Assembly: GCA_029541985.1 (NCBI GenBank)
Contig: CP095414.1
Location: 62,001-126,000 of the forward strand
Source of the DNA: Bacteroidales bacterium F22
GTDB lineage: Bacteria > Bacteroidota > Bacteroidia > Bacteroidales > Bacteroidaceae
Reading direction: 5' to 3'
Length of the DNA stretch: 64,000 nt
A program made the translations under genes and the position numbers. The notes beneath the pieces were generated by a model. The model did no database searches. It saw only the letters and a program-made list of their open reading frames with translations, and had not been told where the DNA came from. Every line of letters begins with the position of its first letter. Within the stretch, counting starts at the first letter, position 1. Of the stretch, positions 1 to 64,000 are shown piece after piece.

Positions 1-1
1 A

Positions 2-631
2 TTAAAGGAGAAGTACGACTTCTACGCAATGGAAGCACACCCTGCCGTAGTCGCCGAAAGCTATATCAAAGCACATTTCCAGAATGTACTTGGCAAAATC
101 TACACTCCGTTTGAGTACAAGAACGTGTTCTCGCTGGCTCTTGACAAAAAGGATCCAGAGGGTAGCAACGATAAACTCTTGACTGAACTGAAAAAGCATT
201 TCTATGTAGAGAGCTGCGAGATAGGCGAAAATCCAGAACAGATAATGATTGATGCCAAAGCAAATACGATTATACCTGCAAGTGTTGATTCTACGAAAGG
301 GAAAGTACTGACAGGAATGGTGCGTGCCACCGATGCTAACTGCGAATTGTTTGAGAAACATATTTCAGTTGAATATCTCATGGAAAAGTTACCGGCAGTC
401 AATCTTATGGATATTGCTTACTTCTTGCCAATGGTAAAGGGTAAGATAGACGGCTATTATGAGGTCGAAAAGATGTCGTTCAAAGTGGTCAATAACAATA
501 CTCGTCTACGCTTAACTCTACGTAATTACCAACACTTAGGCGAAAGACAAGTGAATATTTATAGCGTAATGCGTCCTGGTGAATTAATCACCATCGACAA
601 TGTAATAGAGTTATACAATAAACGAAGTTAA
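2..631 (+). CDS. Unidentified protein, C-terminal part (5' end outside window)
   Basis: The reading frame is open from the first bases of the window, so the ATG at 29 is probably internal and the true start lies upstream. At least 209 residues are visible, ending at a TAA at 629-631. No signal peptide, membrane segment or nuclease/ATPase motif is evident; the sequence is soluble-looking, with a beta-rich C-terminal third. I do not recognise the family. The gene stops directly against the ATG of the next gene (zero spacing), which suggests co-transcription with the downstream nuclease/ATPase/helicase genes. Its base composition is visibly less A+T-rich than those genes, so it may have a different history. 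A restriction or defence role is only a guess from position. Confidence 0.6.
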   Translation, partial: LKEKYDFYAMEAHPAVVAESYIKAHFQNVLGKIYTPFEYKNVFSLALDKKDPEGSNDKLLTELKKHFYVESCEIGENPEQIMIDAKANTIIPASVDSTKGKVLTGMVRATDANCELFEKHISVEYLMEKLPAVNLMDIAYFLPMVKGKIDGYYEVEKMSFKVVNNNTRLRLTLRNYQHLGERQVNIYSVMRPGELITIDNVIELYNKRS

Positions 632-1879
632 ATGTATAGAAACACAAAAAATAGGTCTTTTTCTAAAATCTCATTCAGTGATTATGAGGATGATAAATAT
701 AATCAGATTAAGGAAGAAATATCTGACCATGATGATGAATACATTCTGAATGTAAATGAAAATGAATTTATCAGTTACCTATCATCAAAATATGAGATCG
801 AACATCTTCGAATAATAGAAGATTCAGAGGAAATCCTTGAACCGAAACCAATCAAAGAAGACATTTCTCCAGATCCGTATGCATCACCAATTTACGGATG
901 TTGTAGAAGTGGTTATAAGTTTACTGTAACATACAATTACGTTGGAAATGATGAGCTATTTTACGTCCAACCAAGTTCATATATAATAAGTAGTTATGAT
1001 ATTTCTGTTGACTCGTATAGAAATATTGTTTCTATAGTTATACAGATTTTTGAAGAGAATGCAGAAGTATTTGAACGAGAAAAAAAGAGTGCTTATAATA
1101 GTGCTTTTTGTAATATTAATAATATCAACAAAAATATCAATTCTTACAATACTCTTTTGCGAGAGAAAATTCAAAATATATTTAAACGAGAGAAAGAATC
1201 ACGTAGATCAAAAACAAATTTCTTCGCTTCAATTAAAGTAAAAAGGAGTAATGATAGTTCAAAAACTTATGTTGTTCCAGTAATAGAAAAGAAAAAGATA
1301 TTTAAGCCAAAAGTATCGTCATTGAGTAAGCAGTATTCATATGAACCAACATTAGATAACTCTACATACGAGGATATTATCAAAGAAATCAACATCGCAG
1401 GCTCATGTATGGAGAAAAAGCCTTCATTGTACATTGGTAAAGATGAAGAGGGTGTAAGAGATGTAATTGTTACAATGTTAGAAAGACAGTTTGAAGGAGT
1501 TACCGCTACTGGTGAAACTTTTAATCATAGTGGCAAAACCGACATCCTTTTGAAAAATTCAGAGGATTCATCAAATGTATTCATCGCTGAATGTAAATTC
1601 TGGCATGGCTCAAAGCATTATGTTGAAGCAATTAGTCAATTATTTGATAGATATTTAACCTGGAGAGATACAAAAACAGCTCTAATTTTATTTGTAAAAG
1701 ACAATGGTTTCTCTTCAATAATGGAAAAAATTGATACTGCAACAAAAAGCCACAAATACTTTGTACGTAAGGAAGGGAAACACAATTCCACATCATTGAG
1801 TTATGTATTTCAAATGCCAACTGATAATGAAAAGGAAGTATTCCTTGAAGTAATCGCATTTAACTTTGATAAACCATAA
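632..1879 (+). CDS. PD-(D/E)XK superfamily nuclease protein
   Basis: A 415-residue protein. The N-terminal 250 residues are of unknown type, with a Lys-rich helical stretch around residues 145-190. The C-terminal 140 residues look like a restriction-endonuclease fold: a helix with acidic residues near 275-290, Glu295, Asp304 in KTDILL, then Glu320-Cys-Lys322 (AECKFW). This matches the D-x(n)-E-x-K catalytic arrangement of PD-(D/E)XK nucleases. The start ATG follows the upstream stop with no gap, and the next gene begins 10 nt after this stop, so the genes look translationally linked. The role as an extra nuclease subunit beside a Gabija-like pair is inferred from context. The fold call rests on motif spacing only. 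Confidence 0.75.
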   Translation: MYRNTKNRSFSKISFSDYEDDKYNQIKEEISDHDDEYILNVNENEFISYLSSKYEIEHLRIIEDSEEILEPKPIKEDISPDPYASPIYGCCRSGYKFTVTYNYVGNDELFYVQPSSYIISSYDISVDSYRNIVSIVIQIFEENAEVFEREKKSAYNSAFCNINNINKNINSYNTLLREKIQNIFKREKESRRSKTNFFASIKVKRSNDSSKTYVVPVIEKKKIFKPKVSSLSKQYSYEPTLDNSTYEDIIKEINIAGSCMEKKPSLYIGKDEEGVRDVIVTMLERQFEGVTATGETFNHSGKTDILLKNSEDSSNVFIAECKFWHGSKHYVEAISQLFDRYLTWRDTKTALILFVKDNGFSSIMEKIDTATKSHKYFVRKEGKHNSTSLSYVFQMPTDNEKEVFLEVIAFNFDKP

Positions 1880-1889
1880 AAAATAGTAT

Positions 1890-3911
1890 ATGTATATATC
1901 AGGTGTCATAATAAAAGGATTTTGTAATTTTAATGAAGCGAAAATTTCTCTTCATGATGGTATTAATGTTGTTATAGGACCAAATAATAGTGGCAAAAGT
2001 AATTTTCTTAGAGCTATTGCATTAGCATTAAATGCTGATGGACATCGAAGGGTTGATATGTCAGATATTTTTAGAGAAACAAATGTGTCTTTGCTCCAAG
2101 AGAAATCTCCTAGAATCAATATTTCTCTAGTTATACATCAATCTGAAGGAGAATTAGACACATCTGAAGAAGCAGGAAAATTAAGCAATTGTTTTACATC
2201 TATGAATTTTCCTTACGAAGCTCAGATAAATTTTGCATATGCACTCTCAGATGACCAAGAGCAAAATTATATAAATGATGTAGCTCAATTGTCTGACCAA
2301 AAATTAATATGGAACTTACTAGCAAAAGACTACGCAAGATTCTATAAAGTATACAGATGGGGAGGAAATGTTCCTTTTAATAAAAGTGAAATAAAAGAAT
2401 TCTTTAATATTGTTGATTTCCAATTTCTTGAAGCAATCAGAGATGTAGGAAGAGACATGTATATGGGTTATAATCAGATGCTAAAGGATGTATTGAATTT
2501 CTTTATTGATTACAAAGAAAAAAATGACAAAGATAAAACAGAAGATGAAATAAAGAGCATTCTAAGACAAAAGCATAGTCAATTTCAAGAAGAAGCAGAA
2601 CCATTGATGAGTAGCTTATTGCAGCGATTAAGTGATGGTAAAGATATTGTCCTTAAATATGCTACAGAAACAGGAGCTGCTTTTAATAATGCGCAACCTG
2701 ATTTCTCAGGAATAATTTCTGAGTCAGAATTGTTTTCTGTATTGAAACTAATAATACATTATCAAAATGGAATTGATATACCTGCAATTCACAATGGTCT
2801 TGGATATAACAATCTAATTTATATCTCTTTACTTTTGGCTAAAATGCAAGCTGCCTCAGATATTAACTATATGCATAGAGAAGCTAAATTATATTCAATA
2901 TTGGCAATAGAAGAACCTGAGGCACACTTGCATCCATCTATGCAGTATCAATTATTAGATTTTTTAAGATCCAATAAGAAGAAAAAGAAATTAAATCAAG
3001 TAGTTATTACAACACATTCTACTCAGATTGTATCCTCTATCTCGATTGATGACCTTATTTGCATAAATCCATCAAATTATGGAACTGTTAGTGTAGGCTA
3101 TCCACGCAAAATATTTTCAAGTTCAGAAGAAGACTCTAAATCAAAGGCTTATGTTCAAAGGTATTTGGATGCAACACGCTCAGATATATTTTTTGCTAAT
3201 AAGGTTATTTTTGTTGAAGGAATTGCTGAAGAAATTCTTATTCCAACCTTCGCCAAATATTTAGGATATGATCTTGTACAGAATCATATTCTTGTAGTAA
3301 ATATGGCTGGAAGATATTATAAACATTTCCTCAAATTGTTTAGTGAAAATTCAGTGTTTCACATAAAGAAGAAAATTGCTTGCATTACAGACATTGACCC
3401 TTGTTGCAATAGCAAGGCATGTTATCCATATGAATACAACTTAAATCCAGAAAAGACTTACGTTCATAATGCTGATGATGAAATAGAAAAATATGCAAAT
3501 AATAGTCTTATAAGATATTTTCGACAAGATGAAAAATACGGTAAAACATTAGAATATGATATTTTAACGTCTAATCCTAATCTCGAATTATTATTAACAG
3601 AATCCTTATCAAATTCGGATGAAATAAAATCTATGATGGCAGCAGATAATCTAGCTGACATGATTAATTGTTTGCGAAATAGTCATGAAAACAACAGAAT
3701 AAGAGATTCTATTGAGTCATGTGGATGGGATGAAGATGAAAAAATGAAAGCTTTAATTGCTTCAAGATATTTAAATTCAATGAGTAAAGGTGGCAATGCA
3801 TTGGAACTGAGTTTAGTTTTAGAGCAAAATCTGTTGGAAGATAATGCTAATAAAGAAAAATTTGTTGTTCCCAAATATATAGAAGAAGCATTAACATGGT
3901 TACACAAATAG
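1890..3911 (+). CDS. OLD-family ATPase/TOPRIM endonuclease (GajA-like)
   Basis: A 673-residue protein. The N-terminal ABC/SMC-type ATPase has Walker A GPNNSGKS at residues 30-37. The Walker B/D-loop region AIEEPEAHLHP lies near residue 340, followed by an ITTHS H-loop. The C-terminal TOPRIM nuclease has Glu443 (IFVEG) and the Asp501-x-Asp503 pair (TDIDP). This order is that of OLD nucleases and of GajA of the Gabija anti-phage system, where the ATPase regulates DNA nicking. At 673 residues it is longer than typical GajA (somewhat under 600), with an inserted helical region around 190-260. The 3' end overlaps the helicase gene by 16 nt, as expected for a two-gene Gabija unit. A class 2 OLD protein outside Gabija is the alternative. 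Confidence 0.85.
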   Translation: MYISGVIIKGFCNFNEAKISLHDGINVVIGPNNSGKSNFLRAIALALNADGHRRVDMSDIFRETNVSLLQEKSPRINISLVIHQSEGELDTSEEAGKLSNCFTSMNFPYEAQINFAYALSDDQEQNYINDVAQLSDQKLIWNLLAKDYARFYKVYRWGGNVPFNKSEIKEFFNIVDFQFLEAIRDVGRDMYMGYNQMLKDVLNFFIDYKEKNDKDKTEDEIKSILRQKHSQFQEEAEPLMSSLLQRLSDGKDIVLKYATETGAAFNNAQPDFSGIISESELFSVLKLIIHYQNGIDIPAIHNGLGYNNLIYISLLLAKMQAASDINYMHREAKLYSILAIEEPEAHLHPSMQYQLLDFLRSNKKKKKLNQVVITTHSTQIVSSISIDDLICINPSNYGTVSVGYPRKIFSSSEEDSKSKAYVQRYLDATRSDIFFANKVIFVEGIAEEILIPTFAKYLGYDLVQNHILVVNMAGRYYKHFLKLFSENSVFHIKKKIACITDIDPCCNSKACYPYEYNLNPEKTYVHNADDEIEKYANNSLIRYFRQDEKYGKTLEYDILTSNPNLELLLTESLSNSDEIKSMMAADNLADMINCLRNSHENNRIRDSIESCGWDEDEKMKALIASRYLNSMSKGGNALELSLVLEQNLLEDNANKEKFVVPKYIEEALTWLHK

Positions 3912-5578
3912 ATTCTGATTCTTTAATTAATGTAGATACTCCGTTTAAAGTATCCGCAGGTCCAGGTGCAGGCAAAACTCATTGGCTTGTAAAACATATA
4001 TTTAATGTACTATCACACAGCAAACGTTTGGGTGTTACTCGTAGAATTGCTTGTATTTCTTATACAAACGTAGGAGTTCAAACGATACTAGAACGCTTGC
4101 CATTATCGTTATGTGTTGAAGTCTGCACGATACATAGTTTCTTATTTAATTATGTTGTTAAGCCATATCTTCGTTTTGAAGCAGAAAGTTTGAAAATATG
4201 TATTGATAAATTGCATTTAGTAGATACAGACACCTTAAAGACATATGGATTAGCTTCACAAATACTGCAGAGTCTAAACAAAATGTGGATTAATACAAAT
4301 AGATTTGTTAGCGCATTAAAAAAATGTTATTGGCATTGGAGTCCTGAAAACAGCAGCTTCGAAAGTTACAAACCAAAATTTCCAGTAAAGGCTAAAGATT
4401 TTAACGGAGAAAATAAGAGGTATAATATTCCACAAATAGCGTATGATGCATATATAACATATGTTTGGGAAAAAGGCATTATCTCTTATGATGATGTACT
4501 ATATATTTCTATGTATTTGCTAAACAAACATCCTGAAATATATAAATTGTTAAATGCACAATTTCCGTATTTTTTTATTGATGAGTTTCAAGATTCTATA
4601 CCACCTATAGTTAATTTTGTTAAAAAGATGGGAGAAATGGGTTCTATTATTGGTGTTGTTGGAGATAAAGGCCAAACGATATATGATTTCATTGGTGCAT
4701 CTATAGATTTGTATGATTGTTTTACTCTTCCCAATATTGAGGAATATGAAATACATGGGAATAGGCGTTCTTCGCCACAAATTATTGAATTGTTAAATAA
4801 AGTACGTCCTGACTTTCTTCAATATTCAATAAATACAATTGACGGCAACAAACCAATGCTTGTCATAGGTGATAAATTGAAAGCATATCAAGAAGCAGTG
4901 AAAAGATGTAACACTATGGATGTTCATAGCTTAGCTTTTCGTAATATTATTACAAACGCTATGAACTATTCCTTAGATGATAAAGAACTTGCTGATACAT
5001 ACGTAGATTTAGATTCCGATATCACTCGCTCTATCACAATAAGGAATTTAATAAAAGCAACTGAATATGCTTATAAAAATGAATTACGCGATGCATGGAG
5101 GCAACTTGATATATTAAGTGAAGATAGAACAACGGCTATATCATATTTAAGAAAACTTTTGAAACATCGAAAAGAATTTCTCAGTGGTAGTTTATATAAT
5201 TTTTACATGTTCTGTAATGATTCATTACACCTAGGTTTGAAATCTTTGCGAAAAGGAAAGGCAAAATCATTCTATGAAACGCATACATACTTACAAATTG
5301 CCTTAGAATCCCAGAGCTCTGATGCAAAATCTATACATAAGACAATACATAAAGCCAAAGGAGAAGAGTTTGAAAACGTTATGGTTATAGTAAATAACAA
5401 TTCTGATTTATCAGTAATCACAAGTCCCAATCTATATAAAAACATCGCACATAGAGTATATTATGTAGGAATGAGTCGTGCACGAAAAAATTTGTTTATA
5501 AATATCGAAGACGTCTCGGATGAAGAACTAATAATACTGTCCGAATTTCCTCTAGATATCTGTGATTTACGAGTATAA
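3896..5578 (+). CDS. UvrD/Rep superfamily 1 helicase (GajB-like)
   Basis: A 560-residue SF1A helicase. Motif I is GPGAGKT at residues 22-28; motif II is DEFQD at 229-233. Motif III (GDKGQTIYDFIGAS) follows, with later motifs TIHKAKGEEFENV and YVGMSRARKNL near the C-terminus. The start ATG lies inside the end of the ATPase/TOPRIM gene (16-nt overlap), implying coupled translation. In Gabija, GajB is a UvrD-like ATPase that works with GajA. This protein is somewhat longer than the usual GajB of about 500 residues. A strong terminator follows 13 nt after the stop, so it is the last gene of the unit. Stand-alone repair helicase is unlikely given the overlap. Confidence 0.87.
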   Translation: MVTQIDSDSLINVDTPFKVSAGPGAGKTHWLVKHIFNVLSHSKRLGVTRRIACISYTNVGVQTILERLPLSLCVEVCTIHSFLFNYVVKPYLRFEAESLKICIDKLHLVDTDTLKTYGLASQILQSLNKMWINTNRFVSALKKCYWHWSPENSSFESYKPKFPVKAKDFNGENKRYNIPQIAYDAYITYVWEKGIISYDDVLYISMYLLNKHPEIYKLLNAQFPYFFIDEFQDSIPPIVNFVKKMGEMGSIIGVVGDKGQTIYDFIGASIDLYDCFTLPNIEEYEIHGNRRSSPQIIELLNKVRPDFLQYSINTIDGNKPMLVIGDKLKAYQEAVKRCNTMDVHSLAFRNIITNAMNYSLDDKELADTYVDLDSDITRSITIRNLIKATEYAYKNELRDAWRQLDILSEDRTTAISYLRKLLKHRKEFLSGSLYNFYMFCNDSLHLGLKSLRKGKAKSFYETHTYLQIALESQSSDAKSIHKTIHKAKGEEFENVMVIVNNNSDLSVITSPNLYKNIAHRVYYVGMSRARKNLFINIEDVSDEELIILSEFPLDICDLRV

Positions 5579-5590
5579 TATAAACAATTG

Positions 5591-5625
5591 CTCCTCAGTT
5601 CTTTGATAGAACTGAGGAGTTTTTT
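5591..5625 (+). terminator. Rho-independent terminator of the defence cassette
   Basis: A perfect 11-bp stem (5591-5601 with 5609-5619) with a 7-nt loop is followed at once by six T. It lies 13 nt after the helicase stop codon and closes the 1-5578 transcription unit. Confidence 0.93.
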
Positions 5626-5699
5626 ATCTGTCATCCTTGAGGTATAGTTTGTTCACAAACATGATTGCTGATATTATCAGAACACACATTAAGGTAACG

Positions 5700-5891
5700 T
5701 TAGTTATAATTGTTCAAATCTTTGAATCCTGGCAAAAATAAAAGTTGGCAAACACAATCAGCCAGAAAAATATAGATTGGCAAATGAAAACTGTTGGCAA
5801 GCAATAGAATGCAATTGGGGATAAGTAAATTCGTTTTAGCCGTTCGTGTAGAAGTTTCAAGTATCCTTAAAGATCTATCCATTTCAGCCAT
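5700..5891 (-). CDS. Small hydrophobic ORF, doubtful
   Basis: A 63-codon frame whose ATG overlaps the stop of the next small gene upstream (TAATG arrangement at 5889-5893). The protein is hydrophobic in its second half and has two Cys near the end. No family is recognised. The overlap suggests translational coupling, but the region is full of decayed sequence and this may be a leftover or chance frame. Confidence 0.2.
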   Translation of the reverse strand: MAEMDRSLRILETSTRTAKTNLLIPNCILLLANSFHLPIYIFLADCVCQLLFLPGFKDLNNYN

Positions 5892-6178
5892 TAGGACCTT
5901 ATATGTCGTTCAATTTCAGTCTGTAACCGTTTCTGTGCATCATCTTTGAACTCGATTTTGCAGACTGCTTTCAATGCCAGAATTACAGACAATAATAAAG
6001 TGATTAATACGGATAGTTCATGAGTAAAACTGAAAATTCTAGTATTAGTGATTGATAGTTCGTCCGTACTTTTATTGATAGCGTTGTCTGCATCATTGTT
6101 AGTTTGTGCAGCCTTCGCTCTTTCAATGGTTCCTTCAAAACTAGGCTGAATGTTCGTTTCTTGTACGATTTCTTTCAC
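5891..6178 (-). CDS. Small single-pass membrane protein next to a relaxase remnant
   Basis: A 95-residue protein with a polar Asn/Glu-rich N-terminal half, one hydrophobic segment at about residues 55-72, and a charged amphipathic C-terminal tail. It sits 53 nt downstream (minus strand) of the relaxase C-terminal remnant, so it may be a mobilisation-operon accessory gene. I do not recognise the family. No catalytic motif is visible. Confidence 0.45.
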   Translation of the reverse strand: MKEIVQETNIQPSFEGTIERAKAAQTNNDADNAINKSTDELSITNTRIFSFTHELSVLITLLLSVILALKAVCKIEFKDDAQKRLQTEIERHIRS

Positions 6179-6231
6179 CTATGGCATATTCACCTCTTCT
6201 TTATTAAATGCGAGTTTAGTATTTATTCATA

Positions 6232-6425
6232 TTATATTCTCCTTCCTCTTTTGGTATGAATACCTAATTTACTTTTCGAAAAATGAGAACAACGACGTGT
6301 CCATACACGGTAATTTTCATCTTTATCACGCCATGGTAAATACTTATTCGCTCCGCCACCACCACCACTACTTATTGGAACAGCATTTGCTTGTAATAGT
6401 CTGACAAATAATACAGATGTAAGAT
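6232..6425 (-). pseudogene. Relaxase (MobB-type) C-terminal remnant
   Basis: The last about 64 codons read a Gly-rich linker followed by LPWRDKDE and a basic Arg/Lys-rich tail. This resembles the C-termini of relaxases of Bacteroides mobilisable and conjugative elements (a poly-Gly stretch, then DLPW and an R/K-rich end). No relaxase catalytic domain is present. The frame is joined directly to a duplicated mnmE piece, giving a 105-codon chimeric frame up to 6549. It is therefore a truncated remnant. The family call rests on memory of the tail pattern. Confidence 0.5.
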
Positions 6426-6588
6426 TGTCCTCTAGGGCTTCTTTGAGGGCCTCATAGTGACGCATATTGGTGACGATCAGGTCTTGTTGGGCTAGGTTAG
6501 GGAGGTTAGCCAAGTTAACTAGTTTTTGCTCTAAGGTGTTGATATGCAATCCTGATTTGGAACTGATGAATAAGGTGTTCGGTGCGTT
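6426..6588 (-). repeat. Duplicated internal fragment of mnmE
   Basis: These 163 bp match 7049-7211 inside the intact mnmE at a constant offset of 623 bp, with about 10 mismatches by eye (roughly 94% identity). The piece covers the codons around LVDLANLPNLAQQDLIV. It is same-strand, does not include the last 158 bp of mnmE, and ends exactly where the relaxase-like tail begins. Confidence 0.92.
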
Positions 6589-6736
6589 CAGTTAATCTGA
6601 ATGTTTTATTATTTGATGGTAATAACCAATATTTCATTTTCTAATTGTATTTGTGATTTAAAAGGAATAAGAAGGTATACTGATGAAAAGAGAACATTAC
6701 AAATCACTCTCATGGTACCCATCATCTGACGATACT

Positions 6737-6831
6737 TATTCATAATTCCAAGTACATCCGCAATCTGGACAGACATAATTTATTCCATCAAAGAAGATAT
6801 CTTCACAGCCACATTCAGGACATTCATACAT
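6737..6831 (-). pseudogene. Small double-CxxC zinc-ribbon protein, frameshifted
   Basis: Reading from the ATG at 6831, the protein begins MYECPECGCEDIFFDGI. One frame over, it continues YVCPDCGCTWNYE to a TAA at 6737. The two CPxCGC knuckles would make a zinc ribbon of about 31 residues if a single base were restored near 6780. As it stands the frame runs on to 6697 without the second knuckle. It is too short for automatic calling. Function unknown. Confidence 0.55.
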
Positions 6832-6890
6832 AATATTATTCTTTTTCAGTTAGTTAAATACATGCTCATTTCAAAACTCAAAAAATCCAT

Positions 6891-8294
6891 TTATTTCCCG
6901 ATGCAGAAATGCTTGAAGATATTTCCTAGCACTTCGTCTGTGGAGATATCACCTAAGATGCTGCTTAGTGCTCTTAGACAATCTCGGACATCCATCGAGA
7001 TGAGGTCTTGTGAGAGGCTCATGTTGAGGCCTTCTTCTACACGCACGATGTCCTCTAGGGCTTCTTTGAGGGCTTCATAGTGACGCATGTTGGTGACGAT
7101 CAGGTCTTGTTGGGCTAGGTTAGGGAGGTTAGCCAAGTCAACTAGCTTCTGCTCTAAGGTGTCGATATGCAACCCTGATTTGGCACTGATAAATAAGGTG
7201 GTCGGTGCGTTGGGAGCTAGTGCAGCTTCTGATACCTCAGCGGTTTCTTTATCGTTCAGTTTGTCTATCTTATTGCGAACGATAATCAATTCTTTTCCTT
7301 CAGCAAGTTCTTTTGCACGTTTGATATAGGATGCATTCTCGTCTGGATGCGTAGTGTCCATCATCAGTAGGATAATTTCTGCTTGTTGGAGTTTCTCGAA
7401 ACTCTTATTGATACCTAGCTTTTCTATTTCGTCAGTGGTATCGCGCAATCCTGCGGTGTCTATGAATCGGAAAGGGATCCCTTTGATGTTGATGACATCT
7501 TCTATGACATCGCGAGTAGTTCCGTGAATGTTACTTACGATAGCTTTTTCTTCGTGGAGTAGCCGGTTGAGTAGGGTAGATTTTCCCGAATTGGTTGGCC
7601 CGATGATAGCTACAGGGATTCCTTTCTTGATAGCATTTCCTAATTTGAAAGAATTGACCAAGCCTGAGAGCACTTGCTGAAGCTGATGTGTCAGTTCGAG
7701 CAGTTCATCCCGGTTGGCAAATTCCAATTCTTCATGGTCTCCGAAATCGAGTTCTAACTCTAAGAGTGAACATAGATGAAGCAATCGGTCCCGTAGATTC
7801 TTGAGTTCATCGCTATAGCCACCACGCATCTGCTGCATAGCTAATCGGTGAGTAGCTTCACTAGTGGACGCAATCAAATCGGCTACGGCTTCTGCTTGAC
7901 TAAGGTCCATCTTGCCATTGAGAAAGGCTCGCTGAGTAAATTCACCTGGCTGAGCCATGCGCGCACCCAATGCAATGAGTCGAGCCAATGTTTGCTGCAA
8001 GATATAACTAGACCCGTGGCATGAGATCTCAATAGCTTCTTCTCCAGTATAGCTGTTTGGAGCACGGAAAAGACTAATCAATACATCATCAAGCACTTCA
8101 CCATCCTCTTGATAGGTTTGCCCATAAACGAGTGAATACCCTTTCCGGTCCGCTAGCGAAGGGCCACTAAGCGGTTTGAAAAATTGATCTGTGATGGCGA
8201 TAGCTGCAGGACCTGATAGGCGAACCACTCCGATGGCTCCACCCTGTGCGGTAGCTATCGCTGTGATGGTTTCTGATGATTGTATTGTATTCAT
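6891..8294 (-). CDS. mnmE: tRNA uridine-5-carboxymethylaminomethyl(34) synthesis GTPase MnmE
   Basis: MnmE works with MnmG to modify U34 of tRNAs. The 467-residue protein has the N-terminal formyl-THF-binding domain, then a G domain with G1 GPTNSGKS, DTAGLRDTTDEIE and NKID, and the invariant C-terminal Cys-Ile-Gly-Lys that ends the protein. All catalytic parts are intact. A textbook Bacteroidota promoter lies upstream (8317-8348). The 3' side borders mobile-element debris that contains a second copy of part of this gene. The same gene (also called trmE/thdF) is a known integration site for some genomic islands elsewhere, which may explain the debris. Confidence 0.97.
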   Translation of the reverse strand: MNTIQSSETITAIATAQGGAIGVVRLSGPAAIAITDQFFKPLSGPSLADRKGYSLVYGQTYQEDGEVLDDVLISLFRAPNSYTGEEAIEISCHGSSYILQQTLARLIALGARMAQPGEFTQRAFLNGKMDLSQAEAVADLIASTSEATHRLAMQQMRGGYSDELKNLRDRLLHLCSLLELELDFGDHEELEFANRDELLELTHQLQQVLSGLVNSFKLGNAIKKGIPVAIIGPTNSGKSTLLNRLLHEEKAIVSNIHGTTRDVIEDVINIKGIPFRFIDTAGLRDTTDEIEKLGINKSFEKLQQAEIILLMMDTTHPDENASYIKRAKELAEGKELIIVRNKIDKLNDKETAEVSEAALAPNAPTTLFISAKSGLHIDTLEQKLVDLANLPNLAQQDLIVTNMRHYEALKEALEDIVRVEEGLNMSLSQDLISMDVRDCLRALSSILGDISTDEVLGNIFKHFCIGK

Positions 8295-8316
8295 AATGTT
8301 CTGTTTCTTTGAAGTG

Positions 8317-8348
8317 CAAACTTACTCTAATCTGATTGGATTTGCAAA
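8317..8348 (-). promoter_or_regulatory. Bacteroidota-type promoter for mnmE
   Basis: On the minus strand there is a -33 TTTG (8345-8348), a 20-nt spacer, then a -7 element TAAGTTTG (8317-8324) fitting TAnnTTTG. It lies 22 nt before the mnmE ATG. Confidence 0.65.
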
Positions 8349-8350
8349 GA

Positions 8351-8382
8351 AAAAGGAGAATATCGTGATGATACTCTCCTTT
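8351..8382 (-). terminator. Terminator after the nucleoside phosphorylase gene
   Basis: An inverted repeat (aaaggaga...tctccttt, with one internal mismatch) is followed on the minus strand by a run of T. It lies about 50 nt after the phosphorylase stop and just before the mnmE promoter, so it separates the two units. Confidence 0.7.
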
Positions 8383-8431
8383 CATATACTTAAACATAGC
8401 ACGCACTGAGTGAGTGATTCATCAATTGTTT

Positions 8432-9304
8432 TTAGATGCGATCCAAAACTTTAGTAATTAATGTATCGATTGTGTTTTTATACCCCGTGTTTGCTTCTTT
8501 GATGAGGCGGTTAGCAATCACCATACATACGGTCATGGCTTTGTGTCCCATCAATTTGCTGAGCCCTTGAAGAGCTGAACTCTCCATCTCGAAGTTGGTA
8601 ATCTTATGTCCCTTATATTCGAATTTTTCAATCTTCTCATTTTGTTGAGGATCTGCTAATGGGATGCGAAGTTCACGACCTTGAGGGCCAAAGAATCCAC
8701 CACACGCGATAGTTACCCCACGAACCATATCCTCTTTAGCTACACGATCTAGTAGAGCAGCATCTGCATCGATTACATACGGATCAGGTAGATGCGTATT
8801 CCAGTTCATATGTTTCTTAAAGGCCTCTTCAAAATCTAAATCACAAGCTTCGTCACGACCAGCATAGAAGTTGAGCAAGCCATCGAAACCGATAGATTTC
8901 TGTGCACATACAAATGTACCTACGGGAGTGAAAGGTTGAAGCCCACCACAAGTACCCACTCGGACGATATCCAATGAGCGCATCTTTGGTTTCAATTCAC
9001 GAGTCTTGAAATCTATGTTTGCAAGTGCATCTATCTCGTTCATGACGATATCGATATTGTCACAACCGATTCCCGTACTGATTACGGAGATACGTTTCCC
9101 TTTGTAGATACCTGTCACTGTACGGAATTCACGACTCTCTGCCTCAGATTCACGGCTTTCGAAATGCGAAGCGACGAGTTCTACACGTCCTGGGTCTCCG
9201 ACAAGAATGACCTTGTCTGCCAAGTTTTCTGGTTTTACATGTAAGTGAAAGACAGTACCGTCTTCATTGATGATTAATTCTGAAGGTTCGAAATAATTTT
9301 TCAT
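8432..9304 (-). CDS. Nucleoside phosphorylase (uridine phosphorylase-like)
   Basis: A 290-residue NP-I family enzyme that would split nucleosides with phosphate to give base and ribose-1-phosphate. Visible signatures are LVGDPGRVE near residue 34, STGIGCDN near 95, RVGTCGGLQ near 126, and NFEMESSAL near 239 with the ribose-binding Glu-Met-Glu. The TG-I-G-x-D/N and ME(S) motifs are those of the uridine/purine phosphorylase fold. Base specificity cannot be read with certainty. It follows the DUF2007 gene by 3 nt on the same strand, so they share a transcript ending at 8351-8382. Confidence 0.9.
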   Translation of the reverse strand: MKNYFEPSELIINEDGTVFHLHVKPENLADKVILVGDPGRVELVASHFESRESEAESREFRTVTGIYKGKRISVISTGIGCDNIDIVMNEIDALANIDFKTRELKPKMRSLDIVRVGTCGGLQPFTPVGTFVCAQKSIGFDGLLNFYAGRDEACDLDFEEAFKKHMNWNTHLPDPYVIDADAALLDRVAKEDMVRGVTIACGGFFGPQGRELRIPLADPQQNEKIEKFEYKGHKITNFEMESSALQGLSKLMGHKAMTVCMVIANRLIKEANTGYKNTIDTLITKVLDRI

Positions 9305-9307
9305 GCT

Positions 9308-9520
9308 TTATTTCTTCGTTAAGTTGGTTATAATAATTTTTGCTCGTTCCTCATGTTCATCTGAAACATAGAGCGAGGCATATCCTGGTTGACCAGCCAT
9401 AAATCCGGCTAATCCACTCTCTTGAAATTCGTTTCGTAGCATGGCTCCAATCTTAGCTTCTTCCAACATCTCTTTGAGATATTCAGCTTCAACAATATGT
9501 CCATAATATACTTGTTTCAT
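9308..9520 (-). CDS. DUF2007-type small protein
   Basis: A 70-residue soluble protein. It fits the DUF2007 pattern: an N-terminal strand, an EAEYLKEMLEEAKI helix, and a C-terminal LYVSDEHEERAKIII helix-strand. The family is described as putative signal-transducing or ligand-binding, without a settled role. The gene ends 3 nt before the phosphorylase ATG, indicating an operon. Upstream, a terminator (9549-9589) isolates it from floA. Confidence 0.75.
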   Translation of the reverse strand: MKQVYYGHIVEAEYLKEMLEEAKIGAMLRNEFQESGLAGFMAGQPGYASLYVSDEHEERAKIIITNLTKK

Positions 9521-9548
9521 ATTCTTCTTCTTTAGATGAAACCATTTT

Positions 9549-9589
9549 GAAAAAAAACACTCAGCACACCAAGCAGCATGCTGAGCGTT
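9549..9589 (-). terminator. Terminator after floA
   Basis: An 11-bp stem (9556-9566 with 9579-9589, one mismatch) with a 12-nt loop is followed on the minus strand by eight or more T. It sits 18 nt after the floA stop. Confidence 0.9.
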
Positions 9590-9606
9590 GTAAGTAGTTA
9601 GACCGC

Positions 9607-10614
9607 TTAGTCTATTGTCTTTTCTTGAGTACTGTTGTCACCGACAATCTTCTCACGCATATCTGTATCCGCTTGGATATTTTTCATACGATAATAGTCC
9701 ATGATACCCATATTACCTGATCTGAATGCTTCAGCCATAGCCTTTGGCACTTCTGCTTCTGCTGCAATCACTTGTGCTCTAGCCTCTTGTGCTTTGGCAA
9801 TCATCTCTTGCTCAGAAGCTACAGCCATTGCACGGCGTTCCTCAGCCTTAGCTTGTGCGATATTCTTATCCGCATTTGCTTGATCTATTTGTAGGGCAGC
9901 ACCGATATTACGGCCGATATCAATATCAGCAATATCAATGGATAAGATTTCAAAGGCAGTACCCGCATCTAGTCCCTTACTCAAAACGAGTTTGGAGATA
10001 GAATCTGGATTTTCCAATACGATGGCATGGTCATCCGCACTACCGATAGAAGATACGATACCTTCACCGACACGTGCTAAGATAGTCTCTTCACCTGCAC
10101 CACCAACCAATTGATTGATATTGGCACGAACAGTGACACGAGCCTTGGCGATCAACTGGATACCATTCTTTGCAACAGCTGTCACAGGAGGGGTATCAAT
10201 CACCTTAGGATTCACAGACATCTGTACAGCCTGAAATACATCACGTCCCGCTAAATCAATCGCTGTAGCCATATCAAAAGGAAGGGCTATGTTCGCTTTG
10301 TTTGCAGATACGAGTGCATGAACCACTTTCTCCACATGACCTCCAGCGAGGTAATGGGCTTCGAGTTCGTCACGACTAATCTTATCGAGTCCCGCTTTGT
10401 GAGCTTCAATCATAGCAGGGACAATCGTATGAGGGGGTACATGACGTATTCTCATAAGAAATAACTGAATCAGTGAGATACGTACACCCGATACGCTGGC
10501 ACTAAGCCATAAAAAGAACGGAACATAATGGAAAAATATAGCCAAGACAACTGCTATCAGGCCTATAATAATCCATGGGGAAGCGGCTAAAGAGCCTAAA
10601 AGTAATCCTTCCAT
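9607..10614 (-). CDS. floA: Flotillin-like protein FloA
   Basis: A 335-residue SPFH-family scaffold of membrane microdomains. It has an N-terminal hydrophobic hairpin (residues about 10-60), then a long SPFH region ([34 protein letters not shown]), and an Ala/Glu-rich coiled coil at 250-300 ([23 protein letters not shown]). Length and organisation fit FloA/YqfA. It follows nfeD with a 31-nt gap on the same strand, the usual NfeD-flotillin pairing. Confidence 0.93.
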
Positions 10615-10645
10615 AATAAGGTAGTATTTAATTGATTAATAATAG

Positions 10646-11110
10646 CTATTTGATTGATTCGACGAGCACTTCTGTTCCCGTGATTCGTCTCACCTTGATA
10701 GGTGTATTGGGATTGATAAATCCTTCTATAGAGCGTACTTCGATGACTTGGTCATTGAATTCAGCTTTGCCCACTTCGGCTAGACGAGTAACCGTCTTTC
10801 CTATATCCCCAAGAGCTATCTGCGCTGCTTGGCTAGGGACTTTACTCTTGATTTGATGATGCAAGGCTAGACGATTCAGCGTTTTGCGGCGTAAGAAGAG
10901 ATAAGAAGCAAAAACAAACGCAATGATAGATATTCCCAAAATGATAGCTGCCATAGCAGGTCCAAAATGGAGGTATGCATAATAAATGGCACTGCCCATA
11001 CACACCAGTGAAGCCAATCCAGCGACACTTATTCCTGGAAGTAAAAACAATTCGACCACAAGGAGGAGTACTCCTGCAATCATCAATACTAAAAGAATCG
11101 TCAGTTCCAT
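10646..11110 (-). CDS. NfeD-like membrane protein
   Basis: A 154-residue short NfeD. Three hydrophobic segments lie at about residues 5-25, 28-48 and 52-72. A C-terminal OB-fold of about 60 residues follows (LGDIGKTVTRLAEVGKAEF...TGTEVLVE). It lacks the ClpP-like protease domain of long NfeD proteins. It is the partner gene of floA directly downstream, and the two probably act together in membrane organisation. Confidence 0.88.
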   Translation of the reverse strand: MELTILLVLMIAGVLLLVVELFLLPGISVAGLASLVCMGSAIYYAYLHFGPAMAAIILGISIIAFVFASYLFLRRKTLNRLALHHQIKSKVPSQAAQIALGDIGKTVTRLAEVGKAEFNDQVIEVRSIEGFINPNTPIKVRRITGTEVLVESIK

Positions 11111-11168
11111 ATTTTATTAAATTTAAAAGTCTAAATATTCATTGTTATATCCGTAAATATACGATATT

Positions 11169-12674
11169 TTATTGATTTTCTTCTTTGATGACCGCTAATT
11201 TCTTTTCTTTTATGGTCTGCTTTAATTCTATGACTTGTTTCTCCAATTGTAGAATAGTCGGTGTGAGTTCTTTTTTTGTTTGTTGATTGCCTTGAGCATA
11301 CTTCTCACGCATCAGAGTCAATCGCCTGTCAAGGATAGTATAATCCTTCTCCATACGCTGAGACTCAAGGAATAACTTCTTGGCTTCTTCACTTTTGAAA
11401 TCGGTCAACTGATGATAAATGCTATGGTCATTGATTATCAAAGTAAAGGCCCAACTAGCCGTTTCTCGAGCTTGTAAAATCTTCTTCTTTAATAGATTCA
11501 ATTGTTCTTTGCCTGCAGCCACTTGTGCTTTGTCCAATTGCGATAAGGCTATGGGGCGCATCGTTGCATGGGCTATCAAGGTATCAGGGTTGACGCTCAA
11601 GTAGTCATAAGTTACTTTGCTCTCGTTGGGAACAAAAACGTATATACACACTTTCCCTTCTGGTTGATAACGGTCACTAGCCCACCAACCCAAGTGGTGA
11701 TGTTGGTCGATTACTAATAGATAATCATTGGCAGGAGAATTGAATGGCATCCCTAGATTCTGAGGAGTCAAATAGTCATCATTGTCCGATAATTTCCGTG
11801 TAACGAAAATATCGTATCCACCTAGAGATTCTTTTCCTGTCTGTGCGAAATATAATGTTTGTCCGTCGCCCATCAGAAAAGGATAATTGCTCGAACAGTC
11901 TGCTCGATTGATAGGGGACCCCAACTTTTGAGGGGTATCCCATCTTCCTTTGAGATGACGACGCATATAGATATGTGAAGGAATCCGATCGATGCTATCC
12001 CGCAAAGCATCCCTCGTACTATCATTTGTCATCTTTTGAGAGGCTGCATCATCACGAGTCACGAGTTTCTTTCCGCCATACAGTTGGATTCCCCCCAACT
12101 GTGTCTCGAAGGTAATCTGATCTGCACTCTGTTGTGTCAATGTTCCCAGCGAAGGATCTATATAGTATTCTTTGAGCAATGCCGCCTTATCCACGACCAC
12201 ACTATCTACTACCACGATATTCTCTATCCCTTTAAACGCACTAATCAAAGGATTGAGTGCTTCTAAAGCCGCTGCTGTCTGTTCGGTCGGTTTACGATAG
12301 CGTTTCTGATAAGCCAATAAATCTTCATAAGTCTCCTTTGCTTGTGCAAATCGATATTGACGCGTGTAGAGAGCCGCTAACTGCTCGTATGCAGGGATGA
12401 TATGATGTTTGGCTGCTAATTTGAGACAAGGTACCGCTTCTGCCTCTCTCCCTAAATGAGCCGAGCAAGCCCCATAGAAGAAATTGTAAGTGGCACTTTG
12501 TTTATACGCTTTATATTTCTTAGTAAAATAAGCATCTACCTGTTCGTACTCTCCAGCATAAAACTTCTTTTTCATGGAAGCCAGAGACTGGGCTGATACT
12601 TCAGAAATTGATGTCAGCAAGAGCATGCAGCAACTAGCTGCCAATAAATAGACTTTGTTTGAGCTTCTTATCAT
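11169..12674 (-). CDS. Secreted TPR / PD40 beta-propeller protein
   Basis: A 501-residue protein with a signal peptide (cleavage near Ala28, EVSAQ). TPR-like helices follow (residues 30-140, ACSAHLGREAEAVPCLKLAA). A PD40/WD40-like propeller segment (residues 260-340) carries the typical FLMGDGQTLYFAQTGKESLGGYDIFVTR pattern in parts. The C-terminus is a Lys/Glu-rich coiled coil. Related proteins in Bacteroidota often carry a C-terminal OmpA domain and link to type IX secretion or gliding; that domain is absent here. A promoter is visible just upstream (12702-12735). Role in the envelope is inferred. Confidence 0.7.
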   Translation of the reverse strand: MIRSSNKVYLLAASCCMLLLTSISEVSAQSLASMKKKFYAGEYEQVDAYFTKKYKAYKQSATYNFFYGACSAHLGREAEAVPCLKLAAKHHIIPAYEQLAALYTRQYRFAQAKETYEDLLAYQKRYRKPTEQTAAALEALNPLISAFKGIENIVVVDSVVVDKAALLKEYYIDPSLGTLTQQSADQITFETQLGGIQLYGGKKLVTRDDAASQKMTNDSTRDALRDSIDRIPSHIYMRRHLKGRWDTPQKLGSPINRADCSSNYPFLMGDGQTLYFAQTGKESLGGYDIFVTRKLSDNDDYLTPQNLGMPFNSPANDYLLVIDQHHHLGWWASDRYQPEGKVCIYVFVPNESKVTYDYLSVNPDTLIAHATMRPIALSQLDKAQVAAGKEQLNLLKKKILQARETASWAFTLIINDHSIYHQLTDFKSEEAKKLFLESQRMEKDYTILDRRLTLMREKYAQGNQQTKKELTPTILQLEKQVIELKQTIKEKKLAVIKEENQ

Positions 12675-12701
12675 AAATGATTTTCTTTAAAATTTACATT
12701 C

Positions 12702-12735
12702 CAAAATTACAATTTCATTTTGGAAATCAATCAAA
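12702..12735 (-). promoter_or_regulatory. Promoter for the TPR/PD40 gene
   Basis: Minus-strand TTTG (12732-12735), a 22-nt spacer, and TAATTTTG (12702-12709) fitting TAnnTTTG. It lies 27 nt before the start codon. The spacer is slightly long. Confidence 0.45.
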
Positions 12736-12796
12736 AAAAAGAATAATTCATCTCAAATAGGGTGTTTCTTTGTCCATAATACCTTATTTTTGCGGC

Positions 12797-13543
12797 ATGA
12801 GTAAATATACAGCACAAGAGCAGTTGGAACAGCGAATCACGCGTAAGTTTCGTAAAGGGTCAGGAGATTATCAACTTCTAGAAGATGGTGATGATATTTT
12901 GATTGCCTTATCTGGTGGAAAAGATTCTTTGGCCTTAGTCGAATTGCTAGGGCGTCAAGCTAAGATATATAAGCCCCGTATTCGCGTGCGTGCCATTCAT
13001 GTAAAGATGAAAAATATACCTTATCAGACAGACCTAAAATATCTAGACGATTTCTGTGCGCAACATGATGTGCCGTTGATTGTGAAAGAGGGTTCTTTTG
13101 ATGCGGAAACTGATACCCGTAAGAGTCCCTGCTTCTTATGCTCGTGGAATCGTCGTAAGATTCTCTTTGCTACTGCCTTAGAGATGGGGTGCAATAAGAT
13201 AGCTCTCGGGCATCATATGGATGACATCTTAAGTACGCTGTTGATGAATATCACTTTTCAAGGCGCCTTCTCTACTATGCCTCCTCGGCTGAAGATGCGT
13301 AAATTTGATATGACGATTATTCGTCCTATGTGCTTGGTGTCTGAATGTGATTTGAAAGAATTGGCTGTGCTACATGGTTACCAGAAATTAAAAAAAGACT
13401 GTCCTTACGAAGAACATTCTCATCGAAGTGATATGGAAGATATTCTCAAACAATTGGAGAAGATGAACCCCAAAGCTCGTTATAGCTTATGGAAATCGCT
13501 TACGAATATCCAAGAAGAGATGCTTCCACCCAAAATATCCTAA
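12797..13543 (+). CDS. ttcA: tRNA 2-thiocytidine biosynthesis protein TtcA
   Basis: A 248-residue PP-loop ATPase that would thiolate C32 of tRNAs. The PP-loop SGGKDS is near residue 46. A CFLC pair lies near 115-118, and LGHHMDDILSTLLMN matches the TtcA family helix. The ATG at 12797 (MSKYTAQ) is chosen because the 27 nt further upstream could only start at a TTG and would add residues not expected in the family. A TATTTTTG box ends 4 nt before this ATG, so transcription may begin at or next to the start codon. Confidence 0.92.
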   Translation: MSKYTAQEQLEQRITRKFRKGSGDYQLLEDGDDILIALSGGKDSLALVELLGRQAKIYKPRIRVRAIHVKMKNIPYQTDLKYLDDFCAQHDVPLIVKEGSFDAETDTRKSPCFLCSWNRRKILFATALEMGCNKIALGHHMDDILSTLLMNITFQGAFSTMPPRLKMRKFDMTIIRPMCLVSECDLKELAVLHGYQKLKKDCPYEEHSHRSDMEDILKQLEKMNPKARYSLWKSLTNIQEEMLPPKIS

Positions 13544-13560
13544 TAGACTAAAGAAATTCG

Positions 13561-13596
13561 GCCTAATAGTGATTTATTCTTTACTCACTATTAGGC
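13561..13596 (+). terminator. Hairpin after ttcA
   Basis: A perfect 12-bp inverted repeat (13561-13572 with 13585-13596) starts 17 nt after the ttcA stop. No T-run follows on the plus strand, so it is a weak or processed terminator at best. Confidence 0.45.
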
Positions 13597-13598
13597 AC

Positions 13599-13629
13599 AA
13601 AAAAAGGATTCATCATTTGATGAATCCTT
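13599..13629 (-). terminator. Terminator of tRNA-Glu
   Basis: A perfect 12-bp stem (13604-13615 with 13618-13629) with a 2-nt loop. On the minus strand it is followed by about seven T, directly after the 3' end of the tRNA gene. Confidence 0.88.
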
Positions 13630-13631
13630 CG

Positions 13632-13703
13632 TAGCGAGTACGGGAATCGAACCCGTGTTTCCGGCGTGAGAGGCCAGCGTCCTAACCCCTAGACGAACTC
13701 GCC
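13632..13703 (-). tRNA. tRNA-Glu (anticodon CUC)
   Basis: A 72-nt cloverleaf on the minus strand, with acceptor stem GGCGAGT/ACTCGCT (one G-U) and discriminator A. The anticodon arm CTGGC-CTCTCAC-GCCGG gives anticodon CUC. The T arm is ACGGG-TTCGATT-CCCGT. CCA is not encoded. The gene reads codon GAG. Confidence 0.95.
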
Positions 13704-13852
13704 ATAATGCCTTATTCAGGGGGTCTTTATTTTTTGACTGTGCAAATATAGAGACAATATTTGTAATGTCCAAAAGAAGTGCGAAAAATATCGAAATAAA
13801 TATCTAAAAAGCTTCTTTATCCCCCTAAAAAGGCATTAAGAACTCCTTGTAC

Positions 13853-14398
13853 TTATACAAATCGCAAAATATCTGCTACTTTTTTTCTTGGAGTTGGTTT
13901 GGCATGCTCACCATCTTCATACCCGTAAACGATAAGTGCTGCTACGGTCTCTTCTTCGGGTAAACCGACAATCTCAGAAATCGATTGATCATTGATGACA
14001 CCCATCACACAAGTACCGACTCCTTTGGCATGAGCAGCAAGAGTGAATGTCTGACAAGCTATGCCCGCATCAAACACTTCCCATACGTTTGCTTTGGAAG
14101 TCGCGTAATCATCTCCTTCTAATTTACCACTCTTTCCTTTGACGAAACTAAGCACTGCTACACCGATTGCATTTTTCAAGGTGTTGATGTTGTACACGAA
14201 TCCATCTACCCCATCTGTTGCTAGTTTCTCGATAACAGAACGATCATCTACCAATGTGTAACGAGCCACTTGGAAATTTCCCCAAGATGGAGCCCACCGA
14301 CTCAATTCAACAATCTCTGTCATGGTCTGTCTATCCACTTTCTCTTGTTTAAATTTACGTACACTTCTACGTTCTTTGATCATTTCAATTGCATCCAT
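13853..14398 (-). CDS. Nitroreductase-family FMN oxidoreductase
   Basis: A 181-residue protein of the NADPH-dependent nitroreductase fold. The N-terminal ERRSVRKF phosphate-binding motif is at residues 9-16. Then come LSRWAPSWGNFQ near 33-44, the AGIACQTFTLAAHAKGVGTC helix near 111-130, and a C-terminal arginine/lysine pair. The substrate is unknown; the family reduces nitro compounds, quinones and enones. It is a single-gene unit with its own promoter (14426-14455), divergent from the AraC gene. Confidence 0.88.
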   Translation of the reverse strand: MDAIEMIKERRSVRKFKQEKVDRQTMTEIVELSRWAPSWGNFQVARYTLVDDRSVIEKLATDGVDGFVYNINTLKNAIGVAVLSFVKGKSGKLEGDDYATSKANVWEVFDAGIACQTFTLAAHAKGVGTCVMGVINDQSISEIVGLPEEETVAALIVYGYEDGEHAKPTPRKKVADILRFV

Positions 14399-14425
14399 TG
14401 TTCTTTCTTTTAAATTTTGATGCTA

Positions 14426-14455
14426 CAAAGATAGGGCAATGCGAGATTATTCAAA
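14426..14455 (-). promoter_or_regulatory. Promoter for the nitroreductase gene
   Basis: Minus-strand TTTG (14452-14455), an 18-nt spacer, and TATCTTTG (14426-14433), an exact TAnnTTTG. It lies 27 nt before the ATG. Confidence 0.62.
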
Positions 14456-14532
14456 GAGTATTATAAACGGATTATATAGTATTTATATTGGAATCGTGGT
14501 ATGATTTGTTCTTTTTGTACTTGTTTTTTCTC

Positions 14533-14560
14533 TTGAAACCTTCCTTTTTATCTACATTTG
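14533..14560 (+). promoter_or_regulatory. Promoter for the AraC-family gene
   Basis: Plus-strand TTG (14533-14535), a 17-nt spacer, and TACATTTG (14553-14560), an exact TAnnTTTG. It lies 24 nt before the ATG and is divergent from the nitroreductase promoter. Confidence 0.5.
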
Positions 14561-14584
14561 CCATAAATAACCAATAAAAGTACA

Positions 14585-15439
14585 ATGACTACCGAATATC
14601 TCAATAGAATCTTTGAAGTTTATGTAGAAGAAATTGATGCATGGGACAAGAGGCCTTATAAAAATAACTTCTTTGAAATTGTCTATGTCGAAAAAGGACA
14701 TGGCACGCAATGTGTCAAAGAGCATGAGTTTGAGTATCACGAAGGAAATATCTTTTTCCTTCCGCCTATGGATTGCCATTCGTTTCATGTCATTGAACCT
14801 TCCCGTTTCTATTTCATCCGATTTACAGATTACTATTTCTTAAATAGCAATAACCTGACTGATTACAATGCTTGGTTTGATAAGATTGCTTATATATTAG
14901 CCAATTATAATAAGGTTCCAGGGGATATTATTGCATCGAACCACGAACGCCAATTTATCATTGACAATATCAAGTACATTTATCAAGAATATCTCTTAGC
15001 TGATAGGTATTCTGATTCGATTATCACTGGAACAGTGGCATCGATTCTCAATGTACTAGCCCGGAGTATAGAGAAGAAGTATGTAGACCAAGCTAATCAG
15101 AAAGACAATCGTTTTGGCGAAATACTGCGATACATCAATACCCATATCTTGGAAAGTGATCAGTTGCGCTTAGCTCATCTTGCAGCTCATTTTGGTATCT
15201 CCAGGACGTATTTCTCGGAATATTTCAAGAAACAAGCTGGAATTAGTTTAGTTGATTACATATTGAAGTCTAAACTCAAAATCGTCGAGACTAAGCTGAT
15301 ACACACAAGTTTGAGTCTGAAGGAAATTGCTTGGCAAATGAATTTTACGGATAGCAGTCATCTTTCGAAGTCCTTTAAAAAAGTATATGGTGTATCTGTA
15401 AAAGAATTTAGGAATAAAGGACAGTTATGTCATCGATAG
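14585..15439 (+). CDS. AraC-family transcriptional regulator
   Basis: A 284-residue regulator. The N-terminal half is cupin-like ([31 protein letters not shown]), a ligand-sensing beta barrel. The C-terminal 100 residues carry two helix-turn-helices ([19 protein letters not shown] and [22 protein letters not shown]), the AraC/XylS signature. It stands divergent from the nitroreductase gene, with about 185 bp and two promoters between them, so it may control that gene. The inducer is unknown. Confidence 0.9.
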
Positions 15440-15692
15440 GTAATCAGCTAAAAGGGCCGTCAAAACGTAGGCAACTGTTCCTGCTCGTTCGGTTGCAGTG
15501 ATTATCTATTAATAAGTAATCTGATACGCTTGTTTGGTGCCATTTTGATTATTTCAAAAATCACGATTGTTGTGCGAAACTCTAAAATAGTATGGTCCAG
15601 AATTTAGTCAAATAGAGAAATTGTATTAATATAATCTAATTTACGCGCTGAAAAGGATATTTTTGGTTTGTAAGACTTCTGATTTATCACAA

Positions 15693-15730
15693 TAACGCCC
15701 CATCTTTACATTTGTAAAGGTGGGGCGTTA
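15693..15730. repeat. Long GC-rich hairpin in the 15440-15974 gene-free gap
   Basis: An 18-bp palindrome (15693-15710 with 15713-15730, one G-T pair, 2-nt loop) around cgcccca/tggggcg, much richer in GC than the surroundings. It lies about midway between the convergent AraC and lipoprotein genes, so it may stop both transcripts, but no clear T-run follows either arm. I see no other feature or frame of 60 codons in the 535-bp gap. Confidence 0.6.
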
Positions 15731-15974
15731 CCATGGTGTCTACGCGTGGTTACCCAAATGAATAAAGGGCAACTATTTTTTTAACTTGTCTCAGTAGGTT
15801 TGGGAAAAGAGATTTTTCCAATTTAGGCTTTAAAAGCATTTTAAGGCTCTATTTCACTCTAAGATATGCTGACGCCTATGTTTTTATTTTTTCTGTGTTA
15901 AAATAGAAAGAGCAATTTAGATTACTCTTTCATATTGACAGATTGTATAGCTATAATCGATTTTGCTATCTTTT

Positions 15975-16469
15975 TTATTTTACAAACGAATTCATATGAT
16001 AAACCAATTGTTCTAGTGAATCATGTATATCCATCGCACCTGTTATGTGGGCTGACATGATGATTTCTCCTGATGCCAAATCGGTTAGTGTTGCTGAAAA
16101 TTGTTCGAATATGTCATCATCAGATTTATATGGTACAAAGTCGTATTTAAGCACATAAGCTGATTTATAATTAATTCCTTTTGATACTGTCTGATGACTC
16201 GTTTCATAATTAGTTGATGTATCTACATTGACTGTCTTCTCTGCCACATCATAGGATATGAGTTTGTAGCCGTTCTCCTTTAGTAGATATTGCAAATACC
16301 CTAAACTTGCGACATTTCTTTTTTGAGAGTTTACTATCGTTATGGGATTCTCTCTAGAAAAAGAGGTCTTTTGGTCTACAGCGACTTTGAGTGTGCCACA
16401 TGAAATAAGCGAAAAGAGGATAAGGGAAAAGGTGGCTACATGGAAGAGACTAATTAATTGTTTGTTCAT
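15975..16469 (-). CDS. Small lipoprotein of unknown function
   Basis: A 164-residue protein with a lipoprotein signal peptide (hydrophobic core then LISC, Cys24). The mature part looks like a small alpha/beta domain with ASLGYLQYLLKENGYKLI and a closing amphipathic helix DIHDSLEQLVYHM. It is somewhat reminiscent of DUF4136-like envelope lipoproteins, but I cannot assign it. It is convergent with the AraC gene and stands alone. Confidence 0.65.
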   Translation of the reverse strand: MNKQLISLFHVATFSLILFSLISCGTLKVAVDQKTSFSRENPITIVNSQKRNVASLGYLQYLLKENGYKLISYDVAEKTVNVDTSTNYETSHQTVSKGINYKSAYVLKYDFVPYKSDDDIFEQFSATLTDLASGEIIMSAHITGAMDIHDSLEQLVYHMNSFVK

Positions 16470-16738
16470 ATAGATTGTCTTTTATATTTAGATGTAAAAA
16501 TACGCATATTTTTTAATAACAATACACAATTGACCGTTTTATTTTCTTGAGGTCTTTGATGATTGATTAGGCACTACTTCATCTTATCTGTAGTTGCGAT
16601 TACCTATTGTTTTGATTTACCTAGTGATTTTTGTTCAATTTCCATGGCACGGTATCGTGTATTAGCGATATGTTTGTACAGACCACACATAGTCTATTTC
16701 AAATTAGAAAGATTTCTTAACCAATAAATAACACTTTT

Positions 16739-18646
16739 ATGATGACACAACTAACTAGAAGATTTGGCAAGTCCATTGTCAGAATCAAGGTAAGCACTCT
16801 GTTTCTATTTGTCCTTTTTGCTTGTACCAAAAATTATGCTTCCATCGTCCAAGAAGAGAGCAGTATGACAGTTCCAGTGTATAAACGTACGATTTATGTG
16901 GATAGTAAATATGGAGTGGATAGTCATTCTGGATTATCAATCGACGAGGCTATTAGAAGTTTGTACAAACTGAATCAAATGGGTATACAAGCAGGTGACA
17001 AGGTCTTATTCAAAGGAGGAGAAACCTATTATGGAATGATCAAATTGGTTGACCTAAATGAAGTATCCGATGGGCAAAATCCAATCTATATAGGAACATA
17101 TGGGGATTCTGAAAAAGCTAACATCGTTTTTACGGACCATCAAGCTGGTGTGATGATCCAAAATTCATCCAACATCATGGTAGAGAATCTTGACCTGACT
17201 TGTCACGATAAAGCAGCGGTCAAAGGACATCGATATGGTATCCGGATATTCTCCACTAGTATGAATAATGAGTCATCTAAATCATCTTTGGTTAAGGATA
17301 TCACCATAGCAAATGTTTATATCCATGATATTTTCACTATGCCAGTGTCTGCATGTAAATCTCCGAGATGGTGTCGGCAGTGGGATATGGCCGACGAAGA
17401 TGGTTGGGGATGGGGCATTTTTGCTTCGATATCCAAAGGAGATGGTATAGAAGGACTTTTATTGAACAATGTCAAAATCGAGAATGTGAGCCATACTGGT
17501 TTGAAGTTGATAGGGAATACCAAAAGGACGTTGATTCAGCAACGAAGGATCAAACCATTTGACATCGAGACCAATACATATACACTTTTCCAAGATGTCC
17601 AGGTTAATCATTGCCAGATATTAAATGTAGGAGGGCCAGGCATTCAATTCAATCGTATAAATGAAGGGGTAATCAAAGACTGTTTGGTCTTAAATTCAGG
17701 CAGCAGTTCTGATGTTCGCAAATGGGGACGCGGAAGCGGTATGTGGATGTATCATTGTGATGACCTCTTGATTGCAAAGAATCAATTTATTGGTGCTGAA
17801 GGGATTGCTGATTGTTGTGGTGCTCATATAGATATAGGCAATCGTAATGTCGTATTGGAATATAATCTAAGCCAAAACAATGCTGGCGGTTTCGTTGAAG
17901 TATTGGGCAATAATTATAATTGTTCTTATAGATACAATGTCAGTATCAATGATGGATGGCGAGATTTAAAAGACCCAGAACAAAAGACCAAGTGGGGTGA
18001 ACTAGGGACTTTGGGATGTCTTGTGACCATCAATGGGCATGGTGGAGATGCCAACCAAGCTGAATTTTACGGACCATTTAGCACCTATATCTACAACAAT
18101 ACCATCATCTGTCAAAAGGATGCACAAGCTCCCTATACCAACCCAGCAATTTTTGATTTTGCTACTTCAGCAAGAGGTATTCTATTTACAAACAATCTTT
18201 TATGGGTTTACAAAAAGATGAACAATACATGGAGTGGTCATTCATGGAAAGATGGGGAAGCTGTAGATCGTGCGTATGATTTTCGTGTGACGACTGGCAT
18301 CAATGAACAAGGCAAACCAATCGTACGCAGTATGAATGAACAGGAGATAGAAGACATGAATGTGGTTTGTACCAATAATTTGTATCGTGAGGCAAATATC
18401 CTACCGGATGGATATTGGGATTTGAATCCTATCATAGGTAATCCTGAATTTGTCAATCAAAATGGACGAGATGTCAAGAGTTTCATTCCGACAAACAAAT
18501 CGTTGATTGAACAAGGAGTAAAGATTCAAAAACTGTCATCCGACTCATCAAAAAATGGGTTGAAATACGGTGGTTTGAATCTGAGCAAAGATTATTTTGG
18601 TCATAAAATAAACGTGCCAATTATTGGAGCAATCATTCCTCAATAG
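16739..18646 (+). CDS. Secreted right-handed beta-helix protein of the agar locus
   Basis: A 635-residue protein with an N-terminal export signal (hydrophobic stretch at about residues 18-36). It then has repeated beta-helix rungs from about residue 110 to 480, of the type NIMVENLDL, DITIANVYIHDI, NVKIENVSHTGLKL, VIKDCLVLNSGSSS and VVLEYNLSQNNAGG. IYVDSKYGVDSHSG near the start is typical of parallel beta-helix polysaccharide-active proteins. It is convergent with the regulator gene at the edge of the agar locus. It is likely a lyase or hydrolase acting on the same glycan or a side component. No known CAZy family can be assigned from the sequence by eye. Confidence 0.72.
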   Translation: MMTQLTRRFGKSIVRIKVSTLFLFVLFACTKNYASIVQEESSMTVPVYKRTIYVDSKYGVDSHSGLSIDEAIRSLYKLNQMGIQAGDKVLFKGGETYYGMIKLVDLNEVSDGQNPIYIGTYGDSEKANIVFTDHQAGVMIQNSSNIMVENLDLTCHDKAAVKGHRYGIRIFSTSMNNESSKSSLVKDITIANVYIHDIFTMPVSACKSPRWCRQWDMADEDGWGWGIFASISKGDGIEGLLLNNVKIENVSHTGLKLIGNTKRTLIQQRRIKPFDIETNTYTLFQDVQVNHCQILNVGGPGIQFNRINEGVIKDCLVLNSGSSSDVRKWGRGSGMWMYHCDDLLIAKNQFIGAEGIADCCGAHIDIGNRNVVLEYNLSQNNAGGFVEVLGNNYNCSYRYNVSINDGWRDLKDPEQKTKWGELGTLGCLVTINGHGGDANQAEFYGPFSTYIYNNTIICQKDAQAPYTNPAIFDFATSARGILFTNNLLWVYKKMNNTWSGHSWKDGEAVDRAYDFRVTTGINEQGKPIVRSMNEQEIEDMNVVCTNNLYREANILPDGYWDLNPIIGNPEFVNQNGRDVKSFIPTNKSLIEQGVKIQKLSSDSSKNGLKYGGLNLSKDYFGHKINVPIIGAIIPQ

Positions 18647-18664
18647 ATTTAATCTCCTGACCGT

Positions 18665-21600
18665 TTATTCTGTGTGCAAACCAGTATATGCTGTAGGTGT
18701 CACTCCAAAATGTTCTTTGAATCGGGTGCGGAAAGTATTGACATCGTTGTATCCAACAGACCACGAAACTTCATTGACATTCATATCACCTTGTAAAATC
18801 AATTTGGCAGCATACTTCATACGTACCGTAATAAGAAAATGATTGGCTGTCTGGTCTGTCAAAGCTTTGATCTTCTTATTGAGTGAGGTTCTTGATAAGC
18901 CATATTCATCTGCTAACATCTGTACGGTGAAATCCATATCTCCCATATGTGCTTTGATGATATTAAGCACGCCGGTGATAAATTCCAAATCCGTCTTGGT
19001 GTGTGCTAACATTTCAGGTGCTATTATCACATCTTTTTCGAAATTGGTTTTTACAGCTTCTCTGCTTTTGAGTAATGCATTGATTTGTCCTTCCAAAGCT
19101 TCCATATTGAAGGGCTTTTCAAGATAAGCATCTGCTTGACCTATATTGAAGCTGTCTATTCGATTCTTTACGGTGTTGTTGGCGGTGAAAATGATAATTG
19201 GGATATGGCTGATTAGTCTGTTCTGCTTGATTTGCACACACATCTCAATGCCATCCATTATAGGCATGACAATATCCGTAAGAATCAACTGAGGTTCGTA
19301 TTTGATACAAGCATTCAGTCCTTCTTGCCCGTTGTTAGCACTGATAATCTGAAAACGGTTACTGAGTCGTTGATACAACTGTTCTTGGAGTTGACAGTTG
19401 TCTTCGACGATTAAAATCGTTTGGTCGTGGCTATGCTCTTGCTTTTCTCCTTCGATGAGTCGTTCTATTTGTGTATCTAGTTCTTTTGGGGTAGACGATT
19501 GTTTCTCGATTCTATCTGAAGTAGGTTGTTTGTTTTGTTCCGAAGAATGGATTGGTAGCACTGAGTCTGATGCCATCTTATCTATTGCAAATCCTTGTCC
19601 ATCTAATTGGTAAGGGCTTTTCTGAGGCTGGGCAGTAGATAGCGCAAGTGAGATAGAGAAAACCGTATGTTTTTCTGGTATGCTTTCCACTTGAATGGTT
19701 CCATGATGTTGTTTTACAATTGTTTTACTCAATGCCAAACCGATGCCAGTGCTTTTTTGTTTGATATGATTGGTTGAGTTTACTTGATAGAATCGGTCGA
19801 AGATATGCGACACTGCTTCGGGAAGGATTCCTTGCCCATTGTCGTGAATGGATATGATGACTCTTCGGTCTTTGATATCTAGGCGTAGAATGATTCGGCC
19901 TCCTTCTTGTGTATATTTAAAAGCATTAGATAGCAAATTGTATAATACATGTTCAAATAGTTTGGAATCAATATCTATGTTTGGATTTTGATTGCTTGGC
20001 TCAAATTTAAAATCAATATTCTGTTTGGTGGCTAGTGGCTGAAATTTTTTATAGAATAGCGCTACATATCGATTTGCGTCTATTGTTTCAATTTTCAAAG
20101 ATGATTTTCCTTGTTCTACCTTTCGAAATTCAAGCAATTGATTAATCATATCCATCAATGTGTCTGCATTGTCTTTGATGACATTCAAATCTTTCAAAGC
20201 CAAACTATCTTGTTTGTGTTTTGCTCTGTTGAGTAGTGTCTCCAGTGGAATGTTGATAAGTGTCAATGGAGTGCGGAACTCATGAGACATATTGGTGAAA
20301 AATTGGAAGCGATATTGGGCTATCTCTTCAGATTTTTCTTTTTCAAATTGTACACGCAAGTAATCTTGTTTTCGAAGATAAAATGCGTATAATATTCGAT
20401 AAGTGAGATATAATATCAGGCCTAGTAAGATAAGATAAATAAGGTATGCCCAAGTGCTCCTATAAAATGGGGGAGATATGACAATTTCCAATTTTCTCGT
20501 CTTCTCAGACCATACTCCATCCGCATTCGTTGCACGAACCTCAAAAATATAGGTTCCTTCGTAAAGGTTAGTATAAGTTGCCCTACGATGGTTGGAAGAT
20601 GTTTTTGTCCAATTTTCGTCAAATCCTTCTAGACGATAATAATAGTCTATGTTGTTGGGGTCATCTAGTTGTATTCCAACAAAATCAATAGCAAAATTAT
20701 GGTCATTGTATGGAAGTTCTATTTTTTCAAGAAATTCTGTCGGTGTCGGTAATTGATTATTCTGCAATCGTTGATTGTTTACATAGATATCAGTCAAATA
20801 TAGATAAGGTGGAATCTTATTCTCTGTGATTTTACTTGGGTCGAACGCAACAAACCCATTTCGGTTGCCAAATACGAGAAAACGACCTCTGAAGTTGGTT
20901 CCACAAATCTCGCTAAACTCTGACTCTTGTATGCCACTGTTGTTGCTGTAGTTTAATACATGTAGATTTCTAGGGTCTAGTTTACACAAACCATGGTTGG
21001 TTGCGAGCCAAAGATTCTCTGACTTTGGGTCAATCAAAATCGTTTTGACTGTATTGTCAATCAGACCATCATGGGTCGTAATCCTTTTTAGTTTCGACTT
21101 ATTAGCCGGTCTATAGATAATCAATCCACTTCCCATTGTCCCAAAATATAAGTTGTGGAGACTGTCTTCTTTGATATCTAAGATATAATCGTTCGAGAGG
21201 TCTGTCGTCTGGCTGTCATCAATTTGATGATAGAAAATTGGAGTTTCTGTCCACAACTCGTCTTTGTTAATTCTGTTGATCCCCAAGTCTGTTCCAATCC
21301 ACAGATTACCAGCATGGTCTTGAAAAATCGAACGGATGGTATTGGAGGATATAGAAGAATTTGATTGATTGAACTGTTGTCCTGACAAGACATGTCCCGA
21401 ATCATCAATCTTGAGTCGCCATAATCCTTGGTTGTATAATCCTGCCCATAGTGTATGAGGGTCTGTCTTTTTGAGTGCAAATACAAATCCCAAATCGTCC
21501 GTTATTCCATTGATTTGTGGGATGATTTGTTTCGTTTCTGTATTGATAGCAATCAATTTGTCCGGATAACTCGTACCTACCCACATGATAGAGGTATTGG

Positions 21601-22873
21601 CTGTTGGGCTTTTTGTCTCTTCAAAGGCATAGGCTCGATTGTTGTCTTCTCTATTGACTTTAATATTGATGTAATGACCTGTAAATGGCTCATTAGCTGG
21701 GAGAATAAAAACACCATTTTCTTCGTCTCCAATCCATAGATTATTTTTTCGGTCGGTATATAGACAGCGAGTTAACTCATTGGATATATCATCCTTTTTG
21801 ACCATGCTGTTTGCTTGATAACCATAAAAGCCCTTCTCTTTTTCTTCTAGATAATAAGTACCGCTGCCTCTGCTGCCCACCCATAGTTGGTCGAAACTAT
21901 TATTGTACAGATATGAAATGACATTGCTATTGATGTCAAAAGGTAATGTCTCTTTGTTGAGTGAGATTGTTTCTACCCATTGTTTTCTTTTGTTTTGCGA
22001 TAAGCAATGTAACCCATTTCTATTGCCAACCCATAATTTGTGATGTCGTTGGATAATCCTTCTACATCGGATAGTATTGATTTGAACAGGTTCTTCGTAT
22101 TGATTATCAGCTAGGTGTTGAATAAAATAGATTTGACCTGATCCGAAGTAAATTCCGTCTTGTCCCTCTGTAATATCTTCACAGCCGATACCATAGGTGA
22201 CCAACTTCAGTTGAGTATCATTGTAATCAACCACTCTATGGAGTTCAGAGTTGATCCCAATCCAAATGGTTCCCCATTTATCTTTATATAAGCTTTTGAT
22301 ACGTTTCTGCTTTTCCACATTAGAATCAAAGATGTTGTAACGATGTACATTCAATAGTTTACTCGTCTCTTTATCGATTTGAAATCTAAAGATGATATAT
22401 CCATTACTCATCCATATCTGGTCCTTTTTATCTACTATAATAGAAACGATATCGCTGTTGGGTTCTGTTTTCTTCTTGAATGCACTCAGTGGATAATTGG
22501 TGAATTGTTGTGTCTTGACATTGAACATAGAGATGCCACGTCCATAGGTTCCAAACCAAAGATCACCTTGATTGTCTTCTGCCATTGAAAGGACCAGTTT
22601 AGAACTATTGTTTTCCCCAGTTGTCTGATTGGGGAAACGCTTATACTCATATCCATCAAAACGATATAATCCACCCAATGTAGCTAGCCACATGAAACCC
22701 TGAGAATCTTGGAATATAGAGTTGACTTCACTTTGAGGCATGTCGTCCAATTGCATAATATTATAATTACGGATATGCTTAGAAGTAGTCTGCTTCAAAT
22801 TGTTTGCATGAATCAAAGATGAAGATAGAATCAAGGTTATGAGGACATTTAAAGAGACTATTCTGACTCTCAT
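18665..22873 (-). CDS. Hybrid two-component system regulator (HTCS) of the agar locus
   Basis: About 1402 residues. A signal peptide begins at the chosen ATG (MRVRIVSLNVLITL); an ATG at 22894 is also possible. Next are two periplasmic seven-bladed propellers with many W-I-G-T/L-W blades, then a Y_Y_Y domain near 700-790 and a membrane segment near 806. A histidine kinase follows (phospho-acceptor His in MSHEFRTPL near 863, HATPase with NAFKYT and GIGLALS). A receiver has its Asp in LILTDIVMPIMDG near 1200, and an AraC-type HTH ends the protein. HTCS proteins sense oligosaccharide in the periplasm and activate the adjacent locus. It is divergent from the first GH16 gene. Confidence 0.95.
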   Translation of the reverse strand: MRVRIVSLNVLITLILSSSLIHANNLKQTTSKHIRNYNIMQLDDMPQSEVNSIFQDSQGFMWLATLGGLYRFDGYEYKRFPNQTTGENNSSKLVLSMAEDNQGDLWFGTYGRGISMFNVKTQQFTNYPLSAFKKKTEPNSDIVSIIVDKKDQIWMSNGYIIFRFQIDKETSKLLNVHRYNIFDSNVEKQKRIKSLYKDKWGTIWIGINSELHRVVDYNDTQLKLVTYGIGCEDITEGQDGIYFGSGQIYFIQHLADNQYEEPVQINTIRCRRIIQRHHKLWVGNRNGLHCLSQNKRKQWVETISLNKETLPFDINSNVISYLYNNSFDQLWVGSRGSGTYYLEEKEKGFYGYQANSMVKKDDISNELTRCLYTDRKNNLWIGDEENGVFILPANEPFTGHYINIKVNREDNNRAYAFEETKSPTANTSIMWVGTSYPDKLIAINTETKQIIPQINGITDDLGFVFALKKTDPHTLWAGLYNQGLWRLKIDDSGHVLSGQQFNQSNSSISSNTIRSIFQDHAGNLWIGTDLGINRINKDELWTETPIFYHQIDDSQTTDLSNDYILDIKEDSLHNLYFGTMGSGLIIYRPANKSKLKRITTHDGLIDNTVKTILIDPKSENLWLATNHGLCKLDPRNLHVLNYSNNSGIQESEFSEICGTNFRGRFLVFGNRNGFVAFDPSKITENKIPPYLYLTDIYVNNQRLQNNQLPTPTEFLEKIELPYNDHNFAIDFVGIQLDDPNNIDYYYRLEGFDENWTKTSSNHRRATYTNLYEGTYIFEVRATNADGVWSEKTRKLEIVISPPFYRSTWAYLIYLILLGLILYLTYRILYAFYLRKQDYLRVQFEKEKSEEIAQYRFQFFTNMSHEFRTPLTLINIPLETLLNRAKHKQDSLALKDLNVIKDNADTLMDMINQLLEFRKVEQGKSSLKIETIDANRYVALFYKKFQPLATKQNIDFKFEPSNQNPNIDIDSKLFEHVLYNLLSNAFKYTQEGGRIILRLDIKDRRVIISIHDNGQGILPEAVSHIFDRFYQVNSTNHIKQKSTGIGLALSKTIVKQHHGTIQVESIPEKHTVFSISLALSTAQPQKSPYQLDGQGFAIDKMASDSVLPIHSSEQNKQPTSDRIEKQSSTPKELDTQIERLIEGEKQEHSHDQTILIVEDNCQLQEQLYQRLSNRFQIISANNGQEGLNACIKYEPQLILTDIVMPIMDGIEMCVQIKQNRLISHIPIIIFTANNTVKNRIDSFNIGQADAYLEKPFNMEALEGQINALLKSREAVKTNFEKDVIIAPEMLAHTKTDLEFITGVLNIIKAHMGDMDFTVQMLADEYGLSRTSLNKKIKALTDQTANHFLITVRMKYAAKLILQGDMNVNEVSWSVGYNDVNTFRTRFKEHFGVTPTAYTGLHTE

Positions 22874-23033
22874 GTCTGTGTGGTTGTTTCTCATGATATG
22901 TAGTGCATTAGATAAAGTGATTGTACAGTGGTAAGGTGGACCAGTGTACTTATATGACACAAAGCTACAACATTTTTCGAAATACCCTCGTAATTATTTG
23001 ATTTTTCCCTACACAGGTCACTTTTCATACATC

Positions 23034-23041
23034 TAGTTTTG
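23034..23041 (+). promoter_or_regulatory. Candidate -7 box for the GH16/SusCD transcript
   Basis: TAGTTTTG fits TAnnTTTG and lies 40 nt before the first GH16 ATG, in the divergent gap with the regulator gene. No good -33 TTTG is seen at the right distance, as expected for an activator-dependent promoter. Confidence 0.38.
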
Positions 23042-23081
23042 TGGTGCCTTTTTTATTAGATAATCACTTAATATTTATTCT

Positions 23082-24131
23082 ATGAAAATCAATAGATTGA
23101 CTTCTTTATTTATGATTTCGTTTATGATGCTTTTTGTTTTAAATCCATTGACGACTTCTTGTAGTAGTAATCCAAATGGAAATGAACCAAACATCGATAG
23201 ACCAGTTGGCCCAGCTGCCAATCCTGATGACTCTATATCAGAATCATTTCAATGGTCCAAGTACGAAGTACCAGTGCACGTCTCATCAGATACTGTCTGG
23301 CAACTACAACCTATTTCCGACGAGTTCAACTACCGTTCTTCGTATACTGACCTAAATCAAGAATTTACCAAACGTTGGAAAGATTATTATCCAGCTCAAT
23401 GGGATGGACCTGGAATCACGAGTTGGAAAAAGGAGATGGTATCCGTAGCAGAAGGTTATTTACGTATTACTGCTTCGAGACCAACTGATGCTCTATATGA
23501 AGAGCTTACTATGCCTGATAAAACCAAGGAGAGCTTCCAACAAACTTATACCGGATGTATCAGTTCTCTTTCGCTAGTGACCTATCCCGTATATGTAGAA
23601 GCTTGTGCCAAACTATCAAAATCGACTCTTGCTTCAGATGTGTGGATGCTGAGCCCAGATGATACCCAAGAAATAGATATCATCGAAGCTTATGGTGGGG
23701 ACCGTTCAGAAACGAGTGCGACGCAAAGTTATTGGGCAACTCGACTACATTTAAGTCACCACCTATTCATTCGTCATCCGTTTGCTGATTATCAACCTCT
23801 GGACGATGGTACATGGTATACAGATGGAAAAGGAACTAAGTGGGCTGATGATTTTCACCGAGTGGGTGTATACTGGAAGAGTCCAACTCATTTAGAATAT
23901 TATGTAGATGGATACTTGGTTCGGACTGTCGATGGGATGGATATAATAGATCCTAAAGGTTTTTCAGGTGGAACAGGACTAGTCAAAGGGCTCCATATAA
24001 TCATCAACGAAGAAGACCAAGAATGGAGGACAGTGCGAGGATTGTCACCGACTCAAGAAGAATTGTCCAACCAAGAAGATGTAACCTTCTTCGTTGATTG
24101 GATTCGTGTTTTGAAGCCATTACAGAAATAG
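23082..24131 (+). CDS. GH16 beta-agarase, lipoprotein form
   Basis: A 349-residue enzyme cutting beta-1,4 bonds of agarose. The signal peptide ends in LTTSC (Cys27), so it should be a lipoprotein, perhaps surface-exposed. The GH16 catalytic motif EIDIIE gives nucleophile Glu197, Asp199 and acid/base Glu202. SDVWMLSPDDTQEIDIIEAY and HLSHHLFIR are the pattern of GH16 beta-agarases (subfamily 16 in my memory of AgaA/AgaB-type enzymes). It is followed 157 nt later by a close paralogue, suggesting tandem duplication. It is the first gene of the plus-strand locus. Confidence 0.92.
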   Translation: MKINRLTSLFMISFMMLFVLNPLTTSCSSNPNGNEPNIDRPVGPAANPDDSISESFQWSKYEVPVHVSSDTVWQLQPISDEFNYRSSYTDLNQEFTKRWKDYYPAQWDGPGITSWKKEMVSVAEGYLRITASRPTDALYEELTMPDKTKESFQQTYTGCISSLSLVTYPVYVEACAKLSKSTLASDVWMLSPDDTQEIDIIEAYGGDRSETSATQSYWATRLHLSHHLFIRHPFADYQPLDDGTWYTDGKGTKWADDFHRVGVYWKSPTHLEYYVDGYLVRTVDGMDIIDPKGFSGGTGLVKGLHIIINEEDQEWRTVRGLSPTQEELSNQEDVTFFVDWIRVLKPLQK

Positions 24132-24288
24132 TCCTAGTGGTATGGTTTATGTGTGATTTATAAGGAAAAACGAGGCATTTATCAAATACCATGCATACTG
24201 TTTTCATTTGCTAGCGCTGCCTTCAAGCCAATTACCATAGTTTTGTGCTACCTAAATGATTAGTTAACGTTAAATCAAACTTTATTAA

Positions 24289-25275
24289 ATGAAAACCAAC
24301 TCGAAAGCGATACAACGTTTGTTGTTATCAGCTGTGTTCTGTTCCGTAATTGGTTCAGATACCTTTGCTCAAGAAACTAGAGCCAACCCTCAAATGTATG
24401 ATTGGTCCCAGTACCCAGTCCCGGTTCAGTTAGCTCCAGATATGGAATGGCAATTACAACCGGAGTCAGATCAATTTGATTACGACTCGTCATATGGGCA
24501 TCTGAATCCTGAATTTACCAAAAGATGGATTGATTATTATCATGCTAACTGGGATGGACCAGGTGTCACCATTTGGAGAAGAGATATGGTCTCTGTATCT
24601 GATGGTAATCTACGAATCGCTGCAAAAAGAGATACTGATGAAAAACAAGAATTAACCAAACCAGATGGAACGAAAGAAAGTTACCCCGTGGTCTATACCG
24701 GATGTATCAGTTCGAAAACGACGGTTCAATATCCTGTATATGTGGAGGCTTGTGCTAAGTTATCCAAATCGACATTGGCTTCTGATGTGTGGATGTTGAG
24801 CCCAGATGATACTCAAGAAATAGATATTATTGAAGCCTATGGTGGTGATCGTGACTCGAAAAACGATACTGATAGTTACTGGGCGAAATGTATTCATTTG
24901 AGTCATCATGTATTTATCAGAGAACCATTCCAAGACTATCAGCCGACCGACCAAGGTTCATGGTATCAAAACCAAGGGACCCTTTGGAGAGACCAATTTC
25001 ATCGTGTCGGTGTCTATTGGAAAAATCCGACTCATCTGGAGTATTACGTAGATGGTCAATTGGTCCGGACAGTGTCTGGGATACAACAAATAGACCCCAA
25101 AGGATTTACTAAAGGCCCCGGCCTTGACAAAGCGCTGAATATTATCATTAATCAAGAAGACCAAACTTGGCGAACAGTCAAAGGACTCTCACCAAGTGAG
25201 AAAGAACTTGAAAATGAAGAAAATATGACCTTCTTGGTCGATTGGATTCGCGTCGAAAAACCTATTCGAAAATGA
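24289..25275 (+). CDS. GH16 beta-agarase, soluble secreted form
   Basis: A 328-residue enzyme, a close paralogue of the gene before it through the whole catalytic domain. Catalytic residues are Glu177, Asp179 and Glu182 in EIDIIE. Its signal peptide (cleavage after DTFAQ, about residue 27) has no lipobox Cys, so it should be periplasmic or released, unlike its lipidated sister. YTGCISSKTTVQYPVYVEA and FHRVGVYWKNPTHLEYYVDG are agarase-like. SusC begins 36 nt after the stop. Confidence 0.93.
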   Translation: MKTNSKAIQRLLLSAVFCSVIGSDTFAQETRANPQMYDWSQYPVPVQLAPDMEWQLQPESDQFDYDSSYGHLNPEFTKRWIDYYHANWDGPGVTIWRRDMVSVSDGNLRIAAKRDTDEKQELTKPDGTKESYPVVYTGCISSKTTVQYPVYVEACAKLSKSTLASDVWMLSPDDTQEIDIIEAYGGDRDSKNDTDSYWAKCIHLSHHVFIREPFQDYQPTDQGSWYQNQGTLWRDQFHRVGVYWKNPTHLEYYVDGQLVRTVSGIQQIDPKGFTKGPGLDKALNIIINQEDQTWRTVKGLSPSEKELENEENMTFLVDWIRVEKPIRK

Positions 25276-25311
25276 ATTTATCTTGAAAACCACTAATAAA
25301 TTAATTGTATT

Positions 25312-28300
25312 ATGAACAAATCACTATTTGAAGTTAATGCCCATCGTACCTTTCGTTGGATATTGACTTGCATGATGCTTGGTCTTTCCTCGCTGGTGCT
25401 ACATGCGCAAAAACGCACGATAAGCGGGACAGTGACAGATTATGCGAACAAAGAACCTTTGATTGGTGTAACTGTAGCTGTCGTAGGAACGACACATGGA
25501 AGAATTACTGATCTTGACGGTAACTATACGATTGAAGCCAATGTAGGGCAAGTCATCGATTTTAGTTATCTCGGGTATTCTTCACAAAAGGTGAAAATCA
25601 CTGCCTCTTCATCAAAGATTAATATCCGGATGAAAGTATCAAGTGTCATGCTCAATGAAGTTGTGGCCATTGGTTATGGTGTACAAAAGAAAAAAGAATT
25701 GACCGGTGCTGTTTCGCAAGTCAAATCTGATGTGTTGCTGGAATCTCCAAGTTCCGATGTAACTAAAGCTTTGACTGGAAAAGTTGCAGGGTTAAGTGTC
25801 GTAGAAAGTAGTGGCCGTCCTGGTGACCAAGCCAATGTGCAGATTCGTGGACTAGGGTCTATCAATGGAAATTCATCTCCACTCTACGTTGTCGATGGTA
25901 TTCCAGCAGATGGTAACCCAAATATCCCTGCTGAAGAAGTAGAGAGTATCGATGTACTCAAGGATGGTGCTGCAGCTGCTGTATATGGTACTCGTGCTGC
26001 GAATGGAGTGATTCTCATCAAAACAAAAAGAGGAAAAGAAGGGCGACTTAAAGTTTCTTTCTCCTCTTATTACGGTATCCAGAATATCACTTCCAAAACA
26101 CCTTTGTTGGATGCAAAAGAGCATCTGTATACCCACCAACAGGTGCAGCAGATGCGAAATGCAGGTTCCCAATCTATTCTGCTTAACTATGATAGGCAAT
26201 CCATCTATCGCAATAATGATTTTGTGGAAGAGATTGAGAATAACAATGCATCTATGCAAAATTATAATCTGACGTTGTCAGGTGGTTCAAACGGTGTGAC
26301 TTTCAATGTCAATACTAATTATTTCCAACAAGACGGAATTCTTATTCTCTCTGGATATGAACGTTTCTCCACTCGTGCAAACGTATCTTTCAAGCAAGAA
26401 AAGTTCTCTGGATTTGTGAGTGTGGGACTCAATCATTCACACAAGACACAAGAACCTTGGGGATTGTATCAATATGCATTGTATCAAGTACCAACTCGTC
26501 CTTCATTGGAGAATACTATGGGAGATACCAATATCCAAGTGGAAGGGAATGACCCTGAACATGTTGGCTTTTTAGCCCGAGTGATGACCAATACGGATAT
26601 TCGTAGAGAAGATGCGCACAATGTGTCTGGTAATTTGAAATATAATTTCACCTCTGATTTGGTTTATCAAATCAATCTTGGATATAACTATTGGTCGATG
26701 GACCGTTACTATTATCAGCCAAAGTATACGGTATATGATCGAGATGGTAAAGTCAATTTGTTGAGCTCGAGAGCAGAAGGTATTTTACAACAGTTCAACT
26801 ATAAATCTACCAAGATGACGATGGAGCATACACTCTCTTATAACCATACTTTTGATAAACATAAAGTAGGTCTCTTGGCAGGATACACTGTAGAGACGAC
26901 AACAGGTACTAACTGGAATGGTTCGAAAAAAGGCTTTTTGAGCAATGAAATAGCTCAGTTTGATGCTGCTAGTACTATGATGTCTCTGGGTGGAGTAAAA
27001 AATAAAAATGCAATCGTCGGTAAACTGTTCCGTGCTCAATATACGTATGACAATAAGTATATGTTGTCTGCTAGTGGCCGCTATGATGGCTCTTCTCGTA
27101 TGAGTGCTAACAATCGTTATGCATTCTTTCCTGGAATCTCTGCAGGTTGGAATATCAGTGATGAAAATTTCATGAATAGTACCGATGATTGGTTGAGCAA
27201 TCTAAAACTGAGACTCAGTTATGGTGAAGTAGGAAATGAAAATATAGGGAATTATCTATATGCATCTTACATCATGAATAATATTGATTATGTATTTGGG
27301 CCAGAAACCAATGACAATCTTGCTCTCGGAGCTATCCAACGTGCTTATTCTAATTCTGATATTTCATGGGAAACCAATGTCTCAAGAAATATTGGTCTTG
27401 ATTGGAATATGTGGAATGGAAAATTGACAGGTAGTATAGATTTATACATGAACGACAAGAAGAATATGCTTCTAGATGTGATGCTACCACCATCTTCTGG
27501 TACTAATCAAGGATATGGAAACAATACAGTGATGTCCAATGTTGGCGATATGCAGAACAAAGGACTCGAATTGAGCTTAACTTACAAGGGACATGTTAAG
27601 TTTGGAATGAATTATAGTATCACTGGTACATTCACGAAAAACAAAAACGAAGTGACCAAATTGGGAGATGCTACTTCAATCCCATTGAGTGACAGTAAGT
27701 TAGGTGATTGGACAGGTACCGGAGATGACGTGTTGACTTATATGAGGGTAGGCTATCCAGCTGGATCTTTCTTCTTAATCGAAACAGATGGTATCATCAA
27801 GACACAAGCTGAACTGGAAGAAGTTCATAAGTATATGCCTTCTGCAAAATTGGGCGATTTGAAACAACTTGATGCGAATGGTGACCATCAAATAAATGAT
27901 GAAGACCGTGTATATCAGGGTAGTGGTATGCCCAAATTTGAAACTAGTTGGACATGGAACTGCAATTGGAAAGGTTTTGATTTTACCACGCAATTATACC
28001 TCTCTTATGGCAATAAAGTATTCGATGGTGGAAAGAAATTTGCCTATGGTGCACTTTCACACAAAGACTTGTACAACTTCTGGGGCACTTATAATCCAAC
28101 GTCTTCTATACCAGCTCCTAGAGCTGCTAATCTTAGAACCAATACTGACTACTTCTTAAGTGATGGTTCATTCCTCAGAGTTCGTAACCTAAGTTTGGGA
28201 TACACTCTTCCAAAATCTTGTATACACTCATTTGCCGAATGGGCACGTGTATATGTGAGTGCACAAAACTTGTATACTTTTACGTCTTATGATGGATTTG

Positions 28301-28401
28301 ACCCAGAGGTCGGTGGAAATGGAATTTCTACTAGAGGTGTGGATAAAGGAAATTATCCAATCACACGTAAATTCTTGATGGGTGTACAGGTTAGTTTTTA
28401 A
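25312..28401 (+). CDS. SusC-like TonB-dependent outer-membrane transporter
   Basis: A 1029-residue receptor. It has a signal peptide ending ...VLHAQ, and a carboxypeptidase-regulatory-like N-terminal extension (RTISGTVTDYANKEPLIGVTV). A conserved ELTGAVSQV precedes the plug (GQANVQIRGLGS type sequence near residue 175). A 22-strand barrel follows, ending in Phe. It imports agaro-oligosaccharides across the outer membrane together with the SusD-like lid encoded 18 nt downstream. Substrate is inferred from neighbouring agarases and GH117. Confidence 0.95.
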   Translation: MNKSLFEVNAHRTFRWILTCMMLGLSSLVLHAQKRTISGTVTDYANKEPLIGVTVAVVGTTHGRITDLDGNYTIEANVGQVIDFSYLGYSSQKVKITASSSKINIRMKVSSVMLNEVVAIGYGVQKKKELTGAVSQVKSDVLLESPSSDVTKALTGKVAGLSVVESSGRPGDQANVQIRGLGSINGNSSPLYVVDGIPADGNPNIPAEEVESIDVLKDGAAAAVYGTRAANGVILIKTKRGKEGRLKVSFSSYYGIQNITSKTPLLDAKEHLYTHQQVQQMRNAGSQSILLNYDRQSIYRNNDFVEEIENNNASMQNYNLTLSGGSNGVTFNVNTNYFQQDGILILSGYERFSTRANVSFKQEKFSGFVSVGLNHSHKTQEPWGLYQYALYQVPTRPSLENTMGDTNIQVEGNDPEHVGFLARVMTNTDIRREDAHNVSGNLKYNFTSDLVYQINLGYNYWSMDRYYYQPKYTVYDRDGKVNLLSSRAEGILQQFNYKSTKMTMEHTLSYNHTFDKHKVGLLAGYTVETTTGTNWNGSKKGFLSNEIAQFDAASTMMSLGGVKNKNAIVGKLFRAQYTYDNKYMLSASGRYDGSSRMSANNRYAFFPGISAGWNISDENFMNSTDDWLSNLKLRLSYGEVGNENIGNYLYASYIMNNIDYVFGPETNDNLALGAIQRAYSNSDISWETNVSRNIGLDWNMWNGKLTGSIDLYMNDKKNMLLDVMLPPSSGTNQGYGNNTVMSNVGDMQNKGLELSLTYKGHVKFGMNYSITGTFTKNKNEVTKLGDATSIPLSDSKLGDWTGTGDDVLTYMRVGYPAGSFFLIETDGIIKTQAELEEVHKYMPSAKLGDLKQLDANGDHQINDEDRVYQGSGMPKFETSWTWNCNWKGFDFTTQLYLSYGNKVFDGGKKFAYGALSHKDLYNFWGTYNPTSSIPAPRAANLRTNTDYFLSDGSFLRVRNLSLGYTLPKSCIHSFAEWARVYVSAQNLYTFTSYDGFDPEVGGNGISTRGVDKGNYPITRKFLMGVQVSF

Positions 28402-28419
28402 TTTTCAATTCTATATGAC

Positions 28420-30216
28420 ATGAAAACAAAATACAATAAAATAAAAATCGTCTTGTATTCTCTCTCTTTATTGATGGGATTGAGTGGATTGACAAGCTGT
28501 GAACATGAATTGTTGTCGCAGACCAATCCTAATGCACTTACTGGTGCTGATTACTGGAAGACGAATGATGACTTCAATATGGCAACTAATAGTATGTATG
28601 GTGCTCTACAGCTCAATACAGTACGTGGTCGTGAATCTTGCTGGATGTGGCTTCGAGGGGACCTTGCTGGTACTGAATCATGGTATTACAGAGGATTTGC
28701 CAATTTTGAATTTTCTGGTGCAACCAGTCAGGTTGAAAATCGCTGGAGTGAATACTATGTCGGTGTATTTCGTGCAAACCAAATCTTGTATTATTTGGAA
28801 CAAGCCAATGACTTGACCGATGACGAAAAAATAAGTTATGAAGCTCAGGCACGCTGCATGCGTGGTCTAGAATATTTCTGGCTAGGTAGTGCTTTCAATC
28901 AAGCAGTCATCCATGAAACGTTGCCGAAATCTGTTGCGGAGATGAATAAAGAGTTGTCCCCAATAGATAGCGTATATCATTTTGCTTTGGAAGATCTTGA
29001 GTATGCTCAAGCCAATTTACCAAAGAGTTGGAATGGAGCAAACTTAGGTCGATTTACTTGGGGAGCTGCAACTGCCTTAATGGGTAAAGTATATCTCTAT
29101 AGTAAGCAATATGATGAGGCTGCTGTCTGCTTTAAGCAAATCATCGATAGCGGGTTGTATGATCTGACTGACAATTTCATGGACAACTTTACAGCAGCGC
29201 ATGAGTTCAACAAAGAATCTATCTTCGAAATTGTGTTCTCAGACAATTACAAAGCAGGAAACCATGGTGATGTACAAGACGAAGTAAATGGTTCAGAGGG
29301 GACATCCATTGCAGCAAATCTAGCTACTTTACAAGCAGGAGGATATAATTCAACTCTGCCAACTTACTGGTATATCGATTTGTTGCAACATGCGGATGTT
29401 ATGGATACAACTTCGGCTATTAATGATGGTTTTTCTCATTCTCAAAGAAGCTATGCAACCATCGTTTGCAGAGAATCGGATGGTGATTATTACCAATCTC
29501 CTTTGGTTACCGAAACGCTAGCTGACGGTACTGTATTGAAAACGAATACACCATTTACTAATGGTCAAGCAGGTTATGTACGTAAATGGCTCGAATGGCA
29601 AACGAAATCAGGGGAAGATCCTTCTACTGGAGCACGAACAGGTGTCAACTGGAGAGAGATCCGATATGCTGATGTACTTTTGATGTATGCTGAATGCTTA
29701 CTTCAACAAGATAAGGTGTCAGATGCTATCACCTATATCGATATGGTAAGGAGACGTGCAGGAGTAATCACGCTCGCAGAGTATATGGTCAATCATAACG
29801 GTCAAATACCTCAATTGGATACCTCACTATTTTTCAATCAGTTGGAGGATTATCCATATGTGGATGCAACCAAGGAAAATGTCATGCACCATCTCCAGAT
29901 GGTGGAAAGACCTATAGAACTTGGTTATGAGGGGAAACGCTGGAATGATTTAGTTCGATGGGGGCTTGTAGACCAAGTGTTTACAGCACGCAGAGCAGAC
30001 GAAGAAAAACTATGTAAGATACTTACTGGCAGTGAAACTGGAGTTACTCCTTTGCCTGATTATGGAGAAAGTTATGCGCCGTTTTATTTAGGAAAAATCC
30101 GGACAGACTTTTTGGTCAAAACAACTAACTATTCGTCAGATTATAACTATTTGCCTGTTCCATCTATCGAATTGCAATTAAATAAAATATTGTATCACCC
30201 TGAAGAAAATAAATAA
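28420..30216 (+). CDS. SusD-like surface glycan-binding lipoprotein
   Basis: A 598-residue lipoprotein (SGLTSC lipobox, Cys27). It has TPR-like helices (YEAQARCMRGLEYFWLGSAF, ATALMGKVYLYSKQYDEA). The SusD family end signature is RPIELGYEGKRWNDLVRWG, near residues 494-512. It forms the lid of the SusCD importer. The distance to the next gene is 2 nt, so it is in the same transcript. Confidence 0.95.
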   Translation: MKTKYNKIKIVLYSLSLLMGLSGLTSCEHELLSQTNPNALTGADYWKTNDDFNMATNSMYGALQLNTVRGRESCWMWLRGDLAGTESWYYRGFANFEFSGATSQVENRWSEYYVGVFRANQILYYLEQANDLTDDEKISYEAQARCMRGLEYFWLGSAFNQAVIHETLPKSVAEMNKELSPIDSVYHFALEDLEYAQANLPKSWNGANLGRFTWGAATALMGKVYLYSKQYDEAAVCFKQIIDSGLYDLTDNFMDNFTAAHEFNKESIFEIVFSDNYKAGNHGDVQDEVNGSEGTSIAANLATLQAGGYNSTLPTYWYIDLLQHADVMDTTSAINDGFSHSQRSYATIVCRESDGDYYQSPLVTETLADGTVLKTNTPFTNGQAGYVRKWLEWQTKSGEDPSTGARTGVNWREIRYADVLLMYAECLLQQDKVSDAITYIDMVRRRAGVITLAEYMVNHNGQIPQLDTSLFFNQLEDYPYVDATKENVMHHLQMVERPIELGYEGKRWNDLVRWGLVDQVFTARRADEEKLCKILTGSETGVTPLPDYGESYAPFYLGKIRTDFLVKTTNYSSDYNYLPVPSIELQLNKILYHPEENK

Positions 30217-30218
30217 CT

Positions 30219-31766
30219 ATGAAACGAATATATATTAATATCATCACCTTGTCGCTTTGTTTGTTTGGGTTGATACTGACAGCTTGTTCAAATGATGATG
30301 ACCAATATGCTGATGTGAGCAATAGTTACATCACAACTTCCTTTGGAACCAATCCTGTGGTTTTGCCTAAAGGAATGGATATGGCTTTTATCGACCTTTC
30401 GAGAGGTGTCACTGCTAGAACTTGGCATTTCCCAGCTGGAACCGTTCTCAAATCATCTCAAGATACCATTAGTTCAGCTTCAGAAGATGTGGTAACTGTC
30501 CATTTTACTACTCCGGGACAGTACGATGTAATTATCGACCAAACGTATGTAGATAAGGTATGGGTCGATCTAGTACAACAAGAAAGTAATCAGCATATCG
30601 ATACCATTCCTGTGACTGTACTGGATAGTATACAGGCCAATTTCACACTCTATGAAGTAAATGCTCAAAAGCAATTAGCTATCGTGGACGATGCACTCAA
30701 CGAAGTGGTTGCTGGACATACGGTGACTTTGACATCTACCGCTACTGGTGCTCCTTCAAATAATGATTGGATAATCACTCGTGAAGATGGGAAGACTTAT
30801 GATTTGTCTGGTCAAGAAGCTTCGTTCAAATTCTCAGTTCCTGGAACATATAGTATTACTTATTCTTGTTCGAGTGCTTTCGGTAAATCCGAAAAGACAG
30901 TGAATGATATCATCAAGGTAGTTGCTTCTACGGAGCCAGTCACGTTGGATAATATGTCCCGTAGTGGGTCTGATGAGATTACCCTTACCTATAGCCGAGC
31001 ATTAGGTGATGGTACTGATTGTCCTGTGGATGCATTTAATCTAAATGTTACTAATAACGGCATTGAACAAACTATCACCATTAAAAATTTCACCATCGAT
31101 GAGAATTTGATTGTCCTCAAATTAACTGGGGATATCTATAACTCTGATGATATCTTAATCAGTTATGATGCATCTATCGGTGATTTAATGACAGCTGATG
31201 GCATGCAATTGGATAGTTTTACTGATCAACCGATGACTGATTTTGAAAATGTGAACTTATTAGCTTCGTCAGATTATGATTACGACTTTGAAAAGAATCC
31301 AGTATCTGACTGGGTTTCTGCTGGTTGGGGTGGTACCTGGGAAAAATATTCACTCGCCATTAGTGAAAGTATATTTCACAGTGGAATGCACAGTTTGAAG
31401 ATCTCTCAACAAGCTGGTGGTGGAGCTTGTTTTAAACTTGCTAAGAGCGGAATTCCTGTTACTTTCGAAACAACGAAAGGGATGACTTATCAACTGAGCC
31501 TCTGGATATATGCTGAGGATTTAGGTGATAATGTGGATGGTCAACCGAATGTAGCTTTTTATTGGCAAAAAAATACTGCTTGGGATACTCCTCAATTATC
31601 TACCGATGCTGAGAACATCGGTAAATGGGTATATCTCACTGCTGAAGTCACTGGAAGTAATGATGTGAATACTTTCCTCATTCGTGCAAATAATCAAGCA
31701 AATGCACATTCTTCTGTTATTTATTTGGACGATCTCAGTCTAATACAAATCGAAAAAAGACAATAA
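30219..31766 (+). CDS. Surface glycan-binding protein with PKD-like and C-terminal CBM-like domains
   Basis: A 515-residue lipoprotein (LILTAC, Cys23). Ig/PKD-like repeats occupy residues about 30-240 (VTVHFTTPGQYDVII; FKFSVPGTYSITYSC), then an Ig-like spacer. A C-terminal jelly-roll of about 160 residues begins DFEKNPVSDWVSAGWGG and ends VIYLDDLSLIQIE, the pattern of CBM4/9/11-type carbohydrate-binding modules. It occupies the SusE/SusF position. It probably captures agar chains at the cell surface. A terminator follows, so expression may fall after this gene. Confidence 0.82.
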   Translation: MKRIYINIITLSLCLFGLILTACSNDDDQYADVSNSYITTSFGTNPVVLPKGMDMAFIDLSRGVTARTWHFPAGTVLKSSQDTISSASEDVVTVHFTTPGQYDVIIDQTYVDKVWVDLVQQESNQHIDTIPVTVLDSIQANFTLYEVNAQKQLAIVDDALNEVVAGHTVTLTSTATGAPSNNDWIITREDGKTYDLSGQEASFKFSVPGTYSITYSCSSAFGKSEKTVNDIIKVVASTEPVTLDNMSRSGSDEITLTYSRALGDGTDCPVDAFNLNVTNNGIEQTITIKNFTIDENLIVLKLTGDIYNSDDILISYDASIGDLMTADGMQLDSFTDQPMTDFENVNLLASSDYDYDFEKNPVSDWVSAGWGGTWEKYSLAISESIFHSGMHSLKISQQAGGGACFKLAKSGIPVTFETTKGMTYQLSLWIYAEDLGDNVDGQPNVAFYWQKNTAWDTPQLSTDAENIGKWVYLTAEVTGSNDVNTFLIRANNQANAHSSVIYLDDLSLIQIEKRQ

Positions 31767-31776
31767 ATCAATTATT

Positions 31777-31819
31777 AAAGGAGAAGGGGATGACTAGCTA
31801 TCTATTCCCTTCCCTTTTT
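31777..31819 (+). terminator. Terminator or attenuator after the SusCD-binding-protein block
   Basis: A 13-bp stem with a single bulged A (AAAGG-A-GAAGGGGA with TTCCCTTCCTTT-type partner, including G-T pairs), a 14-nt loop, and T-rich 3' arm. It lies 10 nt after the stop of the binding protein and ends 20 nt before the GH117 ATG. Confidence 0.6.
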
Positions 31820-31838
31820 CAAATCTATTAAACGAAAA

Positions 31839-33062
31839 ATGAGAAAACTTTGGCTAATCTGTGTAGGACTCTTGTTCTTGGGTTCTTGCACGTCACAATC
31901 AAGTAAGCAATCAAATGATGATTCGGTCAATTATGACCAAGTAAAGGCCGATTCACTTGGCATCCCACGGGGAAATAAGCTAAGTACTGCCATGAAACGA
32001 GCTATGAAATGGCCACAACATGATAGTTCGTGGTTTTTTGAATACAAGACAATGGCTCTAAAAGGCGATTTAGCTTACGAAAAAGGGGTTGTCAGAAGAG
32101 ACCCTAGTAGTGTGTATAAAATTGATGGACAGTACTATGTATGGTATTCCAAAAGTGTGGGACCTACACAAGGTTTTGCAGGCGATATCGAGAATGATAA
32201 AGTATTTCCTTGGGATCGCTGTGATATCTGGTATGCGACTTCTACAGATGGTATCACTTGGAAAGAACAGGGAATGGCTGTCCCACGTGGACCTAAAGGA
32301 AATTATGATGACCGCTCAGTATTTACTGTAGAAATCATGCATTGGAAGGATAAATACTATCTCTGCTATCAAACGATGGGAGCATTATACACAGTACGTT
32401 CTAAAGATGCTATTGGTATGGCTTGGTCAACTTCTCCAGATGGTCCATGGACCAAAACGACAAAACCGGTATTGAAACCTGCGGACAATGGTGTGTGGAA
32501 GGGGACGGAAGATAATCGCTTCTTGGTAGAGAAGAAGGGTGATTTCGATAGTCAAAAAGTACACGACCCATGTATTATTCCTTATAAGGGAAAATTCTAT
32601 ATGTATTACAAAGGTGAACGTATGGGGGAAGAAATTACTTGGGGTGGCCGAGAAATCAAACAAGGTGTAGCCATTGCAGATAATCCTCTTGGTCCTTATG
32701 TGAAATCTGAATACAATCCAATAAGCAATAGTGGACACGAGATTTGTGTATGGCCATATCGTGGTGGTATTGCTTCTTTGGTAACAACAGATGGTCCCGA
32801 AAAGAACACGGTACAATGGGCTCCAGATGGTATCAATTTTGAAATCGAGGCTTCTATTCCAGGGGCACCACATGCTATCGGTTTGGTTAGAAGTTCTGAT
32901 ACAAATGAATATCCATTAGCTGCTCTGAAATGGGGATTGACACATACTTACAATAGCTACGATTACCAAAGTATCATTCGATTCGAAGCGTATCATCCAA
33001 CCCATCATGCAGCTAAAGGAGAAGTAGGGAGCAAGGGGTGGAAAGGTAATAAAGAAAAATAG
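31839..33062 (+). CDS. GH117 exo-alpha-1,3-(3,6-anhydro)-L-galactosidase
   Basis: A 407-residue lipoprotein (LFLGSC, Cys17). It removes 3,6-anhydro-L-galactose from the non-reducing end of neoagaro-oligosaccharides. The SxAxxR dimer motif is present (STAMKR). Asp88 (RRDPSS), Asp243 (VHDPC) and His300-Glu301 (GHEICV) have the same spacing as the active-site Asp90, Asp245, His302 and Glu303 recalled for the Bacteroides plebeius enzyme. This gene is the clearest evidence that the locus is for agar. A terminator follows (33117-33146), so it ends a transcription unit. Confidence 0.94.
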   Translation: MRKLWLICVGLLFLGSCTSQSSKQSNDDSVNYDQVKADSLGIPRGNKLSTAMKRAMKWPQHDSSWFFEYKTMALKGDLAYEKGVVRRDPSSVYKIDGQYYVWYSKSVGPTQGFAGDIENDKVFPWDRCDIWYATSTDGITWKEQGMAVPRGPKGNYDDRSVFTVEIMHWKDKYYLCYQTMGALYTVRSKDAIGMAWSTSPDGPWTKTTKPVLKPADNGVWKGTEDNRFLVEKKGDFDSQKVHDPCIIPYKGKFYMYYKGERMGEEITWGGREIKQGVAIADNPLGPYVKSEYNPISNSGHEICVWPYRGGIASLVTTDGPEKNTVQWAPDGINFEIEASIPGAPHAIGLVRSSDTNEYPLAALKWGLTHTYNSYDYQSIIRFEAYHPTHHAAKGEVGSKGWKGNKEK

Positions 33063-33116
33063 ATGATATCTGACTCGGAAGCACATATAAATAATCGATT
33101 TACATGGTCATAAGGG

Positions 33117-33146
33117 AACAGTGCTTGTTTACCGCACTGTTTTTTA
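33117..33146 (+). terminator. Terminator after GH117
   Basis: A perfect 8-bp stem (33117-33124 with 33134-33141), 9-nt loop, then a run of six T. It lies 55 nt after the GH117 stop. Confidence 0.88.
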
Positions 33147-33159
33147 TCAAATACCCCCC

Positions 33160-33188
33160 TTTGATTTTGCCTCTATCCGTTACATTTG
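33160..33188 (+). promoter_or_regulatory. Promoter for the GH2 and sugar-catabolism genes
   Basis: TTTG (33160-33163), a 17-nt spacer, and TACATTTG (33181-33188), an exact TAnnTTTG. It starts 13 nt after the GH117 terminator and lies 38 nt before the GH2 ATG. Confidence 0.6.
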
Positions 33189-33226
33189 CTTCTGTTATCA
33201 CAAACTAATTCTATAAAATTCGATTT

Positions 33227-35764
33227 ATGAGATTAAAGAAATTCTTGTTGTTTTGTTTGACGTGTCTGTTTTGTTTGGGCCTATATGCTAACATCAATAG
33301 ACAAGAAATCAATTTCAATAATGATTGGCGATTTACATTGACCGATTCGATATCGTATTCATTACCCTATCGAGATTTTACGCATTGGAGGCCGGTTAAC
33401 TTGCCTCATGACTGGAGTGTCGAACTTCCATTTGATTCTATCCATGGAGACGGTGCTACTGGATACCTCTTAGGAGGGATTGGATGGTATGCCAAAGAAT
33501 TTAAAACTCCAATCAATAAATATCAGCAAGAATGCTATATCCTCTTTGATGGTGTATATAACAATGCTACTTTCTATCTAAATGGGAGATGCCTTGCATT
33601 TCATCCTTATGGCTATTCTCCTATTTATTATCAATTAGACGACTATTTGAAACCGCAAGGTCAAGTAAACCAATTGGTCATCCGTGTAGACCATAGCCGT
33701 TATGTTGATAGTAGATGGTATACGGGATCTGGAATCTATCGAGATGTGAAAATGGTTTTAACAGACAAAATGCATATACCCATTTGGGGAACATTTGTCA
33801 CAACTCCTGAAGTGACGAAACAGCATGCTCGTGTACAGATGACTGTTTCTTTGGATAATGATTATGGGCAAATTCAACGTGGGACACTACGTACTACTTA
33901 TTATGATATGAATCATCAGCAAGTAGCTCAAGTAGATTCTTCTTTCCTGATTCAACCAAAATCGAAAATGATTTTGAATCAGAAAGTCGACCTTTTCAAT
34001 CCGAATCTATGGAATGTCGATGCACCTTATCTATATGAAGCTGTTACGGAAATCATAGAAGACGGAAAGGTTATCGATACGAAGAGTACAGCTTTTGGTA
34101 TTCGTACCATTCGATTCGATGCTCACAAAGGGTTCTTTCTCAATGGAAAGAATATGAAAATCAAAGGGGTCTGTTTGCATCACGATGCTGGTATTATAGG
34201 GGCATCGTTTATCAAGGATGTTTGGGAGATGAGATTGCGTAAACTCAAAGACTGCGGGGTCAATGCAATACGTACATCGCATAATCCGCCCGCAGATGAA
34301 TTTTTGACGCTGTGCGATCAACTTGGATTTCTTGTTCAATTAGAATTCTTTGATGAATGGGACTATCCAAAAGATAAGCGATTGAATACCAATCAAAGTC
34401 ACAATGATGTGGCAAGTCAAGGGTATGATGTCTATTTCCAAAAGTGGGCTCAGCGTGACCTTGAAAATACGATGCTTAGTGCACGGAATCATCCATGCAT
34501 CTTTCAATGGAGTATCGGAAATGAAATAGAATGGACTTATCCAGGTAATAAAGAGGCAACTGGTTTCTTTGGTGCTGATGCAACCGGGAATTATTTTTGG
34601 ACACAACCTCCCTATACCCCTGCAGAGATACGCGAAAAGTGGCAATCACTTCCTAAGACTACTTATGATATCGGTCGAACTGCTCATCGGTTGTCCTCAT
34701 GGGTGAAGGCATTGGATACCACACGCCCTGTGGTTGCCAATTGCATTCTTCCGTCAGTTAGTTTCGAGACAGGATATATAGATGCTTTGGATGTGGCTGG
34801 ATTTAGTTACCGACGTGTAATGTATGATTACGCACACAAACACTATCCCAATAAACCAGTCATGGGTACAGAAAATGTTGCTCAATATCACGAATGGAAA
34901 GCTGTCATGGACCGAGATTTTGTACCTGGAATGTTCATTTGGACAGGTTTTGATTATATGGGAGAACGAGGAGGTCCGTACAATCACTGGCCTGCAAAAT
35001 CTACTGCTAGCGGTTTGATTGATTTAGCAGGATTCAAAAAGCCTTCTTTCTATATGATGAAATCACTATGGGGATCGACTCCGATGATTGCGATTTACTC
35101 TCAAACAGCTGATAAGTCGGTCTATAAAAAGGTCAATGATCATTTTGTTGATATAGACAAACGTAAACCATGGAATCATCGATTGTGGGTATGGAATGAT
35201 CTTAATCAAGGGTGGAACTACCGCAAGGGGGCTAAAGTCATCGTAGAAATCTATTCAAATTGTGAAGAAATCACACTCTATCAGAATGGCAAATCATTGG
35301 GGTCAAAGAAATTGTCTGACTTCGTAGACCATATTTATAAGTGGGAGGTTGATTATCAACCTGGGCAGTTAATAGCTAAAGGAAAACATCATGGAGAAAT
35401 CGTTCAATCGAAGGTCGTAACAGCTGGAAAACCAGCTAAGATAAGACTCACAAGCAATCGCGTAACTGCATCTGCAAATGGAACGGATGTTATCGCTGTA
35501 AGAGCTCAACTGCTCGATAAAAATGACCAAGCAATATACGATACAAATCGTCGAATAACTTTCCATTGCAAAGGGAAATACCGATTACTTGGCGTCGACA
35601 ATGGTAGCGTCACTAGTGTGGAGTCCTTTCAGAACAACTCTACTATGACAAATGAAGGCCACTGTCTGTTTATGGTTCAAACGACCAAATTACCATCAGA
35701 ATTGAATATATCAGCATCTTCAGATGGTTTGGAGATGACTGATTTGACAATCAATATTAAATAA
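33227..35764 (+). CDS. GH2 beta-galactosidase acting on agaro-oligosaccharides
   Basis: An 845-residue periplasmic enzyme with a signal peptide (cleavage near residue 22). It has a jelly-roll sugar-binding domain, Ig-like sandwich and TIM barrel (GVCLHHDAGIIGASF, RTSHNPPADE). The acid/base is Glu433 in SIGNEIEW, the nucleophile Glu549 in MGTENVAQ, and C-terminal Ig domains follow. GH2 enzymes in agar loci take galactose from the non-reducing end, alternating with GH117. The substrate is inferred from context; the family and catalytic pair are seen. It opens a new transcript after the 33117 terminator. Confidence 0.93.
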   Translation: MRLKKFLLFCLTCLFCLGLYANINRQEINFNNDWRFTLTDSISYSLPYRDFTHWRPVNLPHDWSVELPFDSIHGDGATGYLLGGIGWYAKEFKTPINKYQQECYILFDGVYNNATFYLNGRCLAFHPYGYSPIYYQLDDYLKPQGQVNQLVIRVDHSRYVDSRWYTGSGIYRDVKMVLTDKMHIPIWGTFVTTPEVTKQHARVQMTVSLDNDYGQIQRGTLRTTYYDMNHQQVAQVDSSFLIQPKSKMILNQKVDLFNPNLWNVDAPYLYEAVTEIIEDGKVIDTKSTAFGIRTIRFDAHKGFFLNGKNMKIKGVCLHHDAGIIGASFIKDVWEMRLRKLKDCGVNAIRTSHNPPADEFLTLCDQLGFLVQLEFFDEWDYPKDKRLNTNQSHNDVASQGYDVYFQKWAQRDLENTMLSARNHPCIFQWSIGNEIEWTYPGNKEATGFFGADATGNYFWTQPPYTPAEIREKWQSLPKTTYDIGRTAHRLSSWVKALDTTRPVVANCILPSVSFETGYIDALDVAGFSYRRVMYDYAHKHYPNKPVMGTENVAQYHEWKAVMDRDFVPGMFIWTGFDYMGERGGPYNHWPAKSTASGLIDLAGFKKPSFYMMKSLWGSTPMIAIYSQTADKSVYKKVNDHFVDIDKRKPWNHRLWVWNDLNQGWNYRKGAKVIVEIYSNCEEITLYQNGKSLGSKKLSDFVDHIYKWEVDYQPGQLIAKGKHHGEIVQSKVVTAGKPAKIRLTSNRVTASANGTDVIAVRAQLLDKNDQAIYDTNRRITFHCKGKYRLLGVDNGSVTSVESFQNNSTMTNEGHCLFMVQTTKLPSELNISASSDGLEMTDLTINIK

Positions 35765-35819
35765 TCAAGTTCTAGCCCGTCCTATTTGAACGGACTGTAT
35801 ATATTAAACTATTTTTATT

Positions 35820-36836
35820 ATGAAAGCTAGTTATTATGAAGGCAACAAAACCTTCACTGTAAAAGAAAAAGAGATGACTCTGCCTGCAGAAGGAGAAGTG
35901 AGAATCAGAGTTGCGTACTGTGGTATTTGTGGTAGTGATGTCCATATCTATCATGGTAACATGGATGCCCGTGTATCTATTCCCCAAACAATTGGTCACG
36001 AAATGTCTGGAACCATAGATGCTATAGGTGAAGGAGTAAAGGGATTTGAAGTGGGTGACAAAGTCGTGGTACGTCCACTTGATGCACGTCTGGAAGATGC
36101 TTCGGATAAAGGCTTCAGTCACATAGCTAAGAAACTCAAGTTTGTCGGGATAGATAGTGAAGGGGCTATGCAACAATATTGGAATATCATGGCATCCATT
36201 GTACATAGATTACCTGACGATGTCGATATGAAATTGGCAGCACTTACTGAACCTGTGGCTGTCGCTTGTCATGACGTACGCCGTAGTGGTTTGGTTGAAG
36301 GTGAAGTGGCTGTTGTTCTTGGAGGAGGACCTATTGGTACTCTAGTAGCTATGGTTGCTCGTCTTACTGGAGCAAAAGTGATTGTATCTGAATTGAATCC
36401 CAAACGGATCAAAATGTTGAGAGGATTGGGATTTGATGTTGTGAATCCGGCAGAGCAAGATCTTTTGAAACATGTGTCTGAGCTCAGTAATGGGGCACTA
36501 GCTGATGTAATCTTTGAAGTGGCTGGAGTACAAGCTTCTGTCAATACGATGACTGAAATTGCTGGTATCCGTGGACGAATAGTGGGTGTCGCTATACATG
36601 CAGTAAAACGAGAAGTAGACCTTAAAATGTGTTTCTGGAGAGAACTGAGTTTCATCGGAGCTCGCGTATATGAGCCACAAGATTATGAGCATGCTATCCG
36701 ATTGGTTGGTGAAAAAATATTGCCTTTGGAAACTATGGTGACGGCTGTATATCCATTGTCTGAAATTCAGAAAGCATTTGACCAAATAGCGCAAAATCCA
36801 AGTGGTATGAAGGTATTGATCAATTGCCAAGGCTAA
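35820..36836 (+). CDS. Zinc-type medium-chain dehydrogenase (sugar acid/alcohol)
   Basis: A 338-residue MDR enzyme. The catalytic zinc site is present: CGICGSDVH with Cys38 and GHE near residue 61. The Rossmann fold is LGGGPIGTLVAM. The four-Cys structural zinc lobe normally around residues 90-110 is missing; that stretch reads RPLDARLEDASDKGF. With the SDR downstream it probably interconverts C5 epimers of 2-keto-3-deoxy-galactonate/gluconate through a 2,5-diketo intermediate. The step order is inferred. It lies between GH2 and the SDR in one strand-wise run. Confidence 0.85.
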   Translation: MKASYYEGNKTFTVKEKEMTLPAEGEVRIRVAYCGICGSDVHIYHGNMDARVSIPQTIGHEMSGTIDAIGEGVKGFEVGDKVVVRPLDARLEDASDKGFSHIAKKLKFVGIDSEGAMQQYWNIMASIVHRLPDDVDMKLAALTEPVAVACHDVRRSGLVEGEVAVVLGGGPIGTLVAMVARLTGAKVIVSELNPKRIKMLRGLGFDVVNPAEQDLLKHVSELSNGALADVIFEVAGVQASVNTMTEIAGIRGRIVGVAIHAVKREVDLKMCFWRELSFIGARVYEPQDYEHAIRLVGEKILPLETMVTAVYPLSEIQKAFDQIAQNPSGMKVLINCQG

Positions 36837-36870
36837 TAAATAAATAATAGAACATAAAAAAATAGATAAC

Positions 36871-37641
36871 ATGGATTTTTTTAAAAAATTTAGTTTGGAA
36901 GGCAAAGTAGCCTTAGTATCAGGGTGTAAAAGAGGTATTGGTAAAGGTATGGCAGTTGCTTTGGCTGCTGCGGGTGCAGATATTATCGGAGTCAGTGCAT
37001 CTCTAGAACTCGAAGGAAGCGACGTGGAAAAAGATGTGAAAGCATTGGGCAGAAATTTCAAAGCCTATCGATGTGATTTCAGTGACCGTAAGGCTTTGTA
37101 TCAATTTATTTCGGAAGTGAAGAAAGATTTTCCTGTTGTGGATATTTTGCTGAACAATGCTGGAACTATTTTGCGTAAGCCAGCCGCAGAACACCCTGAT
37201 GAAATGTGGGATAAAGTCATCGAAGTAAATCAAACGGCGCAATTTATCATGACTCGTGAATTCGGAAAAGAGATGGTTGAGCGCGGCTATGGTAAAATCG
37301 TTTTTACCGCATCGTTACTTACCTTCCAAGGAGGAATCACTGTACCAGGATATGCTGCTAGTAAAGGAGCTGTCGGACAATTGACTATGGCCTTTGCTAA
37401 CGAATGGGCTAGTAAGGGGGTCAACGTGAATGCCATTGCTCCAGGATATATTGCAACTGATAATACAGCTGCTCTTCGGGCTGATAATGAACGCTCAAAC
37501 CAAATATTGACTCGTATTCCTGCCGGTCGATGGGGAACTCCTCAAGATTTTGGTGGACCTGCGGTATTCCTTTGCTCTGAAGCTTCTTCCTATATGCACG
37601 GAACAATTATGCTTGTAGATGGTGGCTGGATGGGACGCTAA
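36871..37641 (+). CDS. Short-chain dehydrogenase (KduD-like)
   Basis: A 256-residue classical SDR. The cofactor motif is SGCKRGIGKG near residue 16, NNAGT follows near 90, and the catalytic Tyr-x-x-x-Lys is YAASK near 157-161 with an upstream Ser in TASLLTF. The sequence resembles 2-keto-3-deoxy-gluconate 5-dehydrogenases (KduD). In this neighbourhood it should oxidise or reduce C5 of 2-keto-3-deoxy-L-galactonate. It is 34 nt after the preceding dehydrogenase, and the aldehyde dehydrogenase starts 34 nt after its stop. Confidence 0.88.
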   Translation: MDFFKKFSLEGKVALVSGCKRGIGKGMAVALAAAGADIIGVSASLELEGSDVEKDVKALGRNFKAYRCDFSDRKALYQFISEVKKDFPVVDILLNNAGTILRKPAAEHPDEMWDKVIEVNQTAQFIMTREFGKEMVERGYGKIVFTASLLTFQGGITVPGYAASKGAVGQLTMAFANEWASKGVNVNAIAPGYIATDNTAALRADNERSNQILTRIPAGRWGTPQDFGGPAVFLCSEASSYMHGTIMLVDGGWMGR

Positions 37642-37675
37642 AATCTGTATATATGAACGTCAAAAATACTATATA

Positions 37676-39127
37676 ATGAAACAATTCAAACAATACATAG
37701 GTGGTCATTGGATTGCTCCTACATCAAATAAATATGTGGATGTCTTGAATCCGACTGATGACTCTATAGTTGCACAGGTGGCACATGGAGATGAAAAAGA
37801 TGCTCAGTTGGCTCTTGAAACAGCAGCTAAATCACAAAAAGGATGGGCAGCGATGACTGCTCGACATCGTGCGGAATTAGTTCAAGCATTCATCGATGAA
37901 ATCCAAGCTAGCAAAGAAGCATTGGCAAAAATCATTACGCGTGAACAGGGTAAATTGTATAAATTAGCTTTGTTTGAAGTAGATGCTACCTGCTCATATA
38001 TGGACTATGCTAGAGAGTGGGCGAGAAGGATTGAAGGAGATATCGTTCCATCCGATAATCCAGATGAACAGATAATGATTCAGAAGATTCCGCGTGGAGT
38101 AGTGGTCGTGATTACTGCATGGAATTTTCCATTAGCACTCGCTGGACGTAAAATCGCTCCTGCTTTGATTGCTGGCAATACGGTTGTTGTGAAACCGACT
38201 AGCGAAACGCCAATCTCGACGTTGATGCTTGGTGAGATGGCTAAGAAAGCAGGTATTCCTGACGGTGTCATCAATATTGTCACTGGGTCGGGACGGGTCA
38301 TGGGTACTGCATTGGTCTCAAATCCAATAACTAAGATGGTCACCATGACTGGTAGTACAAGCGCTGGTCAGGCTATCTTTCGCAATGCTGCCGCAAACTT
38401 AGCACATGTACAACTCGAGTTAGGAGGAAAAGCTCCATTTATTGCCTTTGAAGATGCCAATATTGATGATGCGGTAGATGCTGCAGTTTCTGCTCGTTTT
38501 GATAACTGTGGGCAGGTGTGTACTTGCAATGAAAGAATGTACATTCATGAAGCTATTTATGATGAGTTTATGGATAAATTTATCCCTAAAGTAAAGGCGA
38601 TAAAAGTTGGTGACCCTTTTGATGAAACGGTAGATATGGGTCCTAAAATAAATAAATCAGAACTGGAACATATGAAACAAATGGTTCAAACAGCATTGGA
38701 TGAAGGGGCTACTCTTGCATGCGGTGGTCAAGTTCCAAATGGTGTGCAGTTTGAGAAAGGAAACTGGTTCGAACCAACGGTGTTGACCCATGTGAACCAG
38801 TCGATGACTGTCGTACATGAGGAAGCATTTGGACCAATCGTACCTGTTCTAAAGTTCAAAGATTATCAGCAAGTTATCGATATGGCTAATGACTGTGAAT
38901 TTGGATTGGCAGCTATGGTATTTACCAATGATATGAATCGAATCATGCGTCTCAATAATGACCTCGAATTTGGAGAAATCTATATCAATAGGGCTCATGG
39001 AGAACAGCATCAGGGTTTTCACAATGGATACAAAATGAGTGGAACTGGTGGTGAAGATGGACGTTATGGTTTTGAACAATATCTAGAAAAGAAAACCTTT
39101 TATATTCGATATAAAAATAAAGATTGA
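37676..39127 (+). CDS. Aldehyde dehydrogenase, likely 3,6-anhydro-L-galactose dehydrogenase
   Basis: A 483-residue NAD(P)-dependent [21 protein letters not shown] lies near 142-158. The catalytic Glu is in LELGGK near 248-253, and the catalytic Cys is in DNCGQVC near 285. The ATG at 37676 ([10 protein letters not shown]) is chosen over an upstream in-frame start that would overlap the SDR. It is expected to oxidise 3,6-anhydro-L-galactose to 3,6-anhydro-L-galactonate. The next gene, a cycloisomerase, overlaps it by 4 nt (ATGA), which ties the two steps. Confidence 0.9.
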
Positions 39128-40221
39128 TGAATAATAAAATAGTATCTATAGAATCGCAAATCTTCGAAGTACCTCTACCTGAGGTACTCGCAGATGCAAA
39201 ACACGGGAATCATTATATTTTTGAATTAGTCACAGCAACCGTGACAACAGCTGACGGATACACTGGGACTGGCTACACCTATACTGGTGGGAAAGGGGGC
39301 TATGCCATTAAAGCGATGATCGACCATGATTTAATTCCAGCTTTGATCGGAAAAGATGCCGCTGATATTGAGTCTTTGTACGATTATATGACATGGCATA
39401 TTCACTATGTCGGAAGAGGAGGCATAGCTTCATTTGCTATATCTGCAATTGATATTGCACTATGGGACTTGAAGTGCAAGAAGCTTCGACAGCCTCTTTG
39501 GAAAGTATCGGGTGGTGCATCAAATCAATGCAAGGCCTATTGCGGAGGCATTGATCTCTTGTTCCCGTTGGATAAACTACTCAAAAATGTTCAAGGATAT
39601 TTAGATAAAGGATTCAATGGGGTTAAGATCAAAATTGGTCGGGATGATCCAGACGAGGATGTGGAACGGGTAGCTGCAGTAAGAAATTTGATTGGTCCAG
39701 ATATTACATTTATGGTTGATGCTAACTATTCTATGACTAGAGAACAAGCAATCTCTATGGCGAAAAGGATTGAAAAATATGACATCACTTGGTTTGAAGA
39801 ACCGACTATTCCAGACGATTACAAGGGCTATGCTGAGATTACTGAAAAAGGGGGGTTACCTCTTGCTATGGGTGAAAATTTGCATACTATTTATGAATTT
39901 GGATATGCAATGGATGAGGCTCGCTTGAGCTATATACAACCAGATGCATCCAATTGTGGTGGAATCACTGGATGGCTTCAAGCTTCCGCTTTGGCGGCAG
40001 AAAACAAAATCCCAGTTTGTTCACATGGTATGCAAGAATTGCATGTCAGCCTAGTCTCATCCCAAAAACATGCAGGATGGATAGAAGTACATAGTTTTCC
40101 TATTGATGAATACACTAGACGTCCATTGGTGGTTCAAAATCATTTTGCCATCGCTCCAGATACTCCAGGCATAGGAGTTGAATTTGATTGGCAAAAGCTA
40201 GCTCCTTATAAATGTGGTTAA
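39124..40221 (+). CDS. Enolase-superfamily cycloisomerase, likely for 3,6-anhydro-L-galactonate
   Basis: A 365-residue mandelate racemase/muconate-lactonising type enzyme. The acid-base Lys pair is GVKIKIGRD near residue 170. Metal ligands are VDANYSM (Asp near 199), WFEEPT (Glu near 225) and AMGENLHT (Glu near 251), followed by a SHGMQELH His region near 300. In known agar degraders such an enzyme turns 3,6-anhydro-L-galactonate into 2-keto-3-deoxy-galactonate. It overlaps the aldehyde dehydrogenase by 4 nt, which supports that role. The exact substrate is inferred. Confidence 0.9.
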
Positions 40222-40302
40222 TCATTTGTCGTTTTCTTTCGACAGTCACTATGCTCAGAGACAACGATTGGATTGAAAACAAGTAACCTTAAAAGAATAA
40301 AC

Positions 40303-41346
40303 ATGAAAATATCAAAACACCCATTTGGACAGGTATCTGGAAATCAAGTCTATCTATACCGTCTTTGCAATGACCAAGGAATGGAAGTCGCCATGATGAC
40401 TTATGGAGCTACTATTACATCAATAAGAATCCCGGATAAACAGGAAGGAAACCACAATATCGTGTGTGGTTTCGACCATCTAGATGGTTATTTGTCAGAT
40501 GATTTTAAACATAATGCACCTTACTTTGGAGCTACGATAGGTCGCTATTGTGCGACTATTCAAAATGGTTCATATGATGCGGTTGAACTTGGGAAAAACA
40601 GTCAACATACTGACACATTACATGGTGGTATTGTTGGCTTCGACAAAAAGATTTGGGCTGTTGATAATGTTGTCGAATCACTTCATTACTGCGCAATTCA
40701 TTTCAACTTACTTTCTCCAGATGGAGATCAAGGGTTTCCTGGCAATGTCTGGGTTGGGCTGACGGCTATGTTAGACAATCAGAATGCGCTAAGTTTCCGA
40801 TATACTGCCGTATCTGATGCTAAAACACCATTGTCTATGACCAATCATTCTTATTTTAATCTATCTGGATTTTCCGAAAATATAGAAGGACACACAGCTC
40901 AAATCTTCGCAGATCATATCTTTCCGATGGATGCGAAAGGTAATTATACTGAAAACATCAAGTTGGTAGAAGAGACTAAGGTAGATTATCGAACACCAAG
41001 AAGGATTGGAGATGTACATGACCAAATGGGTGACAGCATGGAGCATTTTTACCTTTTTCCAGAAGGTAAAACTACTCTAGCGAAACATGTTGCGCATTTT
41101 GAGTACGCTCCAAACCAAAGGGCTATGGATGTATACACTACAGAACCTGGCATGCTATTCTATACAGCGAAATATACTTCTGATAAATTGATGAGGGCAA
41201 CGGGAGAAAAGTTTGGAAAACATTGTGCATTTTGCTGCGAAACGCATCGAATTCCCAACGGTCCCAATATCAAAAATGCTCCCGACGTATTTGTTCAGCC
41301 AGGAGAACCTTTTATCAGCGAAACGATTTACAAATTTGAATACTAA
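40303..41346 (+). CDS. Aldose 1-epimerase (galactose mutarotase)
   Basis: A 347-residue mutarotase converting beta- to alpha-galactose released by GH2. LHGGIVGFDKKIW with its His is near residue 107. TNHSYFNLSG has the catalytic His near 180, and TEPGMLFYT the catalytic Glu near 306. The ATG at 40303 (MKISKHPFG) is preferred over 40273; the latter adds 10 residues without a family match. There is no signal peptide, so it is cytoplasmic. It links the locus to galactose metabolism. Confidence 0.9.
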   Translation: MKISKHPFGQVSGNQVYLYRLCNDQGMEVAMMTYGATITSIRIPDKQEGNHNIVCGFDHLDGYLSDDFKHNAPYFGATIGRYCATIQNGSYDAVELGKNSQHTDTLHGGIVGFDKKIWAVDNVVESLHYCAIHFNLLSPDGDQGFPGNVWVGLTAMLDNQNALSFRYTAVSDAKTPLSMTNHSYFNLSGFSENIEGHTAQIFADHIFPMDAKGNYTENIKLVEETKVDYRTPRRIGDVHDQMGDSMEHFYLFPEGKTTLAKHVAHFEYAPNQRAMDVYTTEPGMLFYTAKYTSDKLMRATGEKFGKHCAFCCETHRIPNGPNIKNAPDVFVQPGEPFISETIYKFEY

Positions 41347-41369
41347 TCTAACACAATACAGACACCATT

Positions 41370-42389
41370 ATGTTTACAAGTATTATATGGGCTGTTCTAG
41401 CAGGAGGTATGCTAGGCTTATATGCTCTTCCGGAAAAATATGTCAAAGGCTATAAATATGAAAATACTTGGTCTTTGTTCTTTCTCTTTGCGTTGATTGT
41501 CTTTCCTGTGATTTTGGGATTTGGTTTGATTGATCACTTCGCTCAAGTTCTATCGAATATCCCTAATAATATCCTTTTAATTATGATGCTTACCTCGTTC
41601 TTTTGGGGAGTAGGTGTACAGTTGTGGAGTAAAGCAATCAACTACATTGGAGTATCATTAGGATTTTCCATATTCATCGGGGTAGTCATCATTATAGGTT
41701 CTCTGTTACCATTCATCGTAGGCGAAGTACCCGAAACGAATGCATTGACTATGATTATCATTGGTTTATTAGTGATCCTTTCAGGTGTGGCTATAAATGG
41801 TCGAGCTGGGGTCGTTCGACAAGAAGCTTCTCAAAAGAAGGAACATGTAGAACAACTTTCTCAAGGAAAAACGTTGAAGGGTATTTTTATTGCTTTAGTT
41901 GGTGGAATCTTTGCAACGGGTTTTAGTTTAGCCAATGCAGTAGGGAGTAGTAAAATCACAGAATTGACTATTGATGCAGGTAATCCACAGTGGAAAAGTT
42001 CTATTGCCATCATGTTTATTGTATACCTGTCAGGAGCTATTTATGTTTTACCTTACTTTGCTATTAAGTTGACTAAAAATAAAACATGGAGAGAATTCAA
42101 GGGACATCATCTGGGATGCAATTTGTGTTTGACGGGTTTGATGGGTTTTATGAATTTTATCGCTTCTGCATTATTTGCTTACGCTGCTTTTTCACTAGGA
42201 AAACAAGGTAATACAGTGGGTTATGCCATATATAATACTGTCTCAGTATTATTTGCTGTCATTGGTGGTTTAGTTGCCAAAGAGTGGGCTAGCGCATCTC
42301 CAAAAGCAAGAAGACTTCTTTATCTTGCTTCCATCATTATGGTTCTGGGAGTTATAATCATTGCTTATGGTAATAGCTTAGTTAGATAA
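41370..42389 (+). CDS. RhaT-like sugar-proton symporter
   Basis: A 339-residue inner-membrane protein with about ten hydrophobic segments. Sequence features (MFTSIIWAVLAGGMLGLYALP; VQLWSKAINYIGVSLGFSIF; GFSLANAVGSSKI) match the L-rhamnose-H+ symporter (RhaT) family of the drug/metabolite superfamily. In this locus it should import 3,6-anhydro-L-galactose and/or galactose from the periplasm, where GH117 and GH2 release them. It starts 23 nt after the mutarotase. The cargo is inference. Confidence 0.85.
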   Translation: MFTSIIWAVLAGGMLGLYALPEKYVKGYKYENTWSLFFLFALIVFPVILGFGLIDHFAQVLSNIPNNILLIMMLTSFFWGVGVQLWSKAINYIGVSLGFSIFIGVVIIIGSLLPFIVGEVPETNALTMIIIGLLVILSGVAINGRAGVVRQEASQKKEHVEQLSQGKTLKGIFIALVGGIFATGFSLANAVGSSKITELTIDAGNPQWKSSIAIMFIVYLSGAIYVLPYFAIKLTKNKTWREFKGHHLGCNLCLTGLMGFMNFIASALFAYAAFSLGKQGNTVGYAIYNTVSVLFAVIGGLVAKEWASASPKARRLLYLASIIMVLGVIIIAYGNSLVR

Positions 42390-42413
42390 TATGATAAAAA
42401 AATAAATTAGACA

Positions 42414-43766
42414 ATGAAATATTCTTTATCGTTACTTTTAAGCATCGTATTATCGGTGACAATAGTGAAAGCGCAAGATGTCCCAACGATAGATAAGGCT
42501 GGGAAATGTTATCCGACCACGCAACCAATTGTTTCTATTCCTCTGCCTCCAATTAATCAAAGATGGGTCTTGAATGAGCAATTTTCCGATGAGTTCAATG
42601 GGGAAACACTGGACAAGAACAAATGGTACGATGTACACCCAGATTGGATGGGTAGAGAGCCTGGACTTTTTGAATCTAAAAATGTACGAGTCAAAGATGG
42701 ATGTCTTGAACTGCACGGTGAAAAGATGAGTCAACCTAAAGTGATACATAGAAATGGACATGACTATCATTTTAATATTTCTTGTGCTGCTGTCGTGTCC
42801 AGAACTCAACAAGCTTCATATGGTTATTATGAATGTCGGATGAAAGCTAATAAGACCACTCTTTCAAGTACATTTTGGATGTCTTCTAGAGGAAAAGATG
42901 GAACTTTTCCAACTTTAAACAACCAGCCATCTGTGTATCCATCGGGTCACTTCTCTCAAGAATTGGATATCTGTGAAACCATTGGTCGAGGAGGCGATTT
43001 TCAAGGGGATGATTTTTCGAAAGGGATGAATTGTAATGTTCATTATTGGTATACGCCTAATGGAGAAAAGACAGCAGATATCCGAGCTAAAGAGGTTCAA
43101 ATAGAGCGTAAAGATCATCAAGGCTTATCAAGAGAATTCAATATCGTAGGATGTTGGTGGGTAAATAACAAAATGGGAAAGTTCTATCTCAATAATAAAC
43201 AAGAGCATACGATTCAATTTCGAGGTGCATTAGGACAGAAGTATGAAAATCAGCCCTTCTTGTTTAATAAATCAATGGGAATCAATATGGTTGTTGAAGC
43301 TTATCCTCAACCATGGGTAGAGCTTCCGACTGACGAGGAACTTAGTCAATCGACACTAAATACGACTTATTATGATTGGGTCAGAGTATATAAACTTGTG
43401 GATAAGAATAAATCATGTAAAATACCTGATTCTACTTATAAGGAGATGTTCAACTACCAAATTCATTTTCAACAACGTCCCCAAAGTCTCATTGCTAAAC
43501 ATGGTGAGTATACTTTGGATCTTGCTTATTCTTCGCCAACTGATTGTCATATCGTTTTGGAAATATATGATTCAAAAAACAAGAAAAAAGCTTCGAAATG
43601 TGTCCAGCAATATGCAGGATATGCACACGGATTGTATCATATCAAAGCAATGTTGACACCTGGTGAAAATTATCGAATGGTGAGTTATATCATTCCAAGA
43701 GAATCTACAGAAACAAATGATGCTTGGGAAGTAGATTCTTTTGTTTTCAAAAACGAAATCTATTAA
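42414..43766 (+). CDS. GH16 endo-galactanase (agarase/porphyranase type)
   Basis: A 450-residue protein with a signal peptide (cleavage after VKAQ, about residue 21). The catalytic motif ELDICE gives Glu183, Asp185 and Glu188. It differs clearly from the two other GH16 proteins: a GREPGLFESKNVRVKDG strand, an inserted loop before the motif, and a C-terminal beta domain of about 110 residues after the catalytic core. This suggests another subfamily, perhaps porphyranase-like. With the adjacent sulfatase it would handle sulfated agar. No lipobox. The gene after it starts 11 nt past its stop. Confidence 0.87.
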   Translation: MKYSLSLLLSIVLSVTIVKAQDVPTIDKAGKCYPTTQPIVSIPLPPINQRWVLNEQFSDEFNGETLDKNKWYDVHPDWMGREPGLFESKNVRVKDGCLELHGEKMSQPKVIHRNGHDYHFNISCAAVVSRTQQASYGYYECRMKANKTTLSSTFWMSSRGKDGTFPTLNNQPSVYPSGHFSQELDICETIGRGGDFQGDDFSKGMNCNVHYWYTPNGEKTADIRAKEVQIERKDHQGLSREFNIVGCWWVNNKMGKFYLNNKQEHTIQFRGALGQKYENQPFLFNKSMGINMVVEAYPQPWVELPTDEELSQSTLNTTYYDWVRVYKLVDKNKSCKIPDSTYKEMFNYQIHFQQRPQSLIAKHGEYTLDLAYSSPTDCHIVLEIYDSKNKKKASKCVQQYAGYAHGLYHIKAMLTPGENYRMVSYIIPRESTETNDAWEVDSFVFKNEIY

Positions 43767-43777
43767 TCGTAAAGTAT

Positions 43778-45427
43778 ATGAAGAAGAATTTAATCAAAGC
43801 CGTTTACTTCAATTTTATTATTGCTTCTGTATCGACTACACCTACATTTGCACAGCATCATATTGTCAAACCGACAACTCATTATGACCCATCTAAGCCA
43901 TTGAACGTTTTGTATATCATGTCTGATGACCATACGTCTCAAGCTATTGGTTCATATCATTCAAGATTGGCTAAGCTGAATCCTACACCCAATATCGACC
44001 TGCTGGCTGATGATGGAGTGGTCTTTACCAATTGTTTTGATACCAATTCTATCAGCACACCTAGTAGAGCATGTATCATCACAGGGCAATATTCTCATCA
44101 TAATGGCATCTTGACGTTGGATGAATCATTAGACCCTTCTCAAGAATATCTACCTCAGTATTTTAAGGCTCTAGGTTACCAAACAGCTATGATTGGGAAA
44201 TGGCATCTACATAGTGAACCTTCTGCATTTGACTTTTATGAAGTTCTTACTGGGCATGGTGGACAAGGCACTTATTTCGATCCTGTATTTGCTACTAATG
44301 CAGTCAAAGGGGGATATCCATACAATACAGAGAAATATCAGGGGTATTCTTCGGATATTATCACAAATATCACATTGGATTGGTTGATAAAGAAATGGGA
44401 CAAGAACAAACCGTTCTTTTTGATGCATCACTACAAAGCACCACATGATATGTTTGAATTTGCTCCACGATATAAATATTATTTGGAAGATGTAAAAATC
44501 CCAGAACCAAAGTCGTTGTACGACCAGACTCAGTGGGGTTCAGAAGGGACGAGAGGTAAAAATGATTCTTTAAGGAGAGTCATTGGCACTTCAATTTCTT
44601 CTAGACACGAAACTCGGAATTATGTACAGACTTATGATATTGACTCAGAAGATTCTCTAACAGATACTCATTTGGCTTATCAAGAATATTTGAAACGCTA
44701 TTTACGTTGTGTCAAAGGAGTAGATGATAATCTCCAACGCCTCTTTGATTATTTAAAGAAGGCTGGGTTGTGGGACAATACAATCATCGTATATACGGGT
44801 GATCAAGGGATGATGTTAGGAGAACATGATCTGCAAGACAAAAGATGGATGTATGACGAGTCCCAACGGATGCCTTTAATTATCCGTGATCCTCGTTCAC
44901 AAGAGCGTGGAGTTACTTGCGATTTACTTGTCAATAATATCGATTTTGCACCAACATTGCTTGAAATGGCTGGACTAAAAAAAACGCCTAAAAAAATGGA
45001 CGGAAAAAGTTTTGCCTGTATTTTCGATGGTAAGAATCCTGAGAATTGGAGAGATGCTGTGTATTATCGCTATTGGATGCATATGATTCATCATGATATT
45101 CCTGCTCATCTTGGAATCAGAACTAAGGATTATAAATTAATTTTGTTTTATGGGCGTAACTTTGACCCATCAAGAAGAGGTGAACAAACCATGTGGTGGT
45201 TAAGAGACAAAGTAAGCCATAAAATTGTACCTACTCCGGTTTCTTTTGAATTGTATGACATGGTCAAAGACCCTCATGAAATGATAAATCTCGCAAATGA
45301 CCCAAAATATGCTTCTGTTTTGAAAATGATGAAACATCGATTGTTACTTAAACGTATAGAAGTCGATGATACGGACAATCAATTTCCTGAAATCAAGCAA
45401 ATAGTGCTTGATGCATTGACAAAATAG
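43778..45427 (+). CDS. Family S1 sulfatase, Ser-type
   Basis: A 549-residue periplasmic sulfatase with a signal peptide (cleavage near TFAQ, residue 25). Metal ligands sit in YIMSDDHTS. The maturation motif is S-T-P-S-R with Ser93 as the predicted formylglycine precursor, so it needs an anaerobic radical-SAM maturase encoded elsewhere. GKWHLHS and TGDQGMMLGEHDL are further S1 signatures. The ATG at 43778 is chosen because the longer frame would overlap GH16 and mask the signal peptide. It probably removes 6-sulfate from porphyran or agar oligosaccharides. Last gene of the locus. Confidence 0.9.
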   Translation: MKKNLIKAVYFNFIIASVSTTPTFAQHHIVKPTTHYDPSKPLNVLYIMSDDHTSQAIGSYHSRLAKLNPTPNIDLLADDGVVFTNCFDTNSISTPSRACIITGQYSHHNGILTLDESLDPSQEYLPQYFKALGYQTAMIGKWHLHSEPSAFDFYEVLTGHGGQGTYFDPVFATNAVKGGYPYNTEKYQGYSSDIITNITLDWLIKKWDKNKPFFLMHHYKAPHDMFEFAPRYKYYLEDVKIPEPKSLYDQTQWGSEGTRGKNDSLRRVIGTSISSRHETRNYVQTYDIDSEDSLTDTHLAYQEYLKRYLRCVKGVDDNLQRLFDYLKKAGLWDNTIIVYTGDQGMMLGEHDLQDKRWMYDESQRMPLIIRDPRSQERGVTCDLLVNNIDFAPTLLEMAGLKKTPKKMDGKSFACIFDGKNPENWRDAVYYRYWMHMIHHDIPAHLGIRTKDYKLILFYGRNFDPSRRGEQTMWWLRDKVSHKIVPTPVSFELYDMVKDPHEMINLANDPKYASVLKMMKHRLLLKRIEVDDTDNQFPEIKQIVLDALTK

Positions 45428-45484
45428 CAAATATTGTCACTATTGGCGCTGATGAAGTGATTTATTGAATGTGAAAGTGATTTT

Positions 45485-46426
45485 CTATCGTTTGATTAAT
45501 AATGTGTTCATGTTTTCTTGAATCGGTTGTGGCAGTTGCGGTAGACTGGAAACAAATTCTACATCATCTTTGCTCATTTGACCAAATGAGTGTTCGAATG
45601 ATTCGGAGAACCAGTTCGAGGTTTTTAACCTATCCCTTTTCGCACAGTGAGATTGACTAATCACATAAACTTCATTAATGGACTGAACTCGTACGTAATC
45701 ATCATGATGATATTTGTATGAATAGTCAGAATAATAATGATACGCTAATAATTCTCCATATAGAGGAGTGGAGAAATGCCCTTTGAATTTTTCGGTGATT
45801 GTCACATCGTCCATTTTTATATGAAGTTTAGTAAGTAGTACTCTAAACTTTATTCCATCCATAGAGCAATCCATTCTTGCTGTGAATCGATTCTCGTTGA
45901 ATGTTATAATTCCTGCTTTTGCCTTCTTATACATGATAAAGAGGCTATCTCTGTCTCCTTTAAATGTATATCTGGATTTTATACTAGGAATGAATCCCCA
46001 CATACTACCTGTTAACTCTGGTATGGTAAACAGACTGTAAATACAATGAATTTTATTAAAGAGCTTGAGTTCTTCAATATTTTTATACACTTCGCAATTA
46101 TCGATATGATGTGAACTGTGTCCATTCTTTTTGATATAGTAGTCTATAATACCAGTTATCAAAAAATGAGGATGCCCTTCGGCATATTTATAGCTCCGGA
46201 TGTAGCAATGTAAATGTAAGTAGGGCTTTTTTTTGTTTGTAGATAAAATGACCACTTCGGGTAATTTTACATTGGGTTGGAAAGTTGATTCCTTTTTGAT
46301 TTGTTCTATACTATAGTGTGGAATAGTATCTTTGGTTTCTACTGACTTTGTTTGTGCGGATACACTATTCGCAGAAAACGATATGACTAGATACATAAAT
46401 AAAATTAATACAACTTTTATTCTCAT
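45485..46426 (-). CDS. Secreted protein with conserved ends and variable core, copy A
   Basis: A 313-residue protein with a signal peptide (cleavage after SVSAQ, residue 25). Its first 80 and last 40 residues nearly match the protein at 51089-52036, while the middle 180 differ strongly. No family or catalytic motif is recognised. It lies upstream-adjacent to a shortened TPR gene, the same order as the other copy. A role at the envelope is all that can be inferred. Confidence 0.7.
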   Translation of the reverse strand: MRIKVVLILFMYLVISFSANSVSAQTKSVETKDTIPHYSIEQIKKESTFQPNVKLPEVVILSTNKKKPYLHLHCYIRSYKYAEGHPHFLITGIIDYYIKKNGHSSHHIDNCEVYKNIEELKLFNKIHCIYSLFTIPELTGSMWGFIPSIKSRYTFKGDRDSLFIMYKKAKAGIITFNENRFTARMDCSMDGIKFRVLLTKLHIKMDDVTITEKFKGHFSTPLYGELLAYHYYSDYSYKYHHDDYVRVQSINEVYVISQSHCAKRDRLKTSNWFSESFEHSFGQMSKDDVEFVSSLPQLPQPIQENMNTLLIKR

Positions 46427-46811
46427 AATACTACATTAATAAATTTATCTGCAAAGATAAGATTAATATATGAATAAATATTATAATAGATTAATAATTC
46501 ATCTATACTCAAAAAATAGTTCTTCGTTGATAAATTTCAATCTTTTCGTAGATTCGTTTGAAAATCGAATGAGGATAGGGGCTGGATCATCTTCTTTAGA
46601 GGCTTCGTTTATAAATCGAAGATAAGACTTCTTTGCTTGTGTCCAGTTATTCATTACATTTTCTAAGAAATGATAAGCTTGCAGTATACTATCACAACGA
46701 GCATAGCAGATACCTGCGTAATAGTAAACTGAACTCTGCCTATATCCTGAGTCCAACATCTTATTATAAATCTCAATAGCTTTATCATTTTCTTCTTTCA
46801 AATAATAGGCA
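45485..46811 (-). repeat. Left copy of a long direct repeat (gene pair)
   Basis: This segment aligns with 51089-52691 in the same orientation: near-identical at both outer parts, diverged within the secreted-protein core, and shorter by a 279-bp deletion in the TPR gene. Identity stops at about 46811, where unrelated sequence begins. Confidence 0.88.
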
Positions 46812-46861
46812 TCAAGGTCGAAATATTGAAGTTCAAAAATGTCCTGCTTTCTTGCAAGCAT
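46499..46861 (-). pseudogene. Truncated TPR protein gene, copy A
   Basis: The frame of 120 codons carries residues matching the middle and end of the full TPR protein at 52112-53281. The first about 190 residues, including the signal peptide, are lost. The first 17 codons (46812-46861) are foreign sequence. An internal in-frame 279-bp deletion removes 93 codons between two copies of tcattgcat found in the intact gene. It is probably non-functional for lack of an export signal. Confidence 0.85.
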
Positions 46862-47131
46862 ACCATCATTTGCATCAAATCTAGCAAATCAGTAGACGAG
46901 GCTGACCTATGCCAATTTGAAAATATCGGTATCACCGTTTTGACATACTATCATAGCCGTTTGTGGTCCAATCACCAAAAAGCAGCACCAAAACCAAAGG
47001 TAGCTAGAGTTATGGCAGCCGACATGCACGCAATGCGAATGCAAATGGAAAAGAGTAGATTAGAAAAGAAAAAACAAGCAAAAGCTGCCTCTACCAATAG
47101 AGATGACAACCAAATAGTAAATTCAAAATAG
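46826..47131 (+). CDS. Small basic protein of unknown function, perhaps a fragment
   Basis: A 101-codon frame. Its first codons overlap the foreign start of the truncated TPR gene, so the real start is uncertain. The C-terminal 50 residues are very basic and helical (MHAMRMQMEKSRLEKKKQAKAA). No family is recognised. It is followed 8 nt later by a small membrane protein gene on the same strand, so the two may be leftovers of one operon. The left edge coincides with the end of the direct repeat, suggesting truncation. Confidence 0.4.
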   Translation: MKFKNVLLSCKHTIICIKSSKSVDEADLCQFENIGITVLTYYHSRLWSNHQKAAPKPKVARVMAADMHAMRMQMEKSRLEKKKQAKAASTNRDDNQIVNSK

Positions 47132-47139
47132 GCCAAAAA

Positions 47140-47358
47140 ATGGAAAAAGCAGGAGCATTGATTAAGAGTGTAGCAGTAGCTATAGCATGTGCGGGGATAT
47201 TCGCTTTTTTAGTAGTATCACTATCCATCAGAAGTGGAGGGGTTATGATTGTAGGTGCAGCAGTTTGCTATGGTATTGAAAAGTATTTCCATCATTTCTT
47301 GCTGGAAGATGAACATAATGAGAGAACAAAGGAGCCAGTTGAGCAGCAAATAGATTAA
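47140..47358 (+). CDS. Small membrane protein
   Basis: A 72-residue protein with one or two hydrophobic segments (residues about 8-28 and 33-48) and a charged C-terminal tail. No family recognised. It directly follows the basic small ORF. In the 260 bp after it (47359-47618) I see no convincing gene. Confidence 0.45.
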   Translation: MEKAGALIKSVAVAIACAGIFAFLVVSLSIRSGGVMIVGAAVCYGIEKYFHHFLLEDEHNERTKEPVEQQID

Positions 47359-47618
47359 AATGAATTCTGGAATCGATCACTCTGTTTGATTAATCGTGTA
47401 TGAGCTATTATTTTGTTACTTTGGAGCCATTTTACTTACAGATTGGCAGTTGCTGATTTCAAAGAAGGCTAAGTACATGTTAGGAACACATCGTTTATGG
47501 GAACTACCTGAATTATTCATATAGAAACTGTAAATAATAGACTGTTTTGTCTACTGTATGATAGAAAAGCGCTAACTTTGTATGGAAAAAACAAACAATT
47601 TCAATCAACCATACATAT

Positions 47619-48164
47619 ATGACCAACGAAGTAGACATATTAGAAGATGACATTCTCCATGAGTATCCCCAAATATTGGAAATTTTACTCAAGGATAATA
47701 CGACTGGCAAAAACATCTTTTGGGCTACTGACACATATAGCGAATTGGGACAAGGATACCAATTTCATGACACTATAGAAATAGACAATATTACTGGTGA
47801 ACAAGGTTTGGTTGTTTGTCCACGTTCGGTCAAATCGACAGAAGTGCAAATCAAAAGAGTCAAAGATCGTGGAGAAGTTTTCACCCCCTCATGGGTATGC
47901 AATATTCAAAACAATTTGATTGATGAAGTATGGTTTGGACGCAAAGATGTATTTAACACGGAAATTGAAAAGAGTTGGAAAAATCATTTTCCTGTCAACT
48001 TTTTAGAAGATGAGTCATGGCGTGACTATGTCAAAGACAAACGATTAGAAATCACTTGTGGAGAGGCCCCTTATATAGTCAGTCGCTATGAACCAACCAC
48101 AGGAGAGCAAATCTTTCCCATAGATCGTATTGGATTGCTAGACCGAAAGTTCAAGAATCTATAG
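47619..48164 (+). pseudogene. DNA methyltransferase (restriction subunit M type), N-terminal fragment
   Basis: The 181 residues match, from memory, the start of a Bacteroidota family annotated as restriction endonuclease subunit M. Telling stretches are EYPQILEILLKDNTTGKNIFWATD, RGEVFTPSWVCNIQNNLID, LEITCGEAPYIVSRYEPTTGE and RIGLLDRK (shown in pieces). FTPSWVC and the CGEAPY segment are early methyltransferase motifs. The catalytic NPPY part and the rest are missing; the frame stops right after LLDRK. The following sequence belongs to another gene, so a deletion joined them. Confidence 0.72.
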
Positions 48165-48201
48165 TAATCAAGAGAAAACGGTCATCAATAACAGAGAAGA
48201 A

Positions 48202-49623
48202 TTGAGTAACAAACAAAAATGGACGGTCAACAAGCAATATGGTCTTGACTTAATCACACCCACTAGTTTTCTACCCAATCCTGAAAAGGCAACAAGAATC
48301 ATTGAAGGAAAGACCTATACTCGTGTCAGTGCTCAGCTTATCGGTACAACCGATTGGGAAAATGTGGTAACCGAACCGCACTTGTTTTCTGTTCGTAATA
48401 ATAGACATGCTGGGGATGCCACCATATTGTACTACAACGAAGGGCAAGGCTATGGATACTGTTTCTGCAAGGGCTGTGGAAAAATGACACTAGAAAAGGA
48501 AGTAGCAGACCCGCTACATTCTCTACTAGATATGCCACAAGAGATGAATGACAAGTGGCCTTCAAAAAATAAACCAGCGAGCGAAGAAGTTGAGATAATC
48601 AATTTAGCTACAGAGGATAGTGCCGATATAGACAACACAAATACACTCCTAAATCTAGAACCTAAAAAGTTTCATTATGCAATCAGTGGGAAATCAATAG
48701 GTGGACCATGTTTTGGCTCTAATCAGGAGAATCAAATCATGCGCAATGTCATCATTGGAGATACTATACAAACGGACTAAAGTGAAATACGTATCCGCCA
48801 CAAAGGGAAAAAGAGATGGATGTCCAACAGAAATGATGAACAGAATCTATTGATAACTCTTGGAGTGGTCTTTACCCAAGCATTGGTAGATATTATAGGT
48901 AAAGAAAGAAGCGCAGTGGATTTTGCTATCACACCTAATGGACATATCTGTATATTTGATACCAATCCTGGCGGCGCAGGTTATGCTAATCAATTGACAG
49001 AAATGCATATCATGAAGAAAGTGATAGGGCAAGCATATAAAATACTTTCGCTAGCTAAAGAGAAAGCATCGAAGGATATGCTTTTGGATAAGTTCACATT
49101 GCGTTATATGAGCAAGATTGATATCCATGTGGCACTTGCTTGGATGAATGAAGAATTTTCTTCACATAAATCTCTTCCACCAGAGGTAAAAAAATCTTTC
49201 CCAAATGCTACTGAAGTTAATTTTCAATACTTATTGAAAATGTATAGAGAGGATAGTCACATCACGCCAATATTCTATGCTCATATAGACCATGAACACT
49301 GTGATTATAACAAGCCAAAGAAAGGTTGGGTTAGCAAGTATTTTGGCTATTTTGACGATCGTGCAAAAGAAATTTCATGGTATTTGAGTCCGTATTCAAT
49401 TGATGCCACGGCACAAGTTTCGGAGGATACCATAAACCAGATAGAAGAATCGTTCAAAAAGGTAAATTTTGAAAAGAATCAGCTAGAAGACAGTGGACTC
49501 TATCCAATTGCGCAAATAGACAATAAGTTGTTTTTTACAAACAATATAGAATCAGCGCATCTTGACAGTCTTTGGGGAAGCATGACGCTATACTATACCG
49601 AGGTGTTGGATAGAGTGAAATAA
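48202..49623 (+). pseudogene. DUF1998 helicase-associated protein, C-terminal fragment with in-frame stop
   Basis: One reading frame covers 48142-49623, broken only by a TAA at 48778-48780. The first half has a Cys knuckle (YCFCKGCGKMTLE), and GKSIGGPCFGS. After the stop the frame continues with EIRIRHKGKKRWMSN and FDTNPGGAGYANQL, the PGGAGYA hallmark of DUF1998. DUF1998 forms the C-terminal part of defence helicase proteins such as DISARM DrmB and Druantia DruE. The helicase part is absent. It is joined directly to a methyltransferase fragment, so two defence genes seem collapsed together. Confidence 0.75.
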
Positions 49624-51035
49624 CGAGGAACAATAATCAATGTCATAAATGAATCTATTGATATAGATGGACTGCCGATTTTGCAAGACCTTGCTAAAAC
49701 GTTCACTTAGTGTCCGTGCAGTTTCGCCCACGACTTGACCTGAGAAGATATTCCCCACCGTATTTTGAATCATCTTGCTTTCCTTATTTCCGTAATCACG
49801 AGTGAGCTGCAAGAAATCCTGAAAGCCAAGCCATATCGCTAATTTATTGCTACGAGCCGTAGTAATGAGATTGTCCAATCCTCGAAAGTAAATGGTCGGC
49901 AACTCATCAATGATGACCGAACTCTTCAGCTGATGCTTCTTGTTGATGAGCTTCACAATCCGACTATTGTAGAGCCCCCAATGCTGCCGAATAGATATTC
50001 TGCCTATCGGGATTGTTGCCTACGACCAGTACTTAGGGGTCTTTCGGATTGTTGAGATCAAGTGAGAAATCATCACCTGTCATCACCCAATAGAGTGCGG
50101 GTGATATCATTCTAGAAAGCGGAATCTTTGCCGATGCAATCTGTCCTTGTAATTGGTCTTGTGCTCCGCCTTCCCAGGCACCCATAAAAGGAGATAGGTA
50201 ATTGACCAATTCATCGTATGCCGTAAGTATTGGAAATATCTGGGCATAGAGTCTATTGAGAAATTCGATAGCATGCGGAAAAGTACAATACTTGCCATCT
50301 TGGTATATCTTCAAAAACCAAATGATGGCTGCAAGAAGAATGATTGGTGATTCCACAAAGAAATCTTCTTGCTTCTGTATCCACGAGCGGTTGAGATTCA
50401 GCATGATGGTGTAGGCACTTTCATAGGCATCGGAAATATCAGTCATCATTCGTGGATTGATAGGATTGCATTGGTGCGACTTGTGTGGGTCATCAAAATT
50501 GATGACATAGAATGTGGGCATCACCTCATACGCGTCTCCGTGTGTCCGCAGATGGTTGTAGGCGATTTCGGACAGGTCGGGAAATTTGTAGTCATAGCAT
50601 ACATGGCAAAGCCTTTTACGATCTGCTGCTTGAGGTAGCTGTTGACAATAGCAAAGGATTTCCCCGAGCCAGGTGTACCTAGTACCATGGATGCCCGAAA
50701 GGGATTGACGATATTGATCCATCATTCCATTTCTTTTTGTAGTAGAATCGTGTGGGAAGATTCACGGAGTATTCGTTTTCCATGAGTCTAGTTTCTTGCA
50801 TGAAACTTTCGTTTTCGATATTGAAGACATCGTCCATGAGATTGTTCTTCAGAAGTCTACTCGTCCATATACCACCCATGAGTAGTGCAATGAATCCTGC
50901 GGATATGGTGGAGATATTGCATATCGCTTTTGCTGTAGTAGGCAGTACAATATCGTGTAGCCACCAATTGAAAAGGAACAGGACAATACCAATTTCGAAA
51001 TTGTCAGAGAGTGGATACTGAGCAAATAATTTCAA
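49588..51035 (-). pseudogene. TraG/VirD4-type coupling protein (conjugation), decayed
   Basis: Fragments in several frames match the coupling ATPase of Bacteroides conjugative elements: membrane segments and SRLLKNNLMDDVFN at 50679-51035. The Walker A GTPGSGKS sits between two frameshifts near 50650-50700. YDYKFPDLSEIAYNHL follows, and then a C-terminal IDELPTIYFRGLDNLI. I count a frameshift near 50705, another near 50605, a TAA near 50031, and an extra G near 49985. The N-terminus is lost and the C-terminus is cut near 49655. It cannot make a functional protein and marks an old conjugative element. Confidence 0.85.
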
Positions 51036-51088
51036 GATGGCTTAGTTTGCAATAGAATCAGCGCAAATTGCGGTGGAATGGTATCATT

Positions 51089-52036
51089 CTATTGTTTGAT
51101 TAATAATGTGTTCATGTTTTCTTGAATCGGTTGTGGCAGTTGCGGTAGCTTGGAAACAAATTCTAAATCATCTTTGCTCATTTGACCAAATGAGTGTTTG
51201 TTTGATCTGTTGAATTTGGTCGAGGTTTTTGGTCTAGCCTTTTTATCACAGCGAGATTGACTAATCACATAGACTTCCTCGATAGCCTGACGTCGGTAGT
51301 AACGAGACCTAAAGATTTTTACTGCGGCGTCAAAATAAGAACGATATATCAATAATTTTCCGTATAGCGGAATGGAGAAATGCCCTTGGAATTCTTCGGT
51401 GGCTTTCGCCTCGTAAAGAATCATATGCAATCCTAAGAATGATCTTTTTATTTCTTTTTTAGGCCCCAAAAAGTCTACATTTGCTGTGAATCGATTATCG
51501 TTGAACGTTATAATTCCTTTTTTGTGTTTCTTACGCAATATGGTGACGCTATCTCCGTCTTCGTCAAATGTAAAGTGTGTTTTGATACCAGGAATGAAGC
51601 CTAGACCTAATATTTGGGGTACACCACCATCATCCATACTAATTGAAATTTTCATTTTTGTCTTGAAGACAAGACTGTCTGCCCGAAGATTTTGATATAC
51701 TTCGCAATTATCGACACGATATGAGATGTGTCCATTTTTTTTGATATAGTAGTCTATAATACCAGTTGTCAAATTCATGGGATATCCTTCGTCATATTCA
51801 TAGGTCCGAAAATAGCAATGTAAATGTAAGTAGGGCTTTTTTTTGTTTGTAGATAAAATGACCACTTCGGGTAATTTTACATTGGGTTGGAAAGTTGATT
51901 CCTTTTTGATTTGTTCTATACTATAGTGTGGAATAGTATCTTCCGTTTCTACTGACTTTGTTTGTGCGGATACACTATTCGCAGAAAACGATATGACTAG
52001 ATACATAAATAAAATTAATACAACTTTTATTCTCAT
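51089..52036 (-). CDS. Secreted protein with conserved ends and variable core, copy B
   Basis: A 315-residue paralogue of the protein at 45485-46426, with the same signal peptide (SVSAQ) and almost the same N-terminal 80 and C-terminal 40 residues. The core (about residues 100-270) is strongly different, including GVPQILGLGFIPGIKTHFTF where copy A has other residues. No known family. It follows the intact TPR gene by 75 nt on the same strand; the two probably form an operon. Confidence 0.72.
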   Translation of the reverse strand: MRIKVVLILFMYLVISFSANSVSAQTKSVETEDTIPHYSIEQIKKESTFQPNVKLPEVVILSTNKKKPYLHLHCYFRTYEYDEGYPMNLTTGIIDYYIKKNGHISYRVDNCEVYQNLRADSLVFKTKMKISISMDDGGVPQILGLGFIPGIKTHFTFDEDGDSVTILRKKHKKGIITFNDNRFTANVDFLGPKKEIKRSFLGLHMILYEAKATEEFQGHFSIPLYGKLLIYRSYFDAAVKIFRSRYYRRQAIEEVYVISQSRCDKKARPKTSTKFNRSNKHSFGQMSKDDLEFVSKLPQLPQPIQENMNTLLIKQ

Positions 52037-52691
52037 AATACTACATTAATAAATTTATCTGCAAAGATAAGATTAATATATGAATAAATACATTAATAGA
52101 TTAATAATCTATTAATGTTTAAAAAATAGTTCTTCGTTGATAAATTTCAACCTTTTCGTAGATTCGTTTGAAAATCGAATGAGGATAGGGGCTGGATCAT
52201 CTTCTTTAGAGACTTCGTTTATAAATCGAAGATAAGACTTCTTTGCTTGTGTCCAGTTATTCATTGCATCATAGGTGCGTGCTATTTTATATAGTGTATA
52301 AATTGATTTAGAATTGTATGTTCTAGCTATATTCAATACCCTAATACAATCAGAAAATTGATGTCTACTAAAGTAAGCATCAGATAGTTTATCGTGAAGC
52401 CTAAACATATATGCATCGTTTGGTTTTAGCATGTCTATACTTTTTGTCAGATAGGTAATGGCATCGTGATCAAAGCCAGCTTTTTTAGCGACCAAACCGA
52501 GTTGAGATACTATATATGGATTTTTATCAGTATCTAGTTTCATTGCATTTTCTAAGAAATGATAAGCTTGCAGTATACTATCACAACGAGCATAGCAGAT
52601 ACCTGCGTAGTAGTAAACTGAACTCTGCCTATATCCTGAGTCCAACATCTTATTATAGATCTCAATAGCTTTATCATTTTCTTCTTTCAAA
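51089..52691 (-). repeat. Right copy of the long direct repeat
   Basis: Direct repeat partner of 45485-46811. It includes the 279 bp missing from the left copy. The intact TPR gene extends beyond it to 53281, suggesting that this copy is the original and the left one a partial duplicate. Confidence 0.88.
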
Positions 52692-53281
52692 TAATAGGCA
52701 TATGCTCTTTGAGCATTGACAAACGTATTTGTAGAATCAATGTTTGTGACATAATTTTCTGTGTATCGTAATGCAGAATCAGGTTGTTCAATATCATTAT
52801 ACCTTGCTGCTAAGGAAGATAATATTTCTCCATCAAAAGGATATTTTTTTACGATACGTTTTCCAACTAGAATCATGGAATCAACTTCTACGAGTTCCTT
52901 ATACAGTTGATATTCCATGCGCCAATCTGAATGGTTAAGACTATCATTAGGAATCTGAGAATAGATTTGTTTGGCTTTTTTATATTGTGCTCTTTGGGAA
53001 TAACATTGAATCAAACGTCTAGCCATTTCGGGGGTCTTTTTGATTTCATATCCTTTAGTATACCATGAAATGGCTGCACTTAGATTGAATGCCTTGTTGC
53101 AACTATCACCATTTATGAGGCATTGTTTCATAATCAATGAATCTTGTAATTCCTTTTTCTTGGGTTGTGTCTTCTCTTTAATCACGATGCTGCACCGATT
53201 GTGTGGTAGGGCACTTTGAGTGATTCCTAAACTAGCTATAATGAATAGTATTACGTATGTACTAAATGTTTGATTTTTCAT
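52112..53281 (-). CDS. Secreted TPR protein (full length)
   Basis: A 389-residue protein with an N-terminal signal (residues 1-25). TPR units run through the rest, for example RAYAYYLKEENDKAIEIYNK, SVYYYAGICYARCDSILQAY, and DKLSDAYFSRHQFSDCIRVL. Two 9-bp tcattgcat repeats at 52261 and 52540 bracket the piece lost in the left copy. TPR proteins usually mediate protein contacts. It is upstream of the variable-core gene in the same direction. Partner unknown. Confidence 0.82.
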   Translation of the reverse strand: MKNQTFSTYVILFIIASLGITQSALPHNRCSIVIKEKTQPKKKELQDSLIMKQCLINGDSCNKAFNLSAAISWYTKGYEIKKTPEMARRLIQCYSQRAQYKKAKQIYSQIPNDSLNHSDWRMEYQLYKELVEVDSMILVGKRIVKKYPFDGEILSSLAARYNDIEQPDSALRYTENYVTNIDSTNTFVNAQRAYAYYLKEENDKAIEIYNKMLDSGYRQSSVYYYAGICYARCDSILQAYHFLENAMKLDTDKNPYIVSQLGLVAKKAGFDHDAITYLTKSIDMLKPNDAYMFRLHDKLSDAYFSRHQFSDCIRVLNIARTYNSKSIYTLYKIARTYDAMNNWTQAKKSYLRFINEVSKEDDPAPILIRFSNESTKRLKFINEELFFKH

Positions 53282-53487
53282 GTCTGTTGATTTTTACTTC
53301 GTTATTTTATTTCAAAGATATGTATCATAATCGATGTAGAGAAATTGATAGTGTACCACTTTGCAAAGTAGCTTCTCCTTTTTACAAATCGATGAAATAG
53401 AGTTAGGTACCCCTTATTTCTAGATAAAATGAGGCGTAATAGCTTCTTTTATGAATCAGATTGCTTATTTTGTAAAAAAGTAAATAA

Positions 53488-53931
53488 GTGGTGGCTAAGT
53501 CTTACGAGCAAATGTTATATTTACAAAATGAACAAGTCAAATGTATGAGAAATAAACATATTATAGTATCCAATAGTAACCATCTGATACGGATTACTTC
53601 TGAGGATTTGGCTTATGTCTCTTCGGATGGTAGCTATTCTACCATGCATCTTGTGGATGGAACAGAGCACATGTTTTCTTTCAATTTACGTGCATTTGAG
53701 AAACTGCTAGAGTCTCAATTGGGACTAGACTCTCAACAATTTATCAGGTTGGGTAAGTGTTTGATTATAAACAGTGATTATATTTATCTGATTAATGTGT
53801 CGTCGCAAGAGGTCATACTTTCAGATATGCATTGGAAAGAGAAAATCAAATTAAGGGCTTCGAAAGAAGCATTGAAATCTTTGAAAAATTTAATAGAAGT
53901 TAGTTTCAAAAATAGACGTATTAATATATGA
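53488..53931 (+). CDS. LytTR-type DNA-binding regulator
   Basis: The longest frame of 147 codons begins at a GTG (53488); ATG codons at 53512 or 53542 are equally plausible starts. Residues about 30-130 form a LytTR domain (ITSEDLAYVSSDGSYSTMHL; FIRLGKCLIINSDYIYLI). No receiver domain is attached, so it may be regulated by other means. The stop overlaps the next gene's ATG by 4 nt (ATGA), coupling it to the TonB-like protein. It is divergent from the TPR gene with about 200 bp between them. Confidence 0.85.
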   Translation: MVAKSYEQMLYLQNEQVKCMRNKHIIVSNSNHLIRITSEDLAYVSSDGSYSTMHLVDGTEHMFSFNLRAFEKLLESQLGLDSQQFIRLGKCLIINSDYIYLINVSSQEVILSDMHWKEKIKLRASKEALKSLKNLIEVSFKNRRINI

Positions 53932-54449
53932 ATACTCAAAGAGAAGACGATAAAGTCTATATTATAGGGAAAGCAGAAACTAATCGCAAAAGTCGATACA
54001 TAGCTTGTGCTTGGTGGATTGGTATCATAGTATGTGTCGTTACATTCGTTATCATTTTGATGATTTTCTTGGGCAGTGAGAAGTCAAGTAAGATAGCAAC
54101 AAAAGAAGATTTGACTGAGGTCAATATTGTGCCTAAGGCAGCTACTGCACCGCTATTTATGGGTAAGGAAGGTGTTTCTTCTTTCTTGAAATGGGTTGGA
54201 GAGCATCTAGAATATCCTGTTGGATATGAGACTGAAGATGCTCGTGTCGTGGTGTCACTTATCATATCTAAGACTGGAGATATAGAAAATATAAAGATCG
54301 TTAGTCAGCCTAGAGAAAAAGTATTTGGAAAACAAGTGATAATGGTGTTGAAAAAATGTCCAAAATGGACTCCAGCTAAGTTAGCAGATGGCTCAACAAT
54401 AGAAACCACCTACACGTTACCTGTCCGTTTCAGTAAGGCTAAGAGATAA
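53928..54449 (+). CDS. TonB-family C-terminal domain protein
   Basis: A 173-residue protein with one membrane segment (residues about 28-50) and a periplasmic TonB C-terminal domain of about 85 residues (RVVVSLIISKTGDIENIKIVSQP; KCPKWTPAKLADG; TYTLPVRF). The Pro-rich linker of energy-coupling TonB is short here. It may relay signals or energise an outer-membrane protein. It is coupled to the LytTR gene by ATGA overlap. The family is often annotated energy transducer TonB. Confidence 0.85.
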   Translation: MNTQREDDKVYIIGKAETNRKSRYIACAWWIGIIVCVVTFVIILMIFLGSEKSSKIATKEDLTEVNIVPKAATAPLFMGKEGVSSFLKWVGEHLEYPVGYETEDARVVVSLIISKTGDIENIKIVSQPREKVFGKQVIMVLKKCPKWTPAKLADGSTIETTYTLPVRFSKAKR

Positions 54450-54486
54450 AAAAAAGCGCAGTAACAAAATTAATTGTTACTGCGCT
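54448..54486 (-). terminator. Terminator of tRNA-Ser
   Basis: A perfect 13-bp stem (54455-54467 with 54474-54486) and 6-nt loop, followed on the minus strand by seven T. The hairpin may also end the TonB gene on the other strand. Confidence 0.88.
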
Positions 54487-54502
54487 AACTTTAAAAAGTT
54501 TG

Positions 54503-54590
54503 CGGAAACGGGGGGATTCGAACCCCCGGTACCCGAATAGAGTACGTCAGTTTAGCAAACTGGTGGTTTCAGCCACTCACCCACATTTCC
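54503..54590 (-). tRNA. tRNA-Ser (anticodon GCU)
   Basis: An 88-nt class II tRNA on the minus strand. The acceptor stem is GGAAATG/CGTTTCC with discriminator G. The anticodon loop TTGCTAA gives GCU, reading AGC/AGU. A long variable arm (ACGTACTC...GGGTACC region) and the T arm CGGGGG-TTCGAAT-CCCCCG fit Ser. CCA is not encoded. Confidence 0.95.
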
Positions 54591-54757
54591 AAGAAACTTA
54601 TATTAAAGGCTTTTTAAGCCCTATTTATGGGCCTCTTTTCCTTTAAAGCGTTGCAAATATACTATGTTTATCTTTTACCTCCAAATTTTTGATGAAGAAA
54701 TTAACAGAAAAAGTATACTTTCTATTTTCTTGATTCCACTAGGGCTTGATTTCATCC

Positions 54758-55354
54758 TTAGAAGGTCACTTTAGGTGCTTGGTTTGTTCCAGCATCAGCT
54801 TCGAAATAACCTTTCTTTTCAAAGTCAAACATGCTAGCTATAATGTTATTAGGAAAATGTCGGATGTAACTGTTATATGATTTGGTTACTTCATTGAATC
54901 TGCGACGTTCTACAGCGATACGATTTTCTGTTCCTTCCAATTGGGCTTGCAATTCAAGAAAGTTTTGATTTGCTTTCAAATCAGGATATCGCTCACTGAC
55001 TGCTAATAATTTGCCTAGTGCTTGAGACAATTCTCCTTGAGCTGCTTGAAATTGCTTGATTTTCTCAGGTGTCATATTATTAGGGTCTATGGTAATCTGA
55101 GTTGCTTTAGCACGTGCAGCCATCACTCCTTCAAGGGTCTCTTTCTCGTGAGATGCATATCCTTTGACTGTATTTACTAGATTTGGTATCAAGTCAGCTC
55201 TACGCTGATACTGATTCTCTACGTTACTCCATGCTTGGCCTACTGCCTCTTGTTTATCTACCATGGTATTGTAACCACAACTTTGCAATGAAAATGCAAT
55301 AAAGATAGCCACGATTCCGATAAGGGATTTTGTAAAATGATTCTTTTTCATCAT
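54758..55354 (-). CDS. LemA family lipoprotein
   Basis: A 198-residue protein. Signal peptide with lipobox LQSC (Cys26), then the LemA core: AVGQAWSNVENQYQRRADLI, NLVNTVKGYASHEKETL, and a helical bundle with YPDLKANQNFLELQ and FNEVTKSYN. Function is not settled; it is often next to a TPM-domain protein, as here (56-nt gap). They likely form one envelope-related unit. Confidence 0.93.
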   Translation of the reverse strand: MMKKNHFTKSLIGIVAIFIAFSLQSCGYNTMVDKQEAVGQAWSNVENQYQRRADLIPNLVNTVKGYASHEKETLEGVMAARAKATQITIDPNNMTPEKIKQFQAAQGELSQALGKLLAVSERYPDLKANQNFLELQAQLEGTENRIAVERRRFNEVTKSYNSYIRHFPNNIIASMFDFEKKGYFEADAGTNQAPKVTF

Positions 55355-55410
55355 AATTTGTTATTTGTGATAGGTATACTATTCTTGTTTATATTTCTTG
55401 TTTGAGGAAC

Positions 55411-56394
55411 TTACCATCCTGAACTGGCACCACCGCCACCGAAGCTGCCGCCTCCAAAACCGCCACCGAAACTGCCGCCGCCGAAGCCACCTCCGCTGCC
55501 ACCTCGTCCGAAGCCACCAAGTCCGCCGAGGAAAATACCGCCGCCACCTGTGGAGTTGTTTTGATGATGTTCTCTAATCTGTTTATTGTATCGGTGTCCA
55601 CATTTCGGACATTCATAAGTAATCGTCGTGATTGTGGCATCGATACCTTCTATAGATGATTGGTGAACTCTGCGTTGTCCTAAACTATGACATTTCGGAC
55701 ATCGTGGTCTCCTAAATACGGATATGATGCTGTAGGTAATGAAGAAAAGAAAAAATAATCCAAACATGAGGATAGGAGAGAATGGTTGCTGATTCCGTTG
55801 ACCCCATTGTTCTGGTGAACCGGTCCCGTCAAGTATCTTTGCTGCTGCATCGACACCATTATACATTCCTTGGTCCCAATTACCTTGTTTAAAGAAGGGA
55901 ACCATAGCTTGTATCTGAATACGTTTACAAAGGGCATCTGGAAGGTCTCCTTCAAGCCCATAACCGGTCTGGAAACGTACTTTGCGGATGTCCATGACGA
56001 GTAGGATGAGTAACCCCGTATCTTTTTCTTTGGTGCCTAAGCCCCATGATGTTGCTAATCTCTGGGCATAGTCGAATAGGTCATTGTCTCCAATGGAGGG
56101 CAATATGACAACTGCAACTTGGGCAGATGTTTTACTTCGTAAATCGAATAGACGCTTATTGATGCTTGCTTTTGCATTTTCAGATAATACGTGGGAAGGG
56201 TCTGTGACAAATGCAGTGCGATCAGCCAATTGTGGATTGGGAACATCTGCTATCTGATAGACTTTCTTTACTGTGTCATCTGCTATCGTGGAACGAGTCC
56301 GAGCTATGGTAGGCAATTCGAACAGGAGCGTAAATAGAGCGAGTGAAATCAGCTTCCATGTGCAGAATCGGGAGGAATAATCTTTCGTTATCAT
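55411..56394 (-). CDS. TPM-domain (YgcG-like) membrane protein
   Basis: A 327-residue protein. Signal peptide near the start, then a TPM domain (residues about 60-185: RTAFVTDPSHVLSENAKASI, GLLILLVMDIRKVRFQTGYG). A membrane helix (residues about 205-225) and a CPKC...CPKC zinc-ribbon pair at about 232-268 follow, and a Gly-rich low-complexity tail with repeated GGGFGGGSF ends the protein. TPM proteins are tied to membrane quality control. It is upstream of lemA on the same strand. Confidence 0.9.
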   Translation of the reverse strand: MITKDYSSRFCTWKLISLALFTLLFELPTIARTRSTIADDTVKKVYQIADVPNPQLADRTAFVTDPSHVLSENAKASINKRLFDLRSKTSAQVAVVILPSIGDNDLFDYAQRLATSWGLGTKEKDTGLLILLVMDIRKVRFQTGYGLEGDLPDALCKRIQIQAMVPFFKQGNWDQGMYNGVDAAAKILDGTGSPEQWGQRNQQPFSPILMFGLFFLFFITYSIISVFRRPRCPKCHSLGQRRVHQSSIEGIDATITTITYECPKCGHRYNKQIREHHQNNSTGGGGIFLGGLGGFGRGGSGGGFGGGSFGGGFGGGSFGGGGASSGW

Positions 56395-56468
56395 TTCGTT
56401 TTTTATACTGGTTTGCAGTCAAAGATAATAAAAAAGTGCAAGATAGTGCTTGTTTTAGTCACTTATCA

Positions 56469-57458
56469 TCACTGGGGGCTGATGATGTATTGTTGTAGAA
56501 AATGACGAACGGTCTGGGTATATTTCTTTGGGGCCTGTTTATATGCATAGGCATGGATTGCTCCTGGAACTAACAATAGCTGTTTTGGTGCTGGCTTGGC
56601 TTCGAAGAGTGGATAGACCATGCTTGTAGGGACATAGTGGTCTTCTGTCCCATGGATAAAGAGCATGGGAAGTGTGCATTTCTTGACTTGTTCCAAAGCA
56701 CTTGCTTCTTTGAATCCCCAGCCAAAACGGAGTTTACTGAATAGGTCAGCTGCATATAATATGGGGAAGGTAGGTAATTTATATCTTTCTTTGAGTTCCT
56801 TCTTAAATTGATCCCATACTGACGTATAGCCACAGTCTTCGACAAAAGCTTTGACATAAGGGGGGAGTTGCTCTCCTGATACCATCATGGTGGTGGCTGC
56901 GCCCATGGAGATACCGTGTACGACTAGTTGGGTAGCATGGATTGTTTTGTTTTGCAATGAATCATGATAGGTCGTTTGGAATAGTTGATTGGCTACGTCC
57001 ATCCATGCCAATACGTCTAGACGGTCTTTCCATCCCATCTGTATGGCTTCTCCTTCACTTTGTCCGTGGTATTGCAAGTCCGGGAGGAGTATGTTGTATC
57101 CCAAGTCATGATTGTAAAGGTAGCCTATGTGCATCATTCTATAGGCGCAAGCTTCGTAGCCGTGTACGATGACTGCAGTATGATTTGTTCGTTTGGCTGA
57201 TGCTACATAGTAAGCGTGGAGCTTTTTTCCTGCTGGATTGATAATCACGGTATCTTTCAGTGCTTGAACTTTTTCGAGACTATCGGTCCATTGCGCTAGA
57301 AATGGATATCTTTGATTCATCAATGCTTTGTTCCATGCTAAATCACGATGGATATCTGTTGGTTGGAGGGCAAAATCGGATAGATAATAACCTCCTCCTA
57401 GACTCACGATAACTAGGAGTACTAGAATGATACTAATTTTTTTAATCGTCTTTTTCAT
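56469..57458 (-). CDS. Alpha/beta hydrolase with N-terminal membrane anchor
   Basis: A 329-residue protein. An N-terminal hydrophobic segment (residues 7-25) serves as anchor or signal. The oxyanion region is AVIVHGYEACAYRM. The nucleophile is Ser in HGISMGAATT, the acid Asp in FIHGTEDHYVP, and the His near the C-terminus (GAIHAYAY). The ATG at 57458 (MKKTIKK) is preferred because the longer frame overlaps aroE and hides the membrane segment. Substrate unknown; similar proteins are annotated as serine aminopeptidase-type hydrolases. Confidence 0.88.
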   Translation of the reverse strand: MKKTIKKISIILVLLVIVSLGGGYYLSDFALQPTDIHRDLAWNKALMNQRYPFLAQWTDSLEKVQALKDTVIINPAGKKLHAYYVASAKRTNHTAVIVHGYEACAYRMMHIGYLYNHDLGYNILLPDLQYHGQSEGEAIQMGWKDRLDVLAWMDVANQLFQTTYHDSLQNKTIHATQLVVHGISMGAATTMMVSGEQLPPYVKAFVEDCGYTSVWDQFKKELKERYKLPTFPILYAADLFSKLRFGWGFKEASALEQVKKCTLPMLFIHGTEDHYVPTSMVYPLFEAKPAPKQLLLVPGAIHAYAYKQAPKKYTQTVRHFLQQYIISPQ

Positions 57459-57472
57459 CTTGTCGATTGTTT

Positions 57473-58219
57473 TTATTTCTGCCATATAGTCCACGAAGCT
57501 TCTGCTTGCAAACGAAGCATCTCTAAGCCGTTTTTTGTTTGGGCTCCTTGTGCTTTTCCTTTTTGGAGGAATAAGGTTTCTTCTGGATTGTACACTAGGT
57601 CGTAGAGTAAATGGTTAGGGGTGAGGTGATGGTAAGGAATGGCTGCACAATGAGAAATATTGGGATAGGTCCCTAATGGGGTGCAGTTGACAATCACTGT
57701 ATGGGTAGCCATGACCTCTGGAGTCAATTCTTCATAAGTCAGACAGCCTTCTTTCTTCTTTCGTGATACACGGATGGGGGTGATATGTAAGTCTTTTAAT
57801 CCTTGGAATACGGCTTTTGATGCACCTCCAGTTCCTAATATCAATGCTTTGTGATGATTTGGTTGTAACAATGGTCTGATGGATTCCGTGAACCCAATAA
57901 TATCGGTATTGTATCCTTCTAACTGATATCGGTCACCATCTCGAATAATCTTGATGACGTTTACTGCGTGGAGGCGTCCTGCTGTTGCAGGATCTAAAGT
58001 ATCTAAGTAGGGGATTACTTGCTCCTTATAGGGGATAGTCACATTGAGTCCCTTGAGCATGGATTGTGATTGAATCACTTTCGGAAGTTCTGTAATCGTA
58101 GCAATCTCATAGTTGGCATAGGTGGCCTCACATCTTTCTCGAGCAAATCGCTCAGTAAAATAATTCATACTGAAAGAATGTCCTAAGGGGTATCCAATTA
58201 ATCCAAACTGTTGTTTCAT
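57473..58219 (-). CDS. aroE: Shikimate dehydrogenase
   Basis: A 248-residue NADPH enzyme of the aromatic amino acid pathway. GHSFSMNYF binds shikimate near residue 14. LNVTIPYKE has the catalytic Lys near 65, and ILGTGGASKAV is the NADP fold near 126-136. QAKNGLEML-type sequence (QTKNGLEMLRLQAE) lies at the end. It starts 9 nt after the methyltransferase stop. It is part of the phoH-purC-menG-aroE series. Confidence 0.95.
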   Translation of the reverse strand: MKQQFGLIGYPLGHSFSMNYFTERFARERCEATYANYEIATITELPKVIQSQSMLKGLNVTIPYKEQVIPYLDTLDPATAGRLHAVNVIKIIRDGDRYQLEGYNTDIIGFTESIRPLLQPNHHKALILGTGGASKAVFQGLKDLHITPIRVSRKKKEGCLTYEELTPEVMATHTVIVNCTPLGTYPNISHCAAIPYHHLTPNHLLYDLVYNPEETLFLQKGKAQGAQTKNGLEMLRLQAEASWTIWQK

Positions 58220-58228
58220 CGTTTATGC

Positions 58229-58966
58229 TTATTTTATCGCCTCATAAAGAGTACATACTCCAAAAGTAAGGCGGGTGAAATTTACTTCTTTGAATCCTGC
58301 TTTGAGTAGAATCTCTTGCATGACTTCTCCTTGTGGAAAGGCTTCTATTGAGGCTGGTAGGTAGCTGTATGCTTCTTTATCTCCAGAGATGACACGTCCT
58401 ACTGTGGGCATGATAATCTTGCTATATATCCAGTATCCTTGACGCATGGGAAAGTGAGTAGGGTAACTGAGCTCAAGAATGACCAAACGTCCTCCTGCTT
58501 TGAGTACGCGGTGCATCTCGCTGAGTCCTGTATCCAATGATTGAAAATTGCGAATACCGAAGGCTACTGTGATAGCATCGAACTGTGCAGTTTGGAAGGT
58601 CAGTGCGGTAGAGTCTTCTTTCTTGAAAGTGATACGGGAATCTAATCCTAGCGCTTTTACTTTCTGTCTACCTACATCCATCATTCCTTCAGAGATGTCT
58701 GTAGCCATAATCTGAACTTGTGGAAGCATCGAAGCTGATTGGATAGCGAAATCACCTGTCCCTGTAGCGATGTCTAGTAGCATCTTAGGGTGGTGAGGAA
58801 GCAAGCATCTGATGGCTTTGCGTCTCCATCGTTTGTCTATCCCAAAGGATAAAGTATGGTTCAACCGGTCATAACTAGTGGCAATGTTGTCAAACATGCG
58901 TTCTACTAACACATGCTTCTCTTCTTGTCCACCATAGGGCTTGATTTCTTCTTGTTTATAGTTCAT
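58229..58966 (-). CDS. menG: Demethylmenaquinone methyltransferase (UbiE/MenG)
   Basis: A 245-residue SAM-dependent enzyme of the last step of menaquinone synthesis. [20 protein letters not shown] is near residues 26-45, motif [12 protein letters not shown] near 65, and [23 protein letters not shown] near 137-159 in parts. The family length is normal. It is followed by aroE after 9 nt. A stem-loop separates it from purC upstream. Confidence 0.95.
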
Positions 58967-58992
58967 ATAATGGGGCTATTCATAAAAATAAA

Positions 58993-59043
58993 GATGCAAA
59001 CTAAAAGAGATTCCATGAGGTAAAGAATGATTTAGTTTGCATC
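58993..59043 (-). terminator. Stem-loop between purC and menG
   Basis: A perfect 13-bp inverted repeat (58993-59005 with 59031-59043) with a 25-nt loop. On the minus strand it is followed by TTTATTTTTATG. It lies 38 nt after the purC stop. It may be a terminator or a processing signal. Confidence 0.5.
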
Positions 59044-59080
59044 TATTTGTTGTATTTAATCAAATCTGTCGCCTTTGTCT

Positions 59081-60031
59081 CTAAAGGGTTTTGAGGTAGG
59101 CATTTACATTCTTCTCTATACGAGATTCGATGTCATCACTATCAGCAGGTTGGAATTTTTCTCCCGAAATTTGTTCGAAGAGTTCCATGTAACGTTCACT
59201 GATGGATTGGATCACTTCTGGAGTCATAGTAGGAACCTTTTGTCCTTCTTTTCCTTGGAAGCCGTTTGCCATAAGCCATTCTCTGACAAATTCCTTAGAT
59301 AGTTGCTTCTGTTGTTCCCCTTTCTCTAAACGATCGAGATAGCCTTCTGTGTAGAAGTAACGACTAGAGTCTGGTGTATGAATTTCGTCCATGAGGTAGA
59401 TGGTTCCGTTGTGGTTACCAAATTCATATTTGGTGTCTACTAGAATCAATCCTCGGGCGGCAGCCATCTCTGTTCCTCGCTCGAATAAAGAGAGTGTGTA
59501 GTTTTCTAGTTGTTCGTATTCCTCTTTTGAAACTAATCCTTTGGCTAGAATCTCTTCACGACTGATGTCTTCATCATGCATTCCTTGTTCGGCTTTGGTG
59601 GTAGGCGTGATGATTGGTCTTGGAAAACGTTCATTCTCACGCATGCCATCTGGGATGGGGACTCCACATATTTCACGTGCTCCACTCTGATAATTTCTCC
59701 ATGCACTACCACATAAGTATCCTCGTACTATCATCTCTATAGGATAGCCTTCACAACGAATACCTGCTGTGACCATAGGGTCTGGAGTCGCGAGTTTCCA
59801 GTTTGGACATATATCTCTAGTTGCATCTAGAAATTTAGCTGCGATTTGGTTAAGCATCTGTCCTTTATAGGGGATTCCTTCTGGTAGGATGACGTCAAAT
59901 GCTGATATACGATCTGTTGCAATCATGATGAGCATTTCATCTCCTATGCTATATACTTCACGTACTTTTCCGTGATATACACTCTGTTGATTGTCAAATG
60001 TGATGTTTGTTTGGGTAAGAGCTTTTGTCAT
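59081..60031 (-). CDS. purC: SAICAR synthase
   Basis: A 316-residue purine pathway enzyme joining aspartate to [24 protein letters not shown] is the N-terminal ATP site; [16 protein letters not shown] follows. The middle carries [10 protein letters not shown]-type sequence ([13 protein letters not shown]) and the C-terminal half LVDTKYEFG. It is of the longer form common in Bacteroidota. Located 33 nt downstream of phoH. Confidence 0.96.
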
Positions 60032-60064
60032 AAAATAATGGTTTAATAGTGATTATTATTTTCT

Positions 60065-61024
60065 TTATTTTTCGTGAAATTCTCTACTTATTGTCTCATG
60101 ATGTTCATAGGCATTGACTACTCGAGTGACTAGCTTATGTCGTACGATGTCATGTTTATCTAATTCGATGAAACTGATGCCTTCTATTCCTTTCAAAATG
60201 CGCATCGCTTCACGAAGACCTGATTTCTGAGAGTTGGGCAAATCAATTTGTGTCATATCTCCCGTTACTATCATCTTGCTATCGATACCCATACGGGTTA
60301 AAAACATTTTGATTTGTTGAGCTGTGGTATTTTGAGCTTCATCTAATATCACTACAGCATCATTGAGTGTTCTACCACGCATAAAGGCAAGTGGGGCTAT
60401 TTGAATGACATTCGTCTCCATATAATCTTTCAATTTGGCTGCTGGAATCATGTCTTGAAGGGCATCATATAATGGCTGAAGATAGGGATCTATCTTTTCC
60501 TTCATGTCTCCTGGTAAGAAACCTAATTTCTCTCCAGCTTCGACGGCAGGACGACTCAGGATGATTCGCTTGATTTGTTTCTCTTTGAGTGCTTTGACTG
60601 CAAGAGCTATGGCGGTGTAGGTCTTACCAGAACCAGCTGGACCTACAGCAAATAACATGTCATTTTTCTGAAAAGCATCTACTAGTTTCTGCTGATTGGC
60701 ACTTCTAGCACGAATGGGTTTCCCTTGTACGTTGAAGACGATAACTGCTTTGTCTGATTGATTGTTTACTTCACCTCCTCTGATGACAGTCTTGATATCA
60801 TCTTCTGTCAGTTTATTCGTAGCGGCACAAATCTGCTCTAATTTAGCGATGTTTTCATCAAAAGAGGCTATCTCCTCGGCATCTCCCATTACTTTGATGA
60901 TATAGTCTCTGGCGATAATCCGTAGCTTCGGATATAATACCTTTATCAATTGCATATTGATGTTGTTGATGCCATAAAAAATCACTGGATCTACATCTTC
61001 TAGGAGTATTCGTTTTTCTATCAT
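60065..61024 (-). CDS. PhoH-family ATPase
   Basis: A 319-residue protein. The N-terminal about 110 residues are KH/small-domain-like. The C-terminal PhoH ATPase has Walker A GPAGSGKT near residue 133, SRPAVEAGEKLGFLPGDM, and Walker B VILDEAQNTT near 225, then VTGDMTQIDLP. PhoH proteins are RNA-linked ATPases whose cellular role is incompletely known. It is the first gene of the minus-strand run phoH-purC-menG-aroE. A TAAATTTG box lies 47 nt before the ATG. Confidence 0.94.
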   Translation of the reverse strand: MIEKRILLEDVDPVIFYGINNINMQLIKVLYPKLRIIARDYIIKVMGDAEEIASFDENIAKLEQICAATNKLTEDDIKTVIRGGEVNNQSDKAVIVFNVQGKPIRARSANQQKLVDAFQKNDMLFAVGPAGSGKTYTAIALAVKALKEKQIKRIILSRPAVEAGEKLGFLPGDMKEKIDPYLQPLYDALQDMIPAAKLKDYMETNVIQIAPLAFMRGRTLNDAVVILDEAQNTTAQQIKMFLTRMGIDSKMIVTGDMTQIDLPNSQKSGLREAMRILKGIEGISFIELDKHDIVRHKLVTRVVNAYEHHETISREFHEK

Positions 61025-61070
61025 TCAGTTCCGAACTATAATTTTGACTCTTTTATTTCCTTTTATGGGA

Positions 61071-61078
61071 CAAATTTA
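61071..61078 (-). promoter_or_regulatory. -7 box for phoH-purC
   Basis: Minus-strand TAAATTTG fits TAnnTTTG. No clear -33 TTTG is seen at the right distance. A plus-strand TATATTTG (61113-61120) lies nearby and may serve the divergent gene at 61160. Confidence 0.4.
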
Positions 61079-61159
61079 CTCATTCGGAAAGAAAAGTCCA
61101 TCATTTTTTGAGTATATTTGCACTGATGATAAAAAATAGTTTGAATAAACTTACGAAAC

Positions 61160-61831
61160 ATGATTAAAACTTATTCTCACATTTATTTGTGTACTATATG
61201 CTTTATTTTGTTTAGTTGTGGCGGCGCTTCCTCTTCTTCTCGAAATAATTTAAAAGTAAAGCCTTTAGGGCTGGTCAATCGATTCCAACGTACTTTCAGT
61301 GCTTTAAATGCTAAACATCTTGTTTGCGCAAAAAAATATGGTATCAGTCCGATAGCAAATCGCAAAGTCGCTGAAAAGATGAAAGGGGACTTGGAAGAAT
61401 TGACTGATACGAAGTATTGTCATATTCAGGATTTGAAGTATAGCATTCCTTATTTGATTCCTCGTGCTGATGAATTATTATCGGATATCAGTAAGGCTTT
61501 TTATGATTCTTGTGTTTCGAAAAAATATGAACCTCATAAGTTAGTGGTCACTTCGGTTTTGAGGACGGAAGAGGATGTGCTGAAGTTGAGAAAGCGTAAT
61601 GTAAATGCTTCTAAGCAATCTTGTCATCGTTTCGGTACAACTTTTGATATTAGTTGGAAGCGATTTGAAAAAATAGGCTCTTCTTTCTTTAGTTTTGAAA
61701 GGTATAAAGAGGCATCACCAACGATATTAAAGCAGATTTTAGCACAAGTGCTTCGCGATAAGCAGGTGCAAAAAAGATGTTATGCTAAATACGAAGTCAG
61801 ACAGGCTTGTTTTCATATTACTTCTAGATAA
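61160..61831 (+). CDS. DUF5715 lipoprotein with an M15-peptidase-like motif
   Basis: A 223-residue lipoprotein (FILFSC, Cys20). It fits the DUF5715 family of Bacteroidota. Residues about 153-163 read SCHRFGTTFDI, the S-x-H-x-x-G-x-x-x-D zinc-site pattern of D-Ala-D-Ala carboxypeptidases (M15/VanY fold). The final QACFHIT offers a third metal ligand His, but the usual Glu-x-x-His catalytic Glu is not obvious. A cell-wall peptidase or binding role is inferred. The gene precedes truA by 18 nt. Confidence 0.72.
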   Translation: MIKTYSHIYLCTICFILFSCGGASSSSRNNLKVKPLGLVNRFQRTFSALNAKHLVCAKKYGISPIANRKVAEKMKGDLEELTDTKYCHIQDLKYSIPYLIPRADELLSDISKAFYDSCVSKKYEPHKLVVTSVLRTEEDVLKLRKRNVNASKQSCHRFGTTFDISWKRFEKIGSSFFSFERYKEASPTILKQILAQVLRDKQVQKRCYAKYEVRQACFHITSR

Positions 61832-61849
61832 TCGATATATTCGCTGATT

Positions 61850-62629
61850 ATGAATAGATATTTTATTACGCTTAGTTATGATGGTACCCATTATCATGGG
61901 TGGCAAATTCAACCTAACGGATCGAGTATACAGGAGATAGTGCAGAAGGCTTTGTCTCTTGTCTTGCGTGTCGATATTACTATTTATGGGGCTGGACGAA
62001 CTGATACGGGGGTCAGTGCTCATATGATGGTGGCTCATTTTGATTTTGATAAATCGTTTGATAGTCGTAAACTACTTTTTAGGTTGAATCGACTATTACC
62101 TCCTGATATTGCTATTCAAGATATTGCTTTGGTCGCTCCTGATGCTCATGCTAGGTTTGATGCTACTTATAGGTATTATCGCTATCGTATAACAGACCGT
62201 AAAGACCCTTTTCTGCGCCATGATACTTGGCGTTTTGATTTTTATCTGGATTACGATAAGATGAATGAAGCAGCCAACTTGCTTCTGTCATATACTGACT
62301 TTACTAGTTTTAGCAAATTACGGACGAGTGTCAAGACGAATAATTGTCAGTTGATGGAAGCTAAATGGATACAGGAATCAGAGCATCTGTGGGTGTTTCA
62401 TATCAAAGCTGACCGTTTCCTTCGCAATATGGTTCGTGCTGTAGTGGGTACACTCCTGGAAGTGGGAAGAGGTCGGATGTCGATGGAGGAATTTATACAG
62501 GTAGTGGAAAGTAAAAACCGTAATAATGCTGGCGTTTCTGTTCCTGGCCATGCCTTGTCTTTGGTTGAAATCGGATATCCTTATTCTATTAGTAGTGGGA
62601 TGAAGTTAATGAGTCAATTGCATCGATAG
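61850..62629 (+). CDS. truA: tRNA pseudouridine synthase A
   Basis: A 259-residue enzyme making pseudouridine at positions 38-40 of tRNAs. The catalytic Asp52 is in GAGRTDTGVSA. SYDGTHYHGWQIQPN at the start and FLRNMVRAVVGTLLEVG near 193-209 are family motifs. No odd features. It may be co-transcribed with the DUF5715 gene. Confidence 0.96.
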   Translation: MNRYFITLSYDGTHYHGWQIQPNGSSIQEIVQKALSLVLRVDITIYGAGRTDTGVSAHMMVAHFDFDKSFDSRKLLFRLNRLLPPDIAIQDIALVAPDAHARFDATYRYYRYRITDRKDPFLRHDTWRFDFYLDYDKMNEAANLLLSYTDFTSFSKLRTSVKTNNCQLMEAKWIQESEHLWVFHIKADRFLRNMVRAVVGTLLEVGRGRMSMEEFIQVVESKNRNNAGVSVPGHALSLVEIGYPYSISSGMKLMSQLHR

Positions 62630-62694
62630 GTAAACAATAGAAGAATGAAGTTAATTAATAGATACTTTTAAGTGTCTCAATACATATATCAATT

Positions 62695-63420
62695 ATGAAA
62701 TCTATATTCCGTACAGTTCTAAATATGTCTCTTATCGCTGGGACGATTGTTGTTGTCAATAAACCTCTTAATGTAATGGGCCAGACTCAAACAGCTGATT
62801 CTACAGTCGTTCGTACCACTATTCCTGAGACTCCTTCAAAGGTTGTCTATGACTATGCGATGGCTAAGTGCTTCTTGAATATGCCTGATGATGTGATGCC
62901 ATTGCTTAGTACGGTCAACAGAGCTGATTTTGTTGATTTCTGGGCTAGTCATATGACGGCTAAGGTTACTAATAAGTTGCAGGGTACTAGTGTGATGGAT
63001 ATGCTGTCGGAAGATTATCTACATATTAAGACGGGAGCTGCTTCTGAAGTAGCTATCAAATTGATTCCTATAAAAAGAGATACAGTGATTTGTATGTCGT
63101 ACACTGTTCATGCTCCATTGGCTGATAGTCATATAGAACTCTATAACCTCCAATGGGAACGTTTGGCTGATAAGGATTTTATCCAAGAACCACAATTAAA
63201 TGATTTCTTTGTGCAATGTCCTGATACTGCATCATTGGCTGAAAAGCAGTCTTTTAAAATGGCAATAGCTCCTTTGAATGTCTTCTTAAGATCTATCATC
63301 TTATCTCCAAATAATACGAACTTGGTTTATCTTCTTACTAGTGTGAAAGAACTGACTGAAGAACAACAAAAAACGATGAAACCTTATTTAAAAGATTCCA
63401 TCGTCGTTAATTTGAAGTAG
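62695..63420 (+). CDS. DUF3256-type secreted protein
   Basis: A 241-residue protein with a signal peptide (cleavage near NVMGQ, residue 29-30). The body fits DUF3256: CFLNMPDDVMPLLSTVNRADFVDF in parts, KVTNKLQGTSVMDMLSEDYL, and a final strand SIVVNLK. This family is restricted to Bacteroidales, function unknown. It has 65 nt to truA upstream and converges with the DUF4270 gene. Confidence 0.8.
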   Translation: MKSIFRTVLNMSLIAGTIVVVNKPLNVMGQTQTADSTVVRTTIPETPSKVVYDYAMAKCFLNMPDDVMPLLSTVNRADFVDFWASHMTAKVTNKLQGTSVMDMLSEDYLHIKTGAASEVAIKLIPIKRDTVICMSYTVHAPLADSHIELYNLQWERLADKDFIQEPQLNDFFVQCPDTASLAEKQSFKMAIAPLNVFLRSIILSPNNTNLVYLLTSVKELTEEQQKTMKPYLKDSIVVNLK

Positions 63421-63443
63421 AGATTGTTATTGGTCTCTCTGTT

Positions 63444-64000
63444 TTAGTCTTTGTGAAATGTAGTATAGATGATATTCAAATCTGTTGTATCATCTCCACC
63501 AGTGAGTTTGACTTTGGTTAATGATAGGTCATTTTCTACACTGATTAGTGTGGAACTGTTAGTACCACCATAAGTCAAATTGACTGGAACTAAATACATT
63601 TTATTCCATTGGTTTTCTTCTTCCCATGCTTTCTCTTCAGCATCTGTCCAACCACCTGCTTCTTCACGTGCATCTTCTTTTTCTTCTATACAATATTTGA
63701 TTAGGTTAGAGATGTTTGAGAATACATAATTATTTGCATCATCTCCTGAAGTAGTCAAACTGGTATAGAAAGAAGTAGTACTGTCTGGAAGCTCGTTGTC
63801 TTCGAAGAAGCTCTTATAATCTTTTGCTCTAACTAATAACAAGTAGGTAGGTGCTGGCATAGCATATTCACTATCATCATTGTCAATATATGACTGAAAC
63901 TTGATTGATGCTGAGTTGATGGTGTTGCCAGTAGTTGAGTCGATAATCTCATCCAATGGCAAGTCAACTTCTGTCATGATTCCAGCGGGTGACTTGATGT
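63444..64000 (-). CDS. DUF4270 lipoprotein, C-terminal part (5' end outside window)
   Basis: The frame runs off the right edge; 63977 is an internal Met, preceded in frame by IKSPAGI. The visible 184 residues include IKSPAGI-x(4)-VDLPLDEI, SASIKFQSY, and a C-terminal KVKLTGG...LNIIYT strand set typical of DUF4270 envelope lipoproteins. An Asp/Glu-rich stretch with EEKEDAREEAGGW lies in the middle. Function unknown. Confidence 0.8.
   Translation of the reverse strand, partial: IKSPAGIMTEVDLPLDEIIDSTTGNTINSASIKFQSYIDNDDSEYAMPAPTYLLLVRAKDYKSFFEDNELPDSTTSFYTSLTTSGDDANNYVFSNISNLIKYCIEEKEDAREEAGGWTDAEEKAWEEENQWNKMYLVPVNLTYGGTNSSTLISVENDLSLTKVKLTGGDDTTDLNIIYTTFHKD

What the first reader, a model, noticed from the sequence alone, without database searches (positions are those of the whole stretch)
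632..5578. Gabija-like GajA-GajB pair with a tightly linked PD-(D/E)XK nuclease gene
Seen: an OLD ATPase/TOPRIM gene overlaps a UvrD-like helicase gene by 16 nt. A gene with a D304...E320-C-K322 nuclease motif sits 10 nt upstream in the same direction, and a single terminator closes the unit. Known: GajA (OLD nuclease) plus GajB (UvrD) form the two-gene Gabija anti-phage system. Inference: a third, restriction-like nuclease subunit would make this an extended Gabija variant.
Basis: partly seen in the sequence, partly recalled or inferred. Interest (0 to 1): 0.75.

Follow-up and report, generated by a model that had tools for sequence, protein, structure and literature searches.

The report
Lone nuclease gene beside ordinary Gabija
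The locus is an ordinary two-gene Gabija anti-phage system at the end of a longer bacterial defence operon; the neighbouring nuclease gene is a separate, already catalogued single-gene defence candidate that travels on its own, so there is no evidence for a three-part Gabija machine.

Summary
In detail: a 415-aa gene with D304...E320-C-K322 (632-1879) lies 10 nt before an OLD/TOPRIM gene, which overlaps a UvrD-like gene by 16 nt, and a strong terminator follows at 5590-5620. The pair is true GajA-GajB (PADLOC E 2e-252 and 3e-181). The window edge hid the rest of the operon. Upstream, on the same strand, is an LlaJI-type restriction-modification set (two C5 methyltransferases, a McrB-like GTPase, an LlaJI/McrC-like nuclease), and the nuclease gene starts directly after the LlaJI stop codon. 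Gene 632-1879 matches the catalogued single-gene candidate PDC-S54 (E 3e-104). In 107 other PDC-S54 loci from bacteria, archaea and viral contigs none lies beside GajA-GajB; in 10 other GajAB loci of this clade none carries PDC-S54; in 399 genomes of the same family no other genome has both. Best reading: a compound defence operon of LlaJI R-M, a stand-alone PDC-S54 nuclease and a two-gene Gabija. A predicted structure supports a PD-(D/E)XK-like nuclease domain behind an unknown N-terminal domain; nuclease and anti-phage activity are inferred. The exact gene combination was not seen elsewhere, but each part is known.

The parts
29..631 (+). 3' end of the LlaJI/McrC-like restriction subunit (704 aa; L004 12517-14631, begins outside the window)
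   Evidence: PF09563 RE_LlaJI E 1.4e-6; 54% identical over 646 aa to the LlaJI-like subunit of L154
632..1879 (+). PDC-S54 protein, 415 aa: N-terminal domain about 1-205, disordered linker 208-237, PD-(D/E)XK-like nuclease domain 240-415
   Evidence: PADLOC PDLC05036 E 3.3e-104; AlphaFold2 models pLDDT 88.5 and 94.2; invariant D304/E320/K322
1890..3911 (+). GajA, 673 aa, OLD ATPase plus TOPRIM
   Evidence: PADLOC PDLC00069 E 1.9e-252; AAA_15 and OLD-like_TOPRIM; invariant K36, H376, E443, D501/D503
3896..5578 (+). GajB, 560 aa, UvrD-like SF1 helicase
   Evidence: PADLOC PDLC00119 E 3.4e-181; UvrD-helicase and UvrD_C
5590..5620 (+). Intrinsic terminator that closes the operon
   Evidence: 13-bp stem with T-run

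Best explanation
A compound defence operon of three independent systems that share transcription: (1) an LlaJI-type R-M system (M1, M2, McrB-like R1, LlaJI/McrC-like R2), which marks host DNA with 5mC and cuts unmarked DNA; (2) PDC-S54, a stand-alone nuclease gene whose N-terminal domain probably gates a C-terminal PD-(D/E)XK DNase; (3) a canonical two-gene Gabija, in which GajA (TOPRIM nuclease) and GajB (helicase) form a 4:4 complex that attacks phage DNA. PDC-S54 was inserted between the two and is not a Gabija subunit. Shown here: gene order, family membership, intact catalytic motifs, lack of linkage elsewhere. Inferred: shared transcription, nuclease activity and trigger of PDC-S54, anti-phage function in this host.
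For: LlaJI set upstream on the same strand with 0 nt between its last gene and PDC-S54, and no + strand terminator at the LlaJI/PDC-S54 or PDC-S54/GajA junctions. PDC-S54 profile match E 3e-104. 0 of 107 other PDC-S54 loci have GajA+GajB in the flanks examined; contexts include hsdS/hsdR junctions, the end of an R-M cluster, prophage, viral contigs, conjugative and small plasmids, and solitary positions. 0 of 10 GajAB loci of this clade have PDC-S54. LlaJI sets of the same family also lack it. In 399 same-family genomes the carriers of PDC-S54 and of this GajA do not overlap, apart from this genome. 65 of 107 have no co-directional neighbour within 60 nt.
Against: The 10-nt gap to GajA and the 0-nt junction to LlaJI would also fit a functional link in this one strain. 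Flanks of some loci were short because contigs end. Fold-search E-values for the nuclease domain are only about 5e-3 to 1e-1. No expression or phage data exist.
Confidence: 0.87

Rival explanations
1. Extended Gabija: the PDC-S54 protein is a third, nuclease subunit or accessory effector of GajAB in this lineage.
For: 10-nt spacing, same strand, common terminator.
Against: No other PDC-S54 locus (0 of 107) has GajAB beside it and no related GajAB locus (0 of 10) has PDC-S54; published GajAB is a complete 4:4 complex (PMC10781630).
Confidence: 0.04
2. PDC-S54 is an accessory of the upstream LlaJI/McrBC-type system, as it starts directly after that system's last stop codon.
For: 0-nt junction; PDC-S54 often lies in restriction loci, mainly type I.
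Against: LlaJI sets of the same family or order lack PDC-S54 (L154, L156, L157, L159, L160, L165), and most PDC-S54 genes have no restriction partner.
Confidence: 0.06
3. The island is a decaying relic and PDC-S54 has no current function.
For: The McrB-like gene carries two in-frame TAA stops; a partial mnmE copy lies downstream.
Against: PDC-S54, GajA and GajB are intact with all motifs invariant.
Confidence: 0.08

Closest known systems
Gabija (GajA-GajB), Bacillus cereus VD045 type
   Same: OLD ATPase-TOPRIM nuclease followed by overlapping UvrD-like helicase; best PADLOC models GajA and GajB; residues matching K35, H320 and E379 are kept, and a DxD motif is present
   Different: Divergent clade (long GajA of 673 aa against 578 aa); sits in one operon with other defence genes
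PDC-S54 (PADLOC phage defence candidate, single gene)
   Same: Full-length profile match 3-412 of 415 aa, E 3e-104
   Different: Only in its location between LlaJI and Gabija; PDCs came from a guilt-by-embedding screen and most are untested (PMC12988326)
LlaJI restriction-modification (Lactococcus lactis)
   Same: Two 5mC methyltransferases, McrB-like R1, nuclease R2, all in one direction
   Different: R1 is interrupted by two in-frame stops here

Membership tests
Gabija | GajA: OLD-type ATPase plus TOPRIM with conserved E and DxD | tested here: met
   PDLC00069 E 1.9e-252; E443 and D501/D503 invariant in five homologues; E379 correspondence seen in the alignment to the solved GajA
Gabija | GajB: UvrD-like SF1 helicase encoded next to GajA | tested here: met
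   PDLC00119 E 3.4e-181, 16-nt overlap
Gabija | 4:4 complex and DNA cleavage | not testable with these tools
   needs biochemistry; known for B. cereus GajAB (PMC10781630)
Extended Gabija with PDC-S54 as third subunit | Third gene recurs with GajAB in unrelated genomes | tested here: not met
   0 of 107 PDC-S54 loci and 0 of 10 GajAB loci
PDC-S54 | Full-length match to PDLC05036 | tested here: met
   E 3.3e-104, profile 3-406 of 410
PDC-S54 | Anti-phage activity | not testable with these tools
   no paper in the library names PDC-S54
PD-(D/E)XK nucleases | D...ExK motif on an alpha-beta-beta-beta-alpha-beta core | tested here: met
   D304 on one strand, E320/K322 on the next, E273 in the preceding helix, Q336 in the following helix
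PD-(D/E)XK nucleases | Significant structural match to a solved member | tested here: inconclusive
   hits BstEII, McrC, NucS/EndoMS, DrdV with E 5e-3 to 5e-2, prob up to 0.99; BFVD Mrr-domain protein E 9.6e-4, prob 1.00
LlaJI R-M | Two C5-MTases, McrB-like GTPase, LlaJI nuclease in one direction | tested here: met
   DNA_methylase E 9e-69 and 4e-62, AAA_5 E 2e-6, RE_LlaJI E 1e-6
LlaJI R-M | Intact R1 specificity subunit | tested here: not met
   two in-frame TAA codons before the C-terminal domain

The most novel reading that the evidence does not exclude
In this lineage the LlaJI, PDC-S54 and GajAB proteins act as one layered device, with PDC-S54 recruited as a shared effector that is triggered by products of LlaJI or GajA cleavage.
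Probability: 0.05. Interest if true: 0.55.

Novelty: new member of a known kind. Interest (0 to 1): 0.22.

Why it matters
It removes a plausible but wrong idea (a three-component Gabija) and shows how a window edge and tight spacing can suggest a complex. It gives context for PDC-S54: a widespread, mobile, single-gene nuclease candidate across Bacteroidota, Pseudomonadota, Bacillota, Spiroplasma, archaea and viral contigs, with a catalytic core and an undescribed N-terminal domain, which makes it a clean target for a single-gene phage test.

Tried and rejected
Sequence search of the PDC-S54 profile in the PDB gave only chance matches. Pfam gave no family for PDC-S54 or its homologues; the NCBIfam hit TIGR01741 is far below its cut-off. 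Fold search of the full model was dominated by chance hits for the N-terminal part; its fold is unassigned. No integrase and no clear flanking repeat was found around the island; only 10-14 nt chance repeats joined the two ends. No library paper names PDC-S54. Homology to the Shedu family was considered: the PADLOC scans of the whole protein and of the nuclease domain showed no link beyond PDC-S54.

Full report
Observation. The region is A+T-rich (30-31% G+C against about 40-45% further on in the window), which fits acquired DNA.

What lies outside the window. The window is G000:C1:62001-126000. Fetching the DNA upstream shows that the operon begins about 6 kb before the window: two C5-cytosine methyltransferases, a McrB-like GTPase and a 704-aa protein with the LlaJI restriction endonuclease domain. 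These are the four components of LlaJI (M1, M2, R1, R2; PMC1459862). The ORF at 29-631 is the end of the LlaJI/McrC-like gene; its stop codon is followed at once by the ATG at 632. No + strand terminator-like site lies at the two junctions around PDC-S54; the one weak + strand match further on (L004 16697) is inside GajA. PDC-S54 is therefore as close to LlaJI as to Gabija.

Identity of the parts. GajA and GajB are unambiguous: best PADLOC models at E 1.9e-252 and 3.4e-181, best solved-structure match of GajA is B. cereus GajA, helicase motifs intact in GajB. Residues K35, H320 and E379 of B. cereus GajA, of which E379 is essential for nuclease activity (PMC8136825), have clear counterparts in the alignments (K36, H376, E443); D511 and K541 fall outside the aligned part and were not matched directly, although a DxD motif (D501/D503) and K633 are invariant in the five homologues.

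Gene 632-1879 is PDC-S54, a PADLOC phage-defence candidate (E 3.3e-104). PDCs are mostly single-gene candidates found by a guilt-by-embedding approach, that is, as genes lodged within known immune systems; most are not tested (PMC12988326). The predicted structure has an N-terminal alpha/beta domain, a long helix, a disordered linker (208-237) and a C-terminal domain with the alpha-beta-beta-beta-alpha-beta order of PD-(D/E)XK nucleases; D304, E320 and K322 sit on adjacent strands. Domain fold searches return BstEII, McrC, NucS/EndoMS, 3ijm and CinB with probabilities of 0.72-0.94 but E-values of 5e-3 to 6e-2; DrdV tops the full-length search (E 1.5e-2, prob 0.99) and an Mrr-domain protein is second in the viral library (E 9.6e-4, prob 1.00). 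Unrelated polymerase hits appear at similar scores, so the fold search alone is not proof; motif and topology carry the assignment.

Survey. PDC-S54 occurs in 20 of 396 sampled Bacteroidota genomes (the phylum is inferred from named relatives), including a few partial or weak matches. Fourteen of these with flanking DNA, 80 loci from the species-genome collection and 13 from viral contigs were examined: none has GajA and GajB nearby. A few entries are the same locus fetched twice (such as L037/L073, L038/L115, L039/L083), so the number of independent loci is slightly below 107, and some flanks are cut by contig ends. The gene is found between hsdS and hsdR (L028), after hsdR (L042), in other type I R-M clusters (L070, L078, L079, L084), in a prophage (L026), on plasmids of Spiroplasma, Nostoc, Thauera, Rhizobium, Paludisphaera and Haloplanus, on a phage, and most often without a co-directional neighbour within 60 nt (65 of 107). 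Conversely, ten GajAB loci of the same clade (L155, L162, L163, L164, L166, L167, L168, L187, L188, L189) have no PDC-S54. Within 399 genomes of the same family, full-length PDC-S54 occurs in one other genome and its nuclease domain in another, and this GajA in four other genomes, with no overlap. LlaJI sets of the family or order also lack it.

Conclusion. The locus is a compound defence operon of known parts. Likely mode of action: LlaJI restricts unmethylated DNA if its interrupted R1 subunit still works; GajAB attacks phage DNA, perhaps linear DNA unprotected by RecBCD (a proposal from Pseudomonas, PMC12407980); PDC-S54 acts on its own as a nuclease gated by its N-terminal domain. The last step is inference. 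This exact gene combination was not found elsewhere, which suggests recent assembly and not a fixed machine.

Noticed in passing
L004:12091-12200 (genome C1 about 60,091-60,200, upstream of the window): The McrB-like R1 gene of the LlaJI set has two in-frame TAA codons in the linker before a C-terminal domain that still aligns in frame with the intact homologue in L154; R1 is probably truncated.
   Followed up: partly
L085:2587-10567, L087:2594-10567, L186:7230-14000: In Porphyromonas and a genome of the window's own family, the PDC-S54 nuclease domain (57-59% identical) forms the C-terminus of a longer protein (T5orf172/GIY-YIG domain found by Pfam in L085) in a cluster with C5 methyltransferase(s), an MmeI-like methyltransferase (Pfam, L085) and a helicase: it may be an unusual restriction system.
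   Followed up: partly
window 6426-6588 and 7049-7211: A 163-bp stretch of mnmE is duplicated at 94% identity just downstream of the island, about 620 bp from the original, inside a short hybrid ORF (6232-6549).
   Followed up: partly
L166:1-9872, L168:5986-13644: GajAB pairs of this clade on Psychrobacter and Lactiplantibacillus plasmids lie next to type I R-M genes.
   Followed up: no
window 3896-3911; L155, L167, L187, L188, L189: The 16-nt GajA/GajB overlap is conserved across this clade.
   Followed up: yes
L026:7997-9271 and L122-L134: PDC-S54 genes occur in a prophage region and in 13 IMG/VR contigs, so phages or satellites carry this candidate defence gene.
   Followed up: partly
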